From assembly GCF_016406125.1 (NCBI RefSeq), contig NZ_CP066339.1, positions 2,790,001-2,854,000 of the forward strand: a stretch of 64,000 bases of DNA, written 5' to 3'. The notes under the pieces were generated by a model, which saw only the letters and a list, made by a program, of their open reading frames with translations, did not search any database and had not been told where the DNA came from. This document shows positions 1-64,000 of the stretch, piece by piece (position 1 is the stretch's first letter; every line of letters begins with the position of its first letter). This DNA is from Alicyclobacillus sp. SO9. GTDB lineage: Bacteria > Bacillota > Bacilli > Alicyclobacillales > Alicyclobacillaceae. Position numbers and translations under genes: made by a program.

Positions 1-452
1 ACACCGCACTTTGGAATCCTCGAGCGGATAGCCCGGATTGTGGCTGCAAAGATACCTGCTCCGCCGTCATTCAAATCATCTCGAGCTACGCTGGTAATAA
101 CAGCATGTTGTAAATCCATGTTGACTGCAGCATCTGCAACGCGCTGAGGTTCCGCAGCATCAAATTCTGTCGGGCGTCCGCTGTTGACAGCGCAAAAGCG
201 GCACGCACGTGTACACACATCTCCGAGGATCATAAACGTGGCAGTTCGATTTTCCCAGCATTCATAGATATTGGGACAGCGCGCTTCTTCACACACCGTA
301 TGTAACGACTTTGTTCGCATAATATCTTTTAACTCTTGATAGTTCGGGCCTGTCTTCATTTGGATTTTCAACCAGTCTGGACGAGAGAACGCTTGTTCAC
401 GCATAATTCGCTGTTTCTCCGCCTGTTTTTCTTCCAATTTGGAATTCGACAC
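1..452 (-). CDS. lipA: Lipoyl synthase LipA (N-terminal part, cut by window edge)
   Basis: Radical-SAM enzyme that inserts two sulfurs into protein-bound octanoyl groups to make lipoate. The visible 150 residues carry the family's auxiliary-cluster cysteines in [12 protein letters not shown] and the radical-SAM motif CTRACRFC, followed by the FCAVNSGRP segment. The start is a GTG at 452, placed 8 nt after AAAGGAGG; no ATG fits. The gene lies directly downstream of the bkd genes behind a hairpin, which suits supply of lipoate to the BkdB E2 subunit and to GcvH. The C-terminal half is outside the window. Identification is secure. Confidence 0.95.
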
Positions 453-520
453 GACTGACCCCTCCTTTGTCTAAATCAGCAGACTTACTTAACTAGTGTA
501 GACGATTCCCGAGACAAATC

Positions 521-549
521 AAAGGATGGCGTCCTACTCGCCATCCTTT
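521..549 (-). terminator. Hairpin terminator after bkdB
   Basis: A perfect 11-bp stem (AAAGGATGGCG with its complement) and a 7-nt loop sit between the bkdB stop and the lipA start. On the minus strand the stem is followed by only a short T-rich stretch (GATTTGTCTC), so termination may be partial and allow read-through into lipA. Confidence 0.6.
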
Positions 550-574
550 ATGAATTGCGCACCAACGTCGCTTC

Positions 575-1888
575 TTAATAAATCAGCGTATTCTCATCGT
601 ATTTTTGTAGTCGGTCTTTGACGGCTTTCAGGAACTGACCGCTAATCCAACCGTCAAGCAGCCGGTGGTCCAAAGAGAAACAAAGATTGACCATACTGCG
701 GATTGCAATCGCGTCGTTGACAACAACAGGTCTTTTCACAATCGATTCCACGGACAGTATTCCAGACTGCGGCATATTGATGATGGGCTGGGACAACACG
801 GAACCGAATGCTCCTGTATTATTAACGGTAAATGTACCCCCCTGTACGTCGTCAATTGACAGACGACCAGACCGTGCCTTTGCAGCTAACTGATTCACGG
901 AATGCGCTAGACCAGCAATACTTTGCCGATCCGCATCATGGATGACGGGGACAACCAGTGCGTCGTCAGTCGCAACTGCAATCGAAATGTTGACTCGACT
1001 TCTCATGTGGATTTTATCGTCCACCCATGCTGCATTCAGCATTGGATACTGTTTCAGCGCTTCAGCCACTGCTTTAATAAAGAAAGGAAGGTATGTGAGG
1101 TCAATGCCTTCTTTTTTCTTGAAATCTGATTTGACCTTTTGTCGAAGGCCAGCAAGATTCGTTACATCGGCTTCCACTACCGTCCATGCATGCGGCGCTG
1201 TCTGTTTACTCTCCACCATTTTCTTTGCAATCATTTTTCGGACTGTACTGGGTTCCACAATTTCGTCGCTAAGGCTGTCAAATTCCGTTGTGCGGGCCAC
1301 AGCCGCCGGGGGGGTCGCCGCCCCATCAACCTGCTTACCCTTGACTGGCTCCACGCTGCCTCCCATGCCGGCAGATTGGACGGGCGCTGCCTCTTGACTG
1401 GGTTGAGACGGTCTCTGCGCGCCTTTCGTTTCCTCCAGGTACTGACGCACGTCCTTGCGCGTAATGCGACCGCCTAGTCCGGTACCGTGCAGCTGTGCGA
1501 GGTCAATGTTGTTGTCCTGTGCTAAACGAAGAACTGCCGGTGAATAGCGGTTGCCCTCGGGTTTCTGCGGCGTCTCTGTTACTTTGTCGGTCACTGCATC
1601 AGCAGGAGCATTTGCGGCGGATGACTGTGGAACAGGGGTGCTTGACGCACCGCCTTCTGCCGCAACCGTACAGATGACTGTACCAACACTCACCGTTTCG
1701 CCTTCTTGTACGACAATGTCTGTCAACACTCCGTCATAGTCTGACGGCACCTCGGCAGTAACCTTATCTGTCACGACCTCCACTAAGGGTTCGTATTTTG
1801 CAACGGGATCGCCTACTTGTTTGAGCCACTTACCCAGTGTTCCTTCCGTTACACTCTCACCAAGCTGCGGCAACGTAATGTCCGCCAT
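575..1888 (-). CDS. bkdB: Branched-chain 2-oxo acid dehydrogenase E2, dihydrolipoyl acyltransferase
   Basis: Core E2 subunit of the 2-oxo acid dehydrogenase complex; it passes the branched acyl group from lipoamide to CoA. Domain order in the 437 residues: one lipoyl domain (1-75) with target Lys42 in TDKV; an Ala/Pro-rich linker; a peripheral-subunit (E3/E1) binding domain at about 114-152 (RYSPAVLRLAQ, GRITRKDV); a second linker; and the catalytic acyltransferase domain ending in DHRLLDG (His408, Asp412). Length and layout are normal for Bacillus BkdB/PdhC-type E2. It is the last gene of the bcd-lpdV-bkdAA-bkdAB-bkdB run, 62 bp after bkdAB. Branched-chain rather than pyruvate specificity is inferred from the neighbours bcd and bkdR. 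Confidence 0.93.
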   Translation of the reverse strand: MADITLPQLGESVTEGTLGKWLKQVGDPVAKYEPLVEVVTDKVTAEVPSDYDGVLTDIVVQEGETVSVGTVICTVAAEGGASSTPVPQSSAANAPADAVTDKVTETPQKPEGNRYSPAVLRLAQDNNIDLAQLHGTGLGGRITRKDVRQYLEETKGAQRPSQPSQEAAPVQSAGMGGSVEPVKGKQVDGAATPPAAVARTTEFDSLSDEIVEPSTVRKMIAKKMVESKQTAPHAWTVVEADVTNLAGLRQKVKSDFKKKEGIDLTYLPFFIKAVAEALKQYPMLNAAWVDDKIHMRSRVNISIAVATDDALVVPVIHDADRQSIAGLAHSVNQLAAKARSGRLSIDDVQGGTFTVNNTGAFGSVLSQPIINMPQSGILSVESIVKRPVVVNDAIAIRSMVNLCFSLDHRLLDGWISGQFLKAVKDRLQKYDENTLIY

Positions 1889-1950
1889 ATTGTTAACACC
1901 CTCTCTTCCAGTGCGATTTGACCGTCAACGGCTGGGACCATGAACTGCCG

Positions 1951-2934
1951 TTAAAATTCTGCCAGTTCGCGCATTGCGGCGGCGATTTTTTCCGGATTTA
2001 GCATGTATGCCTTCTCCAGCGTAGGACTGAACGGCATGGCAGGCACCTCGGGACCGGCTAACCTCGCAATGGGTGCGTCTAAGTCAAACAGTGCGTGCTC
2101 TGCAATGATAGCAGACACCTCAGCCCCTACGCCGCCGGCCTTGTTGTCTTCATGGACGATGAGCACTTTTCCCGTCTTTTTTGCGCCTTCGAGAATCGCC
2201 TCTTCGTCCAGCGGACGCAGCGTTCGCAAATCAATCACATGGACAGATACGCCTTCTGTCGCCAGTGTTTCGGCAGCCTCCATGGCGTAGTGAAGTGCGA
2301 GTCCATAGGAAATAACGGTAATATCATCGCCTTCTCGGGCTACCTTAGCCTGTCCGATAGGCACCGTGTAGGACTCATCCGGCACTTCGCCTTTTGCCAG
2401 TCGATAGAGACGTTTGTGTTCAAAGAATAAAACGGGATCGGGATCGCGTATGGCGGAAATCAGCAGCCCCTTGGCATCATACGGCGTGGTCGGTGTGACC
2501 ACCTTCAACCCCGGAACATGCGTGAACAAGGCTTCCATGCTCTGAGAGTGATACAAAGCACCGTGGACACCGCCTCCGTATGGAGCACGGATAACGAGAG
2601 GGCACGACCAGTCTCCATTTGTCCGATAGCGCATTTTCGCTGCCTCGGAAATAATCTGATTTACGGCAGGCAAAATAAAGTCCGCAAACTGTATCTCTGC
2701 AACAGGGAGCATGCCGGCATTGGCCGCGCCTACAGCCACACCCCCAATTGCACCTTCAGCCAAGGGCGTATCGAGCACTCGGCTTGCGCCAAATTCTTCA
2801 ATGAGTCCGGCAGTAACCCGAAACACGCCCCCTCTGACACCCACATCTTCACCCAAAATAAACACACGTTCATCCCGTGCCATTTCACTTCGCAAGCCTT
2901 CAGTAACGGCCTGAATGTATTGTTTAATCGGCAT
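1951..2934 (-). CDS. bkdAB: Branched-chain 2-oxo acid dehydrogenase E1 beta subunit
   Basis: Beta subunit (327 residues) of the thiamine-diphosphate E1 that decarboxylates branched 2-oxo acids. It shows the transketolase pyrimidine-binding domain (EDVGVRGGVFRVT, then DTPLAEGAIGG) and the C-terminal transketolase domain (ITVISYGLALHYAMEA, IDLRTLRPLD). The ATG at 2934 follows GAGGAGG and lies inside the end of bkdAA (11-nt overlap), implying translational coupling and equal subunit output. Confidence 0.93.
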   Translation of the reverse strand: MPIKQYIQAVTEGLRSEMARDERVFILGEDVGVRGGVFRVTAGLIEEFGASRVLDTPLAEGAIGGVAVGAANAGMLPVAEIQFADFILPAVNQIISEAAKMRYRTNGDWSCPLVIRAPYGGGVHGALYHSQSMEALFTHVPGLKVVTPTTPYDAKGLLISAIRDPDPVLFFEHKRLYRLAKGEVPDESYTVPIGQAKVAREGDDITVISYGLALHYAMEAAETLATEGVSVHVIDLRTLRPLDEEAILEGAKKTGKVLIVHEDNKAGGVGAEVSAIIAEHALFDLDAPIARLAGPEVPAMPFSPTLEKAYMLNPEKIAAAMRELAEF

Positions 2935-3940
2935 TATGACGAGCCTCCTCCGCGTAGACGTGAAGCATCAGTGTGGATGGATCCGCGTGCGGTGCCTCTT
3001 CTGCATAACGGGTCGCCTCGTTGACTTCGTTTGTCAGTTCCTTGCGCAGTTCACTGTCTTGCTCTTCCGTCAACAAGCCGTTGTCCATCATGTACTGCTT
3101 CATGTGCAAAATAGGATCCTTTTGCTTCCACTCTTCAACTTCTTCCCGAGTCCGATACGAACGGTCATCGTCGTCACTGGAGTGAGGCGCCAACCGATAA
3201 GTTTTCGCCTCAATCAGGGTAGGTCCACCGCCCTGTCTTGCCTTATCTACTGCAGCTTTCACAGCAATATAGGTCGCAATTGCATCGTTTCCGTCCACAA
3301 TGACGCCTTCAAAGCCATAGCCGATTGCTCTATCTGCCACGTTCTCACAAGCTAACTGCTTGTCAGCAGGTATGGAAATAGCATACTGGTTGTTCTCCAC
3401 CAAAAAGATAACAGGGAGCTTATTGACGCCGGCAAAGTTTGCAGCCTCGTGAAACTCTCCCTGATTGCTCGTCCCCTCACCAAAGGTGACCAATGACACC
3501 GTATCTTCGCCCCGCATTTTACTCGCCAGAGCAGTGCCCACCGCATGCGGAATTTGTGTTCCCACGGGACTCGATCCGCTCAGCATATGCAACGATTTAT
3601 CACCAAAATGTCCCGGCATCTGCCGACCACCGCTGTTCGGGTCTTCCGGTTTTCCAAATGCGGACAACAGCTCCGTTTTTGCTGTATGACCGTAAATCAG
3701 CACAAGACACAAATCCCGATAATAGGGTGCGATGTAGTCTACACCCCGGTTGAGTGCAAATCCTGCACCAGCTTGTGCTCCTTCCTGACCTTGACAGGAA
3801 ACAACAAACGGAATTTTGCCTGACCTGTTCAAGAGCCACATTCTGTCATCTACAAAGCGAGCCAAAACCATGTAGCGATACATGTCCATCACTTGCTGGT
3901 CGGTTAAGCCCGCCTCGATATGTTTCGGTTCTGCGGTCAT
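2924..3940 (-). CDS. bkdAA: Branched-chain 2-oxo acid dehydrogenase E1 alpha subunit
   Basis: Alpha subunit (338 residues) of E1, with the ThDP-binding GDG-like region altered to FGEGTSNQGEFHEAANFA and the downstream VENNQYAIS that completes the cofactor motif. The usual phosphorylation-loop sequence YRLAPHSSDDDD is present. It starts with ATG after GGAGGCG. It lies 170 bp after lpdV; that gap holds a 13-bp tandem repeat and no gene. It overlaps bkdAB by 11 nt. It supplies the decarboxylation step for valine, leucine and isoleucine keto acids, feeding iso/anteiso acyl-CoA primers for membrane lipids as well as energy metabolism. Confidence 0.93.
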   Translation of the reverse strand: MTAEPKHIEAGLTDQQVMDMYRYMVLARFVDDRMWLLNRSGKIPFVVSCQGQEGAQAGAGFALNRGVDYIAPYYRDLCLVLIYGHTAKTELLSAFGKPEDPNSGGRQMPGHFGDKSLHMLSGSSPVGTQIPHAVGTALASKMRGEDTVSLVTFGEGTSNQGEFHEAANFAGVNKLPVIFLVENNQYAISIPADKQLACENVADRAIGYGFEGVIVDGNDAIATYIAVKAAVDKARQGGGPTLIEAKTYRLAPHSSDDDDRSYRTREEVEEWKQKDPILHMKQYMMDNGLLTEEQDSELRKELTNEVNEATRYAEEAPHADPSTLMLHVYAEEARHNAD

Positions 3941-4003
3941 ATCGACGCCTCCTTCATTGTCTTCAGCTTTCTCTCTTTATAAGCGAACAGCCGACCTTGC
4001 CCT

Positions 4004-4055
4004 ACTGCCTGTTTGTACTGTCTGTTTGCATTACCTGTTTGCATTGCCTGTTTCG
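4004..4055. repeat. Four tandem 13-bp units between lpdV and bkdAA
   Basis: Consecutive units ACTGCCTGTTTGT, ACTGTCTGTTTGC, ATTACCTGTTTGC and ATTGCCTGTTTCG fill most of the lpdV-bkdAA gap. They lie within the operon's transcribed spacer. No function is evident. Confidence 0.85.
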
Positions 4056-4110
4056 CTAATTCACGAACCCGCAGCTCTTCTGGATGACAACTCCACTTGT
4101 TGCACCGCGC

Positions 4111-5565
4111 CTAGCCGTGAATCGCCATGCCATCGACAGCAAGAGCGGCTTCCCCCATCGCCTCAGATAGCGTGGGGTGCGGATGCACGGTTCCCGCAAC
4201 CTCCCACGGTGTTGCATTCAACACCCGCGCAAGTCCTGCTTCCGTTATCATGTCTGTTACATGAGGACCAACCATGTGAACGCCAAGAATGTCGTCTGTC
4301 ACCTTGTCAGCAACAATCTTGACAAAGCCGTCAGCTTCACCGAAGACCAGGGCCTTTCCGTTGGCACGGAATTGGAACTTACCCGTTTTCACTTCATGCC
4401 CTTGTTCCGCTGCCTGCTGTTCCGTCAAGCCGACGCTTGCAACCTCCGGGCGGCTGTACGTACACTTGGATATCATCGAATAATCAATGGCTTCGGGATG
4501 TAAATTTGCCATGACTTCAACGGCGTGAATTCCCTCATGCGCCGCCACGTGCGCGAGTTGCAGACCGCCAATGACGTCTCCAATGGCAAAAATGTTCCCC
4601 TCTTTTGTTCGGTAATCCTTATCGACTTGGATGATGCCTCGGTTCAATTCAATTTCTGTGGCCTCCAACCCGATGTTGTCTGTCACCGGTTCTCTCCCCA
4701 CTGCGACAAACAATTTCTCGGCAGACAACTGCTTTTGTGTCCCGCCCGTATCCACAGAGATGGTCACTTCTGCCGCGTTCTTTATAAGTGTATCAGGCAA
4801 CACTTTCGCGTTCGTGAGAATCTTCACGCCTCTTTTCTTAAGCGCCCTGGCCGCCTCAGCTGCAATCTCTTCGTCCTCCAAAGGAAGGATATGCGGCAGA
4901 AACTCTACAAGCGTAACCTGTACACCGAGATCACTGTATAGAGAGGCCCACTCGACTCCAATCGCACCCGCGCCGACAATCAAGATGGACTGCGGAAGAG
5001 ATTCTGCTTCCAAGGCGTGGTCACTGGTAATGACCCGATGGCCGTCGATGTCCAGACCAGGCAGTGTCTTCGCCCGCGATCCCGTTGCCACCAAAGTATA
5101 TCTTCCGCTCAGTATCTGCGATTCGCCATTTGCGAACTCCACGGATACGGCTCCCGCCTGCGGCGAAAAGATGGAGGGTCCCATTAAACGTCCGATTCCT
5201 TCGTAGACTTGAATATTGTGTTTTTTCATCAGGAATTGGACACCCTTATGAAGCTGTGACACGACTTTCTGCTTTCGTTCCATAGCTTTCCCAAGATTGA
5301 AACCTGGTGCACTGTGCTCCACTCCAAATTCAGCCGCACGCTTCGCCGTGGAGTACACTTCAGCGGACCGAAGCAAGGCCTTGCTCGGTATGCAGCCCTT
5401 GTGAAGGCAAGTGCCCCCGATTTTCCCCTGTTCCACGACAGCTACTTGCAGACCGAGTTGAGCAGCCCGGATTGCGGCAACGTAACCGCCGGTGCCTCCG
5501 CCGAGGACAACTACATCAAGATTCTCTTCTGGCACGTCTAACTTCCTCTCTAAATATGTTGTCAT
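4111..5565 (-). CDS. lpdV: Dihydrolipoamide dehydrogenase E3 of the bkd complex
   Basis: FAD flavoprotein (484 residues) that re-oxidises dihydrolipoamide with NAD+. The N-terminal FAD site is GGGTGG at 22-27. The redox disulfide lies in GGTCLHKGCIP (Cys53, Cys58). An NAD site (VGAGAIGVEWAS) and the FAD-contact motif FAIGDVIGG follow, and the C-terminal dimer domain holds HPHPTLSEA with the active-site His-Glu pair. ATG after AGAAGGTTTCAGG. Its position between bcd and bkdAA marks it as the E3 dedicated to branched-chain oxidation. Confidence 0.93.
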   Translation of the reverse strand: MTTYLERKLDVPEENLDVVVLGGGTGGYVAAIRAAQLGLQVAVVEQGKIGGTCLHKGCIPSKALLRSAEVYSTAKRAAEFGVEHSAPGFNLGKAMERKQKVVSQLHKGVQFLMKKHNIQVYEGIGRLMGPSIFSPQAGAVSVEFANGESQILSGRYTLVATGSRAKTLPGLDIDGHRVITSDHALEAESLPQSILIVGAGAIGVEWASLYSDLGVQVTLVEFLPHILPLEDEEIAAEAARALKKRGVKILTNAKVLPDTLIKNAAEVTISVDTGGTQKQLSAEKLFVAVGREPVTDNIGLEATEIELNRGIIQVDKDYRTKEGNIFAIGDVIGGLQLAHVAAHEGIHAVEVMANLHPEAIDYSMISKCTYSRPEVASVGLTEQQAAEQGHEVKTGKFQFRANGKALVFGEADGFVKIVADKVTDDILGVHMVGPHVTDMITEAGLARVLNATPWEVAGTVHPHPTLSEAMGEAALAVDGMAIHG

Positions 5566-5670
5566 CCTGAAACCTTCTCAACCATACCTGTCGATTACCT
5601 GCCGATGCGTTTGCTGAGGATACCGTAAACCACAGAAAGAAGGGGGCAGGCAGTGCTGCCCTCTACTCTT

Positions 5671-5706
5671 TCACATCAGTCACATCAGTCACATCAGTCA
5701 CATCAG
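5671..5706. repeat. Four tandem 9-bp units between bcd and lpdV
   Basis: TCACATCAG is repeated four times without change in the bcd-lpdV spacer. It is a minisatellite-like duplication in the leader of lpdV with no evident function. Confidence 0.9.
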
Positions 5707-5724
5707 CGCATACGGCGTTGCTCT

Positions 5725-6801
5725 TTACTTAGCGTGCTTAATGTATGTGCTGCGCACCTTACGCAAGCTCTCAATCCGGGCCTCAGCCATGTGGTCAGCC
5801 GCCTGATAACTAGGAATCTTTTGTTCCGACGATACCCGATATACTTCTTGCATAATCTGATAAATACTGTCGACCTTTTTCTGGGCCCGTTCCGGATTGT
5901 AACCTTCCAATTCGTCAGCCACGTTCATCAGGCCTCCAGCATTGATAACATAATCAGGAGCATACAGGATGCCCTTCTCGTGAAGGATGTCACCGTGCCG
6001 GCTTTCCGCAAGCTGGTTATTCGCGGAACCCGCAATCATCTGACAGGTCAAGCGCTCAATCGTATCGTCGTTAATGACTGCACCAAGGGCGCAGGGTGCG
6101 AAAACATCGCATTCCTCATCAAAAATTTCGGTGGGGCCAACGACTTTGGCATTCAGTTGCGTTTGGGCCCGTTTCAACGCCTCTTCATTAATGTCAGTGA
6201 CAACTAAAGTGGCTCCTGCATTCTTCAGATGCTCCGCCAACCCATAACCAACACTTCCAAGTCCTTGGATGGCGACGGTTTTGCCGGCTAGATCATCCGT
6301 ACCAAAAATTGTTTTTGCTGTCGCTTGCATGCCCCTGAACACACCGAGTGCAGTCATTGGGCTTGGATTACCACTGGAACCGTAAGCTTTTGAAATCCCT
6401 GTAACATAATTGGTCTCCATATGAATCGTATCCATATCATGCACATTTGTCCCGACGTCCTCCGCCGTAATGTAGCGGCCGTTCAGACTCTGAATGTAAC
6501 GACCGAGTGCCCGAAACAGACTCTCACTCTTGTGCGTCTTAGGATCTCCTATAACTACGGTTTTTCCGCCCCCCAGGTTCAGCCCCGACGCTGCAGCCTT
6601 ATAGGTCATACCCCTTGCCAGCCGCAAGGCATCTAATACTGCGTCTTCTTCAGACGCATAGGTCCACATGCGGCAGCCGCCAAGTGCTGGGCCAAGTGTC
6701 GTGTCGTGAATAGCAATGATAGCCTTTAAACCAGATTCTTCATCTTGGCAGAAAACCACTTGCTCATAGTCGTATTTTTCTAGATAAGAAAACAATTCCA
6801 T
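5725..6801 (-). CDS. bcd: Leucine (branched-chain amino acid) dehydrogenase
   Basis: NAD-dependent oxidative deaminase of Leu, Ile and Val, giving the keto acids used by the Bkd complex. The 358 residues show the Glu/Leu/Phe/Val dehydrogenase signature [10 protein letters not shown], the catalytic Lys region [16 protein letters not shown], and the Rossmann site [14 protein letters not shown]. An in-frame ORF extends upstream, but the ATG at 6801 is chosen because GGAAGGAGG lies just before it and the protein then begins [10 protein letters not shown] like its relatives. It is the first structural gene behind the sigma-54 promoter. No ptb or buk is present, unlike the B. subtilis cluster. Confidence 0.95.
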
Positions 6802-6937
6802 ATTCCTTCCTCCTTCGGGGTATCTGTGCGTTCGACTGAACTGGGGGAGGGCACCGCCCGTCCAGAGAAGAGCATACCACATTTTCTCGGAGCTCCACTC
6901 AGATAGAGGTTCTGCTACCCGTTCACTGTATTATCCA

Positions 6938-6954
6938 AGCAAAAATCATGCCAG
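6938..6954 (-). promoter_or_regulatory. Sigma-54 (-24/-12) promoter of the bcd-bkd operon
   Basis: On the minus strand the sequence reads CTGGCATGATTTTTGCT. It has the GG and GC dinucleotides of the sigma-54 consensus TGGCAC-N5-TTGCW at exact spacing, with one change (T for C in TGGCAC). The expected start point is near 6926, about 125 nt before bcd. The adjacent sigma-54 activator gene makes this assignment strong. Confidence 0.85.
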
Positions 6955-7005
6955 AATAACAAGGCCCTATTTGTGCATTTTTAATGAGAATAGGGACATT
7001 TTGCG

Positions 7006-7038
7006 TGCAGATTTCTGCATGGTGTGCAGTATTTTGCA
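7006..7038. promoter_or_regulatory. Twin TGCA-N6-TGCA palindromes, likely BkdR enhancer sites
   Basis: TGCAGATTTCTGCA (7006-7019) is a perfect 6-bp inverted repeat, and TGCAGTATTTTGCA (7025-7038) is a second site of the same TGCA-N6-TGCA form, 19 bp further out. They lie about 80-112 bp upstream of the predicted sigma-54 start, where enhancer-binding proteins sit. Assignment to BkdR is inference. Confidence 0.6.
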
Positions 7039-7129
7039 AGCAACCGCTTTCATCACAGTTCACTATACCGCCTAGAAATTGTGAGCTGGTCCTTGTTATA
7101 CACTTTAGACATACATCATTTCAAAGCTA

Positions 7130-9214
7130 CTAGTCCAAGTCTAGTTCACCTTCAGTCTCCAACTGTTCCAGTTTGTAGTACAAACTGCGCAACGAAATTC
7201 CCAGTCGACGGGCCGCTTCTGTTTTATTGCCGCGTGTCTCTTGCAGCGCTTGTCGAATGGCCGCGGCTTCAGCCAACCGGACTACTTCGTGCAGTGTCGC
7301 ACCTTTTGGGATGGTCCACAAACCGTCCTTGCTGTCACCTGGGCTCTCAGCTGTGTTCCCCGGCTGCAACACAGGAAGCTGAGACACGTCTAAAACCCGG
7401 TCATAAGAATTCATATGAATCATGGCACGTCCCAACGTGTTCTCGAGCTCACGCACGTTACCGGGCCAGTCATAGGCTCTGAGAGACTCAAGAGCGCTGG
7501 CGCTTAAGCGCTCTACATTGCGCCCGTACAGCAAGTTTTGTTGCTGAATCAGATGCATTGCGATAGACTCCAAATCTCCTTTGCGGTAACGCAGGGGGGG
7601 AATTGTAATCGGGACAACGTTAAGCCGATAATATAAATCTTCTCTGAACTTCCCGGAGGCAACAGCTTGTTCCAGGTTTACATGCGTAGCAGCAATGACG
7701 CGAACATCCACACGAATGGGTTTGGTACCGCCAACCCGCACAATTTCTTGTTCCTGCAGCGCCCTCAGCAGGCGGGCTTGAGTAGACAACGACATTTCTC
7801 CAACCTCGTCGAGAAAGAGCGTACCTCCCGACGCCTCGTCAAACAGGCCCTTCTTCCCGCCTCGTTTAGCGCCTGTGAAGGCTCCTTCTTCATAGCCGAA
7901 CAGTTCGCTTTCCAGCAATCCTTCTGAGAGCGAAGCGCAGTTCACTCTGACAAAGGAATGCCGTGTTCTCGGGCTCTCGTTGTGAATAGCATGAGCAAAC
8001 AGCTCTTTTCCCGTCCCAGACTCGCCGCGCAACAGAACTGTAGCAGGAGTCTCGGCAGCCTTGCGTGCCTGCTCCACTGCTAATACCATAGCCGAACTCT
8101 CAGCAACTATATCAGTAAATGTATACTTTGCCTGTACAGACCTGAGCAAGGTATGTGCCTTATCCAACTCATCAGTGAGATGCTTGATCTCCGATACGTC
8201 GTGAATCACACCCACACTGCCGCGCAACTCTTCATTTACATACAATGGCGCAACATTCACTATGACCTCACGATGAGCTGGCCCAACTTTCAGCGGTACA
8301 TTTTTCACTGGGCGTCCAGTTTGCAGCACACGCATATGCATACTGTCACCTTCTGCGATATCCACATCGGCCGGTTTACCAATGACATCCTGTGGTCTGA
8401 AGCCAGTCAGCTTCGTGTAGGCGGGATTGATTAACAGCCCCATACCATTTTTATCCACAACGGAAATCGCGTCCTGCGTACTCTGAATAATAGATTCTAA
8501 AAGAATCTGCACTTCACTCAAATTGGTGATTTTGGCTGCCATATCACGAAGTTGCGTCACATTGCGAAAAACCTCCAAGGCTCCCACAATAGCGTTGCCG
8601 TGACCAAAAATAGGGACTGTGTGGCTGATTACTTCCATGTCGTTAATCACTGACTTCCGATTTCGCCACTCCCGTCCTGTACGGAGGCTTTCAGCCAGCT
8701 TGGAATCCGGGAAAACTTCTGTGACCGGACGTCCATTTGCTGTTTCCACAGGTATTCCGGTCATCTGCGAGGCCGCTTTGTTAAACAAGCTGATACGGCC
8801 GTCTGCTGTAATACTGACCATACCTTCCTGTGTTGCATCGAGCACAGACTGAAGTTCATTCTTTCTCTCTTCCAACTGGCCAATCAATTGAAGCTTGTCC
8901 TCAAGCAGAAGAATGAAAATATGTGCGACTCTTCCAGAGATAATGGTTGTCGCACCATTCGTCAATTTAACCAAGTGCCTGTACACCTCGTCATCTCCAG
9001 TTACCTCTAAAACAGCGTCTGGGGGACCTTGCTCGGACAGTGCATCCTCGTAAGAAGTGTATCTCGGTATTCCTCGCGTTTCTGCACAAATAAAACCCGG
9101 CGCCTGCGGGTTTTTATCCACAATACAGCTCACTTTTACCTCAGACTGGTTTTGTAACGCTTCAATTAACTTTGAACCGCCCTCTCCAGCACCTACTATC
9201 ATCACTTGGTACAC
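7130..9214 (-). CDS. bkdR: Sigma-54-dependent activator BkdR with Rossmann-like and PAS sensor domains
   Basis: Enhancer-binding protein expected to activate the bcd-bkd operon. Order: an N-terminal Rossmann-like domain ([17 protein letters not shown]), two PAS domains (roughly 120-230 and 240-350), a sigma-54 AAA+ domain with Walker A GESGTGKE, the GAFTGA loop that contacts sigma-54 and Walker [12 protein letters not shown], and a Fis-type helix-turn-helix ([20 protein letters not shown]). The reading frame opens at 9235 with ATG, but no ribosome site precedes it; GTG at 9214 follows GGAAGGTG by 9 nt and is preferred (694 residues). The size matches B. subtilis BkdR. The signal sensed cannot be told from sequence. 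Confidence 0.9.
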
Positions 9215-9378
9215 GAATGCATTCACCTTCCGCATCTATTCTACCACGCACTTGTCATCTTTTCGCAACGATTACCGGCTGTTCAGGTTAAATTGTATGG
9301 GATATGATGTGAATAGGGACTTGACAGAAATACAGGTCTACTCATCTTCGGTAAATCTAGTGAAAAGAGGCACTTAAC

Positions 9379-9636
9379 ATGCGTAATTTCACGGCGTGGA
9401 CCATTCTTGCGTTCGTCTTTTTGTTGGCCGGTGAAGGCTTCAACTTGTTTCGCATACACATAGAACTATGGCTTGCCTATGGACACTGGCAAGACGTGGT
9501 CTGGACCGTATTCGGTCTGATTCTGGGCTTTGTCGCCACAGCTTGGCTTGGCGGATTCATTTACTATCGTGACAAGAAACGCAACAAAATCCAGCGCGAA
9601 GGATGGCGGGGTCGGCCTGTAAAACGCAGCCGCTAG
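9379..9636 (+). CDS. Small two-helix membrane protein, unknown function
   Basis: 85 residues with two hydrophobic segments (about 8-24 and 41-63) and a strongly basic tail (DKKRNKIQREG..RPVKRSR), so the C-terminus is probably cytoplasmic. A weak AAAAGAGG ribosome site precedes the ATG. It is transcribed away from bkdR and converges on moaC. I do not recognise a family; coding likelihood rests on composition and the ribosome site. Confidence 0.55.
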   Translation: MRNFTAWTILAFVFLLAGEGFNLFRIHIELWLAYGHWQDVVWTVFGLILGFVATAWLGGFIYYRDKKRNKIQREGWRGRPVKRSR

Positions 9637-9733
9637 ATCCGCCAGACGAGGCATAACGAATAGAATTATCAGCACAGCGGGACTTCTGCACAAGTGTGTT
9701 TGCCGCAGTCCCCTGTGGCAGCATCAGACAGCA

Positions 9734-10252
9734 TCAGGCCCCAGAATGTCTGTATGTACCACTCTTTCCCCCAGTTTTGAAGAGCAGTCTGGTATCTGCA
9801 ATCGCCATTCCCCTGTCCAAAGCCTTACACATATCATACACAGTCAGCGCTGCCACTGTGCTGGCTGTCAAGGCTTCCATTTCGACCCCCGTCTTATAAT
9901 CTGCTGTGACCGTAGCTTGAATCTCGAGGCATGCTTGGTCGTCACTTCCGTTCCAATCGTCCAGCCATGCAGTCTCTACATTAACCTTTGTCAGAGGAAT
10001 TGGATGACACAGCGGAACTAAATCGGATGTGCGCTTCGAGGCCATCACGCCGGCCAACTCTGCAACGGACAAGACGTCTCCTTTCTTGACTTGGCGCTGC
10101 TCAATTTTCTCCCGTGTTGTCTCTTTCATTACGACACGTGATACGGCCACAGCTTTTCTTGAGGTGACCGCCTTCTCTGTAACATCAACCATCTGTACTC
10201 TGCCCTTCTCATCGAAGTGCGTGAAATCTGCATCATTGATATGTGGATCCAT
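9734..10252 (-). CDS. moaC: Cyclic pyranopterin monophosphate synthase MoaC
   Basis: Catalyses the second part of the GTP to cyclic pyranopterin conversion, together with MoaA, in molybdenum cofactor synthesis. The 172 residues contain the family motifs [13 protein letters not shown], the PLCHPIPL active-site stretch, [19 protein letters not shown] and the C-terminal KTGGKSG. It is divergent from moaDE across a 217-bp gap; moaA is not in the window. Confidence 0.95.
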
Positions 10253-10469
10253 GTTCGATACACCTTTCCTTCCAGTTCGGTATGATAGACACTACTTATT
10301 GTCGCCAGTCTTGCAGCAACGGCTTGACAGCCTTCTACGTCTTGAACATCAACGATACTCTAAAACACTGTCCTGAACATCCAACCGCACTCTAAAACAC
10401 ACAAACCGCTCTGAAACATCCTCCACGTCCAGCCAGATTTATGCTATCTTGTCGTTAGAGGTGATGGCC

Positions 10470-11150
10470 GTGACAATCCACGTTCGTATATTCGCAGGTT
10501 TAGCGGAAGCGTTTCAACAATCGAAACTTAGCTTGCCAAAAGACCTGCCAATGACCGTACAGGAATTGCGAAAGCTTTTGATAGATGAGTACCCAGCACA
10601 AAAAGCGGCGCTCACGAGTGCCTTAATTGCCGTTAACCAGACCTACGTACCTGATGAAACACAAATTGACATTCAGGACGAAGTCGCTCTGATTCCCCCA
10701 GTCGGCGGCGGCGATTCACTGCCTACTTGCATGATATCAGATGCAGCGTTGTCTGTGGACGCGGCCATGCAGCAATTGGAGAGTGTGTACCATGGAGGCA
10801 CCGTCGTTTTCTGCGGTACGGTAAGAGAATTCACGAAGCAGCGACAAACCCTGAAACTCACCTACGAAGCGTACACTGATATGGCCTTACAGCAAATGCG
10901 CCGGATTGAGGACGAAATCAAGGCGGAGTACCCTCGGACGAGCCTGCTGCAATGGCATCGAGTTGGAACCCTTGCACCGAGCGAAATTGCAGTCATCTGT
11001 GCAGCTGCCTCGCCGCACCGGGACGACAGTTTCGCCGCAGCCCGTATCTTAATTGAGCGGCTGAAAAAGGAAGTGCCTATTTGGAAAAAAGAGTTTTACG
11101 CAGACGGAGATGCCACTTGGCAGCCTAATGAACCTGCAGATCCTGTGTAA
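10470..11150 (+). CDS. MoaD-MoaE fusion: molybdopterin synthase small and large subunits in one chain
   Basis: Residues 1-81 form a MoaD ubiquitin-like sulfur carrier ending in IPPVGGG; residues from about 86 form MoaE (HGGTVVFCGTVREFTK, LTYEAYTDMA, and the active-site lysines in LKKEVPIWKKEF). The synthase moves sulfur from the MoaD C-terminal Gly-Gly thiocarboxylate to cyclic pyranopterin. In this fusion the Gly-Gly (79-81) is internal, so the chain would need cleavage there to work. Such MoaD-MoaE fusions (MoaX) are known elsewhere and are processed. The open frame begins at a TTG at 10449; I prefer GTG 10470, 6 nt after AGAGGTG, with ATG 10464 as the alternative. Confidence 0.88.
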   Translation: MTIHVRIFAGLAEAFQQSKLSLPKDLPMTVQELRKLLIDEYPAQKAALTSALIAVNQTYVPDETQIDIQDEVALIPPVGGGDSLPTCMISDAALSVDAAMQQLESVYHGGTVVFCGTVREFTKQRQTLKLTYEAYTDMALQQMRRIEDEIKAEYPRTSLLQWHRVGTLAPSEIAVICAAASPHRDDSFAAARILIERLKKEVPIWKKEFYADGDATWQPNEPADPV

Positions 11151-11199
11151 GCCCACCAGTACCTTGCTTTAACCTGTGCCCAGTACTCTGTCGCAACCA

Positions 11200-11594
11200 T
11201 CATTCCGCCGCAAAGGCTAGAATAGCGATCCGACAAGAGCTTATCAAGTGCCCAGCCTGCTCCCGAGCGGGGTGGTCGGCCACTTAAGCACTTCTCACGA
11301 GCTTATTTCGGCAGTTTCCGCCCCAAATGCCAGAATAGCGATCCGACAAGAGCTTATCAGCAGCCCAGCCTGCTCCCGAGCGGGGTGGTCGGCCACTTAA
11401 GCACTTCCGACGAGCTTATTTCGGCAGTTTCCGCCCCAAATGCCAGAATAGCGATCCGACAAGAGCTTATCAGCGGCCCAGCCTGTTCCGGAACGAGTTA
11501 GTCGGCCACTTAAGCACTTCTCACGAGCTTATTTCGGCAGTTTCCGCCCCAAATGCCAGGATAGCGATCCCAGAAGAGCTTATCAGCGGCCCAG
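11200..11594. repeat. Array of 113-bp tandem direct repeats (about 3.5 copies)
   Basis: Units begin at 11219, 11332, 11445 and 11558 with AGAATAGCGATCC (the last with AGGATAGCGATCC), exactly 113 bp apart; a degenerate tail of an earlier unit precedes 11219, and the last unit stops near 11594. Each unit contains GAGCTTAT twice in direct orientation, the hairpin-prone CTCCCGAGCGGGG, and CACTTAAGCACTT. Units 1 and 2 are nearly identical; unit 3 differs in the middle. 113 is not a multiple of 3 and no frame stays open, so the array is noncoding. Confidence 0.95.
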
Positions 11595-11681
11595 GTATCC
11601 GGTTGCAGTCCCCCTAGGGGTCTGGAGCCTTAGGGGCCTGCACCCTCTTCTATCACAATGTTCAGCTCTCACCATCCCCTA

Positions 11682-11800
11682 CCCTGGCCGCTCCGCCGAC
11701 CTTGCTACTCCGCTCCCCTGCCCTGGCCGCTCCGCCGGTCTTGCTACTCCGCTCCGCCGACCTTGCTACTCCGCTCTGTCCGCTCTGTCCGCTCTGTCCG
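11682..11800. repeat. Second repeat cluster: 34-bp units and 9-bp units
   Basis: A 34-bp unit beginning CCCTGGCCGCTCCGCC occurs at 11682 and 11721 with a partial third copy at about 11752. It runs directly into three exact copies of CTCTGTCCG (11774-11800). The cluster abuts the 3' end of the MBL hydrolase gene. Between the two repeat arrays (11600-11640) lies a GC-rich imperfect hairpin containing CCCCTAGGGG. Confidence 0.85.
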
Positions 11801-11810
11801 CTTCGCCAGG

Positions 11811-12809
11811 TCACTTCGCCTCCCAGAGAATCGTCCCATTTGCATCGTCATAGTGAAAAACCTCTCCTAATGCTTCTAGCCAGTCGAGGTAACCAAGCGT
11901 TTCTGACAAAATCAAACTGGGCTGGTCGTGCCGATGGGCGAAGTAGTGTGCCGCCAATTCGTAAGCAGAGCAAGGTTGGTGTTCCTTCAGGAGTTGTAAC
12001 ATTTTGGTCCGTCTTCGTTCCTGTTGCACGAGCCTCAACTTTATCAGGTCTTGAACATCCTCAAATACCGGTCCGTGTCCCGGATAGATTTTTGAAATCG
12101 GCATTTGCAGTAGTTGCTGCAGGTTGGCTCGATAATCGAGCAGGCTCTTTGTCCACAGTCCGTGCTCATACCCGAATTCATCAGTACGTGGTTCAATCAG
12201 GGCATTGGAGGAAATGAGCGGGAGTACTTGGTCTCCCGCAAACATCTCACCGGTCGATTCATCATACAAGGCGATGGCTGCCTGCGCATGTCCAGGAACT
12301 TCTACAACCCGGAAATTCGGCAGTGGAGTGAATAGGTCTCCGTGACGCAGTGTTTGATTAATCACGGCCTCATCGTTCCACTTTGCAAACAAAGCAAACT
12401 CTGACGCTGCATACGTTATCTGGGAATCCGGCATTCCCATACGTCGGTACAACTGCTGAAAGAACCTCTCCCTGAAAGCATCCCAGTCTCCTTTAGGGTG
12501 GAGCCACGAGTCGACTTCAGGATGTGAAAACACGGGCACTCCCTTAGATTGAAACATACTTGTGAGACCGACGTGATCGACGTGTCCGTGGCTTAGAACA
12601 AGAGCCGTCACGTCTTCCACTGCTACACCTTCCTTGGCGAGTCCGTCCAATAAAGTCTGCTTGGCCTCATTTGTCCGCGGACCGCAATCAAAAACTACGA
12701 CTTCACTTTCATCCCGCAAAATATAACTATTCACCGTTCCCACTGGAAACGGAGTAGGTTGTTCAATCCGATGGACAGTGACCTTGCTCAATTGTTGACA
12801 CTCACGCAC
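11811..12809 (-). CDS. Metallo-beta-lactamase-fold hydrolase with C-terminal helical domain
   Basis: MBL-fold enzyme with the metal motif SHGHVDH, later ligands in VPGHAQAAIALY, FAGDQVLP and IYPGHGP, and a C-terminal winged-helix-like part (about the last 75 residues). The substrate is not predictable; relatives include YqjP-like and glyoxalase II-like hydrolases. The frame opens at 12854. I place the start at GTG 12809, which follows AGGGAGG by 11 nt; ATG 12830 lies within that ribosome site. The gene diverges from a GH18 gene, with a TetR-type palindrome between them. Confidence 0.8.
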   Translation of the reverse strand: MRECQQLSKVTVHRIEQPTPFPVGTVNSYILRDESEVVVFDCGPRTNEAKQTLLDGLAKEGVAVEDVTALVLSHGHVDHVGLTSMFQSKGVPVFSHPEVDSWLHPKGDWDAFRERFFQQLYRRMGMPDSQITYAASEFALFAKWNDEAVINQTLRHGDLFTPLPNFRVVEVPGHAQAAIALYDESTGEMFAGDQVLPLISSNALIEPRTDEFGYEHGLWTKSLLDYRANLQQLLQMPISKIYPGHGPVFEDVQDLIKLRLVQQERRRTKMLQLLKEHQPCSAYELAAHYFAHRHDQPSLILSETLGYLDWLEALGEVFHYDDANGTILWEAK

Positions 12810-12862
12810 GGTTCCATCATCCTCCCTCATTTCCGATGTCGAGACTAATTCCACTTATCATA

Positions 12863-12876
12863 ACCGACCAGTCGGT
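12863..12876. promoter_or_regulatory. Palindrome ACCGACCAGTCGGT, likely TetR-family operator
   Basis: Six-base arms ACCGAC/GTCGGT flank CA, a form typical of TetR-family operators in lipid and drug response regulons. It lies between the divergent MBL hydrolase and GH18 genes. No TetR gene is present in the window, so the regulator would be encoded elsewhere. Confidence 0.5.
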
Positions 12877-12964
12877 CGATAGCAATTCTTCTAATCTAGG
12901 AAACTCTCTCATAGACTATCTTATCAGCTTCAAATTTAGGCACGCCAAAAGGAGAATCGTATTT

Positions 12965-14296
12965 ATGGATCGCGATAAAATGGCCCACATCCGTCAGTGG
13001 ATCCTGGCTGTGTCAGGCATACTTCTGCTTGCTGTTGGTGCAATATCCGCTCTCTTGCTTCTTTATGGAGGAGGCTCGTGGCAAAGCACCGCACGGTTGG
13101 AGGCATCGAGGTTGTCTACCATCGAAATGAACGAGCTTGTTGGCGCTTCACGCTATCAGAAGTCCGCGCAACCCAGCAAACATACGGTCCTCGCCTCTAT
13201 CGGCACCGTGCTGCACTTACCCTTTGTAAGACCGCTGCAGATGCTCCAGAGTCAACTTCCAAACACCAAGGTTACGACCGCTCTGCAAAGCAATGGTCAA
13301 AACAGTTTATTCAAGACGCTGTCCAACTGGGAAACTCACGCGAAGAAAATTACTCTCGGCTGGATTCCGTATAATACCGTGTCGAATACAGAACAAATGA
13401 TAAAACAGAGTCCAGGCATTACCGTCATCAGTCCTAAGTGGCTCAGCATTAAGTCCAGTGACGGAAGCATTACCTCAAGAGTTCAGCCGCAGGTGGTAAG
13501 CTACGCTCACCAACACGGCATCAAGGTGTGGGCTTTAGTCGACAACCAATTTCGAGCCAATCTGACTCACCAGACCCTGAGCAATCAAAAAAGCAGGGAG
13601 AATCTCGTGAACAAGCTCGTATCCACGGCAAAAGCAGACAAATTGGACGGTCTAAATATAGATTTTGAGAACATTCACAGCAAAGATGAGAAATACTTCA
13701 CGCAGTTTGTTGCAGAGCTCCATCAGAAACTGAAACCGCTTCATATTACATTGTCCGTGGACGTTACCAAAGACATCGTGTTTCTGCAGGACAACGCAGC
13801 ATTCTTTCATGCTGGGCTGGCTGCCAATTCGGATTACGTCATTTTAATGGCTTACGATGAACACTGGGCTGGTGACCCCAACCCAGGACCCGTGGCAGAT
13901 GTTCCCTGGGTGACAAGCGGAGTCAACGATCTCCTCGATACAGGAGTTCCGGCGAACAAACTGATTCTTGGCATCCCGCTGTACGCCAGATTTTGGTATG
14001 TACACAACAACGGCCAGGTGAGCAGTGAAGCCGTTGCCGACGCCAATATCGGGAACGTATTGGCGCAGCATAAGGCAGCCACGTCCTGGAAGAGCAACCT
14101 CGGCGTGGCTTACGCACGGTACAGTCAACCTGACGGGTACGAAGAAGCGTGGTATGAAACCGGCAAAACCCTAAGCGAAAAGTTGTCCCTAGTAAACCAC
14201 GACGGGCTCGCAGGGATTGCTGCGTGGTCTCTAAACCTGTCATCGACAAAAACATGGCAAAACGTGATGGACTCATTACGACAGTCCCTGTCCTGA
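12965..14296 (+). CDS. Membrane-anchored GH18 glycosyl hydrolase of the spore-germination type
   Basis: 443 residues: an N-terminal transmembrane anchor (about 8-30), a spacer of about 100 residues, then a GH18 barrel. The catalytic strand reads LDGLNIDFENI, the DGxNxDFE form seen in YaaH/SleL/YdhD-type spore peptidoglycan hydrolases, with the catalytic Glu; later strands show YVILMAYDEHW and LGIPLYARFW. No LysM or SH3 domain is visible. The ATG at 12965 follows AAAGGAG by 10 nt, so the open frame upstream of it is noncoding. Substrate is inferred to be cell-wall or cortex glycan. Confidence 0.82.
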   Translation: MDRDKMAHIRQWILAVSGILLLAVGAISALLLLYGGGSWQSTARLEASRLSTIEMNELVGASRYQKSAQPSKHTVLASIGTVLHLPFVRPLQMLQSQLPNTKVTTALQSNGQNSLFKTLSNWETHAKKITLGWIPYNTVSNTEQMIKQSPGITVISPKWLSIKSSDGSITSRVQPQVVSYAHQHGIKVWALVDNQFRANLTHQTLSNQKSRENLVNKLVSTAKADKLDGLNIDFENIHSKDEKYFTQFVAELHQKLKPLHITLSVDVTKDIVFLQDNAAFFHAGLAANSDYVILMAYDEHWAGDPNPGPVADVPWVTSGVNDLLDTGVPANKLILGIPLYARFWYVHNNGQVSSEAVADANIGNVLAQHKAATSWKSNLGVAYARYSQPDGYEEAWYETGKTLSEKLSLVNHDGLAGIAAWSLNLSSTKTWQNVMDSLRQSLS

Positions 14297-14350
14297 GAAT
14301 AAACGAAACAGAACAGTAGTCACGAAAACAGCGGCGGACAGACACGAGCC

Positions 14351-14521
14351 TTAGCTTTGTCCGTCTTCTTGTGCCTCCGTGATGTCTTTTAGAGAACGTT
14401 CCACTGACAGCAGTTCCTTTGTCATGCGATTTTGCCGTCTAATCAGTGATACGACATAAAAGAGAATACCAAACCAGACAACAGCAGCTACAGCCCACAG
14501 GAACCCAAGTTGACCTGTCAT
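14351..14521 (-). CDS. ccmD: CcmD-like small membrane protein
   Basis: A 56-residue frame, MTGQLGFLWAVAAVVWFGIL at its start, with one transmembrane helix (about 6-26), a basic stretch RRQNRMTK, then an acidic helical tail. This is the shape of CcmD, which helps release holo-CcmE from the CcmABC complex. Its ATG overlaps the ccmC stop (ATGA), so translation is coupled. Call rests on size, topology and position after ccmC. Confidence 0.75.
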   Translation of the reverse strand: MTGQLGFLWAVAAVVWFGILFYVVSLIRRQNRMTKELLSVERSLKDITEAQEDGQS

Positions 14522-15225
14522 TTCACAACCCCCTGACTTCGTCTTGCACGAAGTGATTGCATTTTGATTTGCAACTGCACTAGCCTGGTTCTTGATGTTT
14601 CAAGCCGAACACGCAGCATTAGAAGAACGATATAAATCAGCAAAAATGTTATAAAACCAAACAGTAACGTCAACACCATCGAAGGGGGCATGTTAAATCC
14701 CTGAGCTGTGATGACCTGAGGATGGATAGAGCGCCACAAAGTTACTGACAGATGAATGATGGGAACATCTGCAAATGCAATGATTCCAAAGACTGCGCTG
14801 ATACGTGCCCGTCTGACGGCGCCCGTGATGGTTCCGCGCAATAACAAGTAAGCAATGTACAGGAACCACAAGATAAGCGTTGTGGTCAACCGCGGATCCC
14901 ATGTCCACCACGTATTCCAAATCGGTTTTGCCCAGAGCGATCCCGTAATCAATGTTATCGTCGTAAACACGACCCCGATTTCAGCAGACGAGACTGAGAT
15001 TCTGTCGTAACGCAACTTTCGTGATACGAGATACGCAATCGAGAAGACCAGCGTTACAAAGAATGCCAAAAAGGCAATCCAAGCACTGGATACGTGAAAA
15101 TACATAATTCGAACCAAATTCCCCATTTGAGCTTCTGGCGGCGACCAGATTAACGCCAGGTACAGATTAACCCATCCCATGACGGCGGTAAGACCAATGA
15201 GCCACCACATTTTCTTCCCTGTCAT
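14518..15225 (-). CDS. ccmC: Heme handling protein CcmC
   Basis: Six-helix membrane protein (235 residues) of cytochrome c maturation System I that presents heme to CcmE. It carries the tryptophan-rich WWD domain (NTWWTWDPRLTTTLILWF, about 104-121) and the two flanking axial histidines (His44 in MYFHVSS, His158 in VPIIHLSV). It lies 3 bp after ccmB and overlaps ccmD. Identification is secure. Confidence 0.93.
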   Translation of the reverse strand: MTGKKMWWLIGLTAVMGWVNLYLALIWSPPEAQMGNLVRIMYFHVSSAWIAFLAFFVTLVFSIAYLVSRKLRYDRISVSSAEIGVVFTTITLITGSLWAKPIWNTWWTWDPRLTTTLILWFLYIAYLLLRGTITGAVRRARISAVFGIIAFADVPIIHLSVTLWRSIHPQVITAQGFNMPPSMVLTLLFGFITFLLIYIVLLMLRVRLETSRTRLVQLQIKMQSLRARRSQGVVK

Positions 15226-15228
15226 TCC

Positions 15229-15915
15229 CTACACCTCCAACAACAGTTCATACAAAAGCCACGGTAATACCGCAAAAACTACAATATAGGCGATTAGAAT
15301 ATCCATCCACACAAGCGACATGGTCTGATGAGCAGAAAGTGTCATAACGGTAAGATGAATAAGTGCCAAAAACAATGGTATGGTTAACGGAAACAGCAGC
15401 AAGGGTACAATTAAGTCACGCATTGAGCTGGCTGTCGCCAGCGTCGCTACAAAGGTGGCGATTCCTGTAAGACCAATTGCACCGCCTATTAGAACCAGCA
15501 CGAAATAGACAAAGTGTGGTGGAAACGGTTGATTCAAAATGATGAAATACGCGACAGTTAAGGCCGACTCCGTGATGAACACAAGCGCACTTGAACTGGT
15601 CCACTTGGCATAATAAATGAGGCTGCGGTCCAGTGGAGCCATCCATAACCCTCTCCACGCATCGAATTCGTTGTCTCTGTCATCTCGTCTGTTCAAGCCC
15701 AGAGAAACCGTAAAAAAGATTGCCATCCAAAGTAACCCTGAACTCCAAAACACAGGAATGCGGCTGGCAGCGTTCAATGCGATTCCCATAATGAATACCA
15801 TTAATACACCAAAAGCAGCGCTGCTGACGATAAACTGCTTTCCGCGAATCTCAAGAACAATGTCTTTTCGCACTAGACTTACATAGCTGCCTAAGTAACT
15901 CTGAAATACACTCAT
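15229..15915 (-). CDS. ccmB: Heme exporter permease CcmB
   Basis: 228 residues with six hydrophobic segments; a polar cytoplasmic N-terminus (LVRKDIVLEIRGK) precedes the first helix, as in CcmB permeases that pair with the CcmA ATPase. The DREN-like RDDRDNEFDAW loop is typical. It overlaps the end of ccmA by 4 nt. The function follows the E. coli CcmABCD complex. Confidence 0.9.
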   Translation of the reverse strand: MSVFQSYLGSYVSLVRKDIVLEIRGKQFIVSSAAFGVLMVFIMGIALNAASRIPVFWSSGLLWMAIFFTVSLGLNRRDDRDNEFDAWRGLWMAPLDRSLIYYAKWTSSSALVFITESALTVAYFIILNQPFPPHFVYFVLVLIGGAIGLTGIATFVATLATASSMRDLIVPLLLFPLTIPLFLALIHLTVMTLSAHQTMSLVWMDILIAYIVVFAVLPWLLYELLLEV

Positions 15916-16535
15916 GTCTGCACCAGCCTTCCGTAACGCAGCGTGAGCCGAATATCCGTTTCACTTGCTTCCGAGGTACTGTGTGTTACATGAAAGAGCG
16001 TGGTACCCTTATCCTTCAATTCTTTCAGCAACTTTCCGAACAGTAAAACAGAGTCCGTGTCCAATCCATCGAACGGCTCATCCAGCAGCAGCAGTCTCGG
16101 TTGGTGGAGCATTGCCCTGGCCAATGCGACTCGTTGTCTCATTCCCTTGGAAAAATGTCTGACTCGTTCTTCTGCAGCATGATGCAAATTGACTCTCTCC
16201 AGCCACTCAGATGCGAGTGTTTTCGGATTCCGGCAACGGTACAAACGAGCGAACAATTCCAGGTTTTCCACAGCGGTCAGGTCTGCATACACCATTGGCT
16301 GCTGAAACACTGCCCCAATATGCCGCCTGTCTCGCACACTAAGGCGATGATTCTCCCACATGACCATGCCCTTTGTCGGGCGGGAGATTCCTGCCATTAT
16401 TTCAAGCAGCGTCGTCTTTCCGCTTCCGTTTGGCGCTGTCAAAGCATAATGTACCCCAGGTTCCAAGGACAGTGAGACCTCTTCCAAAATCGGGCGATAA
16501 TCAAAGACTTTTCCGACATTCTCTAGCATTAACAT
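15912..16535 (-). CDS. ccmA: Cytochrome c biogenesis ATP-binding protein CcmA
   Basis: ABC ATPase (207 residues) with Walker A APNGSGKTT (34-42), signature HFSKGMRQRVALARAM, Walker B LLLLDEPFDGLD and switch His in FHVTHSTSE. It drives release of holo-CcmE from CcmC/D. It directly abuts the preceding unknown membrane gene and overlaps ccmB. Confidence 0.92.
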   Translation of the reverse strand: MLMLENVGKVFDYRPILEEVSLSLEPGVHYALTAPNGSGKTTLLEIMAGISRPTKGMVMWENHRLSVRDRRHIGAVFQQPMVYADLTAVENLELFARLYRCRNPKTLASEWLERVNLHHAAEERVRHFSKGMRQRVALARAMLHQPRLLLLDEPFDGLDTDSVLLFGKLLKELKDKGTTLFHVTHSTSEASETDIRLTLRYGRLVQT

Positions 16536-17438
16536 TTACGACGGGGCTCCTGACTTTAATGCAAGAATCCTCTGTTTCAAATACTCACGCCGCGTTCGAT
16601 ATTCTGCTTCCCCCAGGGTTCCATTCTCGTGTTGCAGTTCAAGGTTCTCCCACGAACGAAGGAGTGCTTCCTCCTTGGTAACCGGAACGCGTGCAGCCCT
16701 TCCCCACTGTGTGGCCCGAATACTGATGAGTCCAACAACCAGAACGAGGGCAGCGACAAGCAAATTTCCTACCGCTTGCAGCGTGTTAAGAAAGTTATCC
16801 GGCCTTGTCCCAATGACCGGCAGATTCTGCACGGTAGAATTGACGGCGGCGGAGGGAAGCATCTGTACGCTCAGCGTCCAACTGTCGCCAGCAGGAATGC
16901 TGGGCCGCGTAAAGACCCGGAATTCCACGCCTTTTACTGTCATTGTCTGTGTGTGCGTCATGAGTCCCTGGGCTGAGAGAGAAGCATGTTGGCCCAGAGG
17001 GAGGTAGACATGGGCAGTATACACAGGATAGCTGGTCTGCAAGGTAAATTGCACATCGCCCTGGGAAGTCAGCGGAATGCTGTATGACTCCACTACGTTT
17101 GTCGAGCCGCCTGGAGACACATGCGGAAGCTTGACCGTATGCGCACCACTCGCAATCGAAACAGGTTTGCTCGCAGCCGTGACGTGAACATTTTGTGCTG
17201 TCTTTGGAAGCTTCAGGACAACGGGTCCTGTCAGAGACGACGGCGCTTTAATCTGTAACTTGTTGACGATGTTGATTGTTTTATGACTTGAATCCGGTAC
17301 TACGAAAACATCTTCCTGTGTAACGGCAGTCCCGGTCGTTGCAGCCTGTACCACCAGCGACATCGGCGACATTGTCAAAACAGCACTGACGACGAGACCC
17401 AACACGGTACGGGCGCGGTTGCCATGAAATCTTATCAT
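16536..17438 (-). CDS. Ccm-associated exported membrane protein of unknown function
   Basis: 300 residues: a signal peptide (cut near VVQAATT), an extracytoplasmic beta-rich domain of about 190 residues, one transmembrane helix (about 230-252) and a cytoplasmic tail ending in a short SHOCT-like helical hairpin (ENLELQHENGTLGEAEYRTR). It sits between ccmF and ccmA with ATGA coupling to ccmF, so it is almost certainly part of the maturation machine. A similar tail ends CcmF. I do not recognise it as CcmG, CcmH or CcmI: there is no CXXC and no thioredoxin or TPR pattern. Confidence 0.75.
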   Translation of the reverse strand: MIRFHGNRARTVLGLVVSAVLTMSPMSLVVQAATTGTAVTQEDVFVVPDSSHKTINIVNKLQIKAPSSLTGPVVLKLPKTAQNVHVTAASKPVSIASGAHTVKLPHVSPGGSTNVVESYSIPLTSQGDVQFTLQTSYPVYTAHVYLPLGQHASLSAQGLMTHTQTMTVKGVEFRVFTRPSIPAGDSWTLSVQMLPSAAVNSTVQNLPVIGTRPDNFLNTLQAVGNLLVAALVLVVGLISIRATQWGRAARVPVTKEEALLRSWENLELQHENGTLGEAEYRTRREYLKQRILALKSGAPS

Positions 17439-19657
17439 TTACGTTCCCTCCCGTCCTCGCGCCCTGACCGATGAGCGCCCGATTGCAACTTGGCCTCCAA
17501 ACCAAGTTCATCAAGGATACGGTTACGCAGGTCCTGCCGGTGCTCCTCCAGCGCCCGCAGAGTTTCCGATACCTGCTGCCGGTTGATTTCGTACGTGCCA
17601 GAATCGATTTTATTCATCCTGTAGTCGTACTCTAAATCGGCCAATTCCTGATACAGCCTCTCGGTCTCGTTCTGTACGGGACCGTCTGCCAAGTCTCGTC
17701 CTTGTTTGCGAAATGCCTCTGGCCACAAGCTGACCAAGGTACCAATGACAAACAAATAGCCCCCGTACCAGATAAACTCAACCAGCGGATTTACATGAAT
17801 ATCAAAAACCGCTTGTGAGTTCGGGGCCGTGCCTAACATCACAACATACAGGTCCTGCAAAGGTCTGCTGAATAGGGCGATATTTGTACTGGGCTCCTGT
17901 CCATTTGCATAAAACGTTGCTGCGGGCTGCAGGACACCGAGGGTTCTATGGCCGCTGTGAACAACCAAGTTCGCATACATTCTGCTGTTCTGGTTGAGTT
18001 TCGTCACACCCATTCCTTCAAATGTCAAACGATAGTTTCCAATTGTGGCACTCTGTCCGCGCGAGAGTTGTTGCTGAACATTGATGTGATAAGCCCCCGA
18101 TCCCGCTATGCCGACAGCCATCAAAGCAATCCCAAAATGGACAATGTAGCCGCCGTAACGGCGGCGGTTCTTACCGAGAAGACGCCATAACGAGAGTCCC
18201 CATGACTCGCCTGTCAAGCGAACACGAGCCCTGACAGATTTATAAAATTCTATAAACACTGTCAAAGCAACAAATACGGCCCCAACAATTGACAGCGTAC
18301 CGAGCCAAGATTGTCTGTGATAGAACGCATTCAACGCTGCCGACGCACTTGCACCGAGAATGATGGACACCAGCAATGGATAAATGACGGAGCGCACAAT
18401 GCTCTTCATGGTCCCCCGTCGCCACGCAACAACAGGACCAATTCCCATCAGGATTAAGATAACAATACCAAGGGGCAGAGCCACCTCGTTGTAGAACGGA
18501 GCTGAAACCATTAACTTGTTTCCTGTCAATGCCTCTGACAGGACCGGGAACAGAGTCCCCCAGAACACTGCAAAAGTAATGCCGAGAAACAAGAGATTGT
18601 TCAGCATAAACCCAGATTCCTTTGACACTACTGCTTCAAATTTACGATCGGCCTTAAGAACGGGCCATCTTAACACAATTAGGACCAACGTACCGATTGT
18701 GAAGACTGTCAAATATACGCCAAAGTAGCTTCCCATGGGACCATTGGCAAAGGCATGGATACTCCACAGAACGCCGCTTCTCGTAAGGAACGTTCCAAGA
18801 ATCGTCAAAAGAAATGTAAGGGACACAAGAATAATATTCCAACCTTTTAGCATTCCCTTCTTTTCCTGCACAATACCGGAATGCAAAAAAGCTGTAGCCG
18901 TCAACCAGGGCAGGAGCGACGCGTTTTCAACGGGATCCCAAGCCCAGTAGCCTCCCCAGCCCAGTTCCTCGTAGGACCAGTGGGCTCCATAGATAATTCC
19001 GATACTCAGAAAAAGCCATGAAATCAGAGTCCAACGACGAGTTACACGAAGCCACGTCGCATCTGTCTTTTTCAACACAAGGCCCGCCATCGCATATGCA
19101 AACGGGACTGCAAAACCGATGTAACCCAAATACACATTGACCGGGTGCACCGTCATGCCTGGATTTTGAAGCAATGGATTGAGCCCGCTGGCGGGTTGCA
19201 AAGCTGCGGTATGAACAAATGGATTCGCAGCGAAATTCAAGACAGTGACATAAAACCCAGAAATCAGCGTCATGATGAACGACACAATAGGCAGCATTCG
19301 GCGGCTGTCTTGATGTTTACTAAAAGTAACAATTGTTCCGTACAACGTGAGAATAAGTGCCCAGAACAAGAGGGAGCCTTGGTTTCCTCCCCAAAATGCG
19401 GCGATTTTATACACCAATGGCAAACTGCGGCTCGTGTACTCAGCCACGTAGACATAATGAAAGTTTTCTGACAACAGCAGTGACAGCAACGAAGTCGCCG
19501 CAACAAAAGCCAAACAGAACTGTATTAACATTAGAATACGGCTCCATTTCAACGTGTCGGCCGACTTGCGGCGAAAGTTAACGAGATAAATGACAATTGA
19601 CGCTGCTATAAAAACAAACAGCACGCGGAGCGCTGCCTGCCCAATCCAACCTACCAA
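17435..19657 (-). CDS. ccmF: Cytochrome c heme lyase subunit CcmF with C-terminal SHOCT-like extension
   Basis: 740-residue polytopic protein that joins heme from CcmE to apocytochrome c. The WWD motif GWGGYWAWDPVENASLLPW is at 233-251, and the flanking conserved segments (AFWGGNQGSLLFWALI; HPVNVYLGYIGFAVPFA; LTRSGVLWSIHAFA) are present. After the last helix (near 640) it continues for about 80 charged residues with a helical hairpin (YQELADLEYDYRMNKIDSG) like the tail of the next gene's product. TTG start 7 nt after AGGAGG. Confidence 0.92.
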   Translation of the reverse strand: MVGWIGQAALRVLFVFIAASIVIYLVNFRRKSADTLKWSRILMLIQFCLAFVAATSLLSLLLSENFHYVYVAEYTSRSLPLVYKIAAFWGGNQGSLLFWALILTLYGTIVTFSKHQDSRRMLPIVSFIMTLISGFYVTVLNFAANPFVHTAALQPASGLNPLLQNPGMTVHPVNVYLGYIGFAVPFAYAMAGLVLKKTDATWLRVTRRWTLISWLFLSIGIIYGAHWSYEELGWGGYWAWDPVENASLLPWLTATAFLHSGIVQEKKGMLKGWNIILVSLTFLLTILGTFLTRSGVLWSIHAFANGPMGSYFGVYLTVFTIGTLVLIVLRWPVLKADRKFEAVVSKESGFMLNNLLFLGITFAVFWGTLFPVLSEALTGNKLMVSAPFYNEVALPLGIVILILMGIGPVVAWRRGTMKSIVRSVIYPLLVSIILGASASAALNAFYHRQSWLGTLSIVGAVFVALTVFIEFYKSVRARVRLTGESWGLSLWRLLGKNRRRYGGYIVHFGIALMAVGIAGSGAYHINVQQQLSRGQSATIGNYRLTFEGMGVTKLNQNSRMYANLVVHSGHRTLGVLQPAATFYANGQEPSTNIALFSRPLQDLYVVMLGTAPNSQAVFDIHVNPLVEFIWYGGYLFVIGTLVSLWPEAFRKQGRDLADGPVQNETERLYQELADLEYDYRMNKIDSGTYEINRQQVSETLRALEEHRQDLRNRILDELGLEAKLQSGAHRSGREDGRERK

Positions 19658-19717
19658 CGGTCTTCCTCCTCAACGTAGCAGTACGAGCCAAACCCTTCGA
19701 TGAAAATTTTGAAGAGT

Positions 19718-20152
19718 TTACTGTTTCACGGTCGGACTTGCCTTGTACGTTTTCGTTTGCCCCTTCGCCTTGTATTTGGACGGGCATTTTATCAATAATT
19801 TAGAGGCCTCAAATTGACCGTTCTTGCCCATGGTCCCCGACACGATAACCGGCCAATTATTAGAAAAGTCATCGGGTTTAGCACCGTGAAACGTTACGGG
19901 AATCGTATTATTGCTGGATTTATCCTTCATCGTGAAGGTCAATAGGCTTTTTGCGGGAAGCCAGTGAACCGACGAGCCCACAATTTCTCCGCTCACCGTA
20001 GTTTTCTGGCCAATTGCCTGCCTGCCTTCTGTCGTCAACTGGTGAACTGTCACGTAGTAGCTGGACGCATGTGTCACAGCCGTACGGATGAGTACTCCAA
20101 TCACTGCTACCACCAGAATGAGAGCAGTCGTCAACTTCCAACGCGTCGCCAT
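19718..20152 (-). CDS. ccmE: Heme chaperone CcmE, Cys-type (CXXXY) variant
   Basis: 144 residues: one N-terminal transmembrane helix (6-24), then an OB-fold domain. E. coli-type CcmE binds heme covalently through His in HXXXY; here the aligned motif is CPSKY (Cys123, Tyr127), the variant known from archaea and Desulfovibrio-like bacteria. ATG at 20152 follows GGAGGG by 7 nt. It precedes ccmF by 60 bp. The family call is firm; heme attachment to Cys123 is inferred from the variant family. Confidence 0.9.
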   Translation of the reverse strand: MATRWKLTTALILVVAVIGVLIRTAVTHASSYYVTVHQLTTEGRQAIGQKTTVSGEIVGSSVHWLPAKSLLTFTMKDKSSNNTIPVTFHGAKPDDFSNNWPVIVSGTMGKNGQFEASKLLIKCPSKYKAKGQTKTYKASPTVKQ

Positions 20153-20235
20153 TGTTATTCCCTCCACCAAGCGTTATTCACGGGCTTACAGCCAACCGCC
20201 AAAATTAACCTTTCAAGACAGCATCTATATTAAAT

Positions 20236-20263
20236 GATGACCTATGAACGATAACCTATGAAC
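20236..20263. repeat. Two tandem 14-bp units at the 3' end of the ccmH-like gene
   Basis: GATGACCTATGAAC and GATAACCTATGAAC lie side by side between the ccmH-like gene and ccmE, the second reaching the first base of the stop codon. It is one of several short intergenic duplications in this window. Confidence 0.8.
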
Positions 20264-20826
20264 TATAGATAGTCTCGCAGAGTTTTCTCTATGGTTGCGT
20301 CCAAATGTGTAGACTTGTGATGATTTACGGTTCCAGTACTCGGAAGACTCTTCTTGTCCGAATTCCCTGCTGTGACGGAAACCGCCATCGTATCGGCGCC
20401 CACAGTTGGCCTTGCATTTCGTAAAAAATAGATAGCGAGACCAGTCAGACCGAGAATCAAAGCAGCTATAGGTATTGTCCAGACTAAACCGCCAAATCCT
20501 CGTCCAGACGGTGCAGCCAGAACCTGATTTCCGTACTCATGTACCATTTCAGATAAGATTTGTTGACGATGTTGCCCCTTGAGCAAATCTGCTTGAATCT
20601 CATACCGCATGTGCTGAGCTACAGTCTCCGGAGAAGTAGCTACCGTCATAGTGTCCTGCTCGCTCGGTACCCGCAGTTGTGCAGCAATGGCTAAGACCTC
20701 TTGCTGCAAGTTCTTTTGCGTTGAGTGTCGATGGACACTGTACCACACGGCACCAGTGGTTGTGACCAAAGTGACTAACACAATACCAGCAATCCACAGA
20801 CGCATCTTTCCGCGTTTTTGGGCCAC
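20263..20826 (-). CDS. CcmH/CycL-family protein lacking the CXXC active site
   Basis: 187 residues: an N-terminal membrane helix (9-27), the CcmH three-helix domain, a second helix (about 117-137) and a polar tail. Its core aligns with CcmH (LR-P..; AQHMRYEIQADLLKGQHRQQILSEM; HEYGNQVLAAP, then a Gly-rich step into the membrane helix). In CcmH this begins LRCPxC; here it is LRVPSE (Val53, Glu56), so both redox cysteines are gone. The frame opens with ATG 20832, but GTG 20826 has the better spacing from AGGGGG. First gene of the ccm operon. Confidence 0.8.
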   Translation of the reverse strand: MAQKRGKMRLWIAGIVLVTLVTTTGAVWYSVHRHSTQKNLQQEVLAIAAQLRVPSEQDTMTVATSPETVAQHMRYEIQADLLKGQHRQQILSEMVHEYGNQVLAAPSGRGFGGLVWTIPIAALILGLTGLAIYFLRNARPTVGADTMAVSVTAGNSDKKSLPSTGTVNHHKSTHLDATIEKTLRDYL

Positions 20827-20840
20827 ATGCATTCCCCCTA

Positions 20841-20873
20841 CACACCGACTACCACACCGACTACCACACCGAC
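20841..20873. repeat. 12-bp tandem repeat upstream of the ccm operon
   Basis: CACACCGACTAC occurs twice and then again in part (CACACCGAC). It lies 15-47 bp before the ccmH-like start, within the presumed leader of the ccm operon. Confidence 0.85.
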
Positions 20874-21002
20874 AAAACGGATTTCCGTTTCAACTTCGGA
20901 TTCAGTATACTACAGGAGCAAACAGCTCTCTATTCTGATTTCGTAGGGTTTGTGACTTTGTCTTGACAATACAGAATTGATTGCATTCGAGGTGTACCTG
21001 TT

Positions 21003-21701
21003 ATGAGTTCATCCCCATCTTCTCCGTCTGCCAAACTGCTTCAAATTTACAATTTGATGTATGAGCATTTTGGCGACCGAAAATGGTGGCCGGCAGAGTC
21101 AACCGAAGAAATCGTAATTGGAGCGATTCTTGTCCAAAACGTTTCGTGGAAAAACGTTGAAAATGCAATCAATCTTCTAAAGTCTCGAGGACTATGTAGT
21201 TTTAATCGAATGTTGCATGCACCAACAACGGAAGTGGAACAGTGCATCCGGTCAACACGCTTTTACAGGACAAAGTCTAAGAAGCTTTACGCCTTTGCCG
21301 AGCATTTGCAGACGCAATATCAAGGTTCATTGCAACAGATGTTCCACCAAGAAGCGCCCAAGTTACGTACCGAGTTGTTGAATATCTACGGGATTGGTCC
21401 CGAAACAGCCGATGACATTGTTCTATACGCGGCAGAACTTCCGACATTCGTCGTGGATGCCTACACCAAAAGAATCTTTTCCCGACTGTCTATCTTGACC
21501 GAAGGTCAGGACTATGAGGAGATTCGAAGTTGGTTTCTCGAGTACCTTCCGACTGACGTTGCCCTCTTCAACCAGTACCATGCACTGCTCGATGCAGTAG
21601 GTCATCACTACTGCCTGCCCAAGCATCCACATTGTTCGCAGTGTCCTCTGCAAGAGACATGCGCTCATGCACAAGGAAGTACATTGCGAGAAACGTTGTA
21701 G
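21003..21701 (+). CDS. Endonuclease III-like HhH-GPD protein with Fe-S cluster
   Basis: Base-excision repair glycosylase family protein (232 residues). It has the helix-hairpin-helix IYGIGPETADD, the catalytic Asp152 in TFVVDAYTKR, and the 4Fe-4S cysteines 204, 211, 214 and 220 (CX6CX2CX5C). The lysine that makes Nth a beta-lyase lies in GVGRKTA; here the segment is GIGPETA with Glu134 at that place, so this is probably a monofunctional glycosylase or has another specificity. ATG follows a GAGG-containing leader. It starts a rightward group with the thioesterase and lipoyl genes. Confidence 0.85.
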   Translation: MSSSPSSPSAKLLQIYNLMYEHFGDRKWWPAESTEEIVIGAILVQNVSWKNVENAINLLKSRGLCSFNRMLHAPTTEVEQCIRSTRFYRTKSKKLYAFAEHLQTQYQGSLQQMFHQEAPKLRTELLNIYGIGPETADDIVLYAAELPTFVVDAYTKRIFSRLSILTEGQDYEEIRSWFLEYLPTDVALFNQYHALLDAVGHHYCLPKHPHCSQCPLQETCAHAQGSTLRETL

Positions 21702-21769
21702 TTGTGATTCAATACCTGTGAGACATATTCTTTGCACCTTGTACAATTTAGCGTACTGGAGGCGTAACC

Positions 21770-22177
21770 ATGGATCCGTCAACCCTTGATTTACGAACAA
21801 ACACGTTGGCTGCTGCACTGAACATGGAATACGTAAAGTTGGACAAGGATGAAGTCATCATTTCCATGCCCGTCAATGAAACCACCCATCAGCCGGCCGG
21901 ATTGCTCCACGGTGGAGCTTCAATGGCGCTGGCCGAAACCGCAGCCAGCATCGGCGGGTATTTAAATGTAGATATTGCAAGGCAAAGCGTAGTGGGTGTT
22001 GAAATTAACGGAAACCACTTGAGAGGGAAGCGAGACGGAACCGTGACAGCCACAGCTCTTCCGCTCCATTTGGGCAGACGAACAATGGTGTGGGAGGTAA
22101 AAATAAGGGACGAGCAGAATCGCCTCGTCAATGCATCGCGCTGTACCTTAGCCGTAATTAACCACGAGGATGTCTAA
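21770..22177 (+). CDS. Hotdog-fold acyl-CoA thioesterase (PaaI/MenI type)
   Basis: 135 residues with the hotdog motif PAGLLHGGASMALAETAAS that carries the catalytic Glu and the oxyanion HGG, and the second strand pair INGNHLRGKRDGTVTA. Relatives hydrolyse DHNA-CoA (MenI), phenylacetyl-CoA or other aromatic thioesters; the substrate cannot be fixed from sequence. ATG preceded by GGAGGCG. Confidence 0.82.
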   Translation: MDPSTLDLRTNTLAAALNMEYVKLDKDEVIISMPVNETTHQPAGLLHGGASMALAETAASIGGYLNVDIARQSVVGVEINGNHLRGKRDGTVTATALPLHLGRRTMVWEVKIRDEQNRLVNASRCTLAVINHEDV

Positions 22178-22264
22178 CTTGATTCACGTTTACACAGATT
22201 AGCGGTTGGTTTACTGTACTCTCATAGTGATGAAGTTCAACAATTGAAGGAGGTACATAATCTA

Positions 22265-22501
22265 ATGAAAGAATTTCACCTGCCTCAGCTCGGCGACAGT
22301 GTGCAAGAAGGACTTGTCACAAAGTGGTTGAAACAGCCAGGAGACAAAATTGAAAAAAACGAACCTCTTCTTGAAATCACTACCGACAAGGTCAGCATCG
22401 AGGTCCCCTCCGATTACTCCGGTACGGTGGCGACCCTTGTTGTGCAGGAGGGAGAAACTGTAGCCCCCGATGCTGTGCTTTGCCACATAGACGAATCATA
22501 A
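22265..22501 (+). CDS. Stand-alone E2-type lipoyl domain protein
   Basis: A 78-residue protein consisting of one lipoyl domain and nothing else. It closely resembles the BkdB N-terminus in this window (LPQLGDSVQEG, TTDKVSIEVPSDYSG, VVQEGETV), with target Lys42. ATG at 22265 follows GAAGGAGG; a stop at 22499 ends it cleanly, and no E2 linker or catalytic sequence follows in any frame. It could be a free lipoyl carrier or a remnant duplicated from an E2 gene. Confidence 0.8.
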   Translation: MKEFHLPQLGDSVQEGLVTKWLKQPGDKIEKNEPLLEITTDKVSIEVPSDYSGTVATLVVQEGETVAPDAVLCHIDES

Positions 22502-22564
22502 AGGCGTCTGCAGCATCGCTGATGCGAGCAATTTGGGTGCATGCAGCACTGCCTATAAACGTAA

Positions 22565-22855
22565 CTACAGTCCATTTAAGTGCGTCAGTGAATCGGTTAT
22601 CAGCATGATGGACAGCAGTGAAGAGAGAAAATAGACCCACGAAATCGTGGCATTTTTCCTCTGGCACTTCCAGGCTCGCGCCAACATCCATAGCGTCGCG
22701 GCAGCGGCCGTTACAGACACGAGAACGTACAGTGCAGCCCAAACTGTTGGGATTAATGCCGCTGCCATGCTGCATCCTAATGCAACCACAACCGTATAAT
22801 TCCAGCAGGAATTCTTGTTCCACATGAGGGTCCCGCCTTTCTCGTTCAATGACAT
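22565..22855 (-). CDS. Small three-helix membrane protein, unknown function
   Basis: 96 residues with three hydrophobic stretches (about 19-35, 38-58 and 70-90) and short charged loops. ATG 22855 follows GAGGCGG; ATG 22825 is an alternative. It converges on the lipoyl gene. No recognised family. The 290 bp upstream to 23148 hold only a terminator hairpin. Confidence 0.5.
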   Translation of the reverse strand: MSLNEKGGTLMWNKNSCWNYTVVVALGCSMAAALIPTVWAALYVLVSVTAAAATLWMLARAWKCQRKNATISWVYFLSSLLSIMLITDSLTHLNGL

Positions 22856-23043
22856 GCATCCGCCTCGACAATTTCTTGCTGATATCGTAACTTTCCCGCT
22901 GACTCTGCAGTAGGCATGTAAAGACTATTTTTCCGTAGAGGAATCATGACTCAAACTGACCGTGGGGCATATAGTTGAAAAGGAATGCTGTGACATAGCA
23001 CTGGTCGCAAGAATCCGGGTCCCGACAGGAGTCAAAAAATACG

Positions 23044-23083
23044 TGCCGCCCCTTGGATAGGCTAGTCTATCCAAGGGGCGGCA
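23044..23083 (-). terminator. Strong terminator after the old-yellow-enzyme gene
   Basis: A perfect 17-bp GC-rich stem (TGCCGCCCCTTGGATAG and complement) with a 6-nt loop. On the minus strand it is followed within a few bases by TTTTTT. It ends transcription of the gene at 23148-24170. Confidence 0.9.
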
Positions 23084-23147
23084 GAGTATAAGGTGAAGAT
23101 ATCGTTTCTTCAATTACAGACAGGTGAGACAGGTGACCAGACAAACA

Positions 23148-24170
23148 CTAAAATGCTCTTCCATACTGCCGTGGAACAGGCAGTTCATCTCCCAGCGCTT
23201 GTGCAGCGTGAATAGGCCAGTACGGGTCTTGCAGCAAGCCGCGAGCGAGTGCGATGAGATCGGCGTCCTCATTTCCGAGCACCGATTCTGCCAGTTGATA
23301 ATTCTCAAGCATTCCCACTGCAATCACAGGGATGTTGACTGCGTCTTTAACGGCCCTTGCAAAGGGGACCTGGTAACCCGGATAATTCCCTGGTTGTCGT
23401 TTCCCTGGTTTCCCTTCCCCGCCTGAACTCACGTGAATGACGTCCGCACCAGCACTCTGGTATCTTTTAGAGAGTTCAATGGCGTGGGATATGTCATAAC
23501 CCCCGTCAGCATACTCAACGGCCGAAATTCTTATGAGGAGCGGCATGTCCTTTGGCATTTCGGCTTTAACCGCTTGAATGACTTCAACTCCGAAACGAGC
23601 TAAATCTTCGCCATACACATCCGTCCGCTGATTCGTAAGCGGAGATTGAAATTGATGAATTAAGTAGCCATGAGCCCCGTGCAGTTCAATTGTATCCACA
23701 CCAGCCTGTACTGCTCGTCGCGCAGCAGCGGAAAATTTGCCCACTATCTCCTTGACTTCATCAGTCGACAGTTCTCGGGGCGTTTTGTAACGCGATGCTG
23801 GGAATTTGATTGGCGAAGGTGCTACCGGCACTGCTGCGTCCTCAGCTTTTCGCCCAGCATGCGCAATTTGGATACCCACTTTCGCACCGTAGCCATGACA
23901 AGCGTCAATAATACGTTGAAAAGCTGGAATATGTTCATCCGACCAGAGACCGAGATCGAAGTCGGAAATCCGTCCATCAGGTTCAACATCCGTCATTTCA
24001 ATCAAAATTAAGCCGGCTCCACCGACAGCCCGGCTCGTATAGTGTGTATAGTGCCAGTCATTTGGCTTTCCGTCTCTGGCAGTGACTGAATACTGACACA
24101 TCGGTGCCATCACAACTCGATTTCTCAGGTCCAACCCTTTTATCTGATAGGGGGTAAACAATTGGGCCAT
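23148..24170 (-). CDS. namA: NADPH dehydrogenase of the YqjM/NamA old-yellow-enzyme class
   Basis: FMN-binding TIM-barrel ene-reductase (340 residues). It has the thermophilic-like OYE N-terminus (NRVVMAPMCQYS, with the Cys that tunes FMN), the substrate His pair in ELHGAHGYLIHQF, the GYDISHAIEL stretch and the phosphate site LIALARGLLQDPYWP. It is monocistronic, with its own terminator. The physiological substrate (alpha,beta-unsaturated carbonyls) is inferred from the family. Confidence 0.92.
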   Translation of the reverse strand: MAQLFTPYQIKGLDLRNRVVMAPMCQYSVTARDGKPNDWHYTHYTSRAVGGAGLILIEMTDVEPDGRISDFDLGLWSDEHIPAFQRIIDACHGYGAKVGIQIAHAGRKAEDAAVPVAPSPIKFPASRYKTPRELSTDEVKEIVGKFSAAARRAVQAGVDTIELHGAHGYLIHQFQSPLTNQRTDVYGEDLARFGVEVIQAVKAEMPKDMPLLIRISAVEYADGGYDISHAIELSKRYQSAGADVIHVSSGGEGKPGKRQPGNYPGYQVPFARAVKDAVNIPVIAVGMLENYQLAESVLGNEDADLIALARGLLQDPYWPIHAAQALGDELPVPRQYGRAF

Positions 24171-24268
24171 ACTTCCACTCCTCTATTCCAGAGATAAATA
24201 CTTGTTCATCCGGTTTCGAGTATGATGATTGTTAGTTTGAGAGTCAAATTTCCCGACAAGGGCAGCGT

Positions 24269-24865
24269 TCACCGTTCTTTCAGTGCCCTCCCAGATATAA
24301 TCGGAGCAATAAAATTCGGCTTCTTCACAGAATACTCCTTAATTCGCAGGGACGACGTCTGAAGGGCGCTGTACACATCTCGATTTAAGTTACAACCGCC
24401 TCCAGCACGCTTCCACAGCGGATTTACAAAATTCTGCAGCAGACGGTTGATTGGCGTATGGTGAAGAACATGCTCCATGAACAGGTACTGACCACCAGGG
24501 CGCAGTACTCGTGAAATCTCTGAGAGGGTTTTCTCAATGCTTTGAACGCTGCACAATACGAGACTTGACACCACCGTGTCAAATACTCCGCTCTCTGCTG
24601 CCATATGCTCGGCGGGACTGGAGAGGACAGGAAGTTCAGGATACGTCCTGGACAGGTAATCGCGCATGGTTGCATCAGGTTCAAGCAGCAGGACTTCTGA
24701 CACATTGTGCCCCAACTGTGGCACATCGAGCCCTGTTCCCGCTCCAACAATTAAGGTTTTGCCGTTTGCCCGGTGGTTCTGAACTGAGCGAATCCCGCCC
24801 ACGAATCGTTCAAGGGAGTGCTGTCCCATAATGTATGCGCGTGAAAAATGCGGATGTTCTACCAC
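24269..24865 (-). CDS. Class I SAM-dependent methyltransferase
   Basis: 198 residues with SAM motif I (TLIVGAGTGLDVPQL), the acidic motif II (VLLLEPDATM), and FDTVVSSLVLCSV followed by SRVLRPGGQYLFMEHV, closest in pattern to the METTL7/UbiE-like small-molecule methyltransferases. An open frame extends to 24949; the GTG at 24865 is chosen because AGGAGG precedes it by 10 nt. The substrate is unknown. Confidence 0.78.
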   Translation of the reverse strand: MVEHPHFSRAYIMGQHSLERFVGGIRSVQNHRANGKTLIVGAGTGLDVPQLGHNVSEVLLLEPDATMRDYLSRTYPELPVLSSPAEHMAAESGVFDTVVSSLVLCSVQSIEKTLSEISRVLRPGGQYLFMEHVLHHTPINRLLQNFVNPLWKRAGGGCNLNRDVYSALQTSSLRIKEYSVKKPNFIAPIISGRALKER

Positions 24866-24959
24866 GGTTCGCCGACCTCCTGAAGGCACTTCACTTACCG
24901 CACGGTTCTCATTTCGTTCCCACCTGAAGTGATGCGGTCGTGCTGACACTCCCGCTGTT

Positions 24960-25445
24960 TCACCGTATCATAGTTTGAAAGCAAGTTCCGTTGACGCTAA
25001 AGTCCATTACATACTGAAAGCCAAACTTTTCATACAGTCGAATTGCGCGCCTGTTAAAGGTGGCCACCGTAAGCCGCAGCCTTAGTGAATTTTCCTCTGC
25101 AGTGAGGTCTTTGAGTACATGTCCCAAAAAGAAGGTACCAAGTCCCTGTCCGGTCAAGCCAGGCCGCATGCCAATGCCAAAATCAAGAAACGGACGACCG
25201 TCGTCGCTCCCTCCATAGGCACCCTCGTCCCAGCCGGCCGGGACCTGCGCAGCTGGTCCAGTACAATAAAATCCGACAAGGCCCTCATCAGTTGCATAAA
25301 CCGTCGAGTAGTCTTGATTCAGCAGTTCCTCTAAAGCTTCTGATGAGCCGTTGAGGTCGTACAAACTGTATGGCTCGTCATAGGCCCAATTTACTATGCT
25401 TTCCGCTTCAGTACGCGTCATTTTTCTCGTTTCCAGGCCCTGCAT
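24960..25445 (-). CDS. GNAT-family N-acetyltransferase
   Basis: 161 residues with the acetyl-CoA pyrophosphate loop RPGLTGQGLGTFFLG and the C-terminal RRAIRLYEKFGFQYV. ATG 25445 follows AAGGAG by 7 nt; the longer frame lacks a ribosome site. It lies 94 bp before the methyltransferase start on the same strand and may share its transcript. The acceptor is unknown. Confidence 0.82.
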   Translation of the reverse strand: MQGLETRKMTRTEAESIVNWAYDEPYSLYDLNGSSEALEELLNQDYSTVYATDEGLVGFYCTGPAAQVPAGWDEGAYGGSDDGRPFLDFGIGMRPGLTGQGLGTFFLGHVLKDLTAEENSLRLRLTVATFNRRAIRLYEKFGFQYVMDFSVNGTCFQTMIR

Positions 25446-25597
25446 ATGTCCACTCCTTCTCCCTCTAACAGACTGGATTTGGTCCAAACCCACACTATGC
25501 GCTATGAAAGTGTCTCTCAGTTAAACAAAAACTGAACTCTTCCTACTGCTTCGATGACGCGCACGCAGGACATATGCCTCCCCAAGCAAGGTTCACC

Positions 25598-26038
25598 CTA
25601 ATTGGTCTGCAGACTCTTTAGGAATTCATCAACCTTTGTGTAAATTGCATCACGCACTTCTCGGAACTTCTCTTGGATTTCTTCTTCAGTACCTGTTGCC
25701 CGGGCAGGGTCTTCGAAGCCCCAGTGCATCCGATTGACATGAGCCGGCGTCGTCGGGCACCTGTCATTGGCATCTCCACAAAGCGTGATGGCATAATCCA
25801 CCCGGTTGAGCAACTCTCTGTCAATTTCCTTGGATGTATGCTGTGAAATATCCACATTGCGTTCTCTCATGGCACGCACGGCTCGAGGGTTTAAGCCATG
25901 TGCCTCGATTCCGGCACTGTACACTTCCACCTTGTCTTGTCCCAATGTCCTCGCCCAGCCCTCTGCCATTTGGCTTCGGCAAGAATTCCCTGTACAGAGA
26001 AAATACACAAGCGGCTTTTGTCCATGTTCATTCGTCAT
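25598..26038 (-). CDS. arsC: Arsenate reductase, thioredoxin-coupled (low-molecular-weight phosphatase fold)
   Basis: Reduces arsenate to arsenite for export. 146 residues with the P-loop CTGNSCRS (Cys15, CX5R) and the relay cysteines Cys87 and Cys94 in [11 protein letters not shown], as in pI258/B. subtilis ArsC. Last gene of arsR-arsB-arsC, 49 bp after arsB. Confidence 0.94.
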
Positions 26039-26087
26039 AAATGATATCCATCCCTTCTAAGTTCATCTAAGTCAAGTCTCATTGATG

Positions 26088-27386
26088 CTAGCCCACAACA
26101 ACCAACCACAGGTACAGACCGCACAGGGTCACAAACAAGGTTGGCACTGTCAGTACAATACCAGTTCTCAGGTACCGCCCCCACGTAATGGTGACACCCC
26201 GTTTGCGAAGAACGTGCAACCATAGAAGGGTTGCCAAGGAACCAATAGGCGTAATTTTCGGGCCTAAATCGCAGCCAATGACATTGGCGTAGACTAACGC
26301 TTCATGAATCAGGCCCGTGGTGTGTGTGGAATGAATAGCCAGTGCATTGATCATCACAGTCGGCATGTTGTTCATCACGCTCGACAGAATAGCTGCAAGG
26401 AACCCGGTAGTAAGCGTGCCTGCAAACATCCCGTAGTGCGTGGAACCAGCGATAAAATGGCCCAATACGCCGGTTAATCCAACATTGCGCAACCCGTATA
26501 CAACCACATACATACCAATAGAAAACACCACAATAGCCCACGGTGCTTCGCGAATTACGGTCCAGGGTTGAATGGACTTCGACCTTGTGCCTGCAATCAG
26601 GAAAGTGATGGCTGCCAGCCCTGCAACCACAGACACTGGGATGTGGAGAACTTCTGTCAGAATATAACCCAGCACAAGCACAGAGAGAATGTACCAGGAC
26701 AGTTTAAACATGCCTTGGTGACGTATGGCCTTGGTTGGCGGCAGCAGCACTTGCGGGTCATATTTTCTGGGAATATCCTTTCGGAAGAAAGCGTACAGAA
26801 CCAGAATACTGACGCCCAGCGAGAATAAATCCGGAACAACCATATGCCAAGCATAGCTCACGAATCCGATGTGAAAATAGTCGGCAGAAACGATGTTGAC
26901 GAGATTGCTGACCACGAGAGGTAAAGAAGTCGTGTCGGCGATAAACCCGCTCGCCATGATAAACGGGATCATCCGCCGAGAATCGAACTTAAGTAGTTGA
27001 ATTTTTTCCATGACAATTGGCGTCAAAATCAACGCTGCGCCGTCGTTTGCAAAAAAGGCCGACACCATTGCGCCGAGGACCGTCACATACAGAAAGACCT
27101 TCCGTCCATCACCCTTTGCTGCATGCGCCATCCGTAATGCTGCCCATTCGAAAAATCCAATTTTATCAAGAATCGTAGATATAATAATAATTGCTACAAA
27201 GGCAAGGGTGGCATCCCAAACAATTTTTGTCACCGACCATACATTCGCAAAGGTTACAACTCGAAAAGCAAGTGCAAGCACAGCGCCCCCCAACGCTGTC
27301 CAACCAATGCTGAGCCCCTTAGGCTGCCAGATGACGAATGCCAGCGTTAACCCAAAAATCAGTAAAGCAGTCCAAGTCAAAAACAT
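26088..27386 (-). CDS. arsB: Arsenite efflux permease ArsB
   Basis: 432 residues with about 11-12 membrane segments and the ArsB/NhaD signatures FFANDGAALILTPIVMEK, DTTSLPLVVSNLVNIVSADYF and CDLGPKITPIGSLATLLWLH. It extrudes arsenite (or antimonite) from the cytoplasm. It lies between arsR and arsC on one strand. Confidence 0.93.
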   Translation of the reverse strand: MFLTWTALLIFGLTLAFVIWQPKGLSIGWTALGGAVLALAFRVVTFANVWSVTKIVWDATLAFVAIIIISTILDKIGFFEWAALRMAHAAKGDGRKVFLYVTVLGAMVSAFFANDGAALILTPIVMEKIQLLKFDSRRMIPFIMASGFIADTTSLPLVVSNLVNIVSADYFHIGFVSYAWHMVVPDLFSLGVSILVLYAFFRKDIPRKYDPQVLLPPTKAIRHQGMFKLSWYILSVLVLGYILTEVLHIPVSVVAGLAAITFLIAGTRSKSIQPWTVIREAPWAIVVFSIGMYVVVYGLRNVGLTGVLGHFIAGSTHYGMFAGTLTTGFLAAILSSVMNNMPTVMINALAIHSTHTTGLIHEALVYANVIGCDLGPKITPIGSLATLLWLHVLRKRGVTITWGRYLRTGIVLTVPTLFVTLCGLYLWLVVVG

Positions 27387-27496
27387 ACGTTCCTCCAGTC
27401 TATCCCGTCATGCTGCCTCAGCGCATACCGACTGAGTGTCATGAACATGTAGTTATTCTTTTCCCCACAGACACGGCGTCTCAGCTTGTGTGCTGC

Positions 27497-27817
27497 TCAT
27501 TCACACACAAGCTTTCCTTCCGACCCAAGGCGAGTTAACTCCGCGGACATGTCCGGCAACTCATCCAAGTCTACGCAAAGCTGCTTTAAAACCGAATTGT
27601 TTAATGAATAGAAGACCCACTGCCCTTTTCTTTGTTCTGAAACGATTCCGACTGTTTTCAGTCTACTCAAGTGCTTTGAGATTGCTGGTTGTGATATGTC
27701 GAACAGCGGTACTAATTCACAAACACAGAAGTCCCGTACTCGAAGCAAAGAAATGATCTTTAAGCGAGTTGCATCTCCCAGTGCTTTAAGCACCTGTGCC
27801 AACTCAGTCAGTTCCAT
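27497..27817 (-). CDS. arsR: ArsR/SmtB-family arsenic repressor
   Basis: Winged-helix repressor of 106 residues. The metalloid site at the recognition helix is CVCELV (Cys31, Cys33), and the recognition helix reads ISQPAISKHLSRL. It heads the ars operon, 110 bp before arsB, with a palindromic operator just upstream. Released from DNA by As(III). Confidence 0.92.
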   Translation of the reverse strand: MELTELAQVLKALGDATRLKIISLLRVRDFCVCELVPLFDISQPAISKHLSRLKTVGIVSEQRKGQWVFYSLNNSVLKQLCVDLDELPDMSAELTRLGSEGKLVCE

Positions 27818-27847
27818 AACTCACCTCACCTCCGTCAACATCCATAA

Positions 27848-27885
27848 CCATATTACTATTTTGTTATTTAGTCAAAATAATATGG
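27848..27885. promoter_or_regulatory. Inverted repeat upstream of arsR, likely ArsR operator
   Basis: CCATATTA..ATTTTG (27848-27863) faces CAAAATAATATGG (27873-27885). The arms are complementary apart from a 3-nt insertion, and the site is AT-rich, as ArsR operators are. It starts 31 bp upstream of arsR. Confidence 0.55.
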
Positions 27886-27979
27886 GATAGTGAGAAGCTG
27901 TCACTTGGACAGCCAAGCCTGTTGCAGTCATTATGTATGTCTTTTTCAAGAGTTCATCGCTGCGATGATTCGGGTTAGC

Positions 27980-28432
27980 CTATCGTAGTTTACCCAATAA
28001 GTTTGCCGAAGGGAACTTTACACCGCTTGCTTGATCTACCATCGGTCGGCAGGCCCCCCCAAAGTTCGTAAATGCCCTCGTTTTACCGTCTTTGTACGTA
28101 AACGTAATCCGATATTTGTCACTGGTCATGGCGTTACAATGAATTGTGGTTTTCTTCCCTTCCGCGGCCTGGTTGAAGGCTTTTGTCAGCTGTCTGATGG
28201 TTGTAGCGCTCGTAATAACCGATTTAGCAGTATTCTTCATCACAACAATCTTTTGCGCATTGGCCGGCAGAGGACGAAAACGAGTTGAAGGCGAAGTCTG
28301 GTTCGCCGTTCCGACAACTTTGTTTTGCACAGAGGTGTTCCCTGAAGCAGTAGTCTGGCTTATATCCACCCCGCACCCAGTGACGGCTGTTAAGACCAAC
28401 ATTCCGGATAGCCACTTCAGAATTTTGCCCAT
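27980..28432 (-). CDS. Putative lipoprotein, unknown function
   Basis: 150 residues with a type II signal peptide ending in the lipobox LTAVTGC, a Ser/Thr-rich linker, and a small domain with two cysteines (IHCNAM and GGACRP) that might pair. ATG 28432 follows GGGGGG; the longer frame has no ribosome site. It lies downstream of the sigY-yxl genes on the same strand, 70 bp after yxlG, and may be their last member. Function not recognised. Confidence 0.65.
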   Translation of the reverse strand: MGKILKWLSGMLVLTAVTGCGVDISQTTASGNTSVQNKVVGTANQTSPSTRFRPLPANAQKIVVMKNTAKSVITSATTIRQLTKAFNQAAEGKKTTIHCNAMTSDKYRITFTYKDGKTRAFTNFGGACRPMVDQASGVKFPSANLLGKLR

Positions 28433-28501
28433 GAAGATCCCCCCTAAATCGTAGTTATCGTTATAGACGTTGTGGTCCAAAAGTACGTTAACACCTTTCT
28501 T

Positions 28502-29296
28502 TCAAAGAAAAGTCTTACGTCTAAATTCGTAAACACTCGCGACAAGTAAGAGAACGACGACGATTCCTGTGACAACGACACTCCAGACAATTTGAAAATT
28601 GCTTTGTAAAGCGTTCGTACTGCCCTTGTCCCAAATCGACAAAATAGCGGAAGCGTGACTCGGCAGTGCACCCGGACTCCATTTCCATTTCAATACGGCC
28701 GCAACGACAGACAGAACGGCAGCCGAAGAGAGTGTTACAAACGCATTGGCGACGGTTGATGTCATAAGGACACTAAAAAAAGTCGTCAGAGTTACAATGA
28801 GTATCAACCAAAAGGCGTAAAGCAGCAATGACAGCATCGCGTACGGGATTGACAGCGGGCCAATCAGCTGCACCGTATAATACCAAGCGGCAATGTCTCC
28901 AAGGGTTAATGCTGTGATTGTCAAAACGACTGCAGAGAACCATTTTGCCAGAATATAGGCGGTGTGTGACACAGGTTTAACCAGAACCAGGTCGAGCACG
29001 CCCTCCCGTCGCTCATTAGAAATACTACCCATAAAGGCCAAGACGAGCACAAGCAGACCAAGACTGTTGTACTGCGACTGCGCCTTTGCAAAAACACCGC
29101 CGGCTGAAGGAGTGGGAATGTGAATTACAGTACCCGCTGGCAGACCTCCTGACATTTTCAAGATTTGCGGCATAAAGTACGTTGATATTGGCTGCATCGC
29201 ACCAAGCAACACAAATACGAGCGGAAGCCAAATCCACTTTCTGTTTTTCCACGACTCAACCACTTCCTTGCTCCACACAATACGAAACTGCATCAC
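28502..29296 (-). CDS. yxlG: ABC-2 type permease, YxlG-like
   Basis: 264 residues with six membrane segments and the ABC-2 loop NERREGVLDLVLVKPVSHTAYILAKW found in NosY/YxlG permeases. GTG start after GGAGGCGG, overlapping the yxlF stop. With YxlF it forms the transporter of the sigY operon; the substrate is unknown. Confidence 0.85.
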   Translation of the reverse strand: MMQFRIVWSKEVVESWKNRKWIWLPLVFVLLGAMQPISTYFMPQILKMSGGLPAGTVIHIPTPSAGGVFAKAQSQYNSLGLLVLVLAFMGSISNERREGVLDLVLVKPVSHTAYILAKWFSAVVLTITALTLGDIAAWYYTVQLIGPLSIPYAMLSLLLYAFWLILIVTLTTFFSVLMTSTVANAFVTLSSAAVLSVVAAVLKWKWSPGALPSHASAILSIWDKGSTNALQSNFQIVWSVVVTGIVVVLLLVASVYEFRRKTFL

Positions 29297-30195
29297 TGAA
29301 CCGCCTCCATGAACAAGTCCTCCAGGGTACTGTAACCAAACTCCAACCGTTCCAGAGGAACATTCTCGTCAACAAAAAATTGCAAAAGAGTGGTACGAAT
29401 TTGGCTCACGTCACTGACTACGAGAGACATGCTTCCACCTCGGCCCCGGATGTCTTCAACACCTGGAAGCCTCGAGAGTGCCCTGTAATACGGTTCAAGC
29501 GAAACATAAGCAGTGATATCCACCTGCGGCTGTGTGTGACTCCTGCGCACTTCTTCTAGGTCCCCTGACAACACGACGCTGCCATTGACAAGGAGGATAA
29601 TGTCGTTGCTAATCTCCTGTGCATCATGCAGAACATGCGTAGAATACAAAACGGTGGTCTCTCCGCTGAGGTTAGAGAGAAGGGTGAGGATGTCGCGCCT
29701 TCCAACGGGATCGAGAGCCGAAACCGGTTCATCCAAAATCAGTATACGCGGCCGATGAATCAATGCTTGGCAAATGCCAAGCCGTTGTTTCATACCTCCG
29801 GAATACCCCCTTATGGGTCTCTCTGCTGCTGACTGTAGTCCCAATTGCTCCAGAACATCGTCACTCTTGGCTTTCGCGCGGGCTTTGCTGAATCCGGCCA
29901 GACGTGCCACATAGATAAGAAATTCCTTTCCAGTCATCCAGCCGTGAAATCCAGGATTCTGCGGCAAATACCCGATATTTGGACGTATATCATGAACAGG
30001 ACTCCCTTCCAACCGAATCATTCCCGCAGTTGGAACAAGCAGCCCTGCCAACATCTTGAGCGTGGTTGTTTTACCCGCACCATTCGGTCCCAGCAGCGCG
30101 ACACAGCGGCCTGCTTCAATGCTAAAGCTAATACCCCGAACAGCTTCGACACTCCCGAAAACCTTCTTTAGACCTTCAACCTCCAGCAGCTTCAT
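29293..30195 (-). CDS. yxlF: ABC transporter ATP-binding protein, YxlF-like
   Basis: 300 residues with Walker A LLGPNGAGKTTT, the Q-loop YLPQNPGF, signature YSGGMKQRLGICQAL, Walker B LILDEPVSALDP and the switch STHVLHDA, then about 80 residues of C-terminal accessory domain. Its ATG overlaps the yxlE stop by one base and its end overlaps yxlG. Partner of YxlG. Confidence 0.88.
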   Translation of the reverse strand: MKLLEVEGLKKVFGSVEAVRGISFSIEAGRCVALLGPNGAGKTTTLKMLAGLLVPTAGMIRLEGSPVHDIRPNIGYLPQNPGFHGWMTGKEFLIYVARLAGFSKARAKAKSDDVLEQLGLQSAAERPIRGYSGGMKQRLGICQALIHRPRILILDEPVSALDPVGRRDILTLLSNLSGETTVLYSTHVLHDAQEISNDIILLVNGSVVLSGDLEEVRRSHTQPQVDITAYVSLEPYYRALSRLPGVEDIRGRGGSMSLVVSDVSQIRTTLLQFFVDENVPLERLEFGYSTLEDLFMEAVQ

Positions 30196-30383
30196 CAGCG
30201 GTTCTTCCTCCCGAAGACAAAATATAGAACCGGACCGAGAATTTCAACGAAGATGATGACGATTACCCACAGCCACTTTGGACCATTGGTAGACTCAGCG
30301 CGAATGCAATCAATCAGTGCAATCACGAGCAAAATGAGTTCGATGAAGACGATTGGAAGTAAGGCACTGATAGGAATACTCAT
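30195..30383 (-). CDS. yxlE: YxlE-like two-helix membrane protein (PLDc_N type)
   Basis: 62 residues, two membrane helices and the PLDc_N features DCIRAESTNGPKWLW and FGPV-like LGPVLYFVFGRK. In B. subtilis YxlE, with YxlD, restrains SigY activity. Here it sits in the same place, between yxlD and yxlF. Confidence 0.85.
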   Translation of the reverse strand: MSIPISALLPIVFIELILLVIALIDCIRAESTNGPKWLWVIVIIFVEILGPVLYFVFGRKNR

Positions 30384-30413
30384 GGATACAACGCCTCCTA
30401 TGCGATGTGAAAA

Positions 30414-30632
30414 TCATGTGCGAAAAGGGAGTTTCCACTTTCTCCAGACTTTTCGCACAACCAAAAGGTAAACAACGACAGGCAAGGGAGCTTGTATGAG
30501 ACCCCACAATCCCCAAATCCACGGCCATTTGCCGTGTCTGCGGGCATTCAGAAACAGCCATGTGCCTTGAATTAACAGAATTGCCGCAATCACAACGGCA
30601 CCCGCCCAGCCTATATTGCCATGCATTTTCAT
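30414..30632 (-). CDS. yxlD: YxlD-like small membrane protein, presumed negative regulator of SigY
   Basis: 72 residues with two membrane segments (about 9-27 and 43-60), a basic WLFLNARRHGKWPWIWGLWG loop and a basic tail. It overlaps yxlC by 4 nt. Size and order match yxlD of the B. subtilis sigY operon, where it is the main negative regulator; assignment is mainly by position. Confidence 0.75.
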   Translation of the reverse strand: MKMHGNIGWAGAVVIAAILLIQGTWLFLNARRHGKWPWIWGLWGLIQAPLPVVVYLLVVRKVWRKWKLPFRT

Positions 30633-31027
30633 CCTGATTTCTCCCAGAACCGTCGGTTAGCCACAGCTACAACGGGTATCGCTGCGAGTGAACAGACAGA
30701 CATGACAACTACGGCCGCAAGAAACAAGTACGGCCGAACAACTAAGCTAACCACCCAGCCCGAAATAATGAGAAGTGCGATGGTTAGAAAGAGTACTAAG
30801 TCGCGAACCAGTCTCCGTCTCTCTTCTTTTTTAACTCCCTGAACGAGACCTTGAAATTGTGACAACGCCGGAGCGACCCTCGGTGATGCATTTTCCACAA
30901 GCTTCAGTGCCTCCAGTAAGTCCTCTAGAAATGCCTCGTCCGAGCCATCCGTTGCCTGGCTTGCGTCACTCATCTGGCTTGTGTCACCTTTACTTGAGTC
31001 AGTCTTCTGACTGAGCTTTCGGTTCAT
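30629..31027 (-). CDS. yxlC: YxlC-like membrane protein of the sigY operon
   Basis: 132 residues: an acidic soluble N-terminal half (DEAFLEDLLEALKLVENASPRV) followed by two membrane helices (about 70-90 and 97-117). It starts inside the sigY 3' end (29-nt overlap), as yxlC does. Probably acts with YxlD/YxlE to hold SigY at the membrane; this is inferred. Confidence 0.75.
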   Translation of the reverse strand: MNRKLSQKTDSSKGDTSQMSDASQATDGSDEAFLEDLLEALKLVENASPRVAPALSQFQGLVQGVKKEERRRLVRDLVLFLTIALLIISGWVVSLVVRPYLFLAAVVVMSVCSLAAIPVVAVANRRFWEKSG

Positions 31028-31547
31028 TGGCCAGCCACTCCTTTCTCAGGGCGATTAAACCGTTATGAACACGAGACTTCACGGTCCCTGTCGGAACCTT
31101 ACACATTTTGGAAATCTCCTTATAGTTATAGCCATAGAAATGTTTCAATACCACCGCTGTTCGAGTATCGAGACTCAATCCAGACAAGACATCGACCAAT
31201 GCTGGCCATTCATCAGGTGAAGTCTCTATTTGCCAGCGGAGGCTGCGGCTTAGCTCGTCGGCTGCTATGAATTCCTTCTCTCGTCTTCTTCGCCGTCGTT
31301 CATCAAAAAACAGCCGAGTAGCGATTGTCATAAGCCAAGATGAAAACTTACTTTTGGACGGATCATAGAGGTGAATCTTTTCAATGGCTCGTACCATGGT
31401 TTCTTGTGTAAGCTCCTCTGCCCTCGAGCGTTCTAATGTCACCTTCAACAGATATTTGAACACGAACAAATAGTTGCGCTGTAACAACAGCGCCAATGCT
31501 TCCTCGTCTCCTTGTTGTGCTGCTGCAGCCTGTAGTAGTTCGTCCAT
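30999..31547 (-). CDS. sigY: ECF sigma factor, SigY-like
   Basis: 182 residues with region 2 (FVFKYLLKVTLERSRAEELTQETMVRAI) and region 4 (LSLDTRTAVVLKHFYGYNYKEISKMCKVPTGTVKSRVHNG), the ECF layout without region 3. ATG 31547 follows AGGTGG; a GTG at 31562 lacks a ribosome site. It is followed in order by yxlC, D, E, F, G homologues, as in B. subtilis. An ECF-type promoter lies about 160 nt upstream, so autoregulation is likely. Confidence 0.88.
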   Translation of the reverse strand: MDELLQAAAAQQGDEEALALLLQRNYLFVFKYLLKVTLERSRAEELTQETMVRAIEKIHLYDPSKSKFSSWLMTIATRLFFDERRRRRREKEFIAADELSRSLRWQIETSPDEWPALVDVLSGLSLDTRTAVVLKHFYGYNYKEISKMCKVPTGTVKSRVHNGLIALRKEWLANEPKAQSED

Positions 31548-31707
31548 CAAATGGGCAGCCACCTATCCCGTCATTCATTCGGCACCTGAAGTAAACGTCA
31601 AGTGCAAGCGGCCTGGTTCGTGCCTCTGCCACACACCCCCCCGGCCATTTCCGACATGCCAGAAGCAAGCGGACACAACTCGTGCTGATGAATCTGTAGA
31701 CATAGAT

Positions 31708-31736
31708 AGTACGATTCAGGATGGTCAATGGTTCAC
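31708..31736 (-). promoter_or_regulatory. ECF-type promoter upstream of sigY, probably autoregulatory
   Basis: On the minus strand, TGAACC (31735-31730), 16 bp, then CGTA (31713-31710). This matches the form TGAAC-N16-CGT used by ECF factors including B. subtilis SigY. The rest of the 370-bp gap between sigY and the next gene holds only a terminator. Confidence 0.65.
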
Positions 31737-31825
31737 ATTACTCTTTAAGTTTTTTGCAAAAACCTTTAAAACTTGCGTTTTACCATGATGGACCACAAGG
31801 ACAACCAAAAACGACATCACAATAA

Positions 31826-31851
31826 AACCAGCGCTTACAGAAGCGCTGGTT
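31826..31851 (-). terminator. Terminator after the diguanylate cyclase gene
   Basis: Perfect 11-bp stem (AACCAGCGCTT and complement) with a 4-nt loop, followed on the minus strand by TTTATTGTG. It ends the gene at 31920. Confidence 0.85.
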
Positions 31852-31919
31852 GCATATTTGATGACCTTCAGATACGCCATCTTTCAGTCCCACAGCGTTC
31901 ATGCTGCGTCCAAAACCTT

Positions 31920-32780
31920 CTACTCTTTACACTCATAGTGAGTTCCCGGCTTCTGTTTGGCTTTGTACAAAGCCTCATCAGCCAACCGAAGCACTTCCTG
32001 AAAGGTTGCAGCGTGCATGGGAAACAATGCCATGCCCATACTTGCCGACATTTCCATAGTCACGTTATTGTGTACCCACGGTGCCGACAGTGCAACTCGA
32101 AGTCGTTCTGCCAGAAGTATGCTGTCCGATCTTGTTTGAATATGTACAGCGAGTATGAACTCGTCCCCGCCAATGCGTGCTACAATATCCTCTTTTCGTA
32201 TGACCCCCTGAATGCGCCGAGCAGCTTCTTGCAGGACAGCATCTCCAACCAAGTGTCCCCATGTGTCATTCATTGTCTTTAGACTGTCCACATCAATGAC
32301 CATTACTGCTACGAGACTGCCGGTTTTTTCTGCTTCAGCAAGGCTCGTGTGCAACCGTTCTTCTAGTCCGTGGCGATTCATAAGTCCCGTCAGGGCATCA
32401 AAATGTGCTTCTCTGCGAAGGCGTTGTTCAGTACTCACTCGTTCTGTTATGTCACGCACTGTACCAATTACATGAGGGTTTCCGCCCGCTCTTACAATAT
32501 CCAATTTTGTCTCACCAATTTGACCTCCGTGGCTGAAAAGGAATGAGATTGGTTTGACGGTTGTCAGAGCATGGTGATACTGCTTGTCCAGAAACTCTGC
32601 TTCGTATGGGTCGAGGACATCGTAGAAAGTTGCGCCGTAAGCCATTGAAGTAAGTCCAGCAGCTCTCATAGCAGAGGAATTCATCTTTACGTATCGAAAA
32701 TCATTGGAGTCATCCAGACGCATCACGAAAACTAAATCCGACATGTTGTCTAATATGAGTTCAACAGGTAAGTCAGACAC
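31920..32780 (-). CDS. PAS-GGDEF diguanylate cyclase
   Basis: Makes cyclic di-GMP. An N-terminal PAS domain (about 5-120, ending GTVRDITERV) precedes a GGDEF domain (about 125-282) that has the intact active site ARIGGDEFIL and an RxxD inhibitory site (RKED) five residues before it, so product inhibition is expected. No EAL domain. GTG 32780 is preferred because GGGG lies 6 nt before it; TTG 32792 is an alternative. Monocistronic. Confidence 0.88.
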   Translation of the reverse strand: MSDLPVELILDNMSDLVFVMRLDDSNDFRYVKMNSSAMRAAGLTSMAYGATFYDVLDPYEAEFLDKQYHHALTTVKPISFLFSHGGQIGETKLDIVRAGGNPHVIGTVRDITERVSTEQRLRREAHFDALTGLMNRHGLEERLHTSLAEAEKTGSLVAVMVIDVDSLKTMNDTWGHLVGDAVLQEAARRIQGVIRKEDIVARIGGDEFILAVHIQTRSDSILLAERLRVALSAPWVHNNVTMEMSASMGMALFPMHAATFQEVLRLADEALYKAKQKPGTHYECKE

Positions 32781-32881
32781 CCTATTCCCCAACCTTCCAG
32801 AATCCTGTCTCTATATTACTTGGCGGTTGTCGTGAGCTTATTGCCGTCCGTTCAACTGCTGTCCATGACCGCATCCCTCCC

Positions 32882-32916
32882 AAAAAAAAACAACTCAGCC
32901 CGCAATCAGACTGAGT
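32882..32916 (-). terminator. Terminator with 9-base T run
   Basis: ACTCAG/CTGAGT stem with a 12-nt loop, followed on the minus strand by TTG and nine T. It begins one base after the stop of the small frame at 32918, which supports that frame being a transcribed gene. Confidence 0.75.
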
Positions 32917-32917
32917 C

Positions 32918-33109
32918 CTAGCCATACGAGCAGCTGGCTGACTTGTCAGGCTCATCCTGATGTAGTCCCTTTAGCTTTGCGTCAGTGCCTTTCAGCACAT
33001 TTGCCTTTATCGTAAATTCAATTGAGAAATCTGTGGTACGTTGTTCGCCATACCATTCTATGAATATTAGTTCAGTATATGCTGCTTCCACACACTGGTA
33101 TTTCAACAC
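32918..33109 (-). CDS. Possible small protein, unknown
   Basis: 63 residues from GTG 33109 (MLKYQCVEAAYTELIFIEWY...), ending in KSASCSYG. A GGAGG lies 13 nt before the start, a little far, and a TATAGT -10-like box just beyond that. A terminator directly follows the stop. The frame is open further, to GTG 33226. No family recognised; it may not be real. Confidence 0.35.
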   Translation of the reverse strand: MLKYQCVEAAYTELIFIEWYGEQRTTDFSIEFTIKANVLKGTDAKLKGLHQDEPDKSASCSYG

Positions 33110-33386
33110 CTTGCGTAAAAATCCTCCAATACATACTATAATTTGTAACCCATAATCATTATCGGTGCGCCAAAGGACTCCGTATTTACACGCAATAGTT
33201 GAATACGCACAATAGTTGTGATGCACCTTTACCGGTTAAAGTACGAACAAACAAAGGGAACGCCCTCCATTCCAATTTACACAAGTGGGAATTGTGTCAT
33301 TTTAACGAATTGAACCGGCATTTCAACTGAATGCTATGACAGCCAAGCCACCGCGGTTGTGTTTGTCTTATCCATTTCCAATTCAT

Positions 33387-33653
33387 TTAGCAGGGAGGCA
33401 TCGCAGTTTGTCTGAGAGCAGTGTCATGCCAATCTAAAAAATCTGTAAGCGAGCCCAAACCATGAATTTCTGTGTTTGTATCGTACCGATATAATGTGGT
33501 TTCATAACTTGAATCTTTCAAGAGTTGTTGAACTTTCACAATATAGTCGTCCAACTGTTCACTGACAGCAATCACTTCTGGATGTGTCAAACTGCCCCGT
33601 TCATGTGCTAGGTCAATCATTTTGCACCGAAGGTGTTCTATTAGTTGATTCAT
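33387..33653 (-). CDS. Spo0E-like aspartyl-phosphate phosphatase
   Basis: 88 residues; the first 50 form the Spo0E fold with IEHLRCKMIDLAHERGSLTHPEVIAVSEQLDDYI, where SEQLD matches the SQELD motif that removes phosphate from Spo0A~P. The tail of about 40 residues has no family match. ATG 33653 follows GGGAGG; an upstream in-frame ATG lacks a ribosome site. A TGTCGAA heptamer (0A-box form) is at 33739-33745, about 90 bp upstream, suggesting Spo0A feedback, though this heptamer can arise by chance. Confidence 0.8.
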   Translation of the reverse strand: MNQLIEHLRCKMIDLAHERGSLTHPEVIAVSEQLDDYIVKVQQLLKDSSYETTLYRYDTNTEIHGLGSLTDFLDWHDTALRQTAMPPC

Positions 33654-33841
33654 TGCAACGTCCGCCCTCCCCTCTTCCACTAAGAAGCAACAACGCTCCC
33701 AAGCGTAACACATTGTCTAAACCAAATTTGTCACAACGTGTCGAAGGGGAAATAAAACATTAAAAATTCGTTAATTCTCTGCTCGAGTCGCGATGTTCTG
33801 CCATAAATAAATGTCGATGCAACAGCTTGGACAACACAGTC

Positions 33842-34672
33842 TCACCATATTTGCTTGAAATGTCCAATCACGTTCTGTGTTGCAATCACGCTGATAAAAG
33901 CTTTGGAATCGTTCTCGAGCACAATGGTTCGCAGTTGAGTGAGTTGTACGTTGGTAGTAACGCAGAGCAGTACATTTTTAGGGTGATTTGAGTACGTTCC
34001 GACTGCATTCCAACTGGTAACGCCGCGAATCATATTCGCTGTAATAGCTCTTGAAACTCTCTCTCCGTGTTCTGTGATGATAATCACAGAGACGCGGCCA
34101 ACATGATTTAGCAGTACTGCGTAAGCCTTGGAACTCGCGAAAATTGATATTAATGTATACATGGCCACTTGTATGTTGAAGAGAAATACCGATAATACAA
34201 TAATTACAGCATTAAAAATCAGATTTAAATTGGCGACCGTTACATTCCTATGGCGCGCAATGACCCTCGTGACTATATCCAGGCCGCCTTGAGAACCGCC
34301 GAGGCGTAAAACAATGGCACACCCGCCTCCGGACAGCACACCGCCGAACACACTGTCCAAAAGGATATTATGGGTCGGAATATGGTGGACGTGTATGGTT
34401 GTCAGAAAAACAAAAAGCAAAATGGCAGAGTACACAGTATAGACCGTAAATTTCCTGCCAATTTGAAATGCGCTCAGTACTAGAAGCGGTAAATTCAGGA
34501 TTAGATACATAACTGCCAGAGAAACCGGGACAAAATGTTGAATCAGTATAGCGACACCTGTGACTCCGCTTGTCAGAAGGCGACCAGGTACAATCAATGC
34601 GTTGATACCGAGGGCTGTGATGAATGTGCCAAAAGCAATACCGATAACTTCGTAGATGATGGTCTTTGTCAT
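33842..34672 (-). CDS. YitT-family membrane protein with C-terminal DUF2179 domain
   Basis: 276 residues: five or six membrane helices with the family signatures GINALIVPGRLLTSGVTG and LRLGGSQGGLDIVTR, then a cytoplasmic DUF2179 domain (RVSVIIITEHGERVSRAI.. RGVT..AVGTYS). Function of the family is unknown; transport or small-molecule sensing has been suggested. ATG 34672 follows GTGGAGG. Confidence 0.85.
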   Translation of the reverse strand: MTKTIIYEVIGIAFGTFITALGINALIVPGRLLTSGVTGVAILIQHFVPVSLAVMYLILNLPLLVLSAFQIGRKFTVYTVYSAILLFVFLTTIHVHHIPTHNILLDSVFGGVLSGGGCAIVLRLGGSQGGLDIVTRVIARHRNVTVANLNLIFNAVIIVLSVFLFNIQVAMYTLISIFASSKAYAVLLNHVGRVSVIIITEHGERVSRAITANMIRGVTSWNAVGTYSNHPKNVLLCVTTNVQLTQLRTIVLENDSKAFISVIATQNVIGHFKQIW

Positions 34673-34745
34673 GTCATCCTCCACCTAGTCAAGAGTACTC
34701 GGTTTCTCATTGTAACAACATGACACCAGGTTCGTACACCGGTTT

Positions 34746-35246
34746 CTAATAATATTTTAAAGGTTTAGCCAATTCAATTTCGTCATGTATTTCGATTCCA
34801 TAATTGCCTATGCGGGGAATGGTTTCTTTTTGCAGTCGTGCGTTGTCTATGGCTCCAACGTAGATTTGGGTCATGCGATAGCCGCGCCTTTGATAGAATT
34901 TCATCGCGTCGAGATTATCATTACTGGTGATGATCCACACCTTGCTGCTCCCAGGCAGACGCGCCGCATTTTCTACCCCTCGAAGCAACTGCGTCCCTAC
35001 ACCTAGACCAGCTCTAATTGCATTGATGCTGACCAACTCACATGAATCCGCATCCACATGATATGTAGCGGCACCCATAACTTCAGTCTGCTCCACCGCA
35101 ACGAGGCAACTGAGTTCTGCTAACCGGTATGTTTTGCCTCTAGAAATCATAGTGGCTCCACCCCACTCGGACTCCCATAGTTTCCTCACCCAGTCTTTCT
35201 CCGCTGAACTAACCGGGGCCCGAATCACCATTTCGTTCTGGTTCAC
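34746..35246 (-). CDS. GNAT-family N-acetyltransferase
   Basis: 166 residues; acetyl-CoA loop RAGLGVGTQLLRGVENAA and C-terminal LDAMKFYQRRGYRMTQIY. GTG 35246 follows GGAGAGG by 6 nt. The acceptor is unknown. Upstream (35247-35496) lie two copies of a 14-bp repeat and the leader of a divergent small gene. Confidence 0.82.
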   Translation of the reverse strand: MNQNEMVIRAPVSSAEKDWVRKLWESEWGGATMISRGKTYRLAELSCLVAVEQTEVMGAATYHVDADSCELVSINAIRAGLGVGTQLLRGVENAARLPGSSKVWIITSNDNLDAMKFYQRRGYRMTQIYVGAIDNARLQKETIPRIGNYGIEIHDEIELAKPLKYY

Positions 35247-35321
35247 TCTATACCTCTCCACTCTATTTTAAACTTGCCGCGCATACAGGCCCACCGACGA
35301 AAGCGTGTCTCACCCTGACAA

Positions 35322-35349
35322 CTACTGCCTGTCAGCTACTGCCTGTCAG
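35322..35349. repeat. Two tandem 14-bp units
   Basis: CTACTGCCTGTCAG is repeated exactly, side by side, in the gap between the GNAT gene and the divergent ABM-like gene. Confidence 0.85.
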
Positions 35350-35496
35350 CGATTGTTATGCGTCAAATTGCCAACTACAACCATTAGAATGATGTCTTAA
35401 AAATCTTACGAGGTCAAATATGGTCCGAGGGATTGTACTGAAAACCTGAGAAGAGATACACTTACATTAAGATACACGCGTAAGGAATGGTGCTAT

Positions 35497-35811
35497 ATTA
35501 TTCTCTGCAAAGTAAAGATTCAGCTCGAACCAGACAGACAGTGGGAATCCGAACGTGTCGCAGATTTACTGTTTACTTTCCTGCAGCGGTACGATGGCTT
35601 TTTAGATTTTAAATTTGCTCAAAGTGTTGACATAGGAGAATACATGGTCCTGTCGTATTGGCAAACCAAAGAACAAGTTCTAAATGCTCATCACAAATTT
35701 CTCCCGTATGCAATGGAAATTCTGGGCCATCAATGCAAGCCGATGTTGGAATTGTTCGATTTGTACCAGCCTAAGACACTGGACATCCCAGATAACGCTT
35801 TGAAAAGCTAA
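35497..35811 (+). CDS. ABM-like small protein with no canonical start (ATT start or frameshift)
   Basis: A 104-residue frame resembling antibiotic-biosynthesis-monooxygenase/HmoA-type ferredoxin-like proteins: FLQRYDGFLDFKF, then MVLSYWQTKEQVLNAHH and LFDLYQP. No ATG, GTG or TTG opens it. AAGGA (35482-35486) is 10 nt before an ATT at 35497; an ATG at 35487 lies in another frame that would join after a one-base shift. Either ATT is used or the 5' end has decayed. Only the internal Met of MVLSYW would otherwise start it, deleting half the domain. Confidence 0.5.
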   Translation: MILCKVKIQLEPDRQWESERVADLLFTFLQRYDGFLDFKFAQSVDIGEYMVLSYWQTKEQVLNAHHKFLPYAMEILGHQCKPMLELFDLYQPKTLDIPDNALKS

Positions 35812-35839
35812 GATGTTAAGAGCAAAAACGGCATAAAAA

Positions 35840-35881
35840 CACTCCGCATTCACTGGTTGCAGTAACCAATAACACGGAGTG
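35840..35881 (-). terminator. Terminator after spo0A
   Basis: CACTCCG/CGGAGTG outer stem with an inner GGTT/AACC hairpin; on the minus strand the structure is followed by TTTTTATG. It separates spo0A from the convergent ABM-like gene. Confidence 0.8.
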
Positions 35882-35950
35882 CGTTGGCCTAAACTAATTA
35901 CAAACAGGTAAAATTGTAATGTTATAGAAAGCATCATTCTGACAGAATCG

Positions 35951-36763
35951 TTAGCCCACTTTGTGCTCGATTCTTAATTTATCTGCAATCATGGCGATAA
36001 ACTCAGAATTGGTGGGTTTGGTTTTGGAGGCACTGACCGTGTAGCCAAAGACGCTTCGGATGGCATCCATGTTACCTCTGCCCCAGGCGACCTCGATGGA
36101 ATGGCGAATGGCTCGTTCAACTCTAGATGGAGTTGTTTTGTAGCGTTGAGCAATCCGGGGGTAAAGGACTTTTGTAATGGACCCAAGGATTTCGACATCG
36201 TTGTATACAATGCCAATGGCTTCCCTGAGATACTGATAACCCTTAATATGTGCCGGTACACCAATTTCATGGATGATCCGTGTAATGGCAGCATCAACGT
36301 CGTGTTTGGAATAGTCCGTAGCTGCCTGTTGTATTGCTTGAGCGGTTGTATTTATCAAAGTTGACCTAGTGGCTGCAACAGTTTGAGGCGCAGCGACCTG
36401 GCGGATACGTTCACCGAGGACGGACATATCAAACGGCTTTAAAATGAAATAAGAAACGCCAAGGGCCGCAGCACGTCGGGTGATACTTTCCTGACCAAAA
36501 GCAGTCAGCATAATGACTTTCGGGGACTTCACATTCAGTTCCTGCAGTTGCTCGAGAACTGCAATGCCGTCCATAATGGGCATGATAATGTCGAGTACCA
36601 GAACATCAGGCTGCGTTTCTTTGACAAGGGAAATGACTTCTTCTCCGTTATAAGCGACACCTACGACCTCCATGTCTTTCTGACCAGACACAAACTCACT
36701 GAGGAGTGAGGTAAATTCTTGGTTATCATCGGCAATAGCTACTTTAAATTGCTGCACTGGCAT
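35951..36763 (-). CDS. spo0A: Sporulation master regulator Spo0A
   Basis: 270 residues. Receiver domain with acidic pocket Asp12/Asp13 and phospho-acceptor Asp58 ([10 protein letters not shown]), Thr and Lys switch residues in VIMLTAFGQ and ILKPFDMS; linker; and the Spo0A DNA-binding domain with recognition segment [24 protein letters not shown] 36763 after GAGGAGGAG; the longer frame is noncoding leader. Receives phosphate from the phosphorelay and triggers sporulation. Conserved neighbour order with spoIVB and recN. Confidence 0.97.
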
Positions 36764-36798
36764 AACTCCTCCTCGAATTGATTTCTCTCTTCGTAATT

Positions 36799-36880
36799 TT
36801 CGACAATCCATAGGCGAGTCCTGCCAAATCTTATGAAATACTTTTCGAGTGAAATGACCTCCACGTGACATTTTTCGACA
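36799..36880. promoter_or_regulatory. Two 0A-box heptamers in the spo0A promoter region
   Basis: TTCGACA (TGTCGAA on the minus strand) occurs at 36799-36805 and 36874-36880 in the same orientation, within the 178-bp spoIVB-spo0A gap. Two exact copies in so short a stretch are not expected by chance. They fit Spo0A autoregulation as in B. subtilis. A sigma-H promoter probably lies between them, but I could not define it. Confidence 0.6.
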
Positions 36881-36941
36881 CGAAGAAACGGCGACAAACC
36901 GTGAAATATTCACGGTTTGCGGCGTAACTGCGGTACTCAGG

Positions 36942-38048
36942 TTAATTGGCTTTGACTTCACTGGAGAGCGCCCCAGTACGATGATGAGCCTGTTCGAGCA
37001 TCCATTTCGCATAAACCCCGTATCCTCGCGTTGGGTCAGAGACGAATACGTGGGTTACAGCACCAATCAGTCGACCGTCCTGTAAGATTGGACTGCCGCT
37101 CATCCCTTGAACAATGCCTCCCGTCTCCTTAAGCAGACGAGGGTCTGTCACATGAACAATCATACTTTTAGTGGTAGGTTTTGTCTGTCGAGTCTTGTTT
37201 TCAATCCGGACTGTAAACGGCTCAACCTGTTGCCCATGCACAACCGTAAGAATAGTCGCTTCACCGTTGTGAACCTGGTTGGGCCTTGCAACAGGGATTT
37301 TTCGTGCGCGATATAAGTGAGGAGGAACGTGTTTCATCGAGCCAAAAACACCAAATGCGGTATTGCTGTCAATCGATCCAAGGCGAATCTGGGGTGTTAC
37401 GAAGCGTCCGCGCTTTTCTCCAGGCTTACCTGAACTGCCTCTTACAATTCCAAATATTTCGGAGTCATACACAGTACCCCACCCGTCAATCGCATGTCCG
37501 GTATCTGCGTCTGTGATGACATGTCCGAGAGCTCCATACCGATGAGAGGCTGCGTCGTAGAAGGTCAACGTACCGACACCGCGAGTGCTGTCCCTTACGA
37601 GCAGGCCCAACCGCTTATTCCCGCTTGAATCTACAGTGGGACGAACCTGAACATGCACTTTTGCTTCGCCGCGATGGACGACGAAGTCCAGTGTGTGCTC
37701 ACTCGCTTTCATCACATGTTCCCGCAGTTCAGAAATTGAATGGATTCTCTGTCCATTTATCGTTTCAATGACGTCACCAACTTGGATATGACCCGCCTTT
37801 GCAGGAGAATCCGAATCCTCGACGTGTTCAAACCCTACGACTAGGACACCCTTGGAATTGAGCCGGATACCAATTGATTGACCGCCGACGTAGACGGCCT
37901 CTGCGCGACGAATACCGGCCCAAGCCACAGGTGGCTTATACGCAGATGTTGGATGCTGTACATTCTGCAGAGTTGGCGCAAATACGAAAGTGCCCATTGC
38001 AACTAAAACGAACACCCGAAGGCTTTTTGATCTGTGCCGACTTAACAT
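36942..38048 (-). CDS. spoIVB: SpoIVB serine peptidase
   Basis: 368 residues: signal anchor (10-27), PDZ domain (about 68-138) and an S55 peptidase domain with catalytic His176 ([10 protein letters not shown]) and the Ser in GMSGSP (315-320). Secreted from the forespore, it cleaves SpoIVFA and so triggers pro-sigma-K processing. ATG 38048 follows AAGGGGG by 11 nt; the longer upstream frame has no ribosome site. Confidence 0.95.
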
Positions 38049-38151
38049 GTCTAAATGCGCCCCCTTCGCGTACACCCTGTACTTGCCCGTGCTACTAAGG
38101 TGCCCTCTGGAAAGGGGATTATGATGCGCAAAACATGCCACATGAACCTCT

Positions 38152-39849
38152 CTAAGGAGTTACTGGTGCGAAACTTTTCAGCATAGCCTGTGCGTGAACG
38201 CTGGCTGTTTCATCTGCCACATCCGACCCCAGCAACCTGGCGATTTCCTTAATTCGCCCTTCTCCCGCCAAGCCTTCGATATCAGTAACTGTCGTCTCTT
38301 CTTCATCGTGTTTTGCGATTCTGTAGTGACTGGTTCCCGCTGATGCAATTTGCGGAGAATGCGTGACACACAGGACCTGACGGTGACTAGCCAATCGAAG
38401 TAACTGTTCGGCTACACTCTGTGCAGCGGCTCCGCTTACTCCCGCGTCGATTTCATCAAATATTAAGGTGTCTACGTCGTCCCGATTCGCCAGCACCGAT
38501 TTTAACGCCAGCATCGTTCGAGACAGTTCCCCTCCAGAGGCAATTTTTTGCAGGGGTTTCGCTTCCAGACCTTTGTTGGCGCTGAACAACAACAACACAT
38601 TGTCAAATCCCGTCGGACCAAATTCCGGGGCTCCAGTTTCTGAAACCCGCTTGTCCACCTGCACCGCGAATTCCGCATTTGGCATTTGCAATCCGCGGAG
38701 AATGTCTTTCAGAGATGATGTCAGTTCAGAGGCAGTTTCGACTCTGGCCTTGTGCAGGGTGCCAGTTAGTTCAATAAGGCTTGTATAGCATTCCTTTACA
38801 TGTTCCTGTAACTGAGCGAGTTTTTCCTCATGATTGACATACTCCTCATATTCTGCTTTGATCTGCGTATAATACTCCTCGACAGCTTTCACCGTCGGAC
38901 CATATTTTCTTTGCAGCGTACGAATCAGTGCAAGTCGGTTTTCGACATCCTCCAGCCGAGAGGGGTCTGCCTCTAGTCGATGAAACACAGCCGATAGTCC
39001 CCGAACGGATTCGTCCAAATGCACTTGTGCTGTATCAAGCAGTTCACTGGCTTGATGTATTTCCGCGTCGTACCCGGTAATTCCAGTCAGTGAGTGTGTC
39101 GCCTGTCCCAATTGTTGCACAGCTGAATGATCCGAACCTTCAAGGTAGTGCAACACGGTTGCAAGGGTCTCCGATATCTTTTCCACGTGTTGCAATACAT
39201 CCCGTTCTTGACGCAATTCCTCCTCTTCTCCTGCAACCAGGTGTGCATCTTCAATCTCCCGCATTTGAAACTGCAACATATCCAGACGACGTGCTCGCTC
39301 CTGCTCGTCCAAATGCGCAGCGTCATAGTTCGTTTTTGCGGTTTTCCAAGCCTCAAAGGCCCGCAAAACGCTCTTTCTTGTCTCCTCATGTCCCCCGAAA
39401 GTGTCCACTAGCCGCAGTTGTTCATCTGGTTTCAACAGCGCTTGCGACTCGTGCTGTCCATGCTGTTGAATCAGCTCGATTCCAAGCTCTCTCAACATAT
39501 GCACTGTCGCCATCGAACCATTGATCCGACACACCGTTCTACCCGTTTTATACAATTTCCTTGAAATAACCAGAGGCTGGTCTGTGTCTATACCCCATTC
39601 TTGGAGCAGTGCACTAGTCCGACGTTTGGCGGTGCCTGTCACTTCAAAGGCTCCCTCCACCACTGCACTGTCACAGCCTTTACGAATTAAGTCCGTTGAA
39701 CCGCGATTCCCCATCAGTAACCCAATGGCATCCAACAAAATAGATTTACCGGCTCCAGTCTCGCCAGTAAATACGTTCAACCCCGATGTCAGGTGCAGCT
39801 GCATTGATTCAATCAAAGCGATGCGCGAAACAGAAATTTCTACCAGCAT
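38152..39849 (-). CDS. recN: DNA repair ATPase RecN
   Basis: SMC-like protein (565 residues) for double-strand-break repair. Head parts: Walker A GETGAGKSILLDAIG near the N-terminus; signature SGGELSRTMLALK and Walker B LIFDEIDAGVSG near the C-terminus; about 300 residues of coiled coil between. ATG 39849 follows GGGAGGG; the earlier ATG at 39939 lies in nadK. Classic neighbour of spoIVB. Confidence 0.95.
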   Translation of the reverse strand: MLVEISVSRIALIESMQLHLTSGLNVFTGETGAGKSILLDAIGLLMGNRGSTDLIRKGCDSAVVEGAFEVTGTAKRRTSALLQEWGIDTDQPLVISRKLYKTGRTVCRINGSMATVHMLRELGIELIQQHGQHESQALLKPDEQLRLVDTFGGHEETRKSVLRAFEAWKTAKTNYDAAHLDEQERARRLDMLQFQMREIEDAHLVAGEEEELRQERDVLQHVEKISETLATVLHYLEGSDHSAVQQLGQATHSLTGITGYDAEIHQASELLDTAQVHLDESVRGLSAVFHRLEADPSRLEDVENRLALIRTLQRKYGPTVKAVEEYYTQIKAEYEEYVNHEEKLAQLQEHVKECYTSLIELTGTLHKARVETASELTSSLKDILRGLQMPNAEFAVQVDKRVSETGAPEFGPTGFDNVLLLFSANKGLEAKPLQKIASGGELSRTMLALKSVLANRDDVDTLIFDEIDAGVSGAAAQSVAEQLLRLASHRQVLCVTHSPQIASAGTSHYRIAKHDEEETTVTDIEGLAGEGRIKEIARLLGSDVADETASVHAQAMLKSFAPVTP

Positions 39850-39871
39850 AGGGTCCCTCCCCTTTAAGGGC

Positions 39872-40720
39872 TTATATGTGATGGTATGTATCTCGTCCGT
39901 GTAGTTTTGTGCGCAGTACGGAGAAAAAATCGCGATCACCCAGCTTAACCAGCGTTGTTTCCACGGAAGACTTGCTCACTGTGACTTCATCGCCAGATTG
40001 TAATCTGACACCCACTTGTCCGTCCACAGTTAACCCTAAGTCGTCGTGGGTGGCACGCACTACCATTCGGACGGATTGGTTCGCGTCAATCACGCATGGG
40101 CGTGCCATGAGTGTATGGGGACAAATTGGCGTGACAAGCATCACTTGTAAATGCGGAGTCACAATCGGACCTCCACACGACAGGGAGTACGCGGTCGATC
40201 CCGTTGGCGTGGAAATTATGACGCCGTCCCCGCTGTATTCCTCGAGCAGGACGTCATCGATGTATACCTCCACGGTAACCATTCTTCCGAATGACCCTTT
40301 GGCAATGCCCGTGTCGTTCAAACCTCTTAGCCTGTCGACTTCTACGCCATCCCGGTGGACAACGGATTCGAGCATGACCCGTTTTTCCAGCCGATATTGC
40401 CTGTCGATAATCCGCCCCACTGCGTCTTCCAGGTCTGCAGGTTCGGCCTCAGACAGGAAACCCAGATGACCAGCGTTAATTCCCAGCAGTGGAATGCCGT
40501 ATTCCGCCAGCTGACGCGCCACCCCCAACAAAGTTCCGTCTCCGCCGAGCACAAAAGCCATTTCCACGCCTTGGAGCCTGTCCTGACCAGCTGCGAGTGC
40601 CTCATGGGACTCGAAGTGTACAGTCTTGATGTCGGCACCGTGAAGCAAGGTTGTGAGCCGTTCTCTGAGTTCCAGAGCACGCGGTTTTTCAAGGTTTACG
40701 AGCAACGCAAAGGTCCGCAC
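39872..40720 (-). CDS. nadK: NAD kinase
   Basis: 282 residues with GGDGT at 59-63, the second motif GINAGHLGFLSE, the NAD-binding LNDTGIAKG and the glycine-rich STPTGSTAYSLSCGGPI. Makes NADP from NAD and ATP or polyphosphate. It sits between tlyA and recN, where B. subtilis has argR (ahrC). Confidence 0.95.
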   Translation of the reverse strand: MRTFALLVNLEKPRALELRERLTTLLHGADIKTVHFESHEALAAGQDRLQGVEMAFVLGGDGTLLGVARQLAEYGIPLLGINAGHLGFLSEAEPADLEDAVGRIIDRQYRLEKRVMLESVVHRDGVEVDRLRGLNDTGIAKGSFGRMVTVEVYIDDVLLEEYSGDGVIISTPTGSTAYSLSCGGPIVTPHLQVMLVTPICPHTLMARPCVIDANQSVRMVVRATHDDLGLTVDGQVGVRLQSGDEVTVSKSSVETTLVKLGDRDFFSVLRTKLHGRDTYHHI

Positions 40721-40743
40721 TGTAGTAACTCCTTCCTAAAAAG

Positions 40744-41259
40744 CTAGCGCGCGTGAAACAGAGCCAATGCGGCAATCATCCCCGACAGAAACCAGAGGCT
40801 GCGATTGACAAACGTACGCCAACGTACAAATCCCGGTGATTTTAACTGAAAGTCAATCAAGTGCACCTTATCATTGTCAACATCAAGATGTAAAATTCCG
40901 TCGACTTGAAAGGCAGTAAAGAGCGGATACCACATGTCTCGCACTTTTTGGCCGCTGAGCCCTTTATCGCGTGCACTCTGCAGTTTTACGGCGTAGGACT
41001 TGGCACCTTTCTTCACCACAAAGTCTGCAATGTACTGTTTTCGAAACTCGCGGGAATCGTAGTAGCCGACCCATTCACTACGCTGTCGAATCTTCAGAAT
41101 TTTGTATCCGTTCTCCTCCAACCATTCTTTTGCAGTACTAAATCGTCCGCGCAAAGGCGTCTTGTTGTCGGATTGCCGCCACTGCCCGAACATCGACTTT
41201 AAAACCAACAAAACAAATGCTGCTCCGATTAAAATCGCTGCTGCCTGCTGCCAGCCCAT
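40744..41259 (-). CDS. Membrane-anchored protein with possible PD-(D/E)XK-like fold
   Basis: 171 residues: N-terminal helix (6-22), a soluble domain (about 40-140), and a C-terminal membrane helix (about 150-165). The middle has a pattern like a restriction-nuclease core, AKEWLEENGYKILK then ADFVVKKGAKSYAVK, but the usual Glu of D-(X)n-ExK is Val, so catalysis is doubtful. ATG 41259 follows GGGGAG by 7 nt. It lies between tlyA and nadK on one strand. Function unknown. Confidence 0.65.
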   Translation of the reverse strand: MGWQQAAAILIGAAFVLLVLKSMFGQWRQSDNKTPLRGRFSTAKEWLEENGYKILKIRQRSEWVGYYDSREFRKQYIADFVVKKGAKSYAVKLQSARDKGLSGQKVRDMWYPLFTAFQVDGILHLDVDNDKVHLIDFQLKSPGFVRWRTFVNRSLWFLSGMIAALALFHAR

Positions 41260-41307
41260 GTGCCATCTCCCCATGGATCCGCCACATTGTGCACTCGATG
41301 TTACAGG

Positions 41308-42180
41308 TTAGGATTCGCTGTTATAATGCGAACGGATGACAATCTCTTCCACTGATTTGCTCTGCAGGGTCTGCCAAGCCTCGATAACAACCTCACGGAC
41401 ACGCTGTCCCCACATTTCTACATCCAGGTACGTCTCATGCTTCCCGTTCATTCGCCATAAGGCCAAATACTCAATGTTACCGTCTCCGCCGGAAATTGGC
41501 GAATACTCGATACCACCGCACTCAAGGCCCTCGCTGTAAGCATATTTAAGTAAGTCCTGCAGGACTTCAACATGGATACCAGGGTCGCGAACAATACCGC
41601 CCTTCCCCACGCTGCCTTTTCCTGCTTCAAATTGGGGCTTCACCAAGCTGATAATCTGCTTTGGCTCACTTAAGACCTCGAGCAGTTTGGGTATGAGAAG
41701 CCTGGTAGAAATGAACGATACATCCATCACTGCAACTTCCGGTCTAGGGTCAAACTCATCAGCTGCCACATGGCGGAAGTTTGTGCGTTCACGAACCACA
41801 ACGCGACTGTCGTTTCTGAGTTTCCATGCCAGTTGCCCGTAACCCACATCAACGGCATATACCAGCGCAGCCCCGTGTTGGAGGCTGCAATCTGTAAATC
41901 CGCCCGTGGAGGCGCCCACATCAAGCACAACCTTATTATCTAAGGATACACCAAACTGTTTCAGGGCACGTTCCAGTTTCAGCCCGCCCCTGCCTACGAA
42001 TTGATGGGCAGGTCCCGTAATTTGAACTTGCAGGCTCTCTGGAACACTCTGCCCAGGCTTGTCCAGGACCTCACCCTTCGAATTCTTCACCAATCCGGCC
42101 ATAATAGCTCGTTTGGCTGCCTCTCTGCTTGCGAAACCTCCTGCTTCGGCCACCAACAGGTCAAGTCTGACTTTTTTCAT
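41308..42180 (-). CDS. tlyA: TlyA-family rRNA methyltransferase/hemolysin-like protein
   Basis: 290 residues: S4 RNA-binding domain (1-65) followed by an FtsJ-like SAM domain (VLDVGASTGGFTDCSLQHGA, then VAVMDVSFIS and SLVKPQFEAGK). TlyA 2'-O-methylates rRNA in mycobacteria; the Bacillus YqxC orthologue is less well defined. ATG 42180 after TTGGAG. Overlapped by neither neighbour; 5 bp after dxs. Confidence 0.92.
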   Translation of the reverse strand: MKKVRLDLLVAEAGGFASREAAKRAIMAGLVKNSKGEVLDKPGQSVPESLQVQITGPAHQFVGRGGLKLERALKQFGVSLDNKVVLDVGASTGGFTDCSLQHGAALVYAVDVGYGQLAWKLRNDSRVVVRERTNFRHVAADEFDPRPEVAVMDVSFISTRLLIPKLLEVLSEPKQIISLVKPQFEAGKGSVGKGGIVRDPGIHVEVLQDLLKYAYSEGLECGGIEYSPISGGDGNIEYLALWRMNGKHETYLDVEMWGQRVREVVIEAWQTLQSKSVEEIVIRSHYNSES

Positions 42181-42185
42181 GCGGC

Positions 42186-44147
42186 CTAACTCCAAGCCTG
42201 AATGCGGCTTTGCATTGAATTACTGAGAAACTCCAGGACTTGTGTGGTGATTCCCTCAGCACACAGACCAACATCCTTCAACAACTCTGGACGCGAACCG
42301 TGTTCAATGAATTTGTCGGGCAGTCCAATGCGACGTACGGGAACCTGCAAATTATTCTCTGCTAGTACTTCGAGCACTGCCGATCCCATACCTCCCGCAA
42401 GAGCGGCCTCTTCAACTGTAACCATCGGACTCCCGGACTTAGCAAAGCGGCAAATCAAGTCCTTGTCAATGGGCTTTACAAAGCGCATATTAACGACAGA
42501 GGCCGAGACGCTATGGTGCTTCGACAGTACCTCAGCCGCCTGTAGTGCTTCCGACACCATTGTGCCGAGAGCGAGCACTGTGACATCATGTCCTTGTCGT
42601 AAGACTTCACCCTGTCCCTCTGGCAAGAGTGTATATTCTTCGTCGAGATTCACTCCAAGCCCGTCTGTACGGGGATAACGAACAGCTACAGGGCCCTCGA
42701 GGTCAAACGCAGTGTATAACATATGCCGCAGTTCATTCTCATCTTTTGGAGCCATAAGAGTGATGTTGGGTATAGCCCGCAAATACGATATGTCAAAAGC
42801 CCCCTGGTGGGTCTCTCCGTCCGGTCCAACCAAACCTGCCCTGTCCACCGCAATGACCACAGGCAGGTTCTGGATGCAGATATCGTGAATCACTTGATCG
42901 TAAGCGCGTTGCATAAACGTTGAGTAAATTGCCAAGACTGGTTTCTTTCCAGCCGCAGCCAACCCGCCGCAAAAGGTAGCCGCGTGCTGCTCTGCAATGC
43001 CGACGTCGTACAACCTGTCCGGGAATTCCTCTCCGAATTTGGTCAAGCCTGAACCAGGGACCATTGCCGGCGTCACGGCCACTATATCCTTATCCCTTTG
43101 CGCCAGCTCAGTGATTGTGTCTGCAAAAATTGAGGTATAAGATGGTACAGTTTTCTTTTTACTTGAAGGCCAAGCATGGAACTTGTCAGGGGCCGCTTCT
43201 GCATCACCGTACCCCTTCCCTTTGCTGGTAATCATATGAATGAGCACCGGGCCTTTAATTTGCTTTGCATCTTCAATCACGCGCATGACTTGGAGCAAAT
43301 TGTGACCGTCTACAGGTCCCAGATATTTAAACCCAAAGGCCTCAAACAACTGACCTGGAAGTATCATTTGGCGCAACGAGTCCTTTGTCCACTCTAACGT
43401 CTTGCTCAGACGCGAACCGATGGCAGGTACCCGACGCAACAACTGCTCAATTTCTGCCTTTGCCTTTGAATATGTGGGATCTGTACGAAGCCTCGTCAAA
43501 TACCGTGAGACTGCTCCGACATTCTGCGCAATAGACATTTCATTGTCATTGAGAATTACCGTAAAATCTGTGCCCACGTGACCGGCATGGTTTAGTGCTT
43601 CCATGGCCATGCCGCCGGTTAATGCACCATCTCCAATAACACTGACAACACTGTAATTATCGTGGTTCAAGTCGCGCGCAACAGCCATTCCCAATCCAGC
43701 AGAAATAGAGGTACTGGCGTGACCCGCACCAAATTGGTCATGTTCACTTTCATGCCTTCTCGGAAAACCGGCCATTCCTTTAAATTTCCGCAACGTGGGA
43801 AAGCGATGTTTGCGGCCAGTCAAAATCTTATGAACGTACGACTGGTGACCTACATCCCAAATAATCTTATCAGTCGGGCTGTTGTATATCCGGTGCAACG
43901 CGACCGTCAACTCAACAACGCCGAGGTTTGCTCCAAAGTGTCCCCCTGTCTGTGAGACGGAGTTAACTAGAAACTCACGAATCTCATTCGTCAGCACCAC
44001 GAGTTCTTCTTCAGAAAGATGTTTTAAATCAGCTGGTTGATTTATGTTTTCAAGTATCGTTTGTGACACCCCGTTTCGTTCCGTCCTCCCTATCGTACCC
44101 CAATAACGGGCTATCTGAAAACCATGGAATTCGGCAGGAAGAGTCAC
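42186..44147 (-). CDS. dxs: 1-deoxy-D-xylulose-5-phosphate synthase
   Basis: First enzyme of the MEP isoprenoid pathway: pyruvate plus glyceraldehyde 3-phosphate to DXP, ThDP-dependent. Motifs: GHQSYVHKILTGRK, the ThDP site VIGDGALTGGMAMEALNHAG ending with NDNEMSIA, DRAGLVGPDGETHQGAFD, and a C-terminal transketolase domain. The frame opens at GTG 44147, overlapping the oapA stop (GTGA) with only a weak AAAGAAG; GTG 44069 gives a more family-like N-terminus but its GGGAGG is 15 nt away. Start unresolved. Confidence 0.93.
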   Translation of the reverse strand: MTLPAEFHGFQIARYWGTIGRTERNGVSQTILENINQPADLKHLSEEELVVLTNEIREFLVNSVSQTGGHFGANLGVVELTVALHRIYNSPTDKIIWDVGHQSYVHKILTGRKHRFPTLRKFKGMAGFPRRHESEHDQFGAGHASTSISAGLGMAVARDLNHDNYSVVSVIGDGALTGGMAMEALNHAGHVGTDFTVILNDNEMSIAQNVGAVSRYLTRLRTDPTYSKAKAEIEQLLRRVPAIGSRLSKTLEWTKDSLRQMILPGQLFEAFGFKYLGPVDGHNLLQVMRVIEDAKQIKGPVLIHMITSKGKGYGDAEAAPDKFHAWPSSKKKTVPSYTSIFADTITELAQRDKDIVAVTPAMVPGSGLTKFGEEFPDRLYDVGIAEQHAATFCGGLAAAGKKPVLAIYSTFMQRAYDQVIHDICIQNLPVVIAVDRAGLVGPDGETHQGAFDISYLRAIPNITLMAPKDENELRHMLYTAFDLEGPVAVRYPRTDGLGVNLDEEYTLLPEGQGEVLRQGHDVTVLALGTMVSEALQAAEVLSKHHSVSASVVNMRFVKPIDKDLICRFAKSGSPMVTVEEAALAGGMGSAVLEVLAENNLQVPVRRIGLPDKFIEHGSRPELLKDVGLCAEGITTQVLEFLSNSMQSRIQAWS

Positions 44148-44704
44148 TTCTTTGAAAATCGTAATACGATTAGTATACCTTCTACAATTTTTGAGGCAAA
44201 CAAAATGATTGGTGTAGGCGCGTGAATCGCCACAGTCTTTCCATAGGCTTTCGCGCCCACTGTAATTGAAGTTGTGAAAGCTGTCAGTACAATCACGAGC
44301 AGCTCATCAATCCATCCATGAAAATGAAAGGAATGCGCCATCTGCACGGCCACAGCCAAAGCTCCCGCCCCGCTGAGAACGCCGGCAATGTCACCAACCA
44401 CGTCACTGCATATACTTGAGACTTTCTCGGCATTTCGGACAATTTGAATGGCTCTTCGCGCACCAAAGACCCTTTTTGAGGCCATGGCGTGAAAAGGCGT
44501 CTCACGAGCAGCCGCTGCAGCAACACCGACCATATCAAAGACAGCCCCAATTATTACAATCAGCAAAACGGTGATGGCACCAACGTACCACGATGCCGAA
44601 TTTAAAAAAATAGTGGATGTATCAAACACTCCACCAAGCGGGAAGGACACGGCTGTCACGACAACAATAAATAACAGCTCGCGGCGTCCTACAATTTTTT
44701 TCAT
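44144..44704 (-). CDS. oapA: OLE-associated membrane protein OapA
   Basis: 186 residues with four membrane segments (about 8-28, 39-61, 110-125 and 133-152) and a central conserved cytoplasmic part (AAARETPFHAMASKRVFGARRAIQ split by basic residues, then RNAEKVSSICSDVVGDIAG). Size, topology and position between an isoprenoid synthase gene and dxs, directly behind the long RNA region, match OapA, the membrane partner that binds OLE RNA in B. halodurans. Overlaps dxs by 4 nt. Confidence 0.82.
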   Translation of the reverse strand: MKKIVGRRELLFIVVVTAVSFPLGGVFDTSTIFLNSASWYVGAITVLLIVIIGAVFDMVGVAAAAARETPFHAMASKRVFGARRAIQIVRNAEKVSSICSDVVGDIAGVLSGAGALAVAVQMAHSFHFHGWIDELLVIVLTAFTTSITVGAKAYGKTVAIHAPTPIILFASKIVEGILIVLRFSKK

Positions 44705-44714
44705 ATGTACATAA

Positions 44715-45334
44715 AACCCCCGTCATTACATCGGGAAAAACACATGGGTGGTAATTCAATGAGTAAACGCTGTGGCTTAGGTCCAGTAGGTTTTCCCAGA
44801 AGCGAACCTTAACGTCACCATTAAGGTGGTTTCCACTTACTCACTTCTTGACAGCGTTGCCGTCTGTCAGACTGGATTACCACTTAGACCACACTATAAT
44901 CCTCATTGAATCTCGCTGTGGCGAACAGCCTAGGCGTTTTCCGCTACAGTCGCTGCCGTCCCTTAGTCTCTTTTGCAGTACTGATTTCACACGGCACCAG
45001 CTGTATCGACTCGGCCAAGTCGGTACGGCCTGCTTCCCGGATCCTTCAGCACCACTCAAGACAGGCTACGCTGCACACAGTCTGTCCGCATGCAGGTTCA
45101 TACCCCAAGCCGTGACTCCACTGAAGAGCAAGCCACGCACTTGGGCCTCCGCGAAAGCTGGGTCAGGGTCCGCATGCCATTGCGGGCTGCCCAACTTTCT
45201 TAACTCCCAGCAACAACCCAAGGCTGGGCGCCTCAAGCCACCACCAGGAACTTCATCGATGTGCCCTTTGGCGGATTTTTAGCCCCGCCCTCAGAGACGG
45301 ACGACTGACTAGAATACTGCACCACCCACGGAAC
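44715..45334 (-). ncRNA. ole: OLE RNA (ornate, large, extremophilic)
   Basis: About 620 nt with no credible reading frame on either strand, between ispA and oapA, the known place of OLE RNA, and of the known length. Read on the minus strand it is rich in helices: GGCGG/CCGCC around CTAAAAAT near the 5' end, CCCAGC/GCTGGG, CCGCA/TGCGG, CCTTAA/TTAAGG, a GTGG-AAA-CCAC hairpin, and a long-range TGAGTAA/TTACTCA pairing near the 3' end. A TATAAT box lies just upstream. OLE RNA acts as a large membrane-bound ribonucleoprotein with OapA. Ends are estimates. Confidence 0.82.
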
Positions 45335-45341
45335 TAATACT

Positions 45342-45347
45342 ATTATA
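45342..45347 (-). promoter_or_regulatory. TATAAT -10 box at the 5' end of OLE RNA
   Basis: An exact TATAAT preceded by TATGT on the minus strand; no good -35 is seen at 17 bp. A start near 45334 would give an RNA of OLE size. OLE may also be processed from an ispA read-through transcript. The 230 bp between this box and ispA show nothing further. Confidence 0.45.
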
Positions 45348-45574
45348 ACATACGACGGCTGCGGACCATCATGCCTGTCTGACTAGAAAACCACCAAAAC
45401 GGCTGTCCCGGTCAAAAGCAGGCAAGTTCTCAGCAAGAGCTTTGGCATGCGGCGCCGCACGTCGCTATACGCTGCCAGAGAAAATTACCAGTTTCCTCTC
45501 GACCGAAATCGCTGTGTGTCCAATAGCTTCGGAATCTGCGGCAGCCTCCCCAATTGATTTACGTCACTGATGCT

Positions 45575-46471
45575 TTAGGACTGTCTGTTCACGAGGAGCT
45601 CAGCGAGTCCGTACAAAACAGAATCACCGAGGCCAATCCCACGCAAAGAGGCCAATGCAGACTGGAATTCTAATTCAATGCGGCGGTGTGTTTCCTCAAT
45701 GCCAATCAGGCTTGGATAGGTCAACTTCTCGGCCACAGCATCCTTGCCTGCCGTCTTCCCGAGTTGCTCAGAGGTTGCGGTGACGTCCAACACGTCATCC
45801 ACCATTTGATAGGCCAGTCCAAGGTGGAGGCCGTACTCCGTCAAGGCTGTAAGCTGTGGCTCGTCCACGTCAGCGAACAAACCTCCAAGCACAACAGAGG
45901 CCATAATCAATTTCCCCGTCTTGTGGCGGTGAATGAACTCTAGGTCTGCTTCTGATCCATCACCATGTTCCTTTTCCATGTCCACGAACTGCCCGCCAAC
46001 CATACCGTATGGACCCGCGGCATCGGCCAAAGTCCGAACCATGCGTAACACGAGTTGAGGACGAATCGTATCGAGGCCCGCTAACTCAGAAAAGGCTTGT
46101 GTAAGCAGTGCATCACCGGCCAACAATGCAGGGGCTTCGCCGAATACCTTGTGATTTGTTGGCTTACCCCGACGCAAGTCGTCGTCATCCATCACCGGAA
46201 GGTCGTCGTGTATGAGTGAATAGGAATGAATCATTTCGATGGCTGCAGCGGCTGGCAGCGCGGTTCGAGGGTCCTTTGCGAAAGATTCCACCGTGGCCAA
46301 ACAAAGTACAGGTCTTAAGCGCTTGCCGCCTGCCAACAAACTGTAGTTCATCCCGGCAAACAGAGCCGCCGGTCGCTGGGTTTCGGACAAGAGCTGTGAA
46401 AGATAATCGGACACCATTTGGGCTCGAGACCGCAGATATGCTTTTGTAGTTTCAGACGAATGACCCGCCAT
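45575..46471 (-). CDS. ispA: Farnesyl diphosphate synthase (IspA-type)
   Basis: 298 residues with the two aspartate-rich motifs (first: LIHDDLPVMDDDDLRRG; second: YQMVDDVLD) of a bacterial type II short-chain prenyltransferase; it condenses IPP with DMAPP and GPP. ATG 46471 follows GGAAGG and is 5 nt after the xseB stop; an upstream in-frame ATG would overlap xseB. Operon xseA-xseB-ispA. Confidence 0.94.
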   Translation of the reverse strand: MAGHSSETTKAYLRSRAQMVSDYLSQLLSETQRPAALFAGMNYSLLAGGKRLRPVLCLATVESFAKDPRTALPAAAAIEMIHSYSLIHDDLPVMDDDDLRRGKPTNHKVFGEAPALLAGDALLTQAFSELAGLDTIRPQLVLRMVRTLADAAGPYGMVGGQFVDMEKEHGDGSEADLEFIHRHKTGKLIMASVVLGGLFADVDEPQLTALTEYGLHLGLAYQMVDDVLDVTATSEQLGKTAGKDAVAEKLTYPSLIGIEETHRRIELEFQSALASLRGIGLGDSVLYGLAELLVNRQS

Positions 46472-46475
46472 GGCT

Positions 46476-46748
46476 TTATGCACCTTCCTCTGCACTTCCT
46501 GCCTTCTGTTCATCCGGTGCACTTTCTGACGCCTGTTCCGGTTCGGTCCGCGCGTCCATCAGTTGCTCAATTTCCAATTCTGCCTGATTCAACTGTTTCC
46601 TACAGTATTGAACCAGCTGCATGGAAGTTTTGTACTGCTCAATGGACTCGCTCAAAGGTAAATCTCCAGACTCGAGCTTCTTAATCGTTTCCTCCAAGGA
46701 TTGCATGGCTTGCTCAAATGTTAAGTCTTGATTGTTCGAATTCTCCAC
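46476..46748 (-). CDS. xseB: Exodeoxyribonuclease VII small subunit
   Basis: 90 residues with the family core LTFEQAMQSLEETIKKLESGDLPLSESI and YKTSMQLVQYCRKQLNQAE, followed by an acidic tail longer than usual. GTG start behind GGAGGGGG; overlaps xseA by 35 nt. Partner of XseA in ssDNA degradation. Confidence 0.94.
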   Translation of the reverse strand: MENSNNQDLTFEQAMQSLEETIKKLESGDLPLSESIEQYKTSMQLVQYCRKQLNQAELEIEQLMDARTEPEQASESAPDEQKAGSAEEGA

Positions 46749-48114
46749 GCTCGTCCCCCTCCTGTCCTATTGATTTGACACGTGCACGAATCGTTCCGTC
46801 AGCCACTCGAACAGAGATACTTTCACTGGGTCTCACCTGTTTCGTAGAATGTACAATGTCTCCATTTGCTTGAGTTACCACACTGTATCCACGCTTCAAA
46901 ATACTTAAAGGATTCAATCCCTCAAGTTGTGTAATCACTTGAGTTAGTTGGTTATTGTTGCGACTCAGACTCTGGTTCACTTCACTTTGAATGGTATAGG
47001 CTGCTCGTTCCAGTCGGCTTCTATACCTTTCAATCCGACGGCTTAAGTCGATACGATACAAACGTTCACCGTCAAAATGCAAGCGCCGGCGTGCTGTCTC
47101 CAGAGGACGCACAACGGCCTGAGCCGTCCGGGATTCCAAATAATCCACGTTCTGTCGGGCTAAGTCAATCAGGCGCAGCGGATTGCGCAGGACACTGCTT
47201 TGCGCTGCACTTTGCATTCGTTGACGCTCACTCTTCAACTTTACCTTCAATGCTGCCGCAGCACGTTCACCGTATTGCTCCACAGCCGCACTCAATTCTG
47301 ACAGGCTCGGCGCAATCACTTCCGCAGCAGCAGTGGGAGTCGCTGCTCTGACATCTGCCACAAAGTCGGCAATTGTAAAGTCCGTTTCATGACCGACGGC
47401 AGAGACCACCGGAATCGGGCATGCAGCAACGGCTCGTGCGACTGCTTCTTCGTTAAAGGGCCACAACTCTTCCAAAGAACCTCCGCCTCGAGCAATGATA
47501 ACCACATCCAGGCGCCTTACGCCTGCATCATACGCCTGCAGTTGTCTGAGGGCTTTGACAATGGTTTTCGCCGCTCCTGGCCCCTGCACGCTAGCAGGAG
47601 CCAAGACAACCTTAGCTAATGGGTATCGTCGTTCCAGTGTCGAGCAAATGTCTTTGATGACCGATCCCGTTGGTGACGTCGCCACACCAACCACCATGGG
47701 ATAGCGTGCCAACGTCTTTTTCCTCTGCGCATCAAACAGACCCTCTCGGGAGAGTTTCTCCTTCAATTGCGAAAAGGCGACGTAGAGAGCCCCCACGCCA
47801 TCCGGTTGCATCGACTCAATGTATAGTTGAACCTGGCCATCTCTATCGAATACCCCAACGTTCCCTGTAGCAATAACTCGCATGCCGTCTTCTGGTCGAA
47901 AGGACAGTCGGCGATTCTTGCTGGAAAACATAATGGCACGCACTCGACTGGATTCGTCCTTCAGTGTCAAATACATATGACCGCTGCTGTGGTGTTTAAA
48001 ATTTGAGATTTCACCCGTAACTGTGCAGTTCAGAAGCCTTGGGTCTGTTTCAATCCGATGCTTGATGAGAGAAGTTAGCTGGCTGACAGTAATCACCTGC
48101 GGCGGCTGCGTCAA
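46714..48114 (-). CDS. xseA: Exodeoxyribonuclease VII large subunit
   Basis: 466 residues: N-terminal OB fold (VTGEISNFKHHSSGHMYLTL), catalytic domain with GVATSPTGSVIKDI, IIARGGGSLEELWPFN and SAVGHETDFTIADFVAD, and a C-terminal coiled coil. It starts with TTG, overlapping the folD stop (TTGA); no strong ribosome site is visible, so translation is probably coupled. Confidence 0.94.
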   Translation of the reverse strand: MTQPPQVITVSQLTSLIKHRIETDPRLLNCTVTGEISNFKHHSSGHMYLTLKDESSRVRAIMFSSKNRRLSFRPEDGMRVIATGNVGVFDRDGQVQLYIESMQPDGVGALYVAFSQLKEKLSREGLFDAQRKKTLARYPMVVGVATSPTGSVIKDICSTLERRYPLAKVVLAPASVQGPGAAKTIVKALRQLQAYDAGVRRLDVVIIARGGGSLEELWPFNEEAVARAVAACPIPVVSAVGHETDFTIADFVADVRAATPTAAAEVIAPSLSELSAAVEQYGERAAAALKVKLKSERQRMQSAAQSSVLRNPLRLIDLARQNVDYLESRTAQAVVRPLETARRRLHFDGERLYRIDLSRRIERYRSRLERAAYTIQSEVNQSLSRNNNQLTQVITQLEGLNPLSILKRGYSVVTQANGDIVHSTKQVRPSESISVRVADGTIRARVKSIGQEGDERGEFEQSRLNI

Positions 48115-48980
48115 CGCTGTATCAACTCGTATTGTTTGCGGCGTGTGGCTCCAAGTTTCAGTGTATTCAGCATCAGAGTTGCGACCGTCAGCCGGCCCAC
48201 GCCTCCGGGAACAGGAGTGATGGCCGACGCAACGGGTTCTACGGACGCAAAGTCTACATCTCCCGTCAATTTGCCATCCACTCTGTTCATGCCAACATCG
48301 ATGACCACGGCCCCCTGTTTAACATGCTCGGAAGTAATCATATTTGCCCGTCCAACTGCAACTACCAATATGTCTGCCTGCTTCGTGATGGCAGCTAAGT
48401 CCTTCGTTCGGGAGTGGCACATGGACACAGTTGCATTGGCTTCCAGAAGTAGCATCGCCATAGGTTTGCCAACAATGTTGCTGCGCCCCACTACGACGGC
48501 ATGCCTGCCCTCGGTTTCAATTCCTTTCAACCGCAACATCTTCATGATGCCGGCGGGAGTACAGGGCCAGACTGCCCCCTTCATCCCTGATACATTTCTC
48601 CCAACGCTGATTGGATGAAATCCGTCAACGTCCTTCTCTGGAGAGATTTTATCCAAGACGGCATCCTCATCAATGTGCTTGGGTAAAGGCAGTTGTACCA
48701 GAATTCCGTCCACGCTGTCATCCTGATTTAATCTATCCACAATGCCAAGCAACTCTGCCTGCGTGGTATCAGACTGCAAGCGAATAATTTCACTATCCAG
48801 GCCGACTTCACCTGCCACACGTTCCTTGCTGCGAACGTAAGTGGCAGATGCAGGATCGTCACCAACAAGGACCACGGTCAGTTTCAACTTGATTCCGTGC
48901 TGATCCAGTACGTCCAGGTCAGACTTCGCTTCCTCACGAATCAATCCAGCAATCTCTTTGCCATCCAGAATTGTAGCCAC
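48111..48980 (-). CDS. folD: Methylenetetrahydrofolate dehydrogenase/cyclohydrolase FolD
   Basis: 289 residues. Substrate motif VGDDPASATYVRSKERV with the active-site Lys and Tyr, VQLPLPKHIDED, and the Rossmann VVVGRSNIVGKPMAMLL; C-terminal PVPGGVGRLTVA. Interconverts 5,10-methylene-, methenyl- and 10-formyl-THF. GTG 48980 after GGCGGGAG; an ATG at 49001 lacks a ribosome site. Confidence 0.95.
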   Translation of the reverse strand: MATILDGKEIAGLIREEAKSDLDVLDQHGIKLKLTVVLVGDDPASATYVRSKERVAGEVGLDSEIIRLQSDTTQAELLGIVDRLNQDDSVDGILVQLPLPKHIDEDAVLDKISPEKDVDGFHPISVGRNVSGMKGAVWPCTPAGIMKMLRLKGIETEGRHAVVVGRSNIVGKPMAMLLLEANATVSMCHSRTKDLAAITKQADILVVAVGRANMITSEHVKQGAVVIDVGMNRVDGKLTGDVDFASVEPVASAITPVPGGVGRLTVATLMLNTLKLGATRRKQYELIQR

Positions 48981-49003
48981 GCTAGTCTCCCGCCTTTCCA
49001 TTC

Positions 49004-49044
49004 GCTAGTCCTGAATTTGCATATGCTAGTCCTGATTCTGCACA
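49004..49044. repeat. Two 21-bp direct repeats upstream of folD
   Basis: GCTAGTCCTGAATTTGCATA and GCTAGTCCTGATTCTGCACA, 21 bp apart, between folD and the terminator of the next gene. Confidence 0.75.
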
Positions 49045-49054
49045 TAATGAACGA

Positions 49055-49082
49055 AAAAGTCCACACAGAAGTGTGAACTTTT
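49055..49082 (-). terminator. Terminator after the ferredoxin-NADP reductase gene
   Basis: 12-bp stem with one mismatch (AAAAGTcCACAC with GTGTGaACTTTT), 4-nt loop, and a T-rich tail (ACTTTTTCG) on the minus strand. It isolates the reductase gene from folD. Confidence 0.8.
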
Positions 49083-49096
49083 CCTTGGTCTTTCTA

Positions 49097-50110
49097 TCAC
49101 TGTTTCCGACTGCTGCTGTGACCCGGACTCAGCCGAGCATTCGGATCGATGTACGTTTTGGCATTGTTAACGGCTGTTGGTGCCTCCCCGAAACCTGTTG
49201 CAATCAACTTGATTTTCCCTGGATAATTGACGATATCCCCTGCTGCATAAATACCTGGAATGTTCGTTTCCATCTTTGTGTTCACGACAATTTCGTTGTT
49301 TTCAATCTCTAGTCCCCACTCTGTAATGGGCCCTAGAGAGGCCGAAAAACCGAGTCCACTGACAATCGTATCTACTTCAATTCGTTCCGTTTCCTTCGAT
49401 TTGTTGTTAATCAGCGTCGCAGCCTCCAAAACACCGCTCTCGCCATGCAAGTCGTGCAGTTCCACAAATGTCTTCACATTGATACTGGAGTCATACAGCT
49501 TTTTGACACTTTCCTCATGCGCACGAAAACCATCCCGTCTGTGAATCAATGTAACCTGTTCTGCCACTGGCTCAATCATTAAGGCATAGTCAACAGCAGA
49601 GTCTCCGCCGCCAATTACGAGAACCTTTTTTGAGCGAAATTGATCAAGTTTGTCAACATAGTAGTAAATCCCGTGTTCTTCATAATCCTTTGCCTTGTCA
49701 GTCGGAAGCGGTCGAGGTGTGAAGACTCCGATTCCAGCACAGATAATAATCGCCCGGGACAGGTGAATCCGCTTGTCCGTCTTGAGCTCAAAGACGTCGT
49801 CTTCACGCCGTTCCAAGCTGACAACCTCTTCATTTAAATTGACTGCTGGATTGTACTGAAAAGCCTGTTCTTTAAGGCTTTCTACCAAATCTTTTGCTAG
49901 CACTTTAGGATATCCGCCGACATCGAAAATATACTTCTCCGGATACAAAGTAGCCAACTGTCCGCCTAGTTCCGGCAAACTGTCAATAATCTTGCAAGAT
50001 GCATTTCTCATACCGCAGCAAAACGCAGCAAAGAGTCCCGTCGGACCTCCGCCAATAATGGTAATATCATAAATCTTCTCATCCCGGCTCAATGCCTGTT
50101 CCGTAGCCAA
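49097..50110 (-). CDS. Ferredoxin/flavodoxin-NADP+ reductase, thioredoxin-reductase-like (YumC type)
   Basis: 337 residues: FAD site IIGGGPTGLFAAF, NADPH site LVIGGGDSAVDYALM and the FAD-tail motif GIYAAGDIVNYPGK. There is no CXXC between the two nucleotide domains, which separates it from TrxB and marks the YumC-type reductase. TTG 50110 follows GAGGAGGGG by 6 nt; ATG 50131 is within the leader. Its own promoter and terminator make it a single-gene insertion in the otherwise conserved nusB-folD order. Confidence 0.9.
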   Translation of the reverse strand: MATEQALSRDEKIYDITIIGGGPTGLFAAFCCGMRNASCKIIDSLPELGGQLATLYPEKYIFDVGGYPKVLAKDLVESLKEQAFQYNPAVNLNEEVVSLERREDDVFELKTDKRIHLSRAIIICAGIGVFTPRPLPTDKAKDYEEHGIYYYVDKLDQFRSKKVLVIGGGDSAVDYALMIEPVAEQVTLIHRRDGFRAHEESVKKLYDSSINVKTFVELHDLHGESGVLEAATLINNKSKETERIEVDTIVSGLGFSASLGPITEWGLEIENNEIVVNTKMETNIPGIYAAGDIVNYPGKIKLIATGFGEAPTAVNNAKTYIDPNARLSPGHSSSRKQ

Positions 50111-50163
50111 ATGGGTCCCCTCCTCTTTCATATACCACCGACACTTTGATAAATTCCTCGGTC

Positions 50164-50199
50164 ATTATACCGCACGCCTGTAAACCTTTCCATACAGGC
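50164..50199 (-). promoter_or_regulatory. Promoter -10 with overlapping inverted repeat upstream of the reductase gene
   Basis: TATAAT on the minus strand (50169-50164), and a 7-bp inverted repeat GCCTGTA-N10-TACAGGC (50176-50199) spanning the spacer and -35 area. No consensus -35 is present, so a regulator binding the repeat is plausible. The repeat could instead be the end of the upstream transcript. Confidence 0.45.
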
Positions 50200-50266
50200 C
50201 CACTTCATTGTACCGAATTTGCCATGAGTTAGCTCTAGTTAACCCAATTTTCAGACGTCTACAGTG

Positions 50267-51268
50267 TCACCTTTTCACTGTCCCGACTGCAGCGTGCTTA
50301 CCTAACATGAAACGCCGACCGATTGTCGCAACGCCTAAAGCGTTGTCTCGAGAAAACTCCGGCGGGGCGAACAAAGGCCTTAACGATGGCACCAAGACAG
50401 CTAGACGATGTGCTATCCTGTGCCTTATCTGTGCATTTGCTGCCACACCGCCAGCAATGACCGCAAACCGCGTATGTGGATGGAGTTTTGATGCATGGAG
50501 CAGCGCCTTGACGACGCTATTCGCAATGCAATTTTCAACGGCCAGTGCCACTTCTGCCTGTGGTGTACCGGTATCAAGGGCTCTTAACGCAGCTGAACAC
50601 GGCCCTGAGAAACTGATGCGACACTCCTGCACACGCGACGGCAGACGAAACTCACTGTTGACCGTCTCATTGGCTGCGCGCTCCAGCATGGGACCGGCGG
50701 GAAATGCAAAGCCCATGGCGACACCGACGCGATCGACAAATTGGCCGGCATGTAAATCCAGACCTTCACCCAACAGAGACACGTTATAGCCGAACTCGGT
50801 TCTGCGGGCCAACAGCACATCGGTTGTACCACCGGAAAGGTGCACGGCGAAGTGGCTGTTACCGCTGGTGGCCTCTTCTAGGAAGTACTCTGCCGCAGCG
50901 ATGTGTCCCTCTTGATGTGAGGTTCTATAGACAGGTACATTTGCCATGAGAGCCAGCGTTTCGGCAAAACTGACTCCTGCTTTAAATACGGGCATGTAGG
51001 AACGCATCAAGGGCCGCGGGTGAGCCGACACACTTACGAGAGCAAATTCAGCATCAGGGTCTTCTGCCGTCAACTGTTGTCTGAGTCTTGCAAACACCTC
51101 AGGCATTTGCTGAACATGAAAAAAGAGTGCGTCAGACTGACGCAAACCCTTATCTCCAAGCGGCACCGGAAGGAGCTTTCTTGAGTCTGCCGCAACTCGT
51201 CCGTCACTCAATCGAACTGCACACATTGATGTTGTATAGTTACTCGTATCTATTCCCAAAACATACAC
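50267..51268 (-). CDS. TsaD/Kae1-like paralogue (peptidase M22 family)
   Basis: 333 residues with ASKHA-fold motifs LGIDTSNYTTSMCAV, HQEGHIAAAEYF (the metal-binding HxxxH of TsaD), LSGGTTDVLLA and VIAGGVAANAQIR. It is not the canonical TsaD: motif spacing and the N-terminus differ, and this paralogue is typically found beside nusB or xseA in Firmicutes. Role unproven; tRNA t6A-related chemistry is possible. GTG 51268 follows GGTGG and is 4 nt after the nusB stop. Confidence 0.8.
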   Translation of the reverse strand: MYVLGIDTSNYTTSMCAVRLSDGRVAADSRKLLPVPLGDKGLRQSDALFFHVQQMPEVFARLRQQLTAEDPDAEFALVSVSAHPRPLMRSYMPVFKAGVSFAETLALMANVPVYRTSHQEGHIAAAEYFLEEATSGNSHFAVHLSGGTTDVLLARRTEFGYNVSLLGEGLDLHAGQFVDRVGVAMGFAFPAGPMLERAANETVNSEFRLPSRVQECRISFSGPCSAALRALDTGTPQAEVALAVENCIANSVVKALLHASKLHPHTRFAVIAGGVAANAQIRHRIAHRLAVLVPSLRPLFAPPEFSRDNALGVATIGRRFMLGKHAAVGTVKR

Positions 51269-51272
51269 AGCT

Positions 51273-51734
51273 TTAATCCACCGTATCTGAAGAATCATCG
51301 GAATGGCGGTCGTGGTTCCGAGCTCGCGCCGCTGTCGCATTAGGCAACACTCTTGCTAACACCCCGTTGACAAACTTTCCCGACTCATCCGTACTGAAGT
51401 CTTTCGCCAATTCGACAGCTTCATTGCAGATGGTGGCTACATCCACATCGTGTTCATATTGTAATTCATACAAGGCCATCCGGAGGACATTCAAATCAAC
51501 GCGTGCCATGCGATTTAGCTTCCATCCTTCAACATGCGCTTCTAGAACATCGTCCAGGTCAGCACGATTCTCACGTGTACCAAGAACCAACCAATGCAAG
51601 TATTTCACATCTTGGGGCTGCACCGCAGCGACTTCTTCCATGACGTGCGCCATTGCGTCATTTGCATCCCCTCGTCCAAGATCGATCTCAAACAATGCTT
51701 GCAGGGCTTTTTGTCTGACTTCATGACGTTTCAT
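51273..51734 (-). CDS. nusB: Transcription antitermination factor NusB
   Basis: 153 residues, all-helical NusB fold with RQKALQALFEID at the N-terminus, VDLNVLRMALYELQ and NEAVELAKDFSTDESGKFVNGVLA. Binds boxA with NusE in rRNA antitermination. The tail of about 18 polar residues after RVLP is not part of the fold. Conserved place after the asp23/amaP genes. Confidence 0.94.
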   Translation of the reverse strand: MKRHEVRQKALQALFEIDLGRGDANDAMAHVMEEVAAVQPQDVKYLHWLVLGTRENRADLDDVLEAHVEGWKLNRMARVDLNVLRMALYELQYEHDVDVATICNEAVELAKDFSTDESGKFVNGVLARVLPNATAARARNHDRHSDDSSDTVD

Positions 51735-51755
51735 ATCAACACCCCGCTTATCTCT

Positions 51756-51783
51756 TTCATAATGTCAAATTCATAATGTCAAA
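51756..51783. repeat. Two tandem 14-bp units upstream of nusB
   Basis: TTCATAATGTCAAA is repeated exactly, side by side, in the gap between the DUF2273 gene and nusB. Confidence 0.85.
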
Positions 51784-51849
51784 ACTGCCCTCCCAATGGA
51801 GGTAAGACGTTCACAGTGCAACGGAGCGTTCGTCAAGACGAACGCCAAA

Positions 51850-52083
51850 TCAATCGCCGTAGCGTTCGGACAGCAGTCGTTCAACAACCTGCTTCCACGA
51901 TTGATTCTCTTCCAACACTCGTCCAATCACGAAGCCGACTGCCCCGAGTATAAGTAGGAGTATTATGGCCCAGAAGCCAAATATCATCCACAATATCCAA
52001 ATCACGACGCCAGCCCACATACCTAACCAGCGTCGCTTCATTTGCATCATGTTGGTGAGCATCCGTTGCAACATTTGCTTCAT
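51850..52083 (-). CDS. DUF2273-family small membrane protein
   Basis: 77 residues: a basic Met-rich N-terminus, two close membrane helices (about 20-36 and 38-56) with the family's ILGAVGFVIGR, and an amphipathic tail. Typically encoded with amaP and asp23 in Gram-positive bacteria; it follows amaP by 3 bp. Confidence 0.85.
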   Translation of the reverse strand: MKQMLQRMLTNMMQMKRRWLGMWAGVVIWILWMIFGFWAIILLLILGAVGFVIGRVLEENQSWKQVVERLLSERYGD

Positions 52084-52086
52084 GGC

Positions 52087-52635
52087 CTAGTCCACCCATG
52101 CTTTCTGAGCTTTGCCTTGGCTGCGCGCCAGTTCCGTCACATTTACCAAGACTCTTTCCACAGTAATCCCGGCCGTCTTTTCAACGTACTCTTTCACCGA
52201 CTGCTGAATGTTTTCGGCCATTTCCGTTAAGTCAATGTCCGGCAATACACGCACTCTAACAACCAGCACAACCCCTCGCTCACTGTGCCGCACACGGGTG
52301 TCCAGTTCCTGAACGCCCTTTACTTCTGCCGCAATCCGATTGGCTAAGGCTTTTACTGTTTCAAATGAGATTCGAATTTGTCCAGCATCACCCGGGATAG
52401 TGACATACTGCTGGTCTTGTCTGCTGGTTTTATAAAACAAGAATCGAATCGCAAGTATTGCAAACACAAGGGCGACAGCCAACGCACTCAAATCACCTGG
52501 GTAGTTGCTGATGTGTACTATCATCCCCGTCTGCCACTCACCATTTACATTCAAGGTGAACAACGCAAGTATGACAGATGCCGCCAACGCACCCAGAGAT
52601 AAGATAACGAGAAGAATGCGGTCAAGAACGCTCAA
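52087..52635 (-). CDS. amaP: Alkaline-shock membrane anchor protein AmaP
   Basis: 182 residues: two N-terminal membrane helices (about 5-27 and 48-68) and a cytoplasmic Asp23-like domain (IRISFETVKALANRIAAEVKGVQELDTRV). AmaP anchors Asp23 at the membrane. Lies between asp23 and the DUF2273 gene, as in related genomes. Confidence 0.88.
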   Translation of the reverse strand: MSVLDRILLVILSLGALAASVILALFTLNVNGEWQTGMIVHISNYPGDLSALAVALVFAILAIRFLFYKTSRQDQQYVTIPGDAGQIRISFETVKALANRIAAEVKGVQELDTRVRHSERGVVLVVRVRVLPDIDLTEMAENIQQSVKEYVEKTAGITVERVLVNVTELARSQGKAQKAWVD

Positions 52636-52698
52636 TGGAACACCCTCCTGAACTTAGTCAGAAACTTCAACCGAAGTTACACTTGTTGCCACTAACTA

Positions 52699-53115
52699 TC
52701 ATGAATGTCGTTCTGATGTGACTTCTGCAGGAATTTCCTTGACTTTGTCAGACGGAAACAGAATGCCTGTCACATGAACATTGACATGATTTACTGCAAG
52801 GCCCGTCATTCCTTCGATGGCCTGCTTCACATGTTCCTGAATTAACACACACACTTCAGGAATATTAACTCCAAACTGCAAGACCGTCGATAGTTCTATG
52901 GAACAGGACTTATCTCCCTCACCAAACTCAACTTTTACACCTTTTGCTAAATTCTTTCGACCGAGTAACGACTCTGTTATGCCGCCGGCAAAGGTTCCGC
53001 TCATGTCAGCGACACCTTCTACTTCAGTAGCCGCAAGCCCGGCAATGATTTGTATAACTTCATCAGCAATTTGGATCTTGCCGAGTTCGTTCGAGTGAAA
53101 CTCCATGTCTTGCAT
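52699..53115 (-). CDS. Asp23/Gls24-family envelope stress protein (YqhY-like)
   Basis: 138 residues with the family segments IQIADEVIQIIAGLAATEVEGVADM and VNIPEVCVLIQEHVKQAIEGMTGL. In B. subtilis the orthologue yqhY lies directly after accBC and is linked to acetyl-CoA carboxylase control. Same place here, 61 bp after accC. Confidence 0.92.
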   Translation of the reverse strand: MQDMEFHSNELGKIQIADEVIQIIAGLAATEVEGVADMSGTFAGGITESLLGRKNLAKGVKVEFGEGDKSCSIELSTVLQFGVNIPEVCVLIQEHVKQAIEGMTGLAVNHVNVHVTGILFPSDKVKEIPAEVTSERHS

Positions 53116-53176
53116 ACACTGTTCCCTCCTGACACTCTACTTGCAGTATAGCAGTCATAAGAAACGAATTATACTG

Positions 53177-54520
53177 CTACATGACCTTATTCTCTTCCAA
53201 AAATCGGGTCGTAACATCTCCCGATATAAACTTTTCATGTTTTAAAAGGCGTTGATGAAATGGAATCGTCGTCTTCACGCCTTCGATTTCATACTCTGAC
53301 AAAGCACGTTGCATTCTGTCGATAGCCTGCTGTCGATCCGGCGCCCAGACAATCAATTTCGCAATCATAGAATCATAATACGGCGGTACTGTATAGCCGG
53401 AGTACGCAGCACTGTCGACACGTACTCCAATTCCTCCCGGAGGAATATATGAAGTAATCGTTCCCGGTGAAGGCATAAAATTGCGCTCTGCATCTTCGGC
53501 ATTCACTCTGCACTCAATGGCGTGACCGCGAAGGACAATGTCTTCCTGTCTCACGGACAGTGGTTCGTTTGCCGCAGCGAGTATTTGTTCGCGGACGAGA
53601 TCGACTCCAGTGACCCATTCTGTCACCGGATGCTCAACCTGAATGCGCGTATTCATCTCCATGAAATAAAAGCTGTCGTCTGGCGCATAGATAAATTCAA
53701 TGGTTCCGGCACCAACATAGTCCACAGCTCGTGCAGCCGAAACTGCGGCTGCTCCCATCTTCTGTCGAGTTGCATCCGGCAATACGGGACACGGCGATTC
53801 TTCAACAAGTTTTTGCAGTCTGCGTTGCACAGAGCAGTCCCGCTCACCTAAGTGAATGACATTCCCATGCCGGTCTGCCAAAACCTGAATCTCCACGTGA
53901 CGCATACTCTCAATAAACTTCTCTAAGTACACACCTGCGTTACCAAATGCAGTCTCAGCTTCGCGTTGAGCCGTCACGACCGCTTTTTTCAGTGTCTCTT
54001 CGTCGTAAACTACCCGAATGCCTTTTCCTCCGCCTCCAGCTGTTGCCTTGATGATGACTGGATAACCTATATCCCGAGCGATACTGACTGCTTCTTCCAC
54101 GTCGGACACAAGGCCGTCGCTTCCCGGCACTGTCGGTACACCCGCCGCCTTCATCGTTTCTTTTGCTACGGCCTTGTCTCCCATCGTTTCAATGGCATAA
54201 GCGCTGGGACCAATAAAGGTAATACTGCATTGTTCACAGACCTCAGCAAAGTCGCTGTTTTCTGCCAAGAAACCGTAACCCGGATGAACAGCATCCACTC
54301 CTGCCAGCGTTGCCACAGAGATAATACTCGGAATATGCAAGTAACTCTTCTGACTTGGAGTGGGGCCAATGCAGTAGGCCTCGTCGGCGAGTTGGACGTG
54401 TAACGCCTCTCTGTCCGCTTCCGAGTACACTGCAACCGTTTTAATTCCCAGTTCTCTGCAAGCGCGAATGATTCGAACAGCAATTTCGCCTCGATTCGCC
54501 ACTAAGACCTTTTCAAACAT
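53177..54520 (-). CDS. accC: Acetyl-CoA carboxylase biotin carboxylase subunit
   Basis: 447 residues: ATP-grasp enzyme that carboxylates biotin on AccB. Motifs: [15 protein letters not shown], the glycine-rich [45 protein letters not shown] and [14 protein letters not shown]. Two ATG codons are possible; 54520 has the better spacing (10 nt) to AAGGAG, with 54526 as the alternative. Confidence 0.96.
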
Positions 54521-54534
54521 AAACATTTAGCTCC

Positions 54535-55038
54535 TTACGAAACCTTAATTTTAAACATCGGCTGTCCGTACTCTACCAACTGGCCGTTTTCGACCAAAAC
54601 ATCAACAACTTCACCCTCTGCCTCGGCTTCAATCTCGTTCATCAGTTTCATAGCCTCAACAATGCAGACCACAGTCTTGTTGCTGACTTTGTCGCCCTTC
54701 GCAACGTATGCGTCCGCATCCGGCGAAGGCGCCCGGTAAAAGGTACCGACCATGGGTGCAGTGATGACATGGATACCAGACTCGTCATCGTCTGCTTTTG
54801 TTGCTTCCACGGACACAGGAGCTGGCTGCTCCTGTACCACAGCAGATGCAGCAGGTGCAGTGGACCCTGCAGGAACTGGTGCAGAACTAACGGAATGGGT
54901 CACGGAAACTGGATTTGACACAACTTCCGCTCCATTTTTCTTCAGCAATAATTTCATGTCATCAGTCTCAATTTTCACTTCTGAAAGGCTTGTCTCATCT
55001 AACAGACGAATAAGTTCACGAATTTCTCCAATCTTCAC
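54535..55038 (-). CDS. accB: Acetyl-CoA carboxylase biotin carboxyl carrier protein
   Basis: 167 residues: N-terminal KIGEIRELIRLLDETSLSEV, a Pro/Ala/Val-rich linker, and a biotinyl domain with target Lys near 131 in VEAMKLMNEI and the thumb sequence GTFYRAPSPDA. GTG 55038 follows AAGGAG by 8 nt; an in-frame GTG 9 nt earlier is closer to the ribosome site. First gene of accB-accC-yqhY. Confidence 0.96.
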   Translation of the reverse strand: MKIGEIRELIRLLDETSLSEVKIETDDMKLLLKKNGAEVVSNPVSVTHSVSSAPVPAGSTAPAASAVVQEQPAPVSVEATKADDDESGIHVITAPMVGTFYRAPSPDADAYVAKGDKVSNKTVVCIVEAMKLMNEIEAEAEGEVVDVLVENGQLVEYGQPMFKIKVS

Positions 55039-55078
55039 ACCTGTCACTCCTTGACCACCGTATCAAAACACTCAGCCT

Positions 55079-55123
55079 AGTATAACACACTGATAAATTA
55101 AGTTGTTAGTCTGACACAGTGTC
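55079..55123 (-). promoter_or_regulatory. Candidate accBC promoter with nearby palindrome
   Basis: TATACT (-10 form, 55084-55079 on the minus strand) lies 40 bp before accB; no consensus -35 is visible. A perfect 11-bp palindrome GACACAGTGTC (55113-55123) lies about 30 bp further upstream and could be an operator. It does not match the FapR consensus I know. Confidence 0.35.
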
Positions 55124-55140
55124 GTTTCGAGACAGTGAAA

Positions 55141-55166
55141 ACCCCGTCGCCGTTTAGCCACGGGGT
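55141..55166 (-). terminator. Terminator of the spoIIIA operon
   Basis: ACCCCGT/ACGGGGT stem with a 12-nt loop, followed on the minus strand by TTTTC, 15 bp after the spoIIIAH stop. Confidence 0.75.
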
Positions 55167-55180
55167 AGCCCAATTTGGTC

Positions 55181-55840
55181 TTAAGCATGCTCATGCACGT
55201 TGATATTGTCCAAGGACACGCTCATATGTTGGCTGACAATGTTCATGATTTGCACAGCCTTAGAATTACTCAACTTTGAAGCTTTTACATACACGTTGAC
55301 TTTCGTTACGTCACCGCTCTTAGAGTCAATTGTTGGGAAAATGACGACGTCTGAGAAGCCGTCACCCAAAATCGCATCCCTCGCATTTTCGATGCCGCCT
55401 TTGATAGCCTGCAACTGCTCCAGGTCTTTTTGGGCCTGTGCGACCTGAGCATTGGTAGACTTGTTACTCACCATGATTTGCTCATAGACATCCTGGCTCT
55501 TGGCCAACTCTTGTGAAACTTGTGTGCGAGACTTTACAAACCAGTCTGAAGAACTGGTGCTCGTCTGACTGCTCCCAGATTTGGTCTGAGACTGAGAACT
55601 AGTACTGGACTTAGAACCCGTGCTCGTCTTTGTTGCATTGGCGGAGCTTTGACTCGAAGCGTTGGTGCTGGTGGAATTGGCTGTCCCTGTAGTATTTGGG
55701 CCAGGTGTACCAACACTGGTTGTAACAGAATTACCGGTCCCCGATGTGCCTGTCCCGCCGTTGTTGATAGTATAGTACCCTATCAGCATGAGTGAGAGCA
55801 CCATCATTGTCGAAAGCCATACAGTTTGTCGTTTAACCAC
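55181..55840 (-). CDS. spoIIIAH: Stage III sporulation protein AH
   Basis: 219 residues: membrane anchor (8-24), a long Ser/Thr/Gly-rich linker (about 27-95), and the ring-building motif domain (YEQIMVSNKSTNAQVAQAQKD.., DVVIFPTIDSKSGDVTKVNVYVKA) related to YscJ/FliF. On the mother-cell side it binds SpoIIQ across the intermembrane space. GTG start 8 nt after GGGAGG. The linker is low-complexity and longer than in B. subtilis. Confidence 0.92.
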   Translation of the reverse strand: MVKRQTVWLSTMMVLSLMLIGYYTINNGGTGTSGTGNSVTTSVGTPGPNTTGTANSTSTNASSQSSANATKTSTGSKSSTSSQSQTKSGSSQTSTSSSDWFVKSRTQVSQELAKSQDVYEQIMVSNKSTNAQVAQAQKDLEQLQAIKGGIENARDAILGDGFSDVVIFPTIDSKSGDVTKVNVYVKASKLSNSKAVQIMNIVSQHMSVSLDNINVHEHA

Positions 55841-55859
55841 TTTACATTCCTCCCCGATT

Positions 55860-56432
55860 CTACGAGCTAGCTTTTTGAGGCTCTACGCTAATTTTATATG
55901 CAGGCACGTCCAACACATTCGTAATTGCGTTAATTATTTCTGATTTTGCTACGTAAAAATCTTTTGCGCTCACAGTGACAAGGACCCCTCGAACCTTCGG
56001 AGTGGTTCGTTGTATGACATACGGAACCTTGTCTCCATTTTGATTTGTCTGCGTAAACACTTGTTTATCGGTGGTCGTTGAACTTGATGCTTGCCCTGAA
56101 TTTGTGGCGTTCTGGGTCTGTGTGCTCGTACGTGTGTCGTTGGCCACCTTAACGGAACCGCTGGAGTCAAGAGTTACCATCACTGACACTTTGTTGATGC
56201 CCTGAATGTTGTCTAACATGGATGCCAACTGTTTCTCATAAGCAGATTGGATACCGCCCTGATTGGACGAGCTGGTGGAATTTGAACCAGGTTTCGCTAA
56301 CGTTGATACAGTACGGTTATTTTTGTGAAGGTTGACGTTTTGGCCCAGTATCGGACCAACCAGCAGAAAGAGCACACCAATTAGGCCCAAGACCAGGAGC
56401 CATTTATTTTGCATAATTGGCTTCAGATCCAT
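55860..56432 (-). CDS. spoIIIAG: Stage III sporulation protein AG
   Basis: 190 residues: membrane helix (about 12-28), then the ring-building domain (LASMLDNIQGINKVSVMVTLDS; VRGVLVTVSAKDFYVAKSEIINAI) that forms the large ring of the feeding-tube apparatus. ATG 56432 after GAGGAGGTG, overlapping spoIIIAF by 29 nt. Confidence 0.92.
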   Translation of the reverse strand: MDLKPIMQNKWLLVLGLIGVLFLLVGPILGQNVNLHKNNRTVSTLAKPGSNSTSSSNQGGIQSAYEKQLASMLDNIQGINKVSVMVTLDSSGSVKVANDTRTSTQTQNATNSGQASSSTTTDKQVFTQTNQNGDKVPYVIQRTTPKVRGVLVTVSAKDFYVAKSEIINAITNVLDVPAYKISVEPQKASS

Positions 56433-56967
56433 TACTATCACCTCCTCCCACTGAGCCAATGGTGACCCTGCTTCGATTCAATCCCAACTGCTCTGCAGTC
56501 CAATTTGCAATGGGAGAGGCGCGGCTCATCTGCATTTGCGAAAGAATAATGTGTACGGATAACTGAGCAGGTTGCTGCGCATTTGTGACGATGACGCGTT
56601 GCGGTGTCAGATTGAATTTATCCGCGATTGCTGACCGCAAGCGATTGGCCAACAGCGTATCAGCCTGCGCCGCCTGGTCCTGATGAAAGTACTTTTCCAG
56701 CGTCTTCGTGTTTGACGTAGAATTTCCAAACATTGAGCCGGTAGTGCTGTTTCGAGTCAATTCAGCCACGGCTTCCTGTGCCAACTGAGAACCCCAGTTT
56801 TTCGTTATCAATACACCAAAGGGTTGTATCATCGTTGCAATCAAAGCGAGCCCCAAGACCATGCGAACATAACGCTCCAAGGCCTTTGTCGGCAGTAATA
56901 ACTCGGCAAATACGGCAAACAACACGATTAAAACTAGTTGCTTCAGCCACTCCCCTAACGACGTCAT
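56404..56967 (-). CDS. spoIIIAF: Stage III sporulation protein AF
   Basis: 187 residues with two N-terminal membrane helices (about 10-26 and 36-55; LLLPTKALERYVRMVLGL between) and a small extracytoplasmic ring-like domain (AIADKFNLTPQRVIVTNA). Starts in the spoIIIAE stop (ATGA). Confidence 0.92.
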   Translation of the reverse strand: MTSLGEWLKQLVLIVLFAVFAELLLPTKALERYVRMVLGLALIATMIQPFGVLITKNWGSQLAQEAVAELTRNSTTGSMFGNSTSNTKTLEKYFHQDQAAQADTLLANRLRSAIADKFNLTPQRVIVTNAQQPAQLSVHIILSQMQMSRASPIANWTAEQLGLNRSRVTIGSVGGGDSNGSEANYAK

Positions 56968-58391
56968 TGCATTATCACCGCCAAATTGGTGGACGCCAGT
57001 AAGATCCCAATGGCAATGAAAAACATTAGGGCCACTGCGGCAACTGTCGCAAACACAAGTACTAGACTTTTGCTGATAGATCCCAGACAGCTAATCATGG
57101 CGTTTTCGCCCAAGGGTTGCATCAATGCTGCACTCCCGTTGTAAATAAAAGATAGAGCCAAGATTTTCAATGCAGGAAACAAAGCTATGAATGCAATAAT
57201 GACCAGTCCCGCAATGCCCACAGCGTTCTTAACCAAGAGCGACGCGCTGGCCACTGTCGTGGCCGCATCAGAAAGGGCCTTGCCTACAACGGGAACGAAA
57301 GTGCCAATGGCGAATTTTGCGGTCCGAAGCGTCACACCATCAGCAACTCCTTTCCCGAGGCCCTGTATTGCAGTGATTCCGACAAATATCGTCAAACACA
57401 GCCCCAACGCCGAAACACTGATGGTGCGCAGCAAACCGGCAAGCCTCGTTAACTTGTAGCGAGGGGACAGCGCACTCGTCAAATCCAGCAACGCTGAGAA
57501 AAATATCAGCGGGAACACAAGGAAAAAGACGACGTTGCTAATCATGTGAATTGAGAACAGCAGTACAGGATGAAAGAAAGCTGCTGATGCGGGTGCACCT
57601 GATGCAGCCAACAGGGCGACAACCAAGGGGACGGTGGCTAACATGAAATCCGTCATTTGTTGAATAGCGTGCCTCGCGAATCCGACCGCTTCAGTAAATG
57701 AGCCGATGGCCAGCAACATTAAAACCATGAAAATCATTGCGTACGCAATCTGGCTGACTGTTTGCTCTTCAAACGCTGCTTGCAGCGAAGCCAACACTGC
57801 TGATAAGACTGCCAAGACGAGGATGGCACCGAGCAACTGAACGTTGTCCAATATCTCAGCAAAGAAATAGCGAAGGATTCCGTCCAGCAAGTTGCTCCAG
57901 TGAAAACCGCCGTTTCCCAAAATTGCGTGTACAAGTCCCGGACCCGTCGTGTCGGGTAAATAGCCGCTATACTGTTCCTTCAGTTTCTGCCAATAGGCAT
58001 CAATTGACTGAGTCGGAATTTGGTCCAGCTCCCGGTTTGCTTCCTGGTGTACGTTCATACTGTTGTTACTGCTGGTGTTACTATTGTTCATACTGTTGCC
58101 GTCAGGGTTGGACGTAGACTGCTTCCCTGAGCCCAATTGGCCGCCCAATCCAGTTGACGGCGAGGCAGACTGTGAGGTCGAATTCAATCCCTCACCAACG
58201 GTGTTGTGTACTTGACTTTGATTCGAATCAAAGCCTGCGCTAGAGTTAGCCTGAGACTGCACCGTGTATAGTGGGGGAGGCGTGTCTTCGGGAGTTGTGT
58301 CCGCAAGCGCCTGCTGGTGCCAACCTGTTGCACAAATCGTCAGAAGCAACAGGGCAAACCCGAATGCTGCAAGCCACATTCTCCGCTTCAT
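56964..58391 (-). CDS. spoIIIAE: Stage III sporulation protein AE
   Basis: 475 residues, the largest subunit: signal peptide (1-30), an Asn/Ser-rich spacer, and about eight membrane segments with VPLVVALLAASGAPASAAFFHP, FFSALLDLTSALSPRYKLTRLAGLLR and GIAGLVIIAFIALFPALKIL. Presumed channel-like core of the SpoIIIA complex. The Asn/Ser-rich stretch (about 75-115) is unusually long. Confidence 0.93.
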   Translation of the reverse strand: MKRRMWLAAFGFALLLLTICATGWHQQALADTTPEDTPPPLYTVQSQANSSAGFDSNQSQVHNTVGEGLNSTSQSASPSTGLGGQLGSGKQSTSNPDGNSMNNSNTSSNNSMNVHQEANRELDQIPTQSIDAYWQKLKEQYSGYLPDTTGPGLVHAILGNGGFHWSNLLDGILRYFFAEILDNVQLLGAILVLAVLSAVLASLQAAFEEQTVSQIAYAMIFMVLMLLAIGSFTEAVGFARHAIQQMTDFMLATVPLVVALLAASGAPASAAFFHPVLLFSIHMISNVVFFLVFPLIFFSALLDLTSALSPRYKLTRLAGLLRTISVSALGLCLTIFVGITAIQGLGKGVADGVTLRTAKFAIGTFVPVVGKALSDAATTVASASLLVKNAVGIAGLVIIAFIALFPALKILALSFIYNGSAALMQPLGENAMISCLGSISKSLVLVFATVAAVALMFFIAIGILLASTNLAVIMQ

Positions 58392-58403
58392 GTGGACACC
58401 TCC

Positions 58404-58790
58404 CTAAGGCAACAAATGGACCAGTGACTCAACAACGTCTGTAATAATGGGAATCGCAAGTATCACAATCCCAACCTTCCCTGCCAGTTCAATTTTCCCA
58501 GCTAATGCCCCCTCTTTTGCATCGCGAGCAATTTGTGCAGCAAATTCAACAATGTAGGCAATCCCGATAATTTTTAGTACTGTCGTCAGGACACCGTGAT
58601 CGACATTTGCCGCGTTTGCCAAGTCGTTGAGTGTCGATAACACTTTGCCCATGTTGTGAACCACCATGGTCAACATAATGACGCCAGCCAGAATGCCAAC
58701 AATCATGGCAAACTGAGGAGCCTGCGGACGCAATACAGCGATAATTACAGTAGCAGTCAAACCGATGCCGACTAATTGAAGAATGTGCAC
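58404..58790 (-). CDS. spoIIIAD: Stage III sporulation protein AD
   Basis: 128 residues with four membrane segments and the typical VLTTVLKIIGIAYIVEFAAQIARDAKEGALAGKIELAGK. GTG start 7 nt after AGGTG. Small membrane subunit related in pattern to SpoIIIAC. Confidence 0.93.
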   Translation of the reverse strand: MHILQLVGIGLTATVIIAVLRPQAPQFAMIVGILAGVIMLTMVVHNMGKVLSTLNDLANAANVDHGVLTTVLKIIGIAYIVEFAAQIARDAKEGALAGKIELAGKVGIVILAIPIITDVVESLVHLLP

Positions 58791-58800
58791 ACTCTTTCAC

Positions 58801-59004
58801 CTACTGACTGAGGAACACTCGTTGAATCTCTCCGTATAGGTGGTCGACGTAGCCGATTACGATAATAAAAACTGCCACAAACCCAACAAAGGTTGTCCAC
58901 TGCGCAAACTCCTCCTTGCCGCTTTGCTTCAAGATGGTGTGCAGTATTGCGACTAAAAAACCGATGCCCGCAATTTGAAATACCGCTCGTACTTCTGGTG
59001 TCAT
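58801..59004 (-). CDS. spoIIIAC: Stage III sporulation protein AC
   Basis: 67 residues with two membrane helices (VFQIAGIGFLVAILHTIL and FVGFVAVFIIVIGYV). ATG 59004 follows GGAGGAGG; the longer frame to 59091 would add a non-homologous N-terminus and is rejected. Confidence 0.93.
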   Translation of the reverse strand: MTPEVRAVFQIAGIGFLVAILHTILKQSGKEEFAQWTTFVGFVAVFIIVIGYVDHLYGEIQRVFLSQ

Positions 59005-59036
59005 TGCGGATGCCTCCTCCGTGCGCCCTACCCGCG

Positions 59037-59552
59037 CTAATATAAGAGAACTAAGAGTAACAGACCTGTCAAAACACCCAAGTATTGCCACAAGCGTTCG
59101 TTTCGCTTCTGTGCCTCGCGTGCTTCTCTCTCCAGGCCATCAAGTTGTGTTAGGACAGCAGCAAAATGCTGGCTTTGATGAACTCTGTCGGAAGTACCTA
59201 GGGTTTCCCCAAATTCCTGCAGCACTTCCACATCCTGCGACCGAAACGCAGTATATGCCTTCACATCTTGAAGGGACGAGCTGAACGCATCTGGCACGGA
59301 AACGTCGCTTTCTCCGAGATTGGATGCAATGGCCTCCATGAGCTTACTGACAGGGGGCACGGTTCGCAAAGCGACTCGGCTCAAGGCTTGCGGCAACGGC
59401 GTGACACTGAACTCAATCTCCTGCTTCAAAAGACGAATTGCCTGCATCAAAATCCGAATTTGCCGCGGCCGCTCACGATAGTCACGTGCAATACGGAAAC
59501 CAATGGCCGTACAGGACATTAACAACAGTGCTGCGCCCACAAGTTTCATCAT
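59037..59552 (-). CDS. spoIIIAB: Stage III sporulation protein AB
   Basis: 171 residues: N-terminal membrane helix, a soluble all-helical domain (RQIRILMQAIRLLKQEIEFSVTPLPQAL; then FGETLGTSDRVHQSQHFAA) and a C-terminal membrane helix, resembling type II secretion GspF. Overlaps spoIIIAA by 4 nt. Confidence 0.93.
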   Translation of the reverse strand: MMKLVGAALLLMSCTAIGFRIARDYRERPRQIRILMQAIRLLKQEIEFSVTPLPQALSRVALRTVPPVSKLMEAIASNLGESDVSVPDAFSSSLQDVKAYTAFRSQDVEVLQEFGETLGTSDRVHQSQHFAAVLTQLDGLEREAREAQKRNERLWQYLGVLTGLLLLVLLY

Positions 59553-60580
59553 GGAGACATCGACCCGCCTCCAGTGATTCTTCTTGCAGTTCCAGTCTTG
59601 ACAGGCTTACCGTCAGCATCAAGGACGCGTTCTACGGTACCGGGGCCCCTCCGTCGGCTTAGCACGATATAGCGCTGAAAGGCGTTTGCTGCAAAGAGTT
59701 CCGCCATAAAGGGACGCGCACTCCACTCAGCCACATCGCGTGCGTGTGCGCTGGTTAGGACTCCTACACCAGCATGAGTCGCCTCGAGAATTGCGTCCCG
59801 GTCTTGCTTGCGGCCAATCTCGTCTGTGACAACCACATCCGGAGACAGGCTTCGGATGGCCATTAACATACCTTCCGCTTTTGGACAGGCGTCCAAAACG
59901 TCCGTGCGCGCACCCAGTTGAAACTGGATTTTCCCGTCCACACAGCCGGCAATTTCAGAACGCTCATCAATGATACTGACCTTCAGCCCATTCACCATGT
60001 CTCCAATTCCGGCGCTCCACTGACGTGCCATGTCTCGAATCAATGTCGTCTTTCCACATTGTGGAGGGGAAATCACCAGGGTATTGTATGGACGTCCGTC
60101 GTGTCGTCGAACCATGGCCATAATTCCATCAGCGGCCCCGATGCGCTCTCGTGCAATTCGTACATTGACGGAACTAATGCTGCGAATGGAACGAACTTCT
60201 CCGCTTTCATACAGGACGGCGCGACCAGCGACACCAACACGGTGTCCGCCCGGCATCGTGATAAAGCCCCGTCTCAACTCGTCTTCGACAGCGTACAATG
60301 AAGATTGGGTGACAACTTGCAGTACCCTCGACAAGTGTTCCTCACTGACAAAAAGGGCCGTTGTTTCCGAAGCTGTCAAGCTGCCGGAAAGCGTCAGAAA
60401 GCGGTCGACGCCTTCACCGCAAACCTGCAGCGGCTTACCCAGTCGAAAGCGAATCTCTTCAATCCTTGCCTGGATGTTGGCTGGCAGAGCTTCCATGCTC
60501 TGCTGAACATCCGGCGGACAAACGGAAAGCACCTGTTTCCATGCCTGCTCCTGGGCCCTTCGCCAAAGCTGATTGGACAC
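59549..60580 (-). CDS. spoIIIAA: Stage III sporulation protein AA (secretion-type ATPase)
   Basis: 343 residues: AAA+ ATPase with Walker A SPPQCGKTTLIRD, Walker B VVVTDEIGRKQD, and the motif VDERSEIAG-like SIIDERSEIAGCV. Powers the mother cell-to-forespore channel. GTG 60580 follows GGAGGTG by 9 nt; an in-frame ATG at 60610 and the frame start at 60631 lack such a site. First gene of the eight-gene operon. Confidence 0.94.
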   Translation of the reverse strand: MSNQLWRRAQEQAWKQVLSVCPPDVQQSMEALPANIQARIEEIRFRLGKPLQVCGEGVDRFLTLSGSLTASETTALFVSEEHLSRVLQVVTQSSLYAVEDELRRGFITMPGGHRVGVAGRAVLYESGEVRSIRSISSVNVRIARERIGAADGIMAMVRRHDGRPYNTLVISPPQCGKTTLIRDMARQWSAGIGDMVNGLKVSIIDERSEIAGCVDGKIQFQLGARTDVLDACPKAEGMLMAIRSLSPDVVVTDEIGRKQDRDAILEATHAGVGVLTSAHARDVAEWSARPFMAELFAANAFQRYIVLSRRRGPGTVERVLDADGKPVKTGTARRITGGGSMSP

Positions 60581-60629
60581 GGTGTTGTCCACCTCCTGTA
60601 GATAGTCCATATATATGGATAAGGTAGAC

Positions 60630-60656
60630 AAGGTATGCTAGGAAGCCGGAACATTA
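60630..60656 (-). promoter_or_regulatory. Candidate sigma-E promoter of spoIIIA
   Basis: On the minus strand TAATGTT (60656-60650), 12 bp, then CATACCTT (60637-60630), against the sigma-E form TCATATT-N13/15-CATACANT. The fit is partial and the spacer one base short, but the position, 50 bp before spoIIIAA, is right for this sigma-E-controlled operon. Confidence 0.4.
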
Positions 60657-60695
60657 TTGGGAGTGGATGCATCCAATACAGGAGGAACCGCAACG

Positions 60696-60833
60696 ATGTC
60701 AGGGGGGATATGCGTGGACATTTCGCTCATCATGCGGTGGATTGTGGTGTTTTTAGTCATATTTATCTTGTTGATGTTCTTCGTCTTTAGTTTTATGAAA
60801 AAAAATGAGGCAAAACGAAATAATGCAGCGTAA
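60696..60833 (+). CDS. Short single-helix membrane protein, unknown
   Basis: 45 residues (MSGGICVDISLIMRWIVVFL at its start), one membrane helix (about 13-33) and a basic tail MKKNEAKRNN. GGAGGAACC precedes the ATG by 8 nt and a shared terminator follows at 60884. It diverges from spoIIIAA, so it could belong to sporulation, but nothing proves that. Too short to place in a family. Confidence 0.5.
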   Translation: MSGGICVDISLIMRWIVVFLVIFILLMFFVFSFMKKNEAKRNNAA

Positions 60834-60883
60834 TCGGGCGGAAACGATGAGGTAGACCATGCCAAACTGCGAACAATGTAAAA

Positions 60884-60907
60884 GCGGCTGCACTGGACAG
60901 CAGCCGC
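60884..60907. terminator. Bidirectional terminator between the small membrane gene and efp
   Basis: GCGGCTGC/GCAGCCGC stem, 8-nt loop; T run TTTT on the minus side and CTTT on the plus side. Confidence 0.75.
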
Positions 60908-60991
60908 CTTTAAAGCCCCAACACCGAAGGTTTGTCAATACTGTGACAGAGAAACAAAACAGGAGGACTGAGGCGCATTACCTCCCGCCCT

Positions 60992-61549
60992 TTACGCCCT
61001 TGAAATGTAAGCTCCGCTGCGCGTATCAATCAACAGCCTGTCACCCTCATTGATAAACAGTGGAACACTCAAAGTGTAACCTGTTTCTACCGTCGCAGAT
61101 TTGCTGCCGCCTTGAGCTGTATCCCCTTTAATGCCCGGCTCAGTCTCTGTCACTTCAAGCTCCACCGTGTTCGGAAGGTCGATGCCAATTGTCTCCCCGG
61201 CATGCATTACAATGTAGCAGTTCATGTTCTCCTTCAAAAAATTCAACTCATAATCCAGTTGTTGACGAGTGATTTGAATCTGCTCATAGGTCTCCGTGTC
61301 CATAAACGTATACAAGTCACCGTCGTTGTAGAGGTATTGCATTTCACGGGTATCAATTCGAGCACTTTGTACCTTTTCTCCAGCACGGAAAGTTTGCTCC
61401 TTAACGCCGCCGGTTTTAACATTTTTTAGTTTCGTTCTGACAAACGCTGCACCCTTGCCAGGTTTTACGTGCATAAACTCAATCACTCTAAAAATCTGAC
61501 CATCCAGTTCAATCGTTGTCCCGGTACGAAAATCGTTACTAGAAATCAA
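60992..61549 (-). CDS. efp: Translation elongation factor P
   Basis: 185 residues, three beta-barrel domains; the modification loop is VKPGKGAAF with Lys32 at the tip. It relieves stalling at polyproline. TTG start after AGGAG. C-terminal [16 protein letters not shown] is the family ending. Lysyl or other modification cannot be told from sequence. Confidence 0.96.
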
Positions 61550-61622
61550 AAAATTCTCCTCCTCTAAGCTCTCACTTACAAAAATATCACCTTAAATACG
61601 AATTAAATACGAAGACGTCACG

Positions 61623-62072
61623 CTAATTTTTTGCGGGGTCAGTCAGATTCAGCAAGTACCGGGCGGCCAGTTCGTAGCCAAAAGTCCCGAGTCCAACAAC
61701 TTGGCCGTCGACGACATCTGAAAGTACCAGCTTGTGTCTGAACTCTTCCCGTTGGTGCACATTAGATATGTGGACTTCGACTGTAGGACGAGACAGGTCT
61801 TCCAGACAATCGCGCAGAGACAGACCATAGTGTGCCAGCGCACCGGGGTTAATAATTATCCCCAGCGATTCAGGACCCTTTTCCTGTAAAAAATCCACTA
61901 GGGCACCTTCTGAGTTTGACTGAAAGTCCACGACGCCTACTCCGATTGTCTCAGCCAACTGCGATACATTCGAAATGACATCTCGCAGTTGAACCGAGCC
62001 GTAGATCTTCGGTTTTCGCACTCCCAGACGATTCAAGTTGGGGCCGTTTAACAGCAGTATATACGGACGCAT
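61623..62072 (-). CDS. aroQ: Type II 3-dehydroquinate dehydratase
   Basis: 149 residues; LLNGPNLNRLGVRKPKIYG with the active-site Tyr loop, QSNSEGALVDFL, IIINPGALAHYGLSLRDCL, and HISNVHQREEFRHK with the catalytic His. Third step of the shikimate pathway. ATG 62072 after AGAAAGGA; the frame start at 62114 is not supported. Confidence 0.95.
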   Translation of the reverse strand: MRPYILLLNGPNLNRLGVRKPKIYGSVQLRDVISNVSQLAETIGVGVVDFQSNSEGALVDFLQEKGPESLGIIINPGALAHYGLSLRDCLEDLSRPTVEVHISNVHQREEFRHKLVLSDVVDGQVVGLGTFGYELAARYLLNLTDPAKN

Positions 62073-62243
62073 ACTCTCGTCCTTTCTACGCATCGATGAG
62101 TAAATCGGTGTCATTGTACCATAAGGATGGATGAACTGGAACTGCCTTATCGGCGTTATCTGCCGGAGCTACCATGAGACGCACCGGGTCTGCCATCGTT
62201 GCACAACAGACCCGGACTTTCCTGCTACGACGTGGTCTTTGCG

Positions 62244-63716
62244 TCACACAGACTGTGAAAAATCATATCTCAACACTGGCGATCTCGCTGCCTTCACCTC
62301 GTCCAGCCGCCCAATTACCGTACTGTGGGGTGCACTCGTCACAAGCTCAGGGCTCTCTTCTGCTTCTTTGGCAATTCGCAGCATGATGTCCGCAAACGCA
62401 TCGAGGGTCTCAAGACTCTCCGTCTCGGTTGGCTCAATCATCAAACACTCCTCCACAATTAATGGAAAATAGATTGTCGGAGGATGAACACCGAAGTCCA
62501 GCAGTCTCTTGGCAATATCCAATGTTTTGACTCCAGCCTTTTTCTGCCTTCGCCCAGACAGTACAAACTCATGTTTGCAAATATGATTAAAGGGCAGATC
62601 ATAAGCGCCTTCCAGTTTTCGCATGAGGTAATTCGCAGATAAAACCGCTGTCTCGGAAACTTCCTTTAGTCCATCCGGCCCCATCGTGCGAATATAGGCG
62701 TAAGCCCGTGCCAAAATTCCAAAGTTTCCATAGAATCCCTTGACTTTTCCAATGGACTGCGGTCCGTCGTAATGGAATACATAGGTACCATCCTCGGCGC
62801 GTGCTACTGTCGGTTTCGGCAGATACGGAATCAAGAGGGATTTCACGCCCACAGGACCAGCACCCGGACCCCCTCCCCCGTGAGGTGTTGAAAAGGTTTT
62901 GTGGAGATTCAGATGTACCACGTCGAAGCCCATGTCTCCCGGGCGAGCGTACCCCAGAATTGCGTTGGCATTGGCGCCATCGTAGTAGAGGAGTCCTCCG
63001 GCTTCGTGAACAATCTGGGCGATTTCAATGATTTGCGACTCAAACAGACCCAACGTACTTGGATTCGTAAGCATTAACGCCGCTGTATCCGGTCCAACCG
63101 CCTTTTTAAGTGCGTCCATGTTGACAGAACCGTCTTCATTTGACGCCACAGTGACGGCTTTCAACCCTGCCATCTTGACACTGGCTGGATTGGTCCCGTG
63201 AGCGGAATCAGGCACAATCACCTTATCACGGTGTTCACCCCTGTCACGGTGGTAGGAAGAAATCATCATGAGTCCTGTCCACTCGCCTTGAGCACCTGCT
63301 GCCGGTTGAAGACTGACTGCGTCCATGCCCGTAATCTCACCCAAATCCGTTTGCAGTTGATATAGAAGCTCCAACGCCCCTTGGACAGTTGACGCGGGCT
63401 GAAGTGGATGAATGTTGGCAAGCCCGGGAAGCTTAGCATATTTCTCGTTGCGTTTTGGGTTGTACTTCATGGTACAGGAGCCTAATGGATAAAACCCGGA
63501 ATCGACGCCGTGATTTCGGGTCGACAAGGCTGTATAGTGACGGATGACATCTACTTCGCTGACCTCAGGAAGATTTGCCGCTTTCTCTCGAACAAATCCC
63601 TCGATGCTGTCAAAGGACGCCTCAGGTACATCCAACTCAGGCAGACTGTATGCCTGCCTCCCCGTCTCTCCCAGTTCAAAGATTAACGCTTGCCGATTCT
63701 CTACTTGTGCACTCAT
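62244..63716 (-). CDS. gcvPB: Glycine dehydrogenase (decarboxylating) subunit 2
   Basis: 490 residues, C-terminal half of the split P-protein of the glycine cleavage system. It binds PLP at the Lys of [16 protein letters not shown] and has [14 protein letters not shown] and [14 protein letters not shown]. Passes aminomethyl to lipoyl-GcvH. Overlaps gcvPA by 4 nt. Confidence 0.96.
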
Positions 63717-64000
63717 AGCAGTCCCTCCAATTCTTCGCAGACTGCGTCCATCTCTTCCCGCGTCCGCATTTCGGTAACGTTAATGAGCAAGGTCCGTTCT
63801 AACTCCGGATAGTAGTCGTCTAAACGCAGTCCGAAGAAATATCCTCTCTCCAAGAGGGCATCCTGCAAAACTTTCGTGTCCGTTGGTACGCGAATAGTAA
63901 ACTCATTAAAGAACCCGTTCTTGAAGACGGTCTCGACGCCTTTAATGCTGTTCAGACGCTGCTCCAAATAATGAGCTTTGTGATAGTTCTGGGCAGCTAG
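63713..64000 (-). CDS. gcvPA: Glycine dehydrogenase (decarboxylating) subunit 1, C-terminal end
   Basis: The last 95 residues of the N-terminal half-subunit of the split P-protein. The frame runs off the window edge (reading [15 protein letters not shown] at its start) and ends [20 protein letters not shown]. The apparent start codon inside is an ordinary Leu. gcvT is expected beyond the edge. Confidence 0.93.

Follow-up and report, generated by a model that had tools for sequence, protein, structure and literature searches.

In cytochrome c maturation System I, the cysteines of CcmH are usually assigned a role in the thiol chemistry of the apocytochrome (PMC8975832, PMC10746174, PMC12285233). 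Published schemes centre on these cysteines, and an old question about System I is whether the need for CcmH stems from its thiols or from the contacts that it makes with CcmF and the apocytochrome. The variant denoted System I* has a Cys-type CcmE, in which HXXXY is replaced by CXXXY (Allen 2006, Goddard 2010; review PMC3601427). According to the relevant passages of this 2011 review (PMC3601427), System I* was originally defined by the lack of CcmH, the definition was later relaxed, and about a third of the bacteria with a Cys-type CcmE have CcmH, whose cysteines these passages leave undescribed; Allen 2006, Goddard 2010 and Verissimo 2017 are cited here as presented in PMC3601427, PMC9084895 and PMC12285233. 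In the limited set of publications that we searched, no description of a cysteine-free CcmH was found.

Here we analyze a stretch of 64,000 nucleotides from the genome of Alicyclobacillus sp. SO9 (hereafter, the window), which contains a ccm operon with a ccmH homologue that lacks both redox cysteines.

Results

The ccm operon of the window

On the minus strand of the window, the genes follow in the order ccmH-E-F-(I-like)-A-B-C, with ccmH in the first position (Table 1), and no ccmG was found in this operon. The ATG at 20832 gives a ccmH product of 189 amino acids; the GTG at 20826, which is better spaced from the upstream AGGGGG, is an equally possible start. The sequence-only reading of this DNA had placed the gene at 20263-20826; these positions are correct, with the gene on the minus strand, and their end corresponds to the GTG start. 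The protein scores 64.6 bits against the Pfam CcmH family (PF03918), for which the cut-off is 25, contains zero cysteines, and is encoded by the only ccmH copy in the 5.29 Mb host genome. Assignment to NrfF was rejected given the NCBIfam TIGR03147 score of 46.3 bits, far below the cut-off of 159.2, and a setting without nrfA. At the cytoplasmic C-terminus (window 20263-20300, minus strand), the protein has TLRDYL; among the window protein and its relatives, the prevalent form is RL[RK][DE][YF]L (e.g. RLRDYL).

Table 1. Features of the ccm operon, in window coordinates
Feature	Position	Strand	Evidence
ccmH homologue without cysteines	20263..20832	minus	ORF; Pfam PF03918 64.6 bits; AlphaFold model with matches to 2HL7/2KW0
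Three-helix extracytoplasmic domain (helices 42-51, 70-84, 89-100)	20533..20709	minus	AlphaFold secondary structure
LRVPSE, aligned with the LRCPxC redox site (V55 = Cys1, E58 = Cys2)	20659..20676	minus	Alignments to 2KW0/2HL7; direct DNA reading
ccmE, Cys-type heme motif CPSKY	19718..20170	minus	Pfam CcmE 81.7 bits; motif
ccmF, 740 aa, C-terminal cytoplasmic extension	17435..19657	minus	Pfam CcmF_C 203 bits; extension compared
Large CcmI-like membrane protein	16536..17438	minus	Weak TIGR03142 match at the C-terminus
ccmA	15912..16535	minus	ABC_tran 112 bits and place in the operon
ccmB	15229..15915	minus	Pfam CcmB 47.8 bits
ccmC	14518..15225	minus	Cytochrom_C_asm 112 bits; WTWDPRLT motif in the sequence

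The architecture of the operon differs between the order that includes Alicyclobacillus and other Bacilli. In the order, ccmH comes first (H-E-F-I-A-B-C), whereas in other Bacilli it follows ccmF and precedes the CcmI-like genes (E-F-H-I'-I-A-B-C). The CcmF ORFs are 736-795 aa long in the order compared to 656-676 aa in other Bacilli. The window CcmF has a C-terminal tail of about 90 aa (LADLEYDYRMNKIDSGTY...) that is similar to the cytoplasmic portion of a small CcmI-like membrane protein. In other Bacilli (L225, L229, L231), this small protein has an ORF of its own directly downstream of ccmH, and, judging from the sequences, the joining of the two looks like a gene fusion.

Given the absence of the catalytic residues, the protein could be thought to have departed from cytochrome c maturation and adopted another task in the membrane. 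We consider this highly improbable because ccmH adjoins ccmE/ccmF in those loci of the order that were read, and because a second ccmH copy is accompanied by another ccmF and by a gene for a cytochrome c. That second copy, also cysteine-free, is found in genome G018 (L243:8871-14498), in the order ccmH-ccmF-I-like-ResA-like-diheme SoxA/TsdA-type cytochrome and without ccmE; this cluster perhaps encodes a dedicated heme ligase for its diheme cytochrome.

Loss of the redox site in a retained fold

The LRCxxC redox site is absent from the window protein, with LRVPSE in register at its place. When a profile built from 14 relatives of the clade was compared with the PDB, E. coli CcmH (2KW0, E 1.8e-10) and P. 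aeruginosa CcmH (2HL7, E 2.6e-10) were matched, with LR[AV]P[GS][DE] aligned to LRCPKC of both structures. The window sequence by itself aligns to these structures weakly, in the same register, and a MAFFT alignment with the collected CcmH proteins also places V55 on Cys1 and E58 on Cys2. Thus, the replacement of LRCPxC by LRVPSE that had been read from the sequence holds under the profile, MAFFT and PDB alignments alike, and misalignment with the active site is excluded.

The AlphaFold model (mean pLDDT 75; about 90 in the three-helix domain) contains the three-helix domain between two long flanking (membrane) helices. Its only strong matches in the PDB are the CcmH domains 2KW0 and 2HL7 (Foldseek probability 1.00, TMt 0.66), and the VIA Z scores of these two structures, 9.8 and 8.4, are well ahead of those that follow. 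Accordingly, the proposal that the CcmH fold, with its three-helix domain and both membrane helices, was kept while both redox cysteines were lost is borne out by the family score, the model and the lack of any cysteine. Because the protein has no cysteine, one would not expect the usual thiol-disulfide oxidoreductase activity from its sequence.

Conservation and selection in the order

Among the 59 genomes of the order, 20 encode a total of 22 CcmH copies, of which 14 belong to the host's family (13 of 41 genomes) and 8 to the second family (7 genomes). Both cysteines are missing from all 22 copies, which share the motif [LI][RH][AVI]P[GSD][DE], and this consistency rules out a sequencing error at LRVPSE or chance. 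In the tree, all 22 group together in a single clade (support 100/99). An additional profile scan of genome contigs with a six-row subset yielded five loci, all from Alicyclobacillaceae, with Alicyclobacillus macrosporangiidus and A. pomorum among the named carriers. The occurrence in several genomes that the sequence-only reading regarded as support for a functional variant thus extends across the order.

In three close pairs, the dN/dS of ccmH is 0.21, 0.08 and 0.08, that is, the cysteine-free CcmH is kept under purifying selection across the order. Together with the first place of ccmH in the operon, these values agree with the earlier judgement that the gene is not mere debris.

The loop that takes the place of the active site is itself conserved: its six positions all rank within the top 26 of the 151 aligned columns, Pro56 is invariant in the 22 copies, Gly is present in 20, and the Cys2 position is occupied by an acidic residue throughout (Asp in 17 copies, Glu in 5). 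Such a pattern would be expected if the loop had acquired a new chemistry, with the acid at the Cys2 position binding or activating the CXXCH thiols or a metal, and thus participated directly in heme attachment; moreover, AF2Complex models set Cys46 of E. coli CcmH beside an apocytochrome cysteine (PMC8975832). However, the conservation of the loop could be structural (a helix cap or a turn), and the cysteine-free CcmH of another Bacilli group (G482, see below) has Thr at the Cys2 position, so that we regard new chemistry as an unlikely explanation.

Relatives without ccmH

Five genomes of the host's family (G016, G021, G022, G023 and G029; loci L018, L020, L021, L025 and L034) encode CcmF and a Cys-type CcmE, whereas ccmH is missing both upstream of ccmE and elsewhere in these genomes; a search with the clade profile gave only weak matches in unrelated frames. 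One of the five, G016, belongs to the same genus as G017, which has kept ccmH. CcmH therefore is dispensable in some backgrounds, and because it is not always needed, its role may be auxiliary.

These absences, one of them in a congener of a genome that retains the gene, together with the long branch of G440, are what one would observe if the function of CcmH had been lost in this lineage and the gene was a relic on its way out. The dN/dS values of 0.08-0.21 speak against such decay, as do the high conservation of the loop at the former active site and the persistence of 22 intact copies, with 28-41% identity to the window protein within the host's family. On balance, a fading relic appears improbable.

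CcmE type and CcmH cysteines across Bacillota

We surveyed CcmE in 398 genomes, all from Bacillota. It is present in 84 of these, and all the motifs read are of the Cys type except for one odd copy, in a genome with two normal copies. CcmH exceeded the cut-off in 39 of the 80 CcmE-bearing genomes searched. Of the 39 genomes with CcmH sampled outside the host's family, 35 encode one or more copies in which both Cys1 and Cys2 are present. The sequence-only reading correctly recognized a CPxxY-type motif (CPSKY) in the CcmE encoded beside ccmH, and further suggested that the redox role of CcmH was dropped once CcmE changed to Cys. The second part does not stand: with Cys-type CcmE near-universal in the Bacillota sample and the CcmH pair kept in 35 of 39 genomes, a Cys-type CcmE is insufficient for the loss of the CcmH cysteines.

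Elsewhere in Bacillota, there are CcmH variants in which Cys1 is gone, and Cys2 is followed by a third cysteine 7-9 residues on (FMAPDFCGKTLAEC, HPPGCTHSMTADYC); such proteins, encoded for example in L081, L077, L078, L224 and L211, are often second copies located away from ccmE, and the two remaining cysteines possibly constitute a shifted redox pair. A few copies retain the third cysteine only. Thus, across Bacillota, several states of the site coexist: Cys1-Cys2, Cys2 with the third cysteine, no cysteine, and no gene.

One more fully cysteine-free CcmH, that of G482, comes from another group of Bacilli. Although this protein falls outside the clade of 22, a single cysteine loss for all 23 copies is not rejected by the AU test (p 0.187), and several independent full losses are not established; the deep branches that bear on the order of losses are weakly supported (50/76).

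Cytochrome clients and thiol reductants

No ResB was found in the host genome, so that the ccm system is the only recognized route of cytochrome c maturation there. The genome encodes cytochromes with CXXCH motifs, among them a cytochrome b/c fusion. It further contains three CcdA-like genes and encodes several proteins of the ResA-like type, some of which carry WCxPC; at 4.62 Mb, a CcdA gene has a ResA-like gene on either side. The ccm clusters of other Bacilli contain or adjoin a ResA-like gene. ResA-like matches were also obtained in all 14 control genomes, including E. coli, whose CcmH has cysteines, and therefore the presence of such proteins is not specific evidence for a takeover of reduction.

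Discussion

Taken together, these results point to a structural or positioning role of the cysteine-free CcmH beside CcmF, as a non-redox subunit of the cytochrome c heme ligase, a reading to which we assign a probability of roughly 0.65. Judged from sequence comparisons, such a role next to CcmF, which the sequence-only reading had already suggested in the form of a putative holdase for apocytochrome or for CcmF, is the best fit to the homology of the protein, its linkage to ccmE/ccmF and the purifying selection on the gene. Most likely, the three-helix domain and the membrane helices still dock on CcmF, and CcmH would help to place the CXXCH segment of the apocytochrome at the heme site. Reduction of CXXCH would instead fall to ResA-like thioredoxins supplied by CcdA. 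The absence of ResB, the presence of ResA and CcdA genes, and the composition of the G018 cluster are compatible with, rather than proof of, such a partition, with ResA as the reductant of the client and CcmH confined to its positioning. In a more specific version, which we put forward with considerable doubt, the conserved acidic, non-thiol loop in the CcmFH ligase of the order would hold or activate the apocytochrome CXXCH without a mixed disulfide.

The order keeps a CcmH without cysteines under selection beside CcmF, which suggests that a part of what CcmH does has never required them. With published schemes built around these residues, a selected cysteine-free CcmH provides a natural separation of the thiol and contact roles.

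With respect to sequence and predicted fold, the window protein is a real, conserved cysteine-free form of the known CcmH family (System I / I*), with the putative function outlined above. It shares with CcmH/CycL/Ccl2 (PF03918; 2HL7, 2KW0) the three-helix domain, the flanking membrane helices, the conserved residues that flank the loop and an operon with ccmF, but differs in having neither cysteine of LRCxxC, nor indeed any cysteine. NrfF, a paralogue of the CcmH N-terminal domain, matches the window protein weakly in NCBIfam. With System I*, the window operon has in common the CPSKY motif of CcmE, which conforms to CXXXY, and the lack of ccmG; however, whereas the Desulfovibrio and archaeal forms are without CcmH in the accounts cited above, the window operon keeps a cysteine-free one. 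The CcmH-like proteins of Geoglobus and Ferroglobus (PMC4600277) likewise lack LRCXXC and adjoin ccmF, but those are cysteine-rich (LX[SN]C[EDH]C), in contrast to the window CcmH, which has none.
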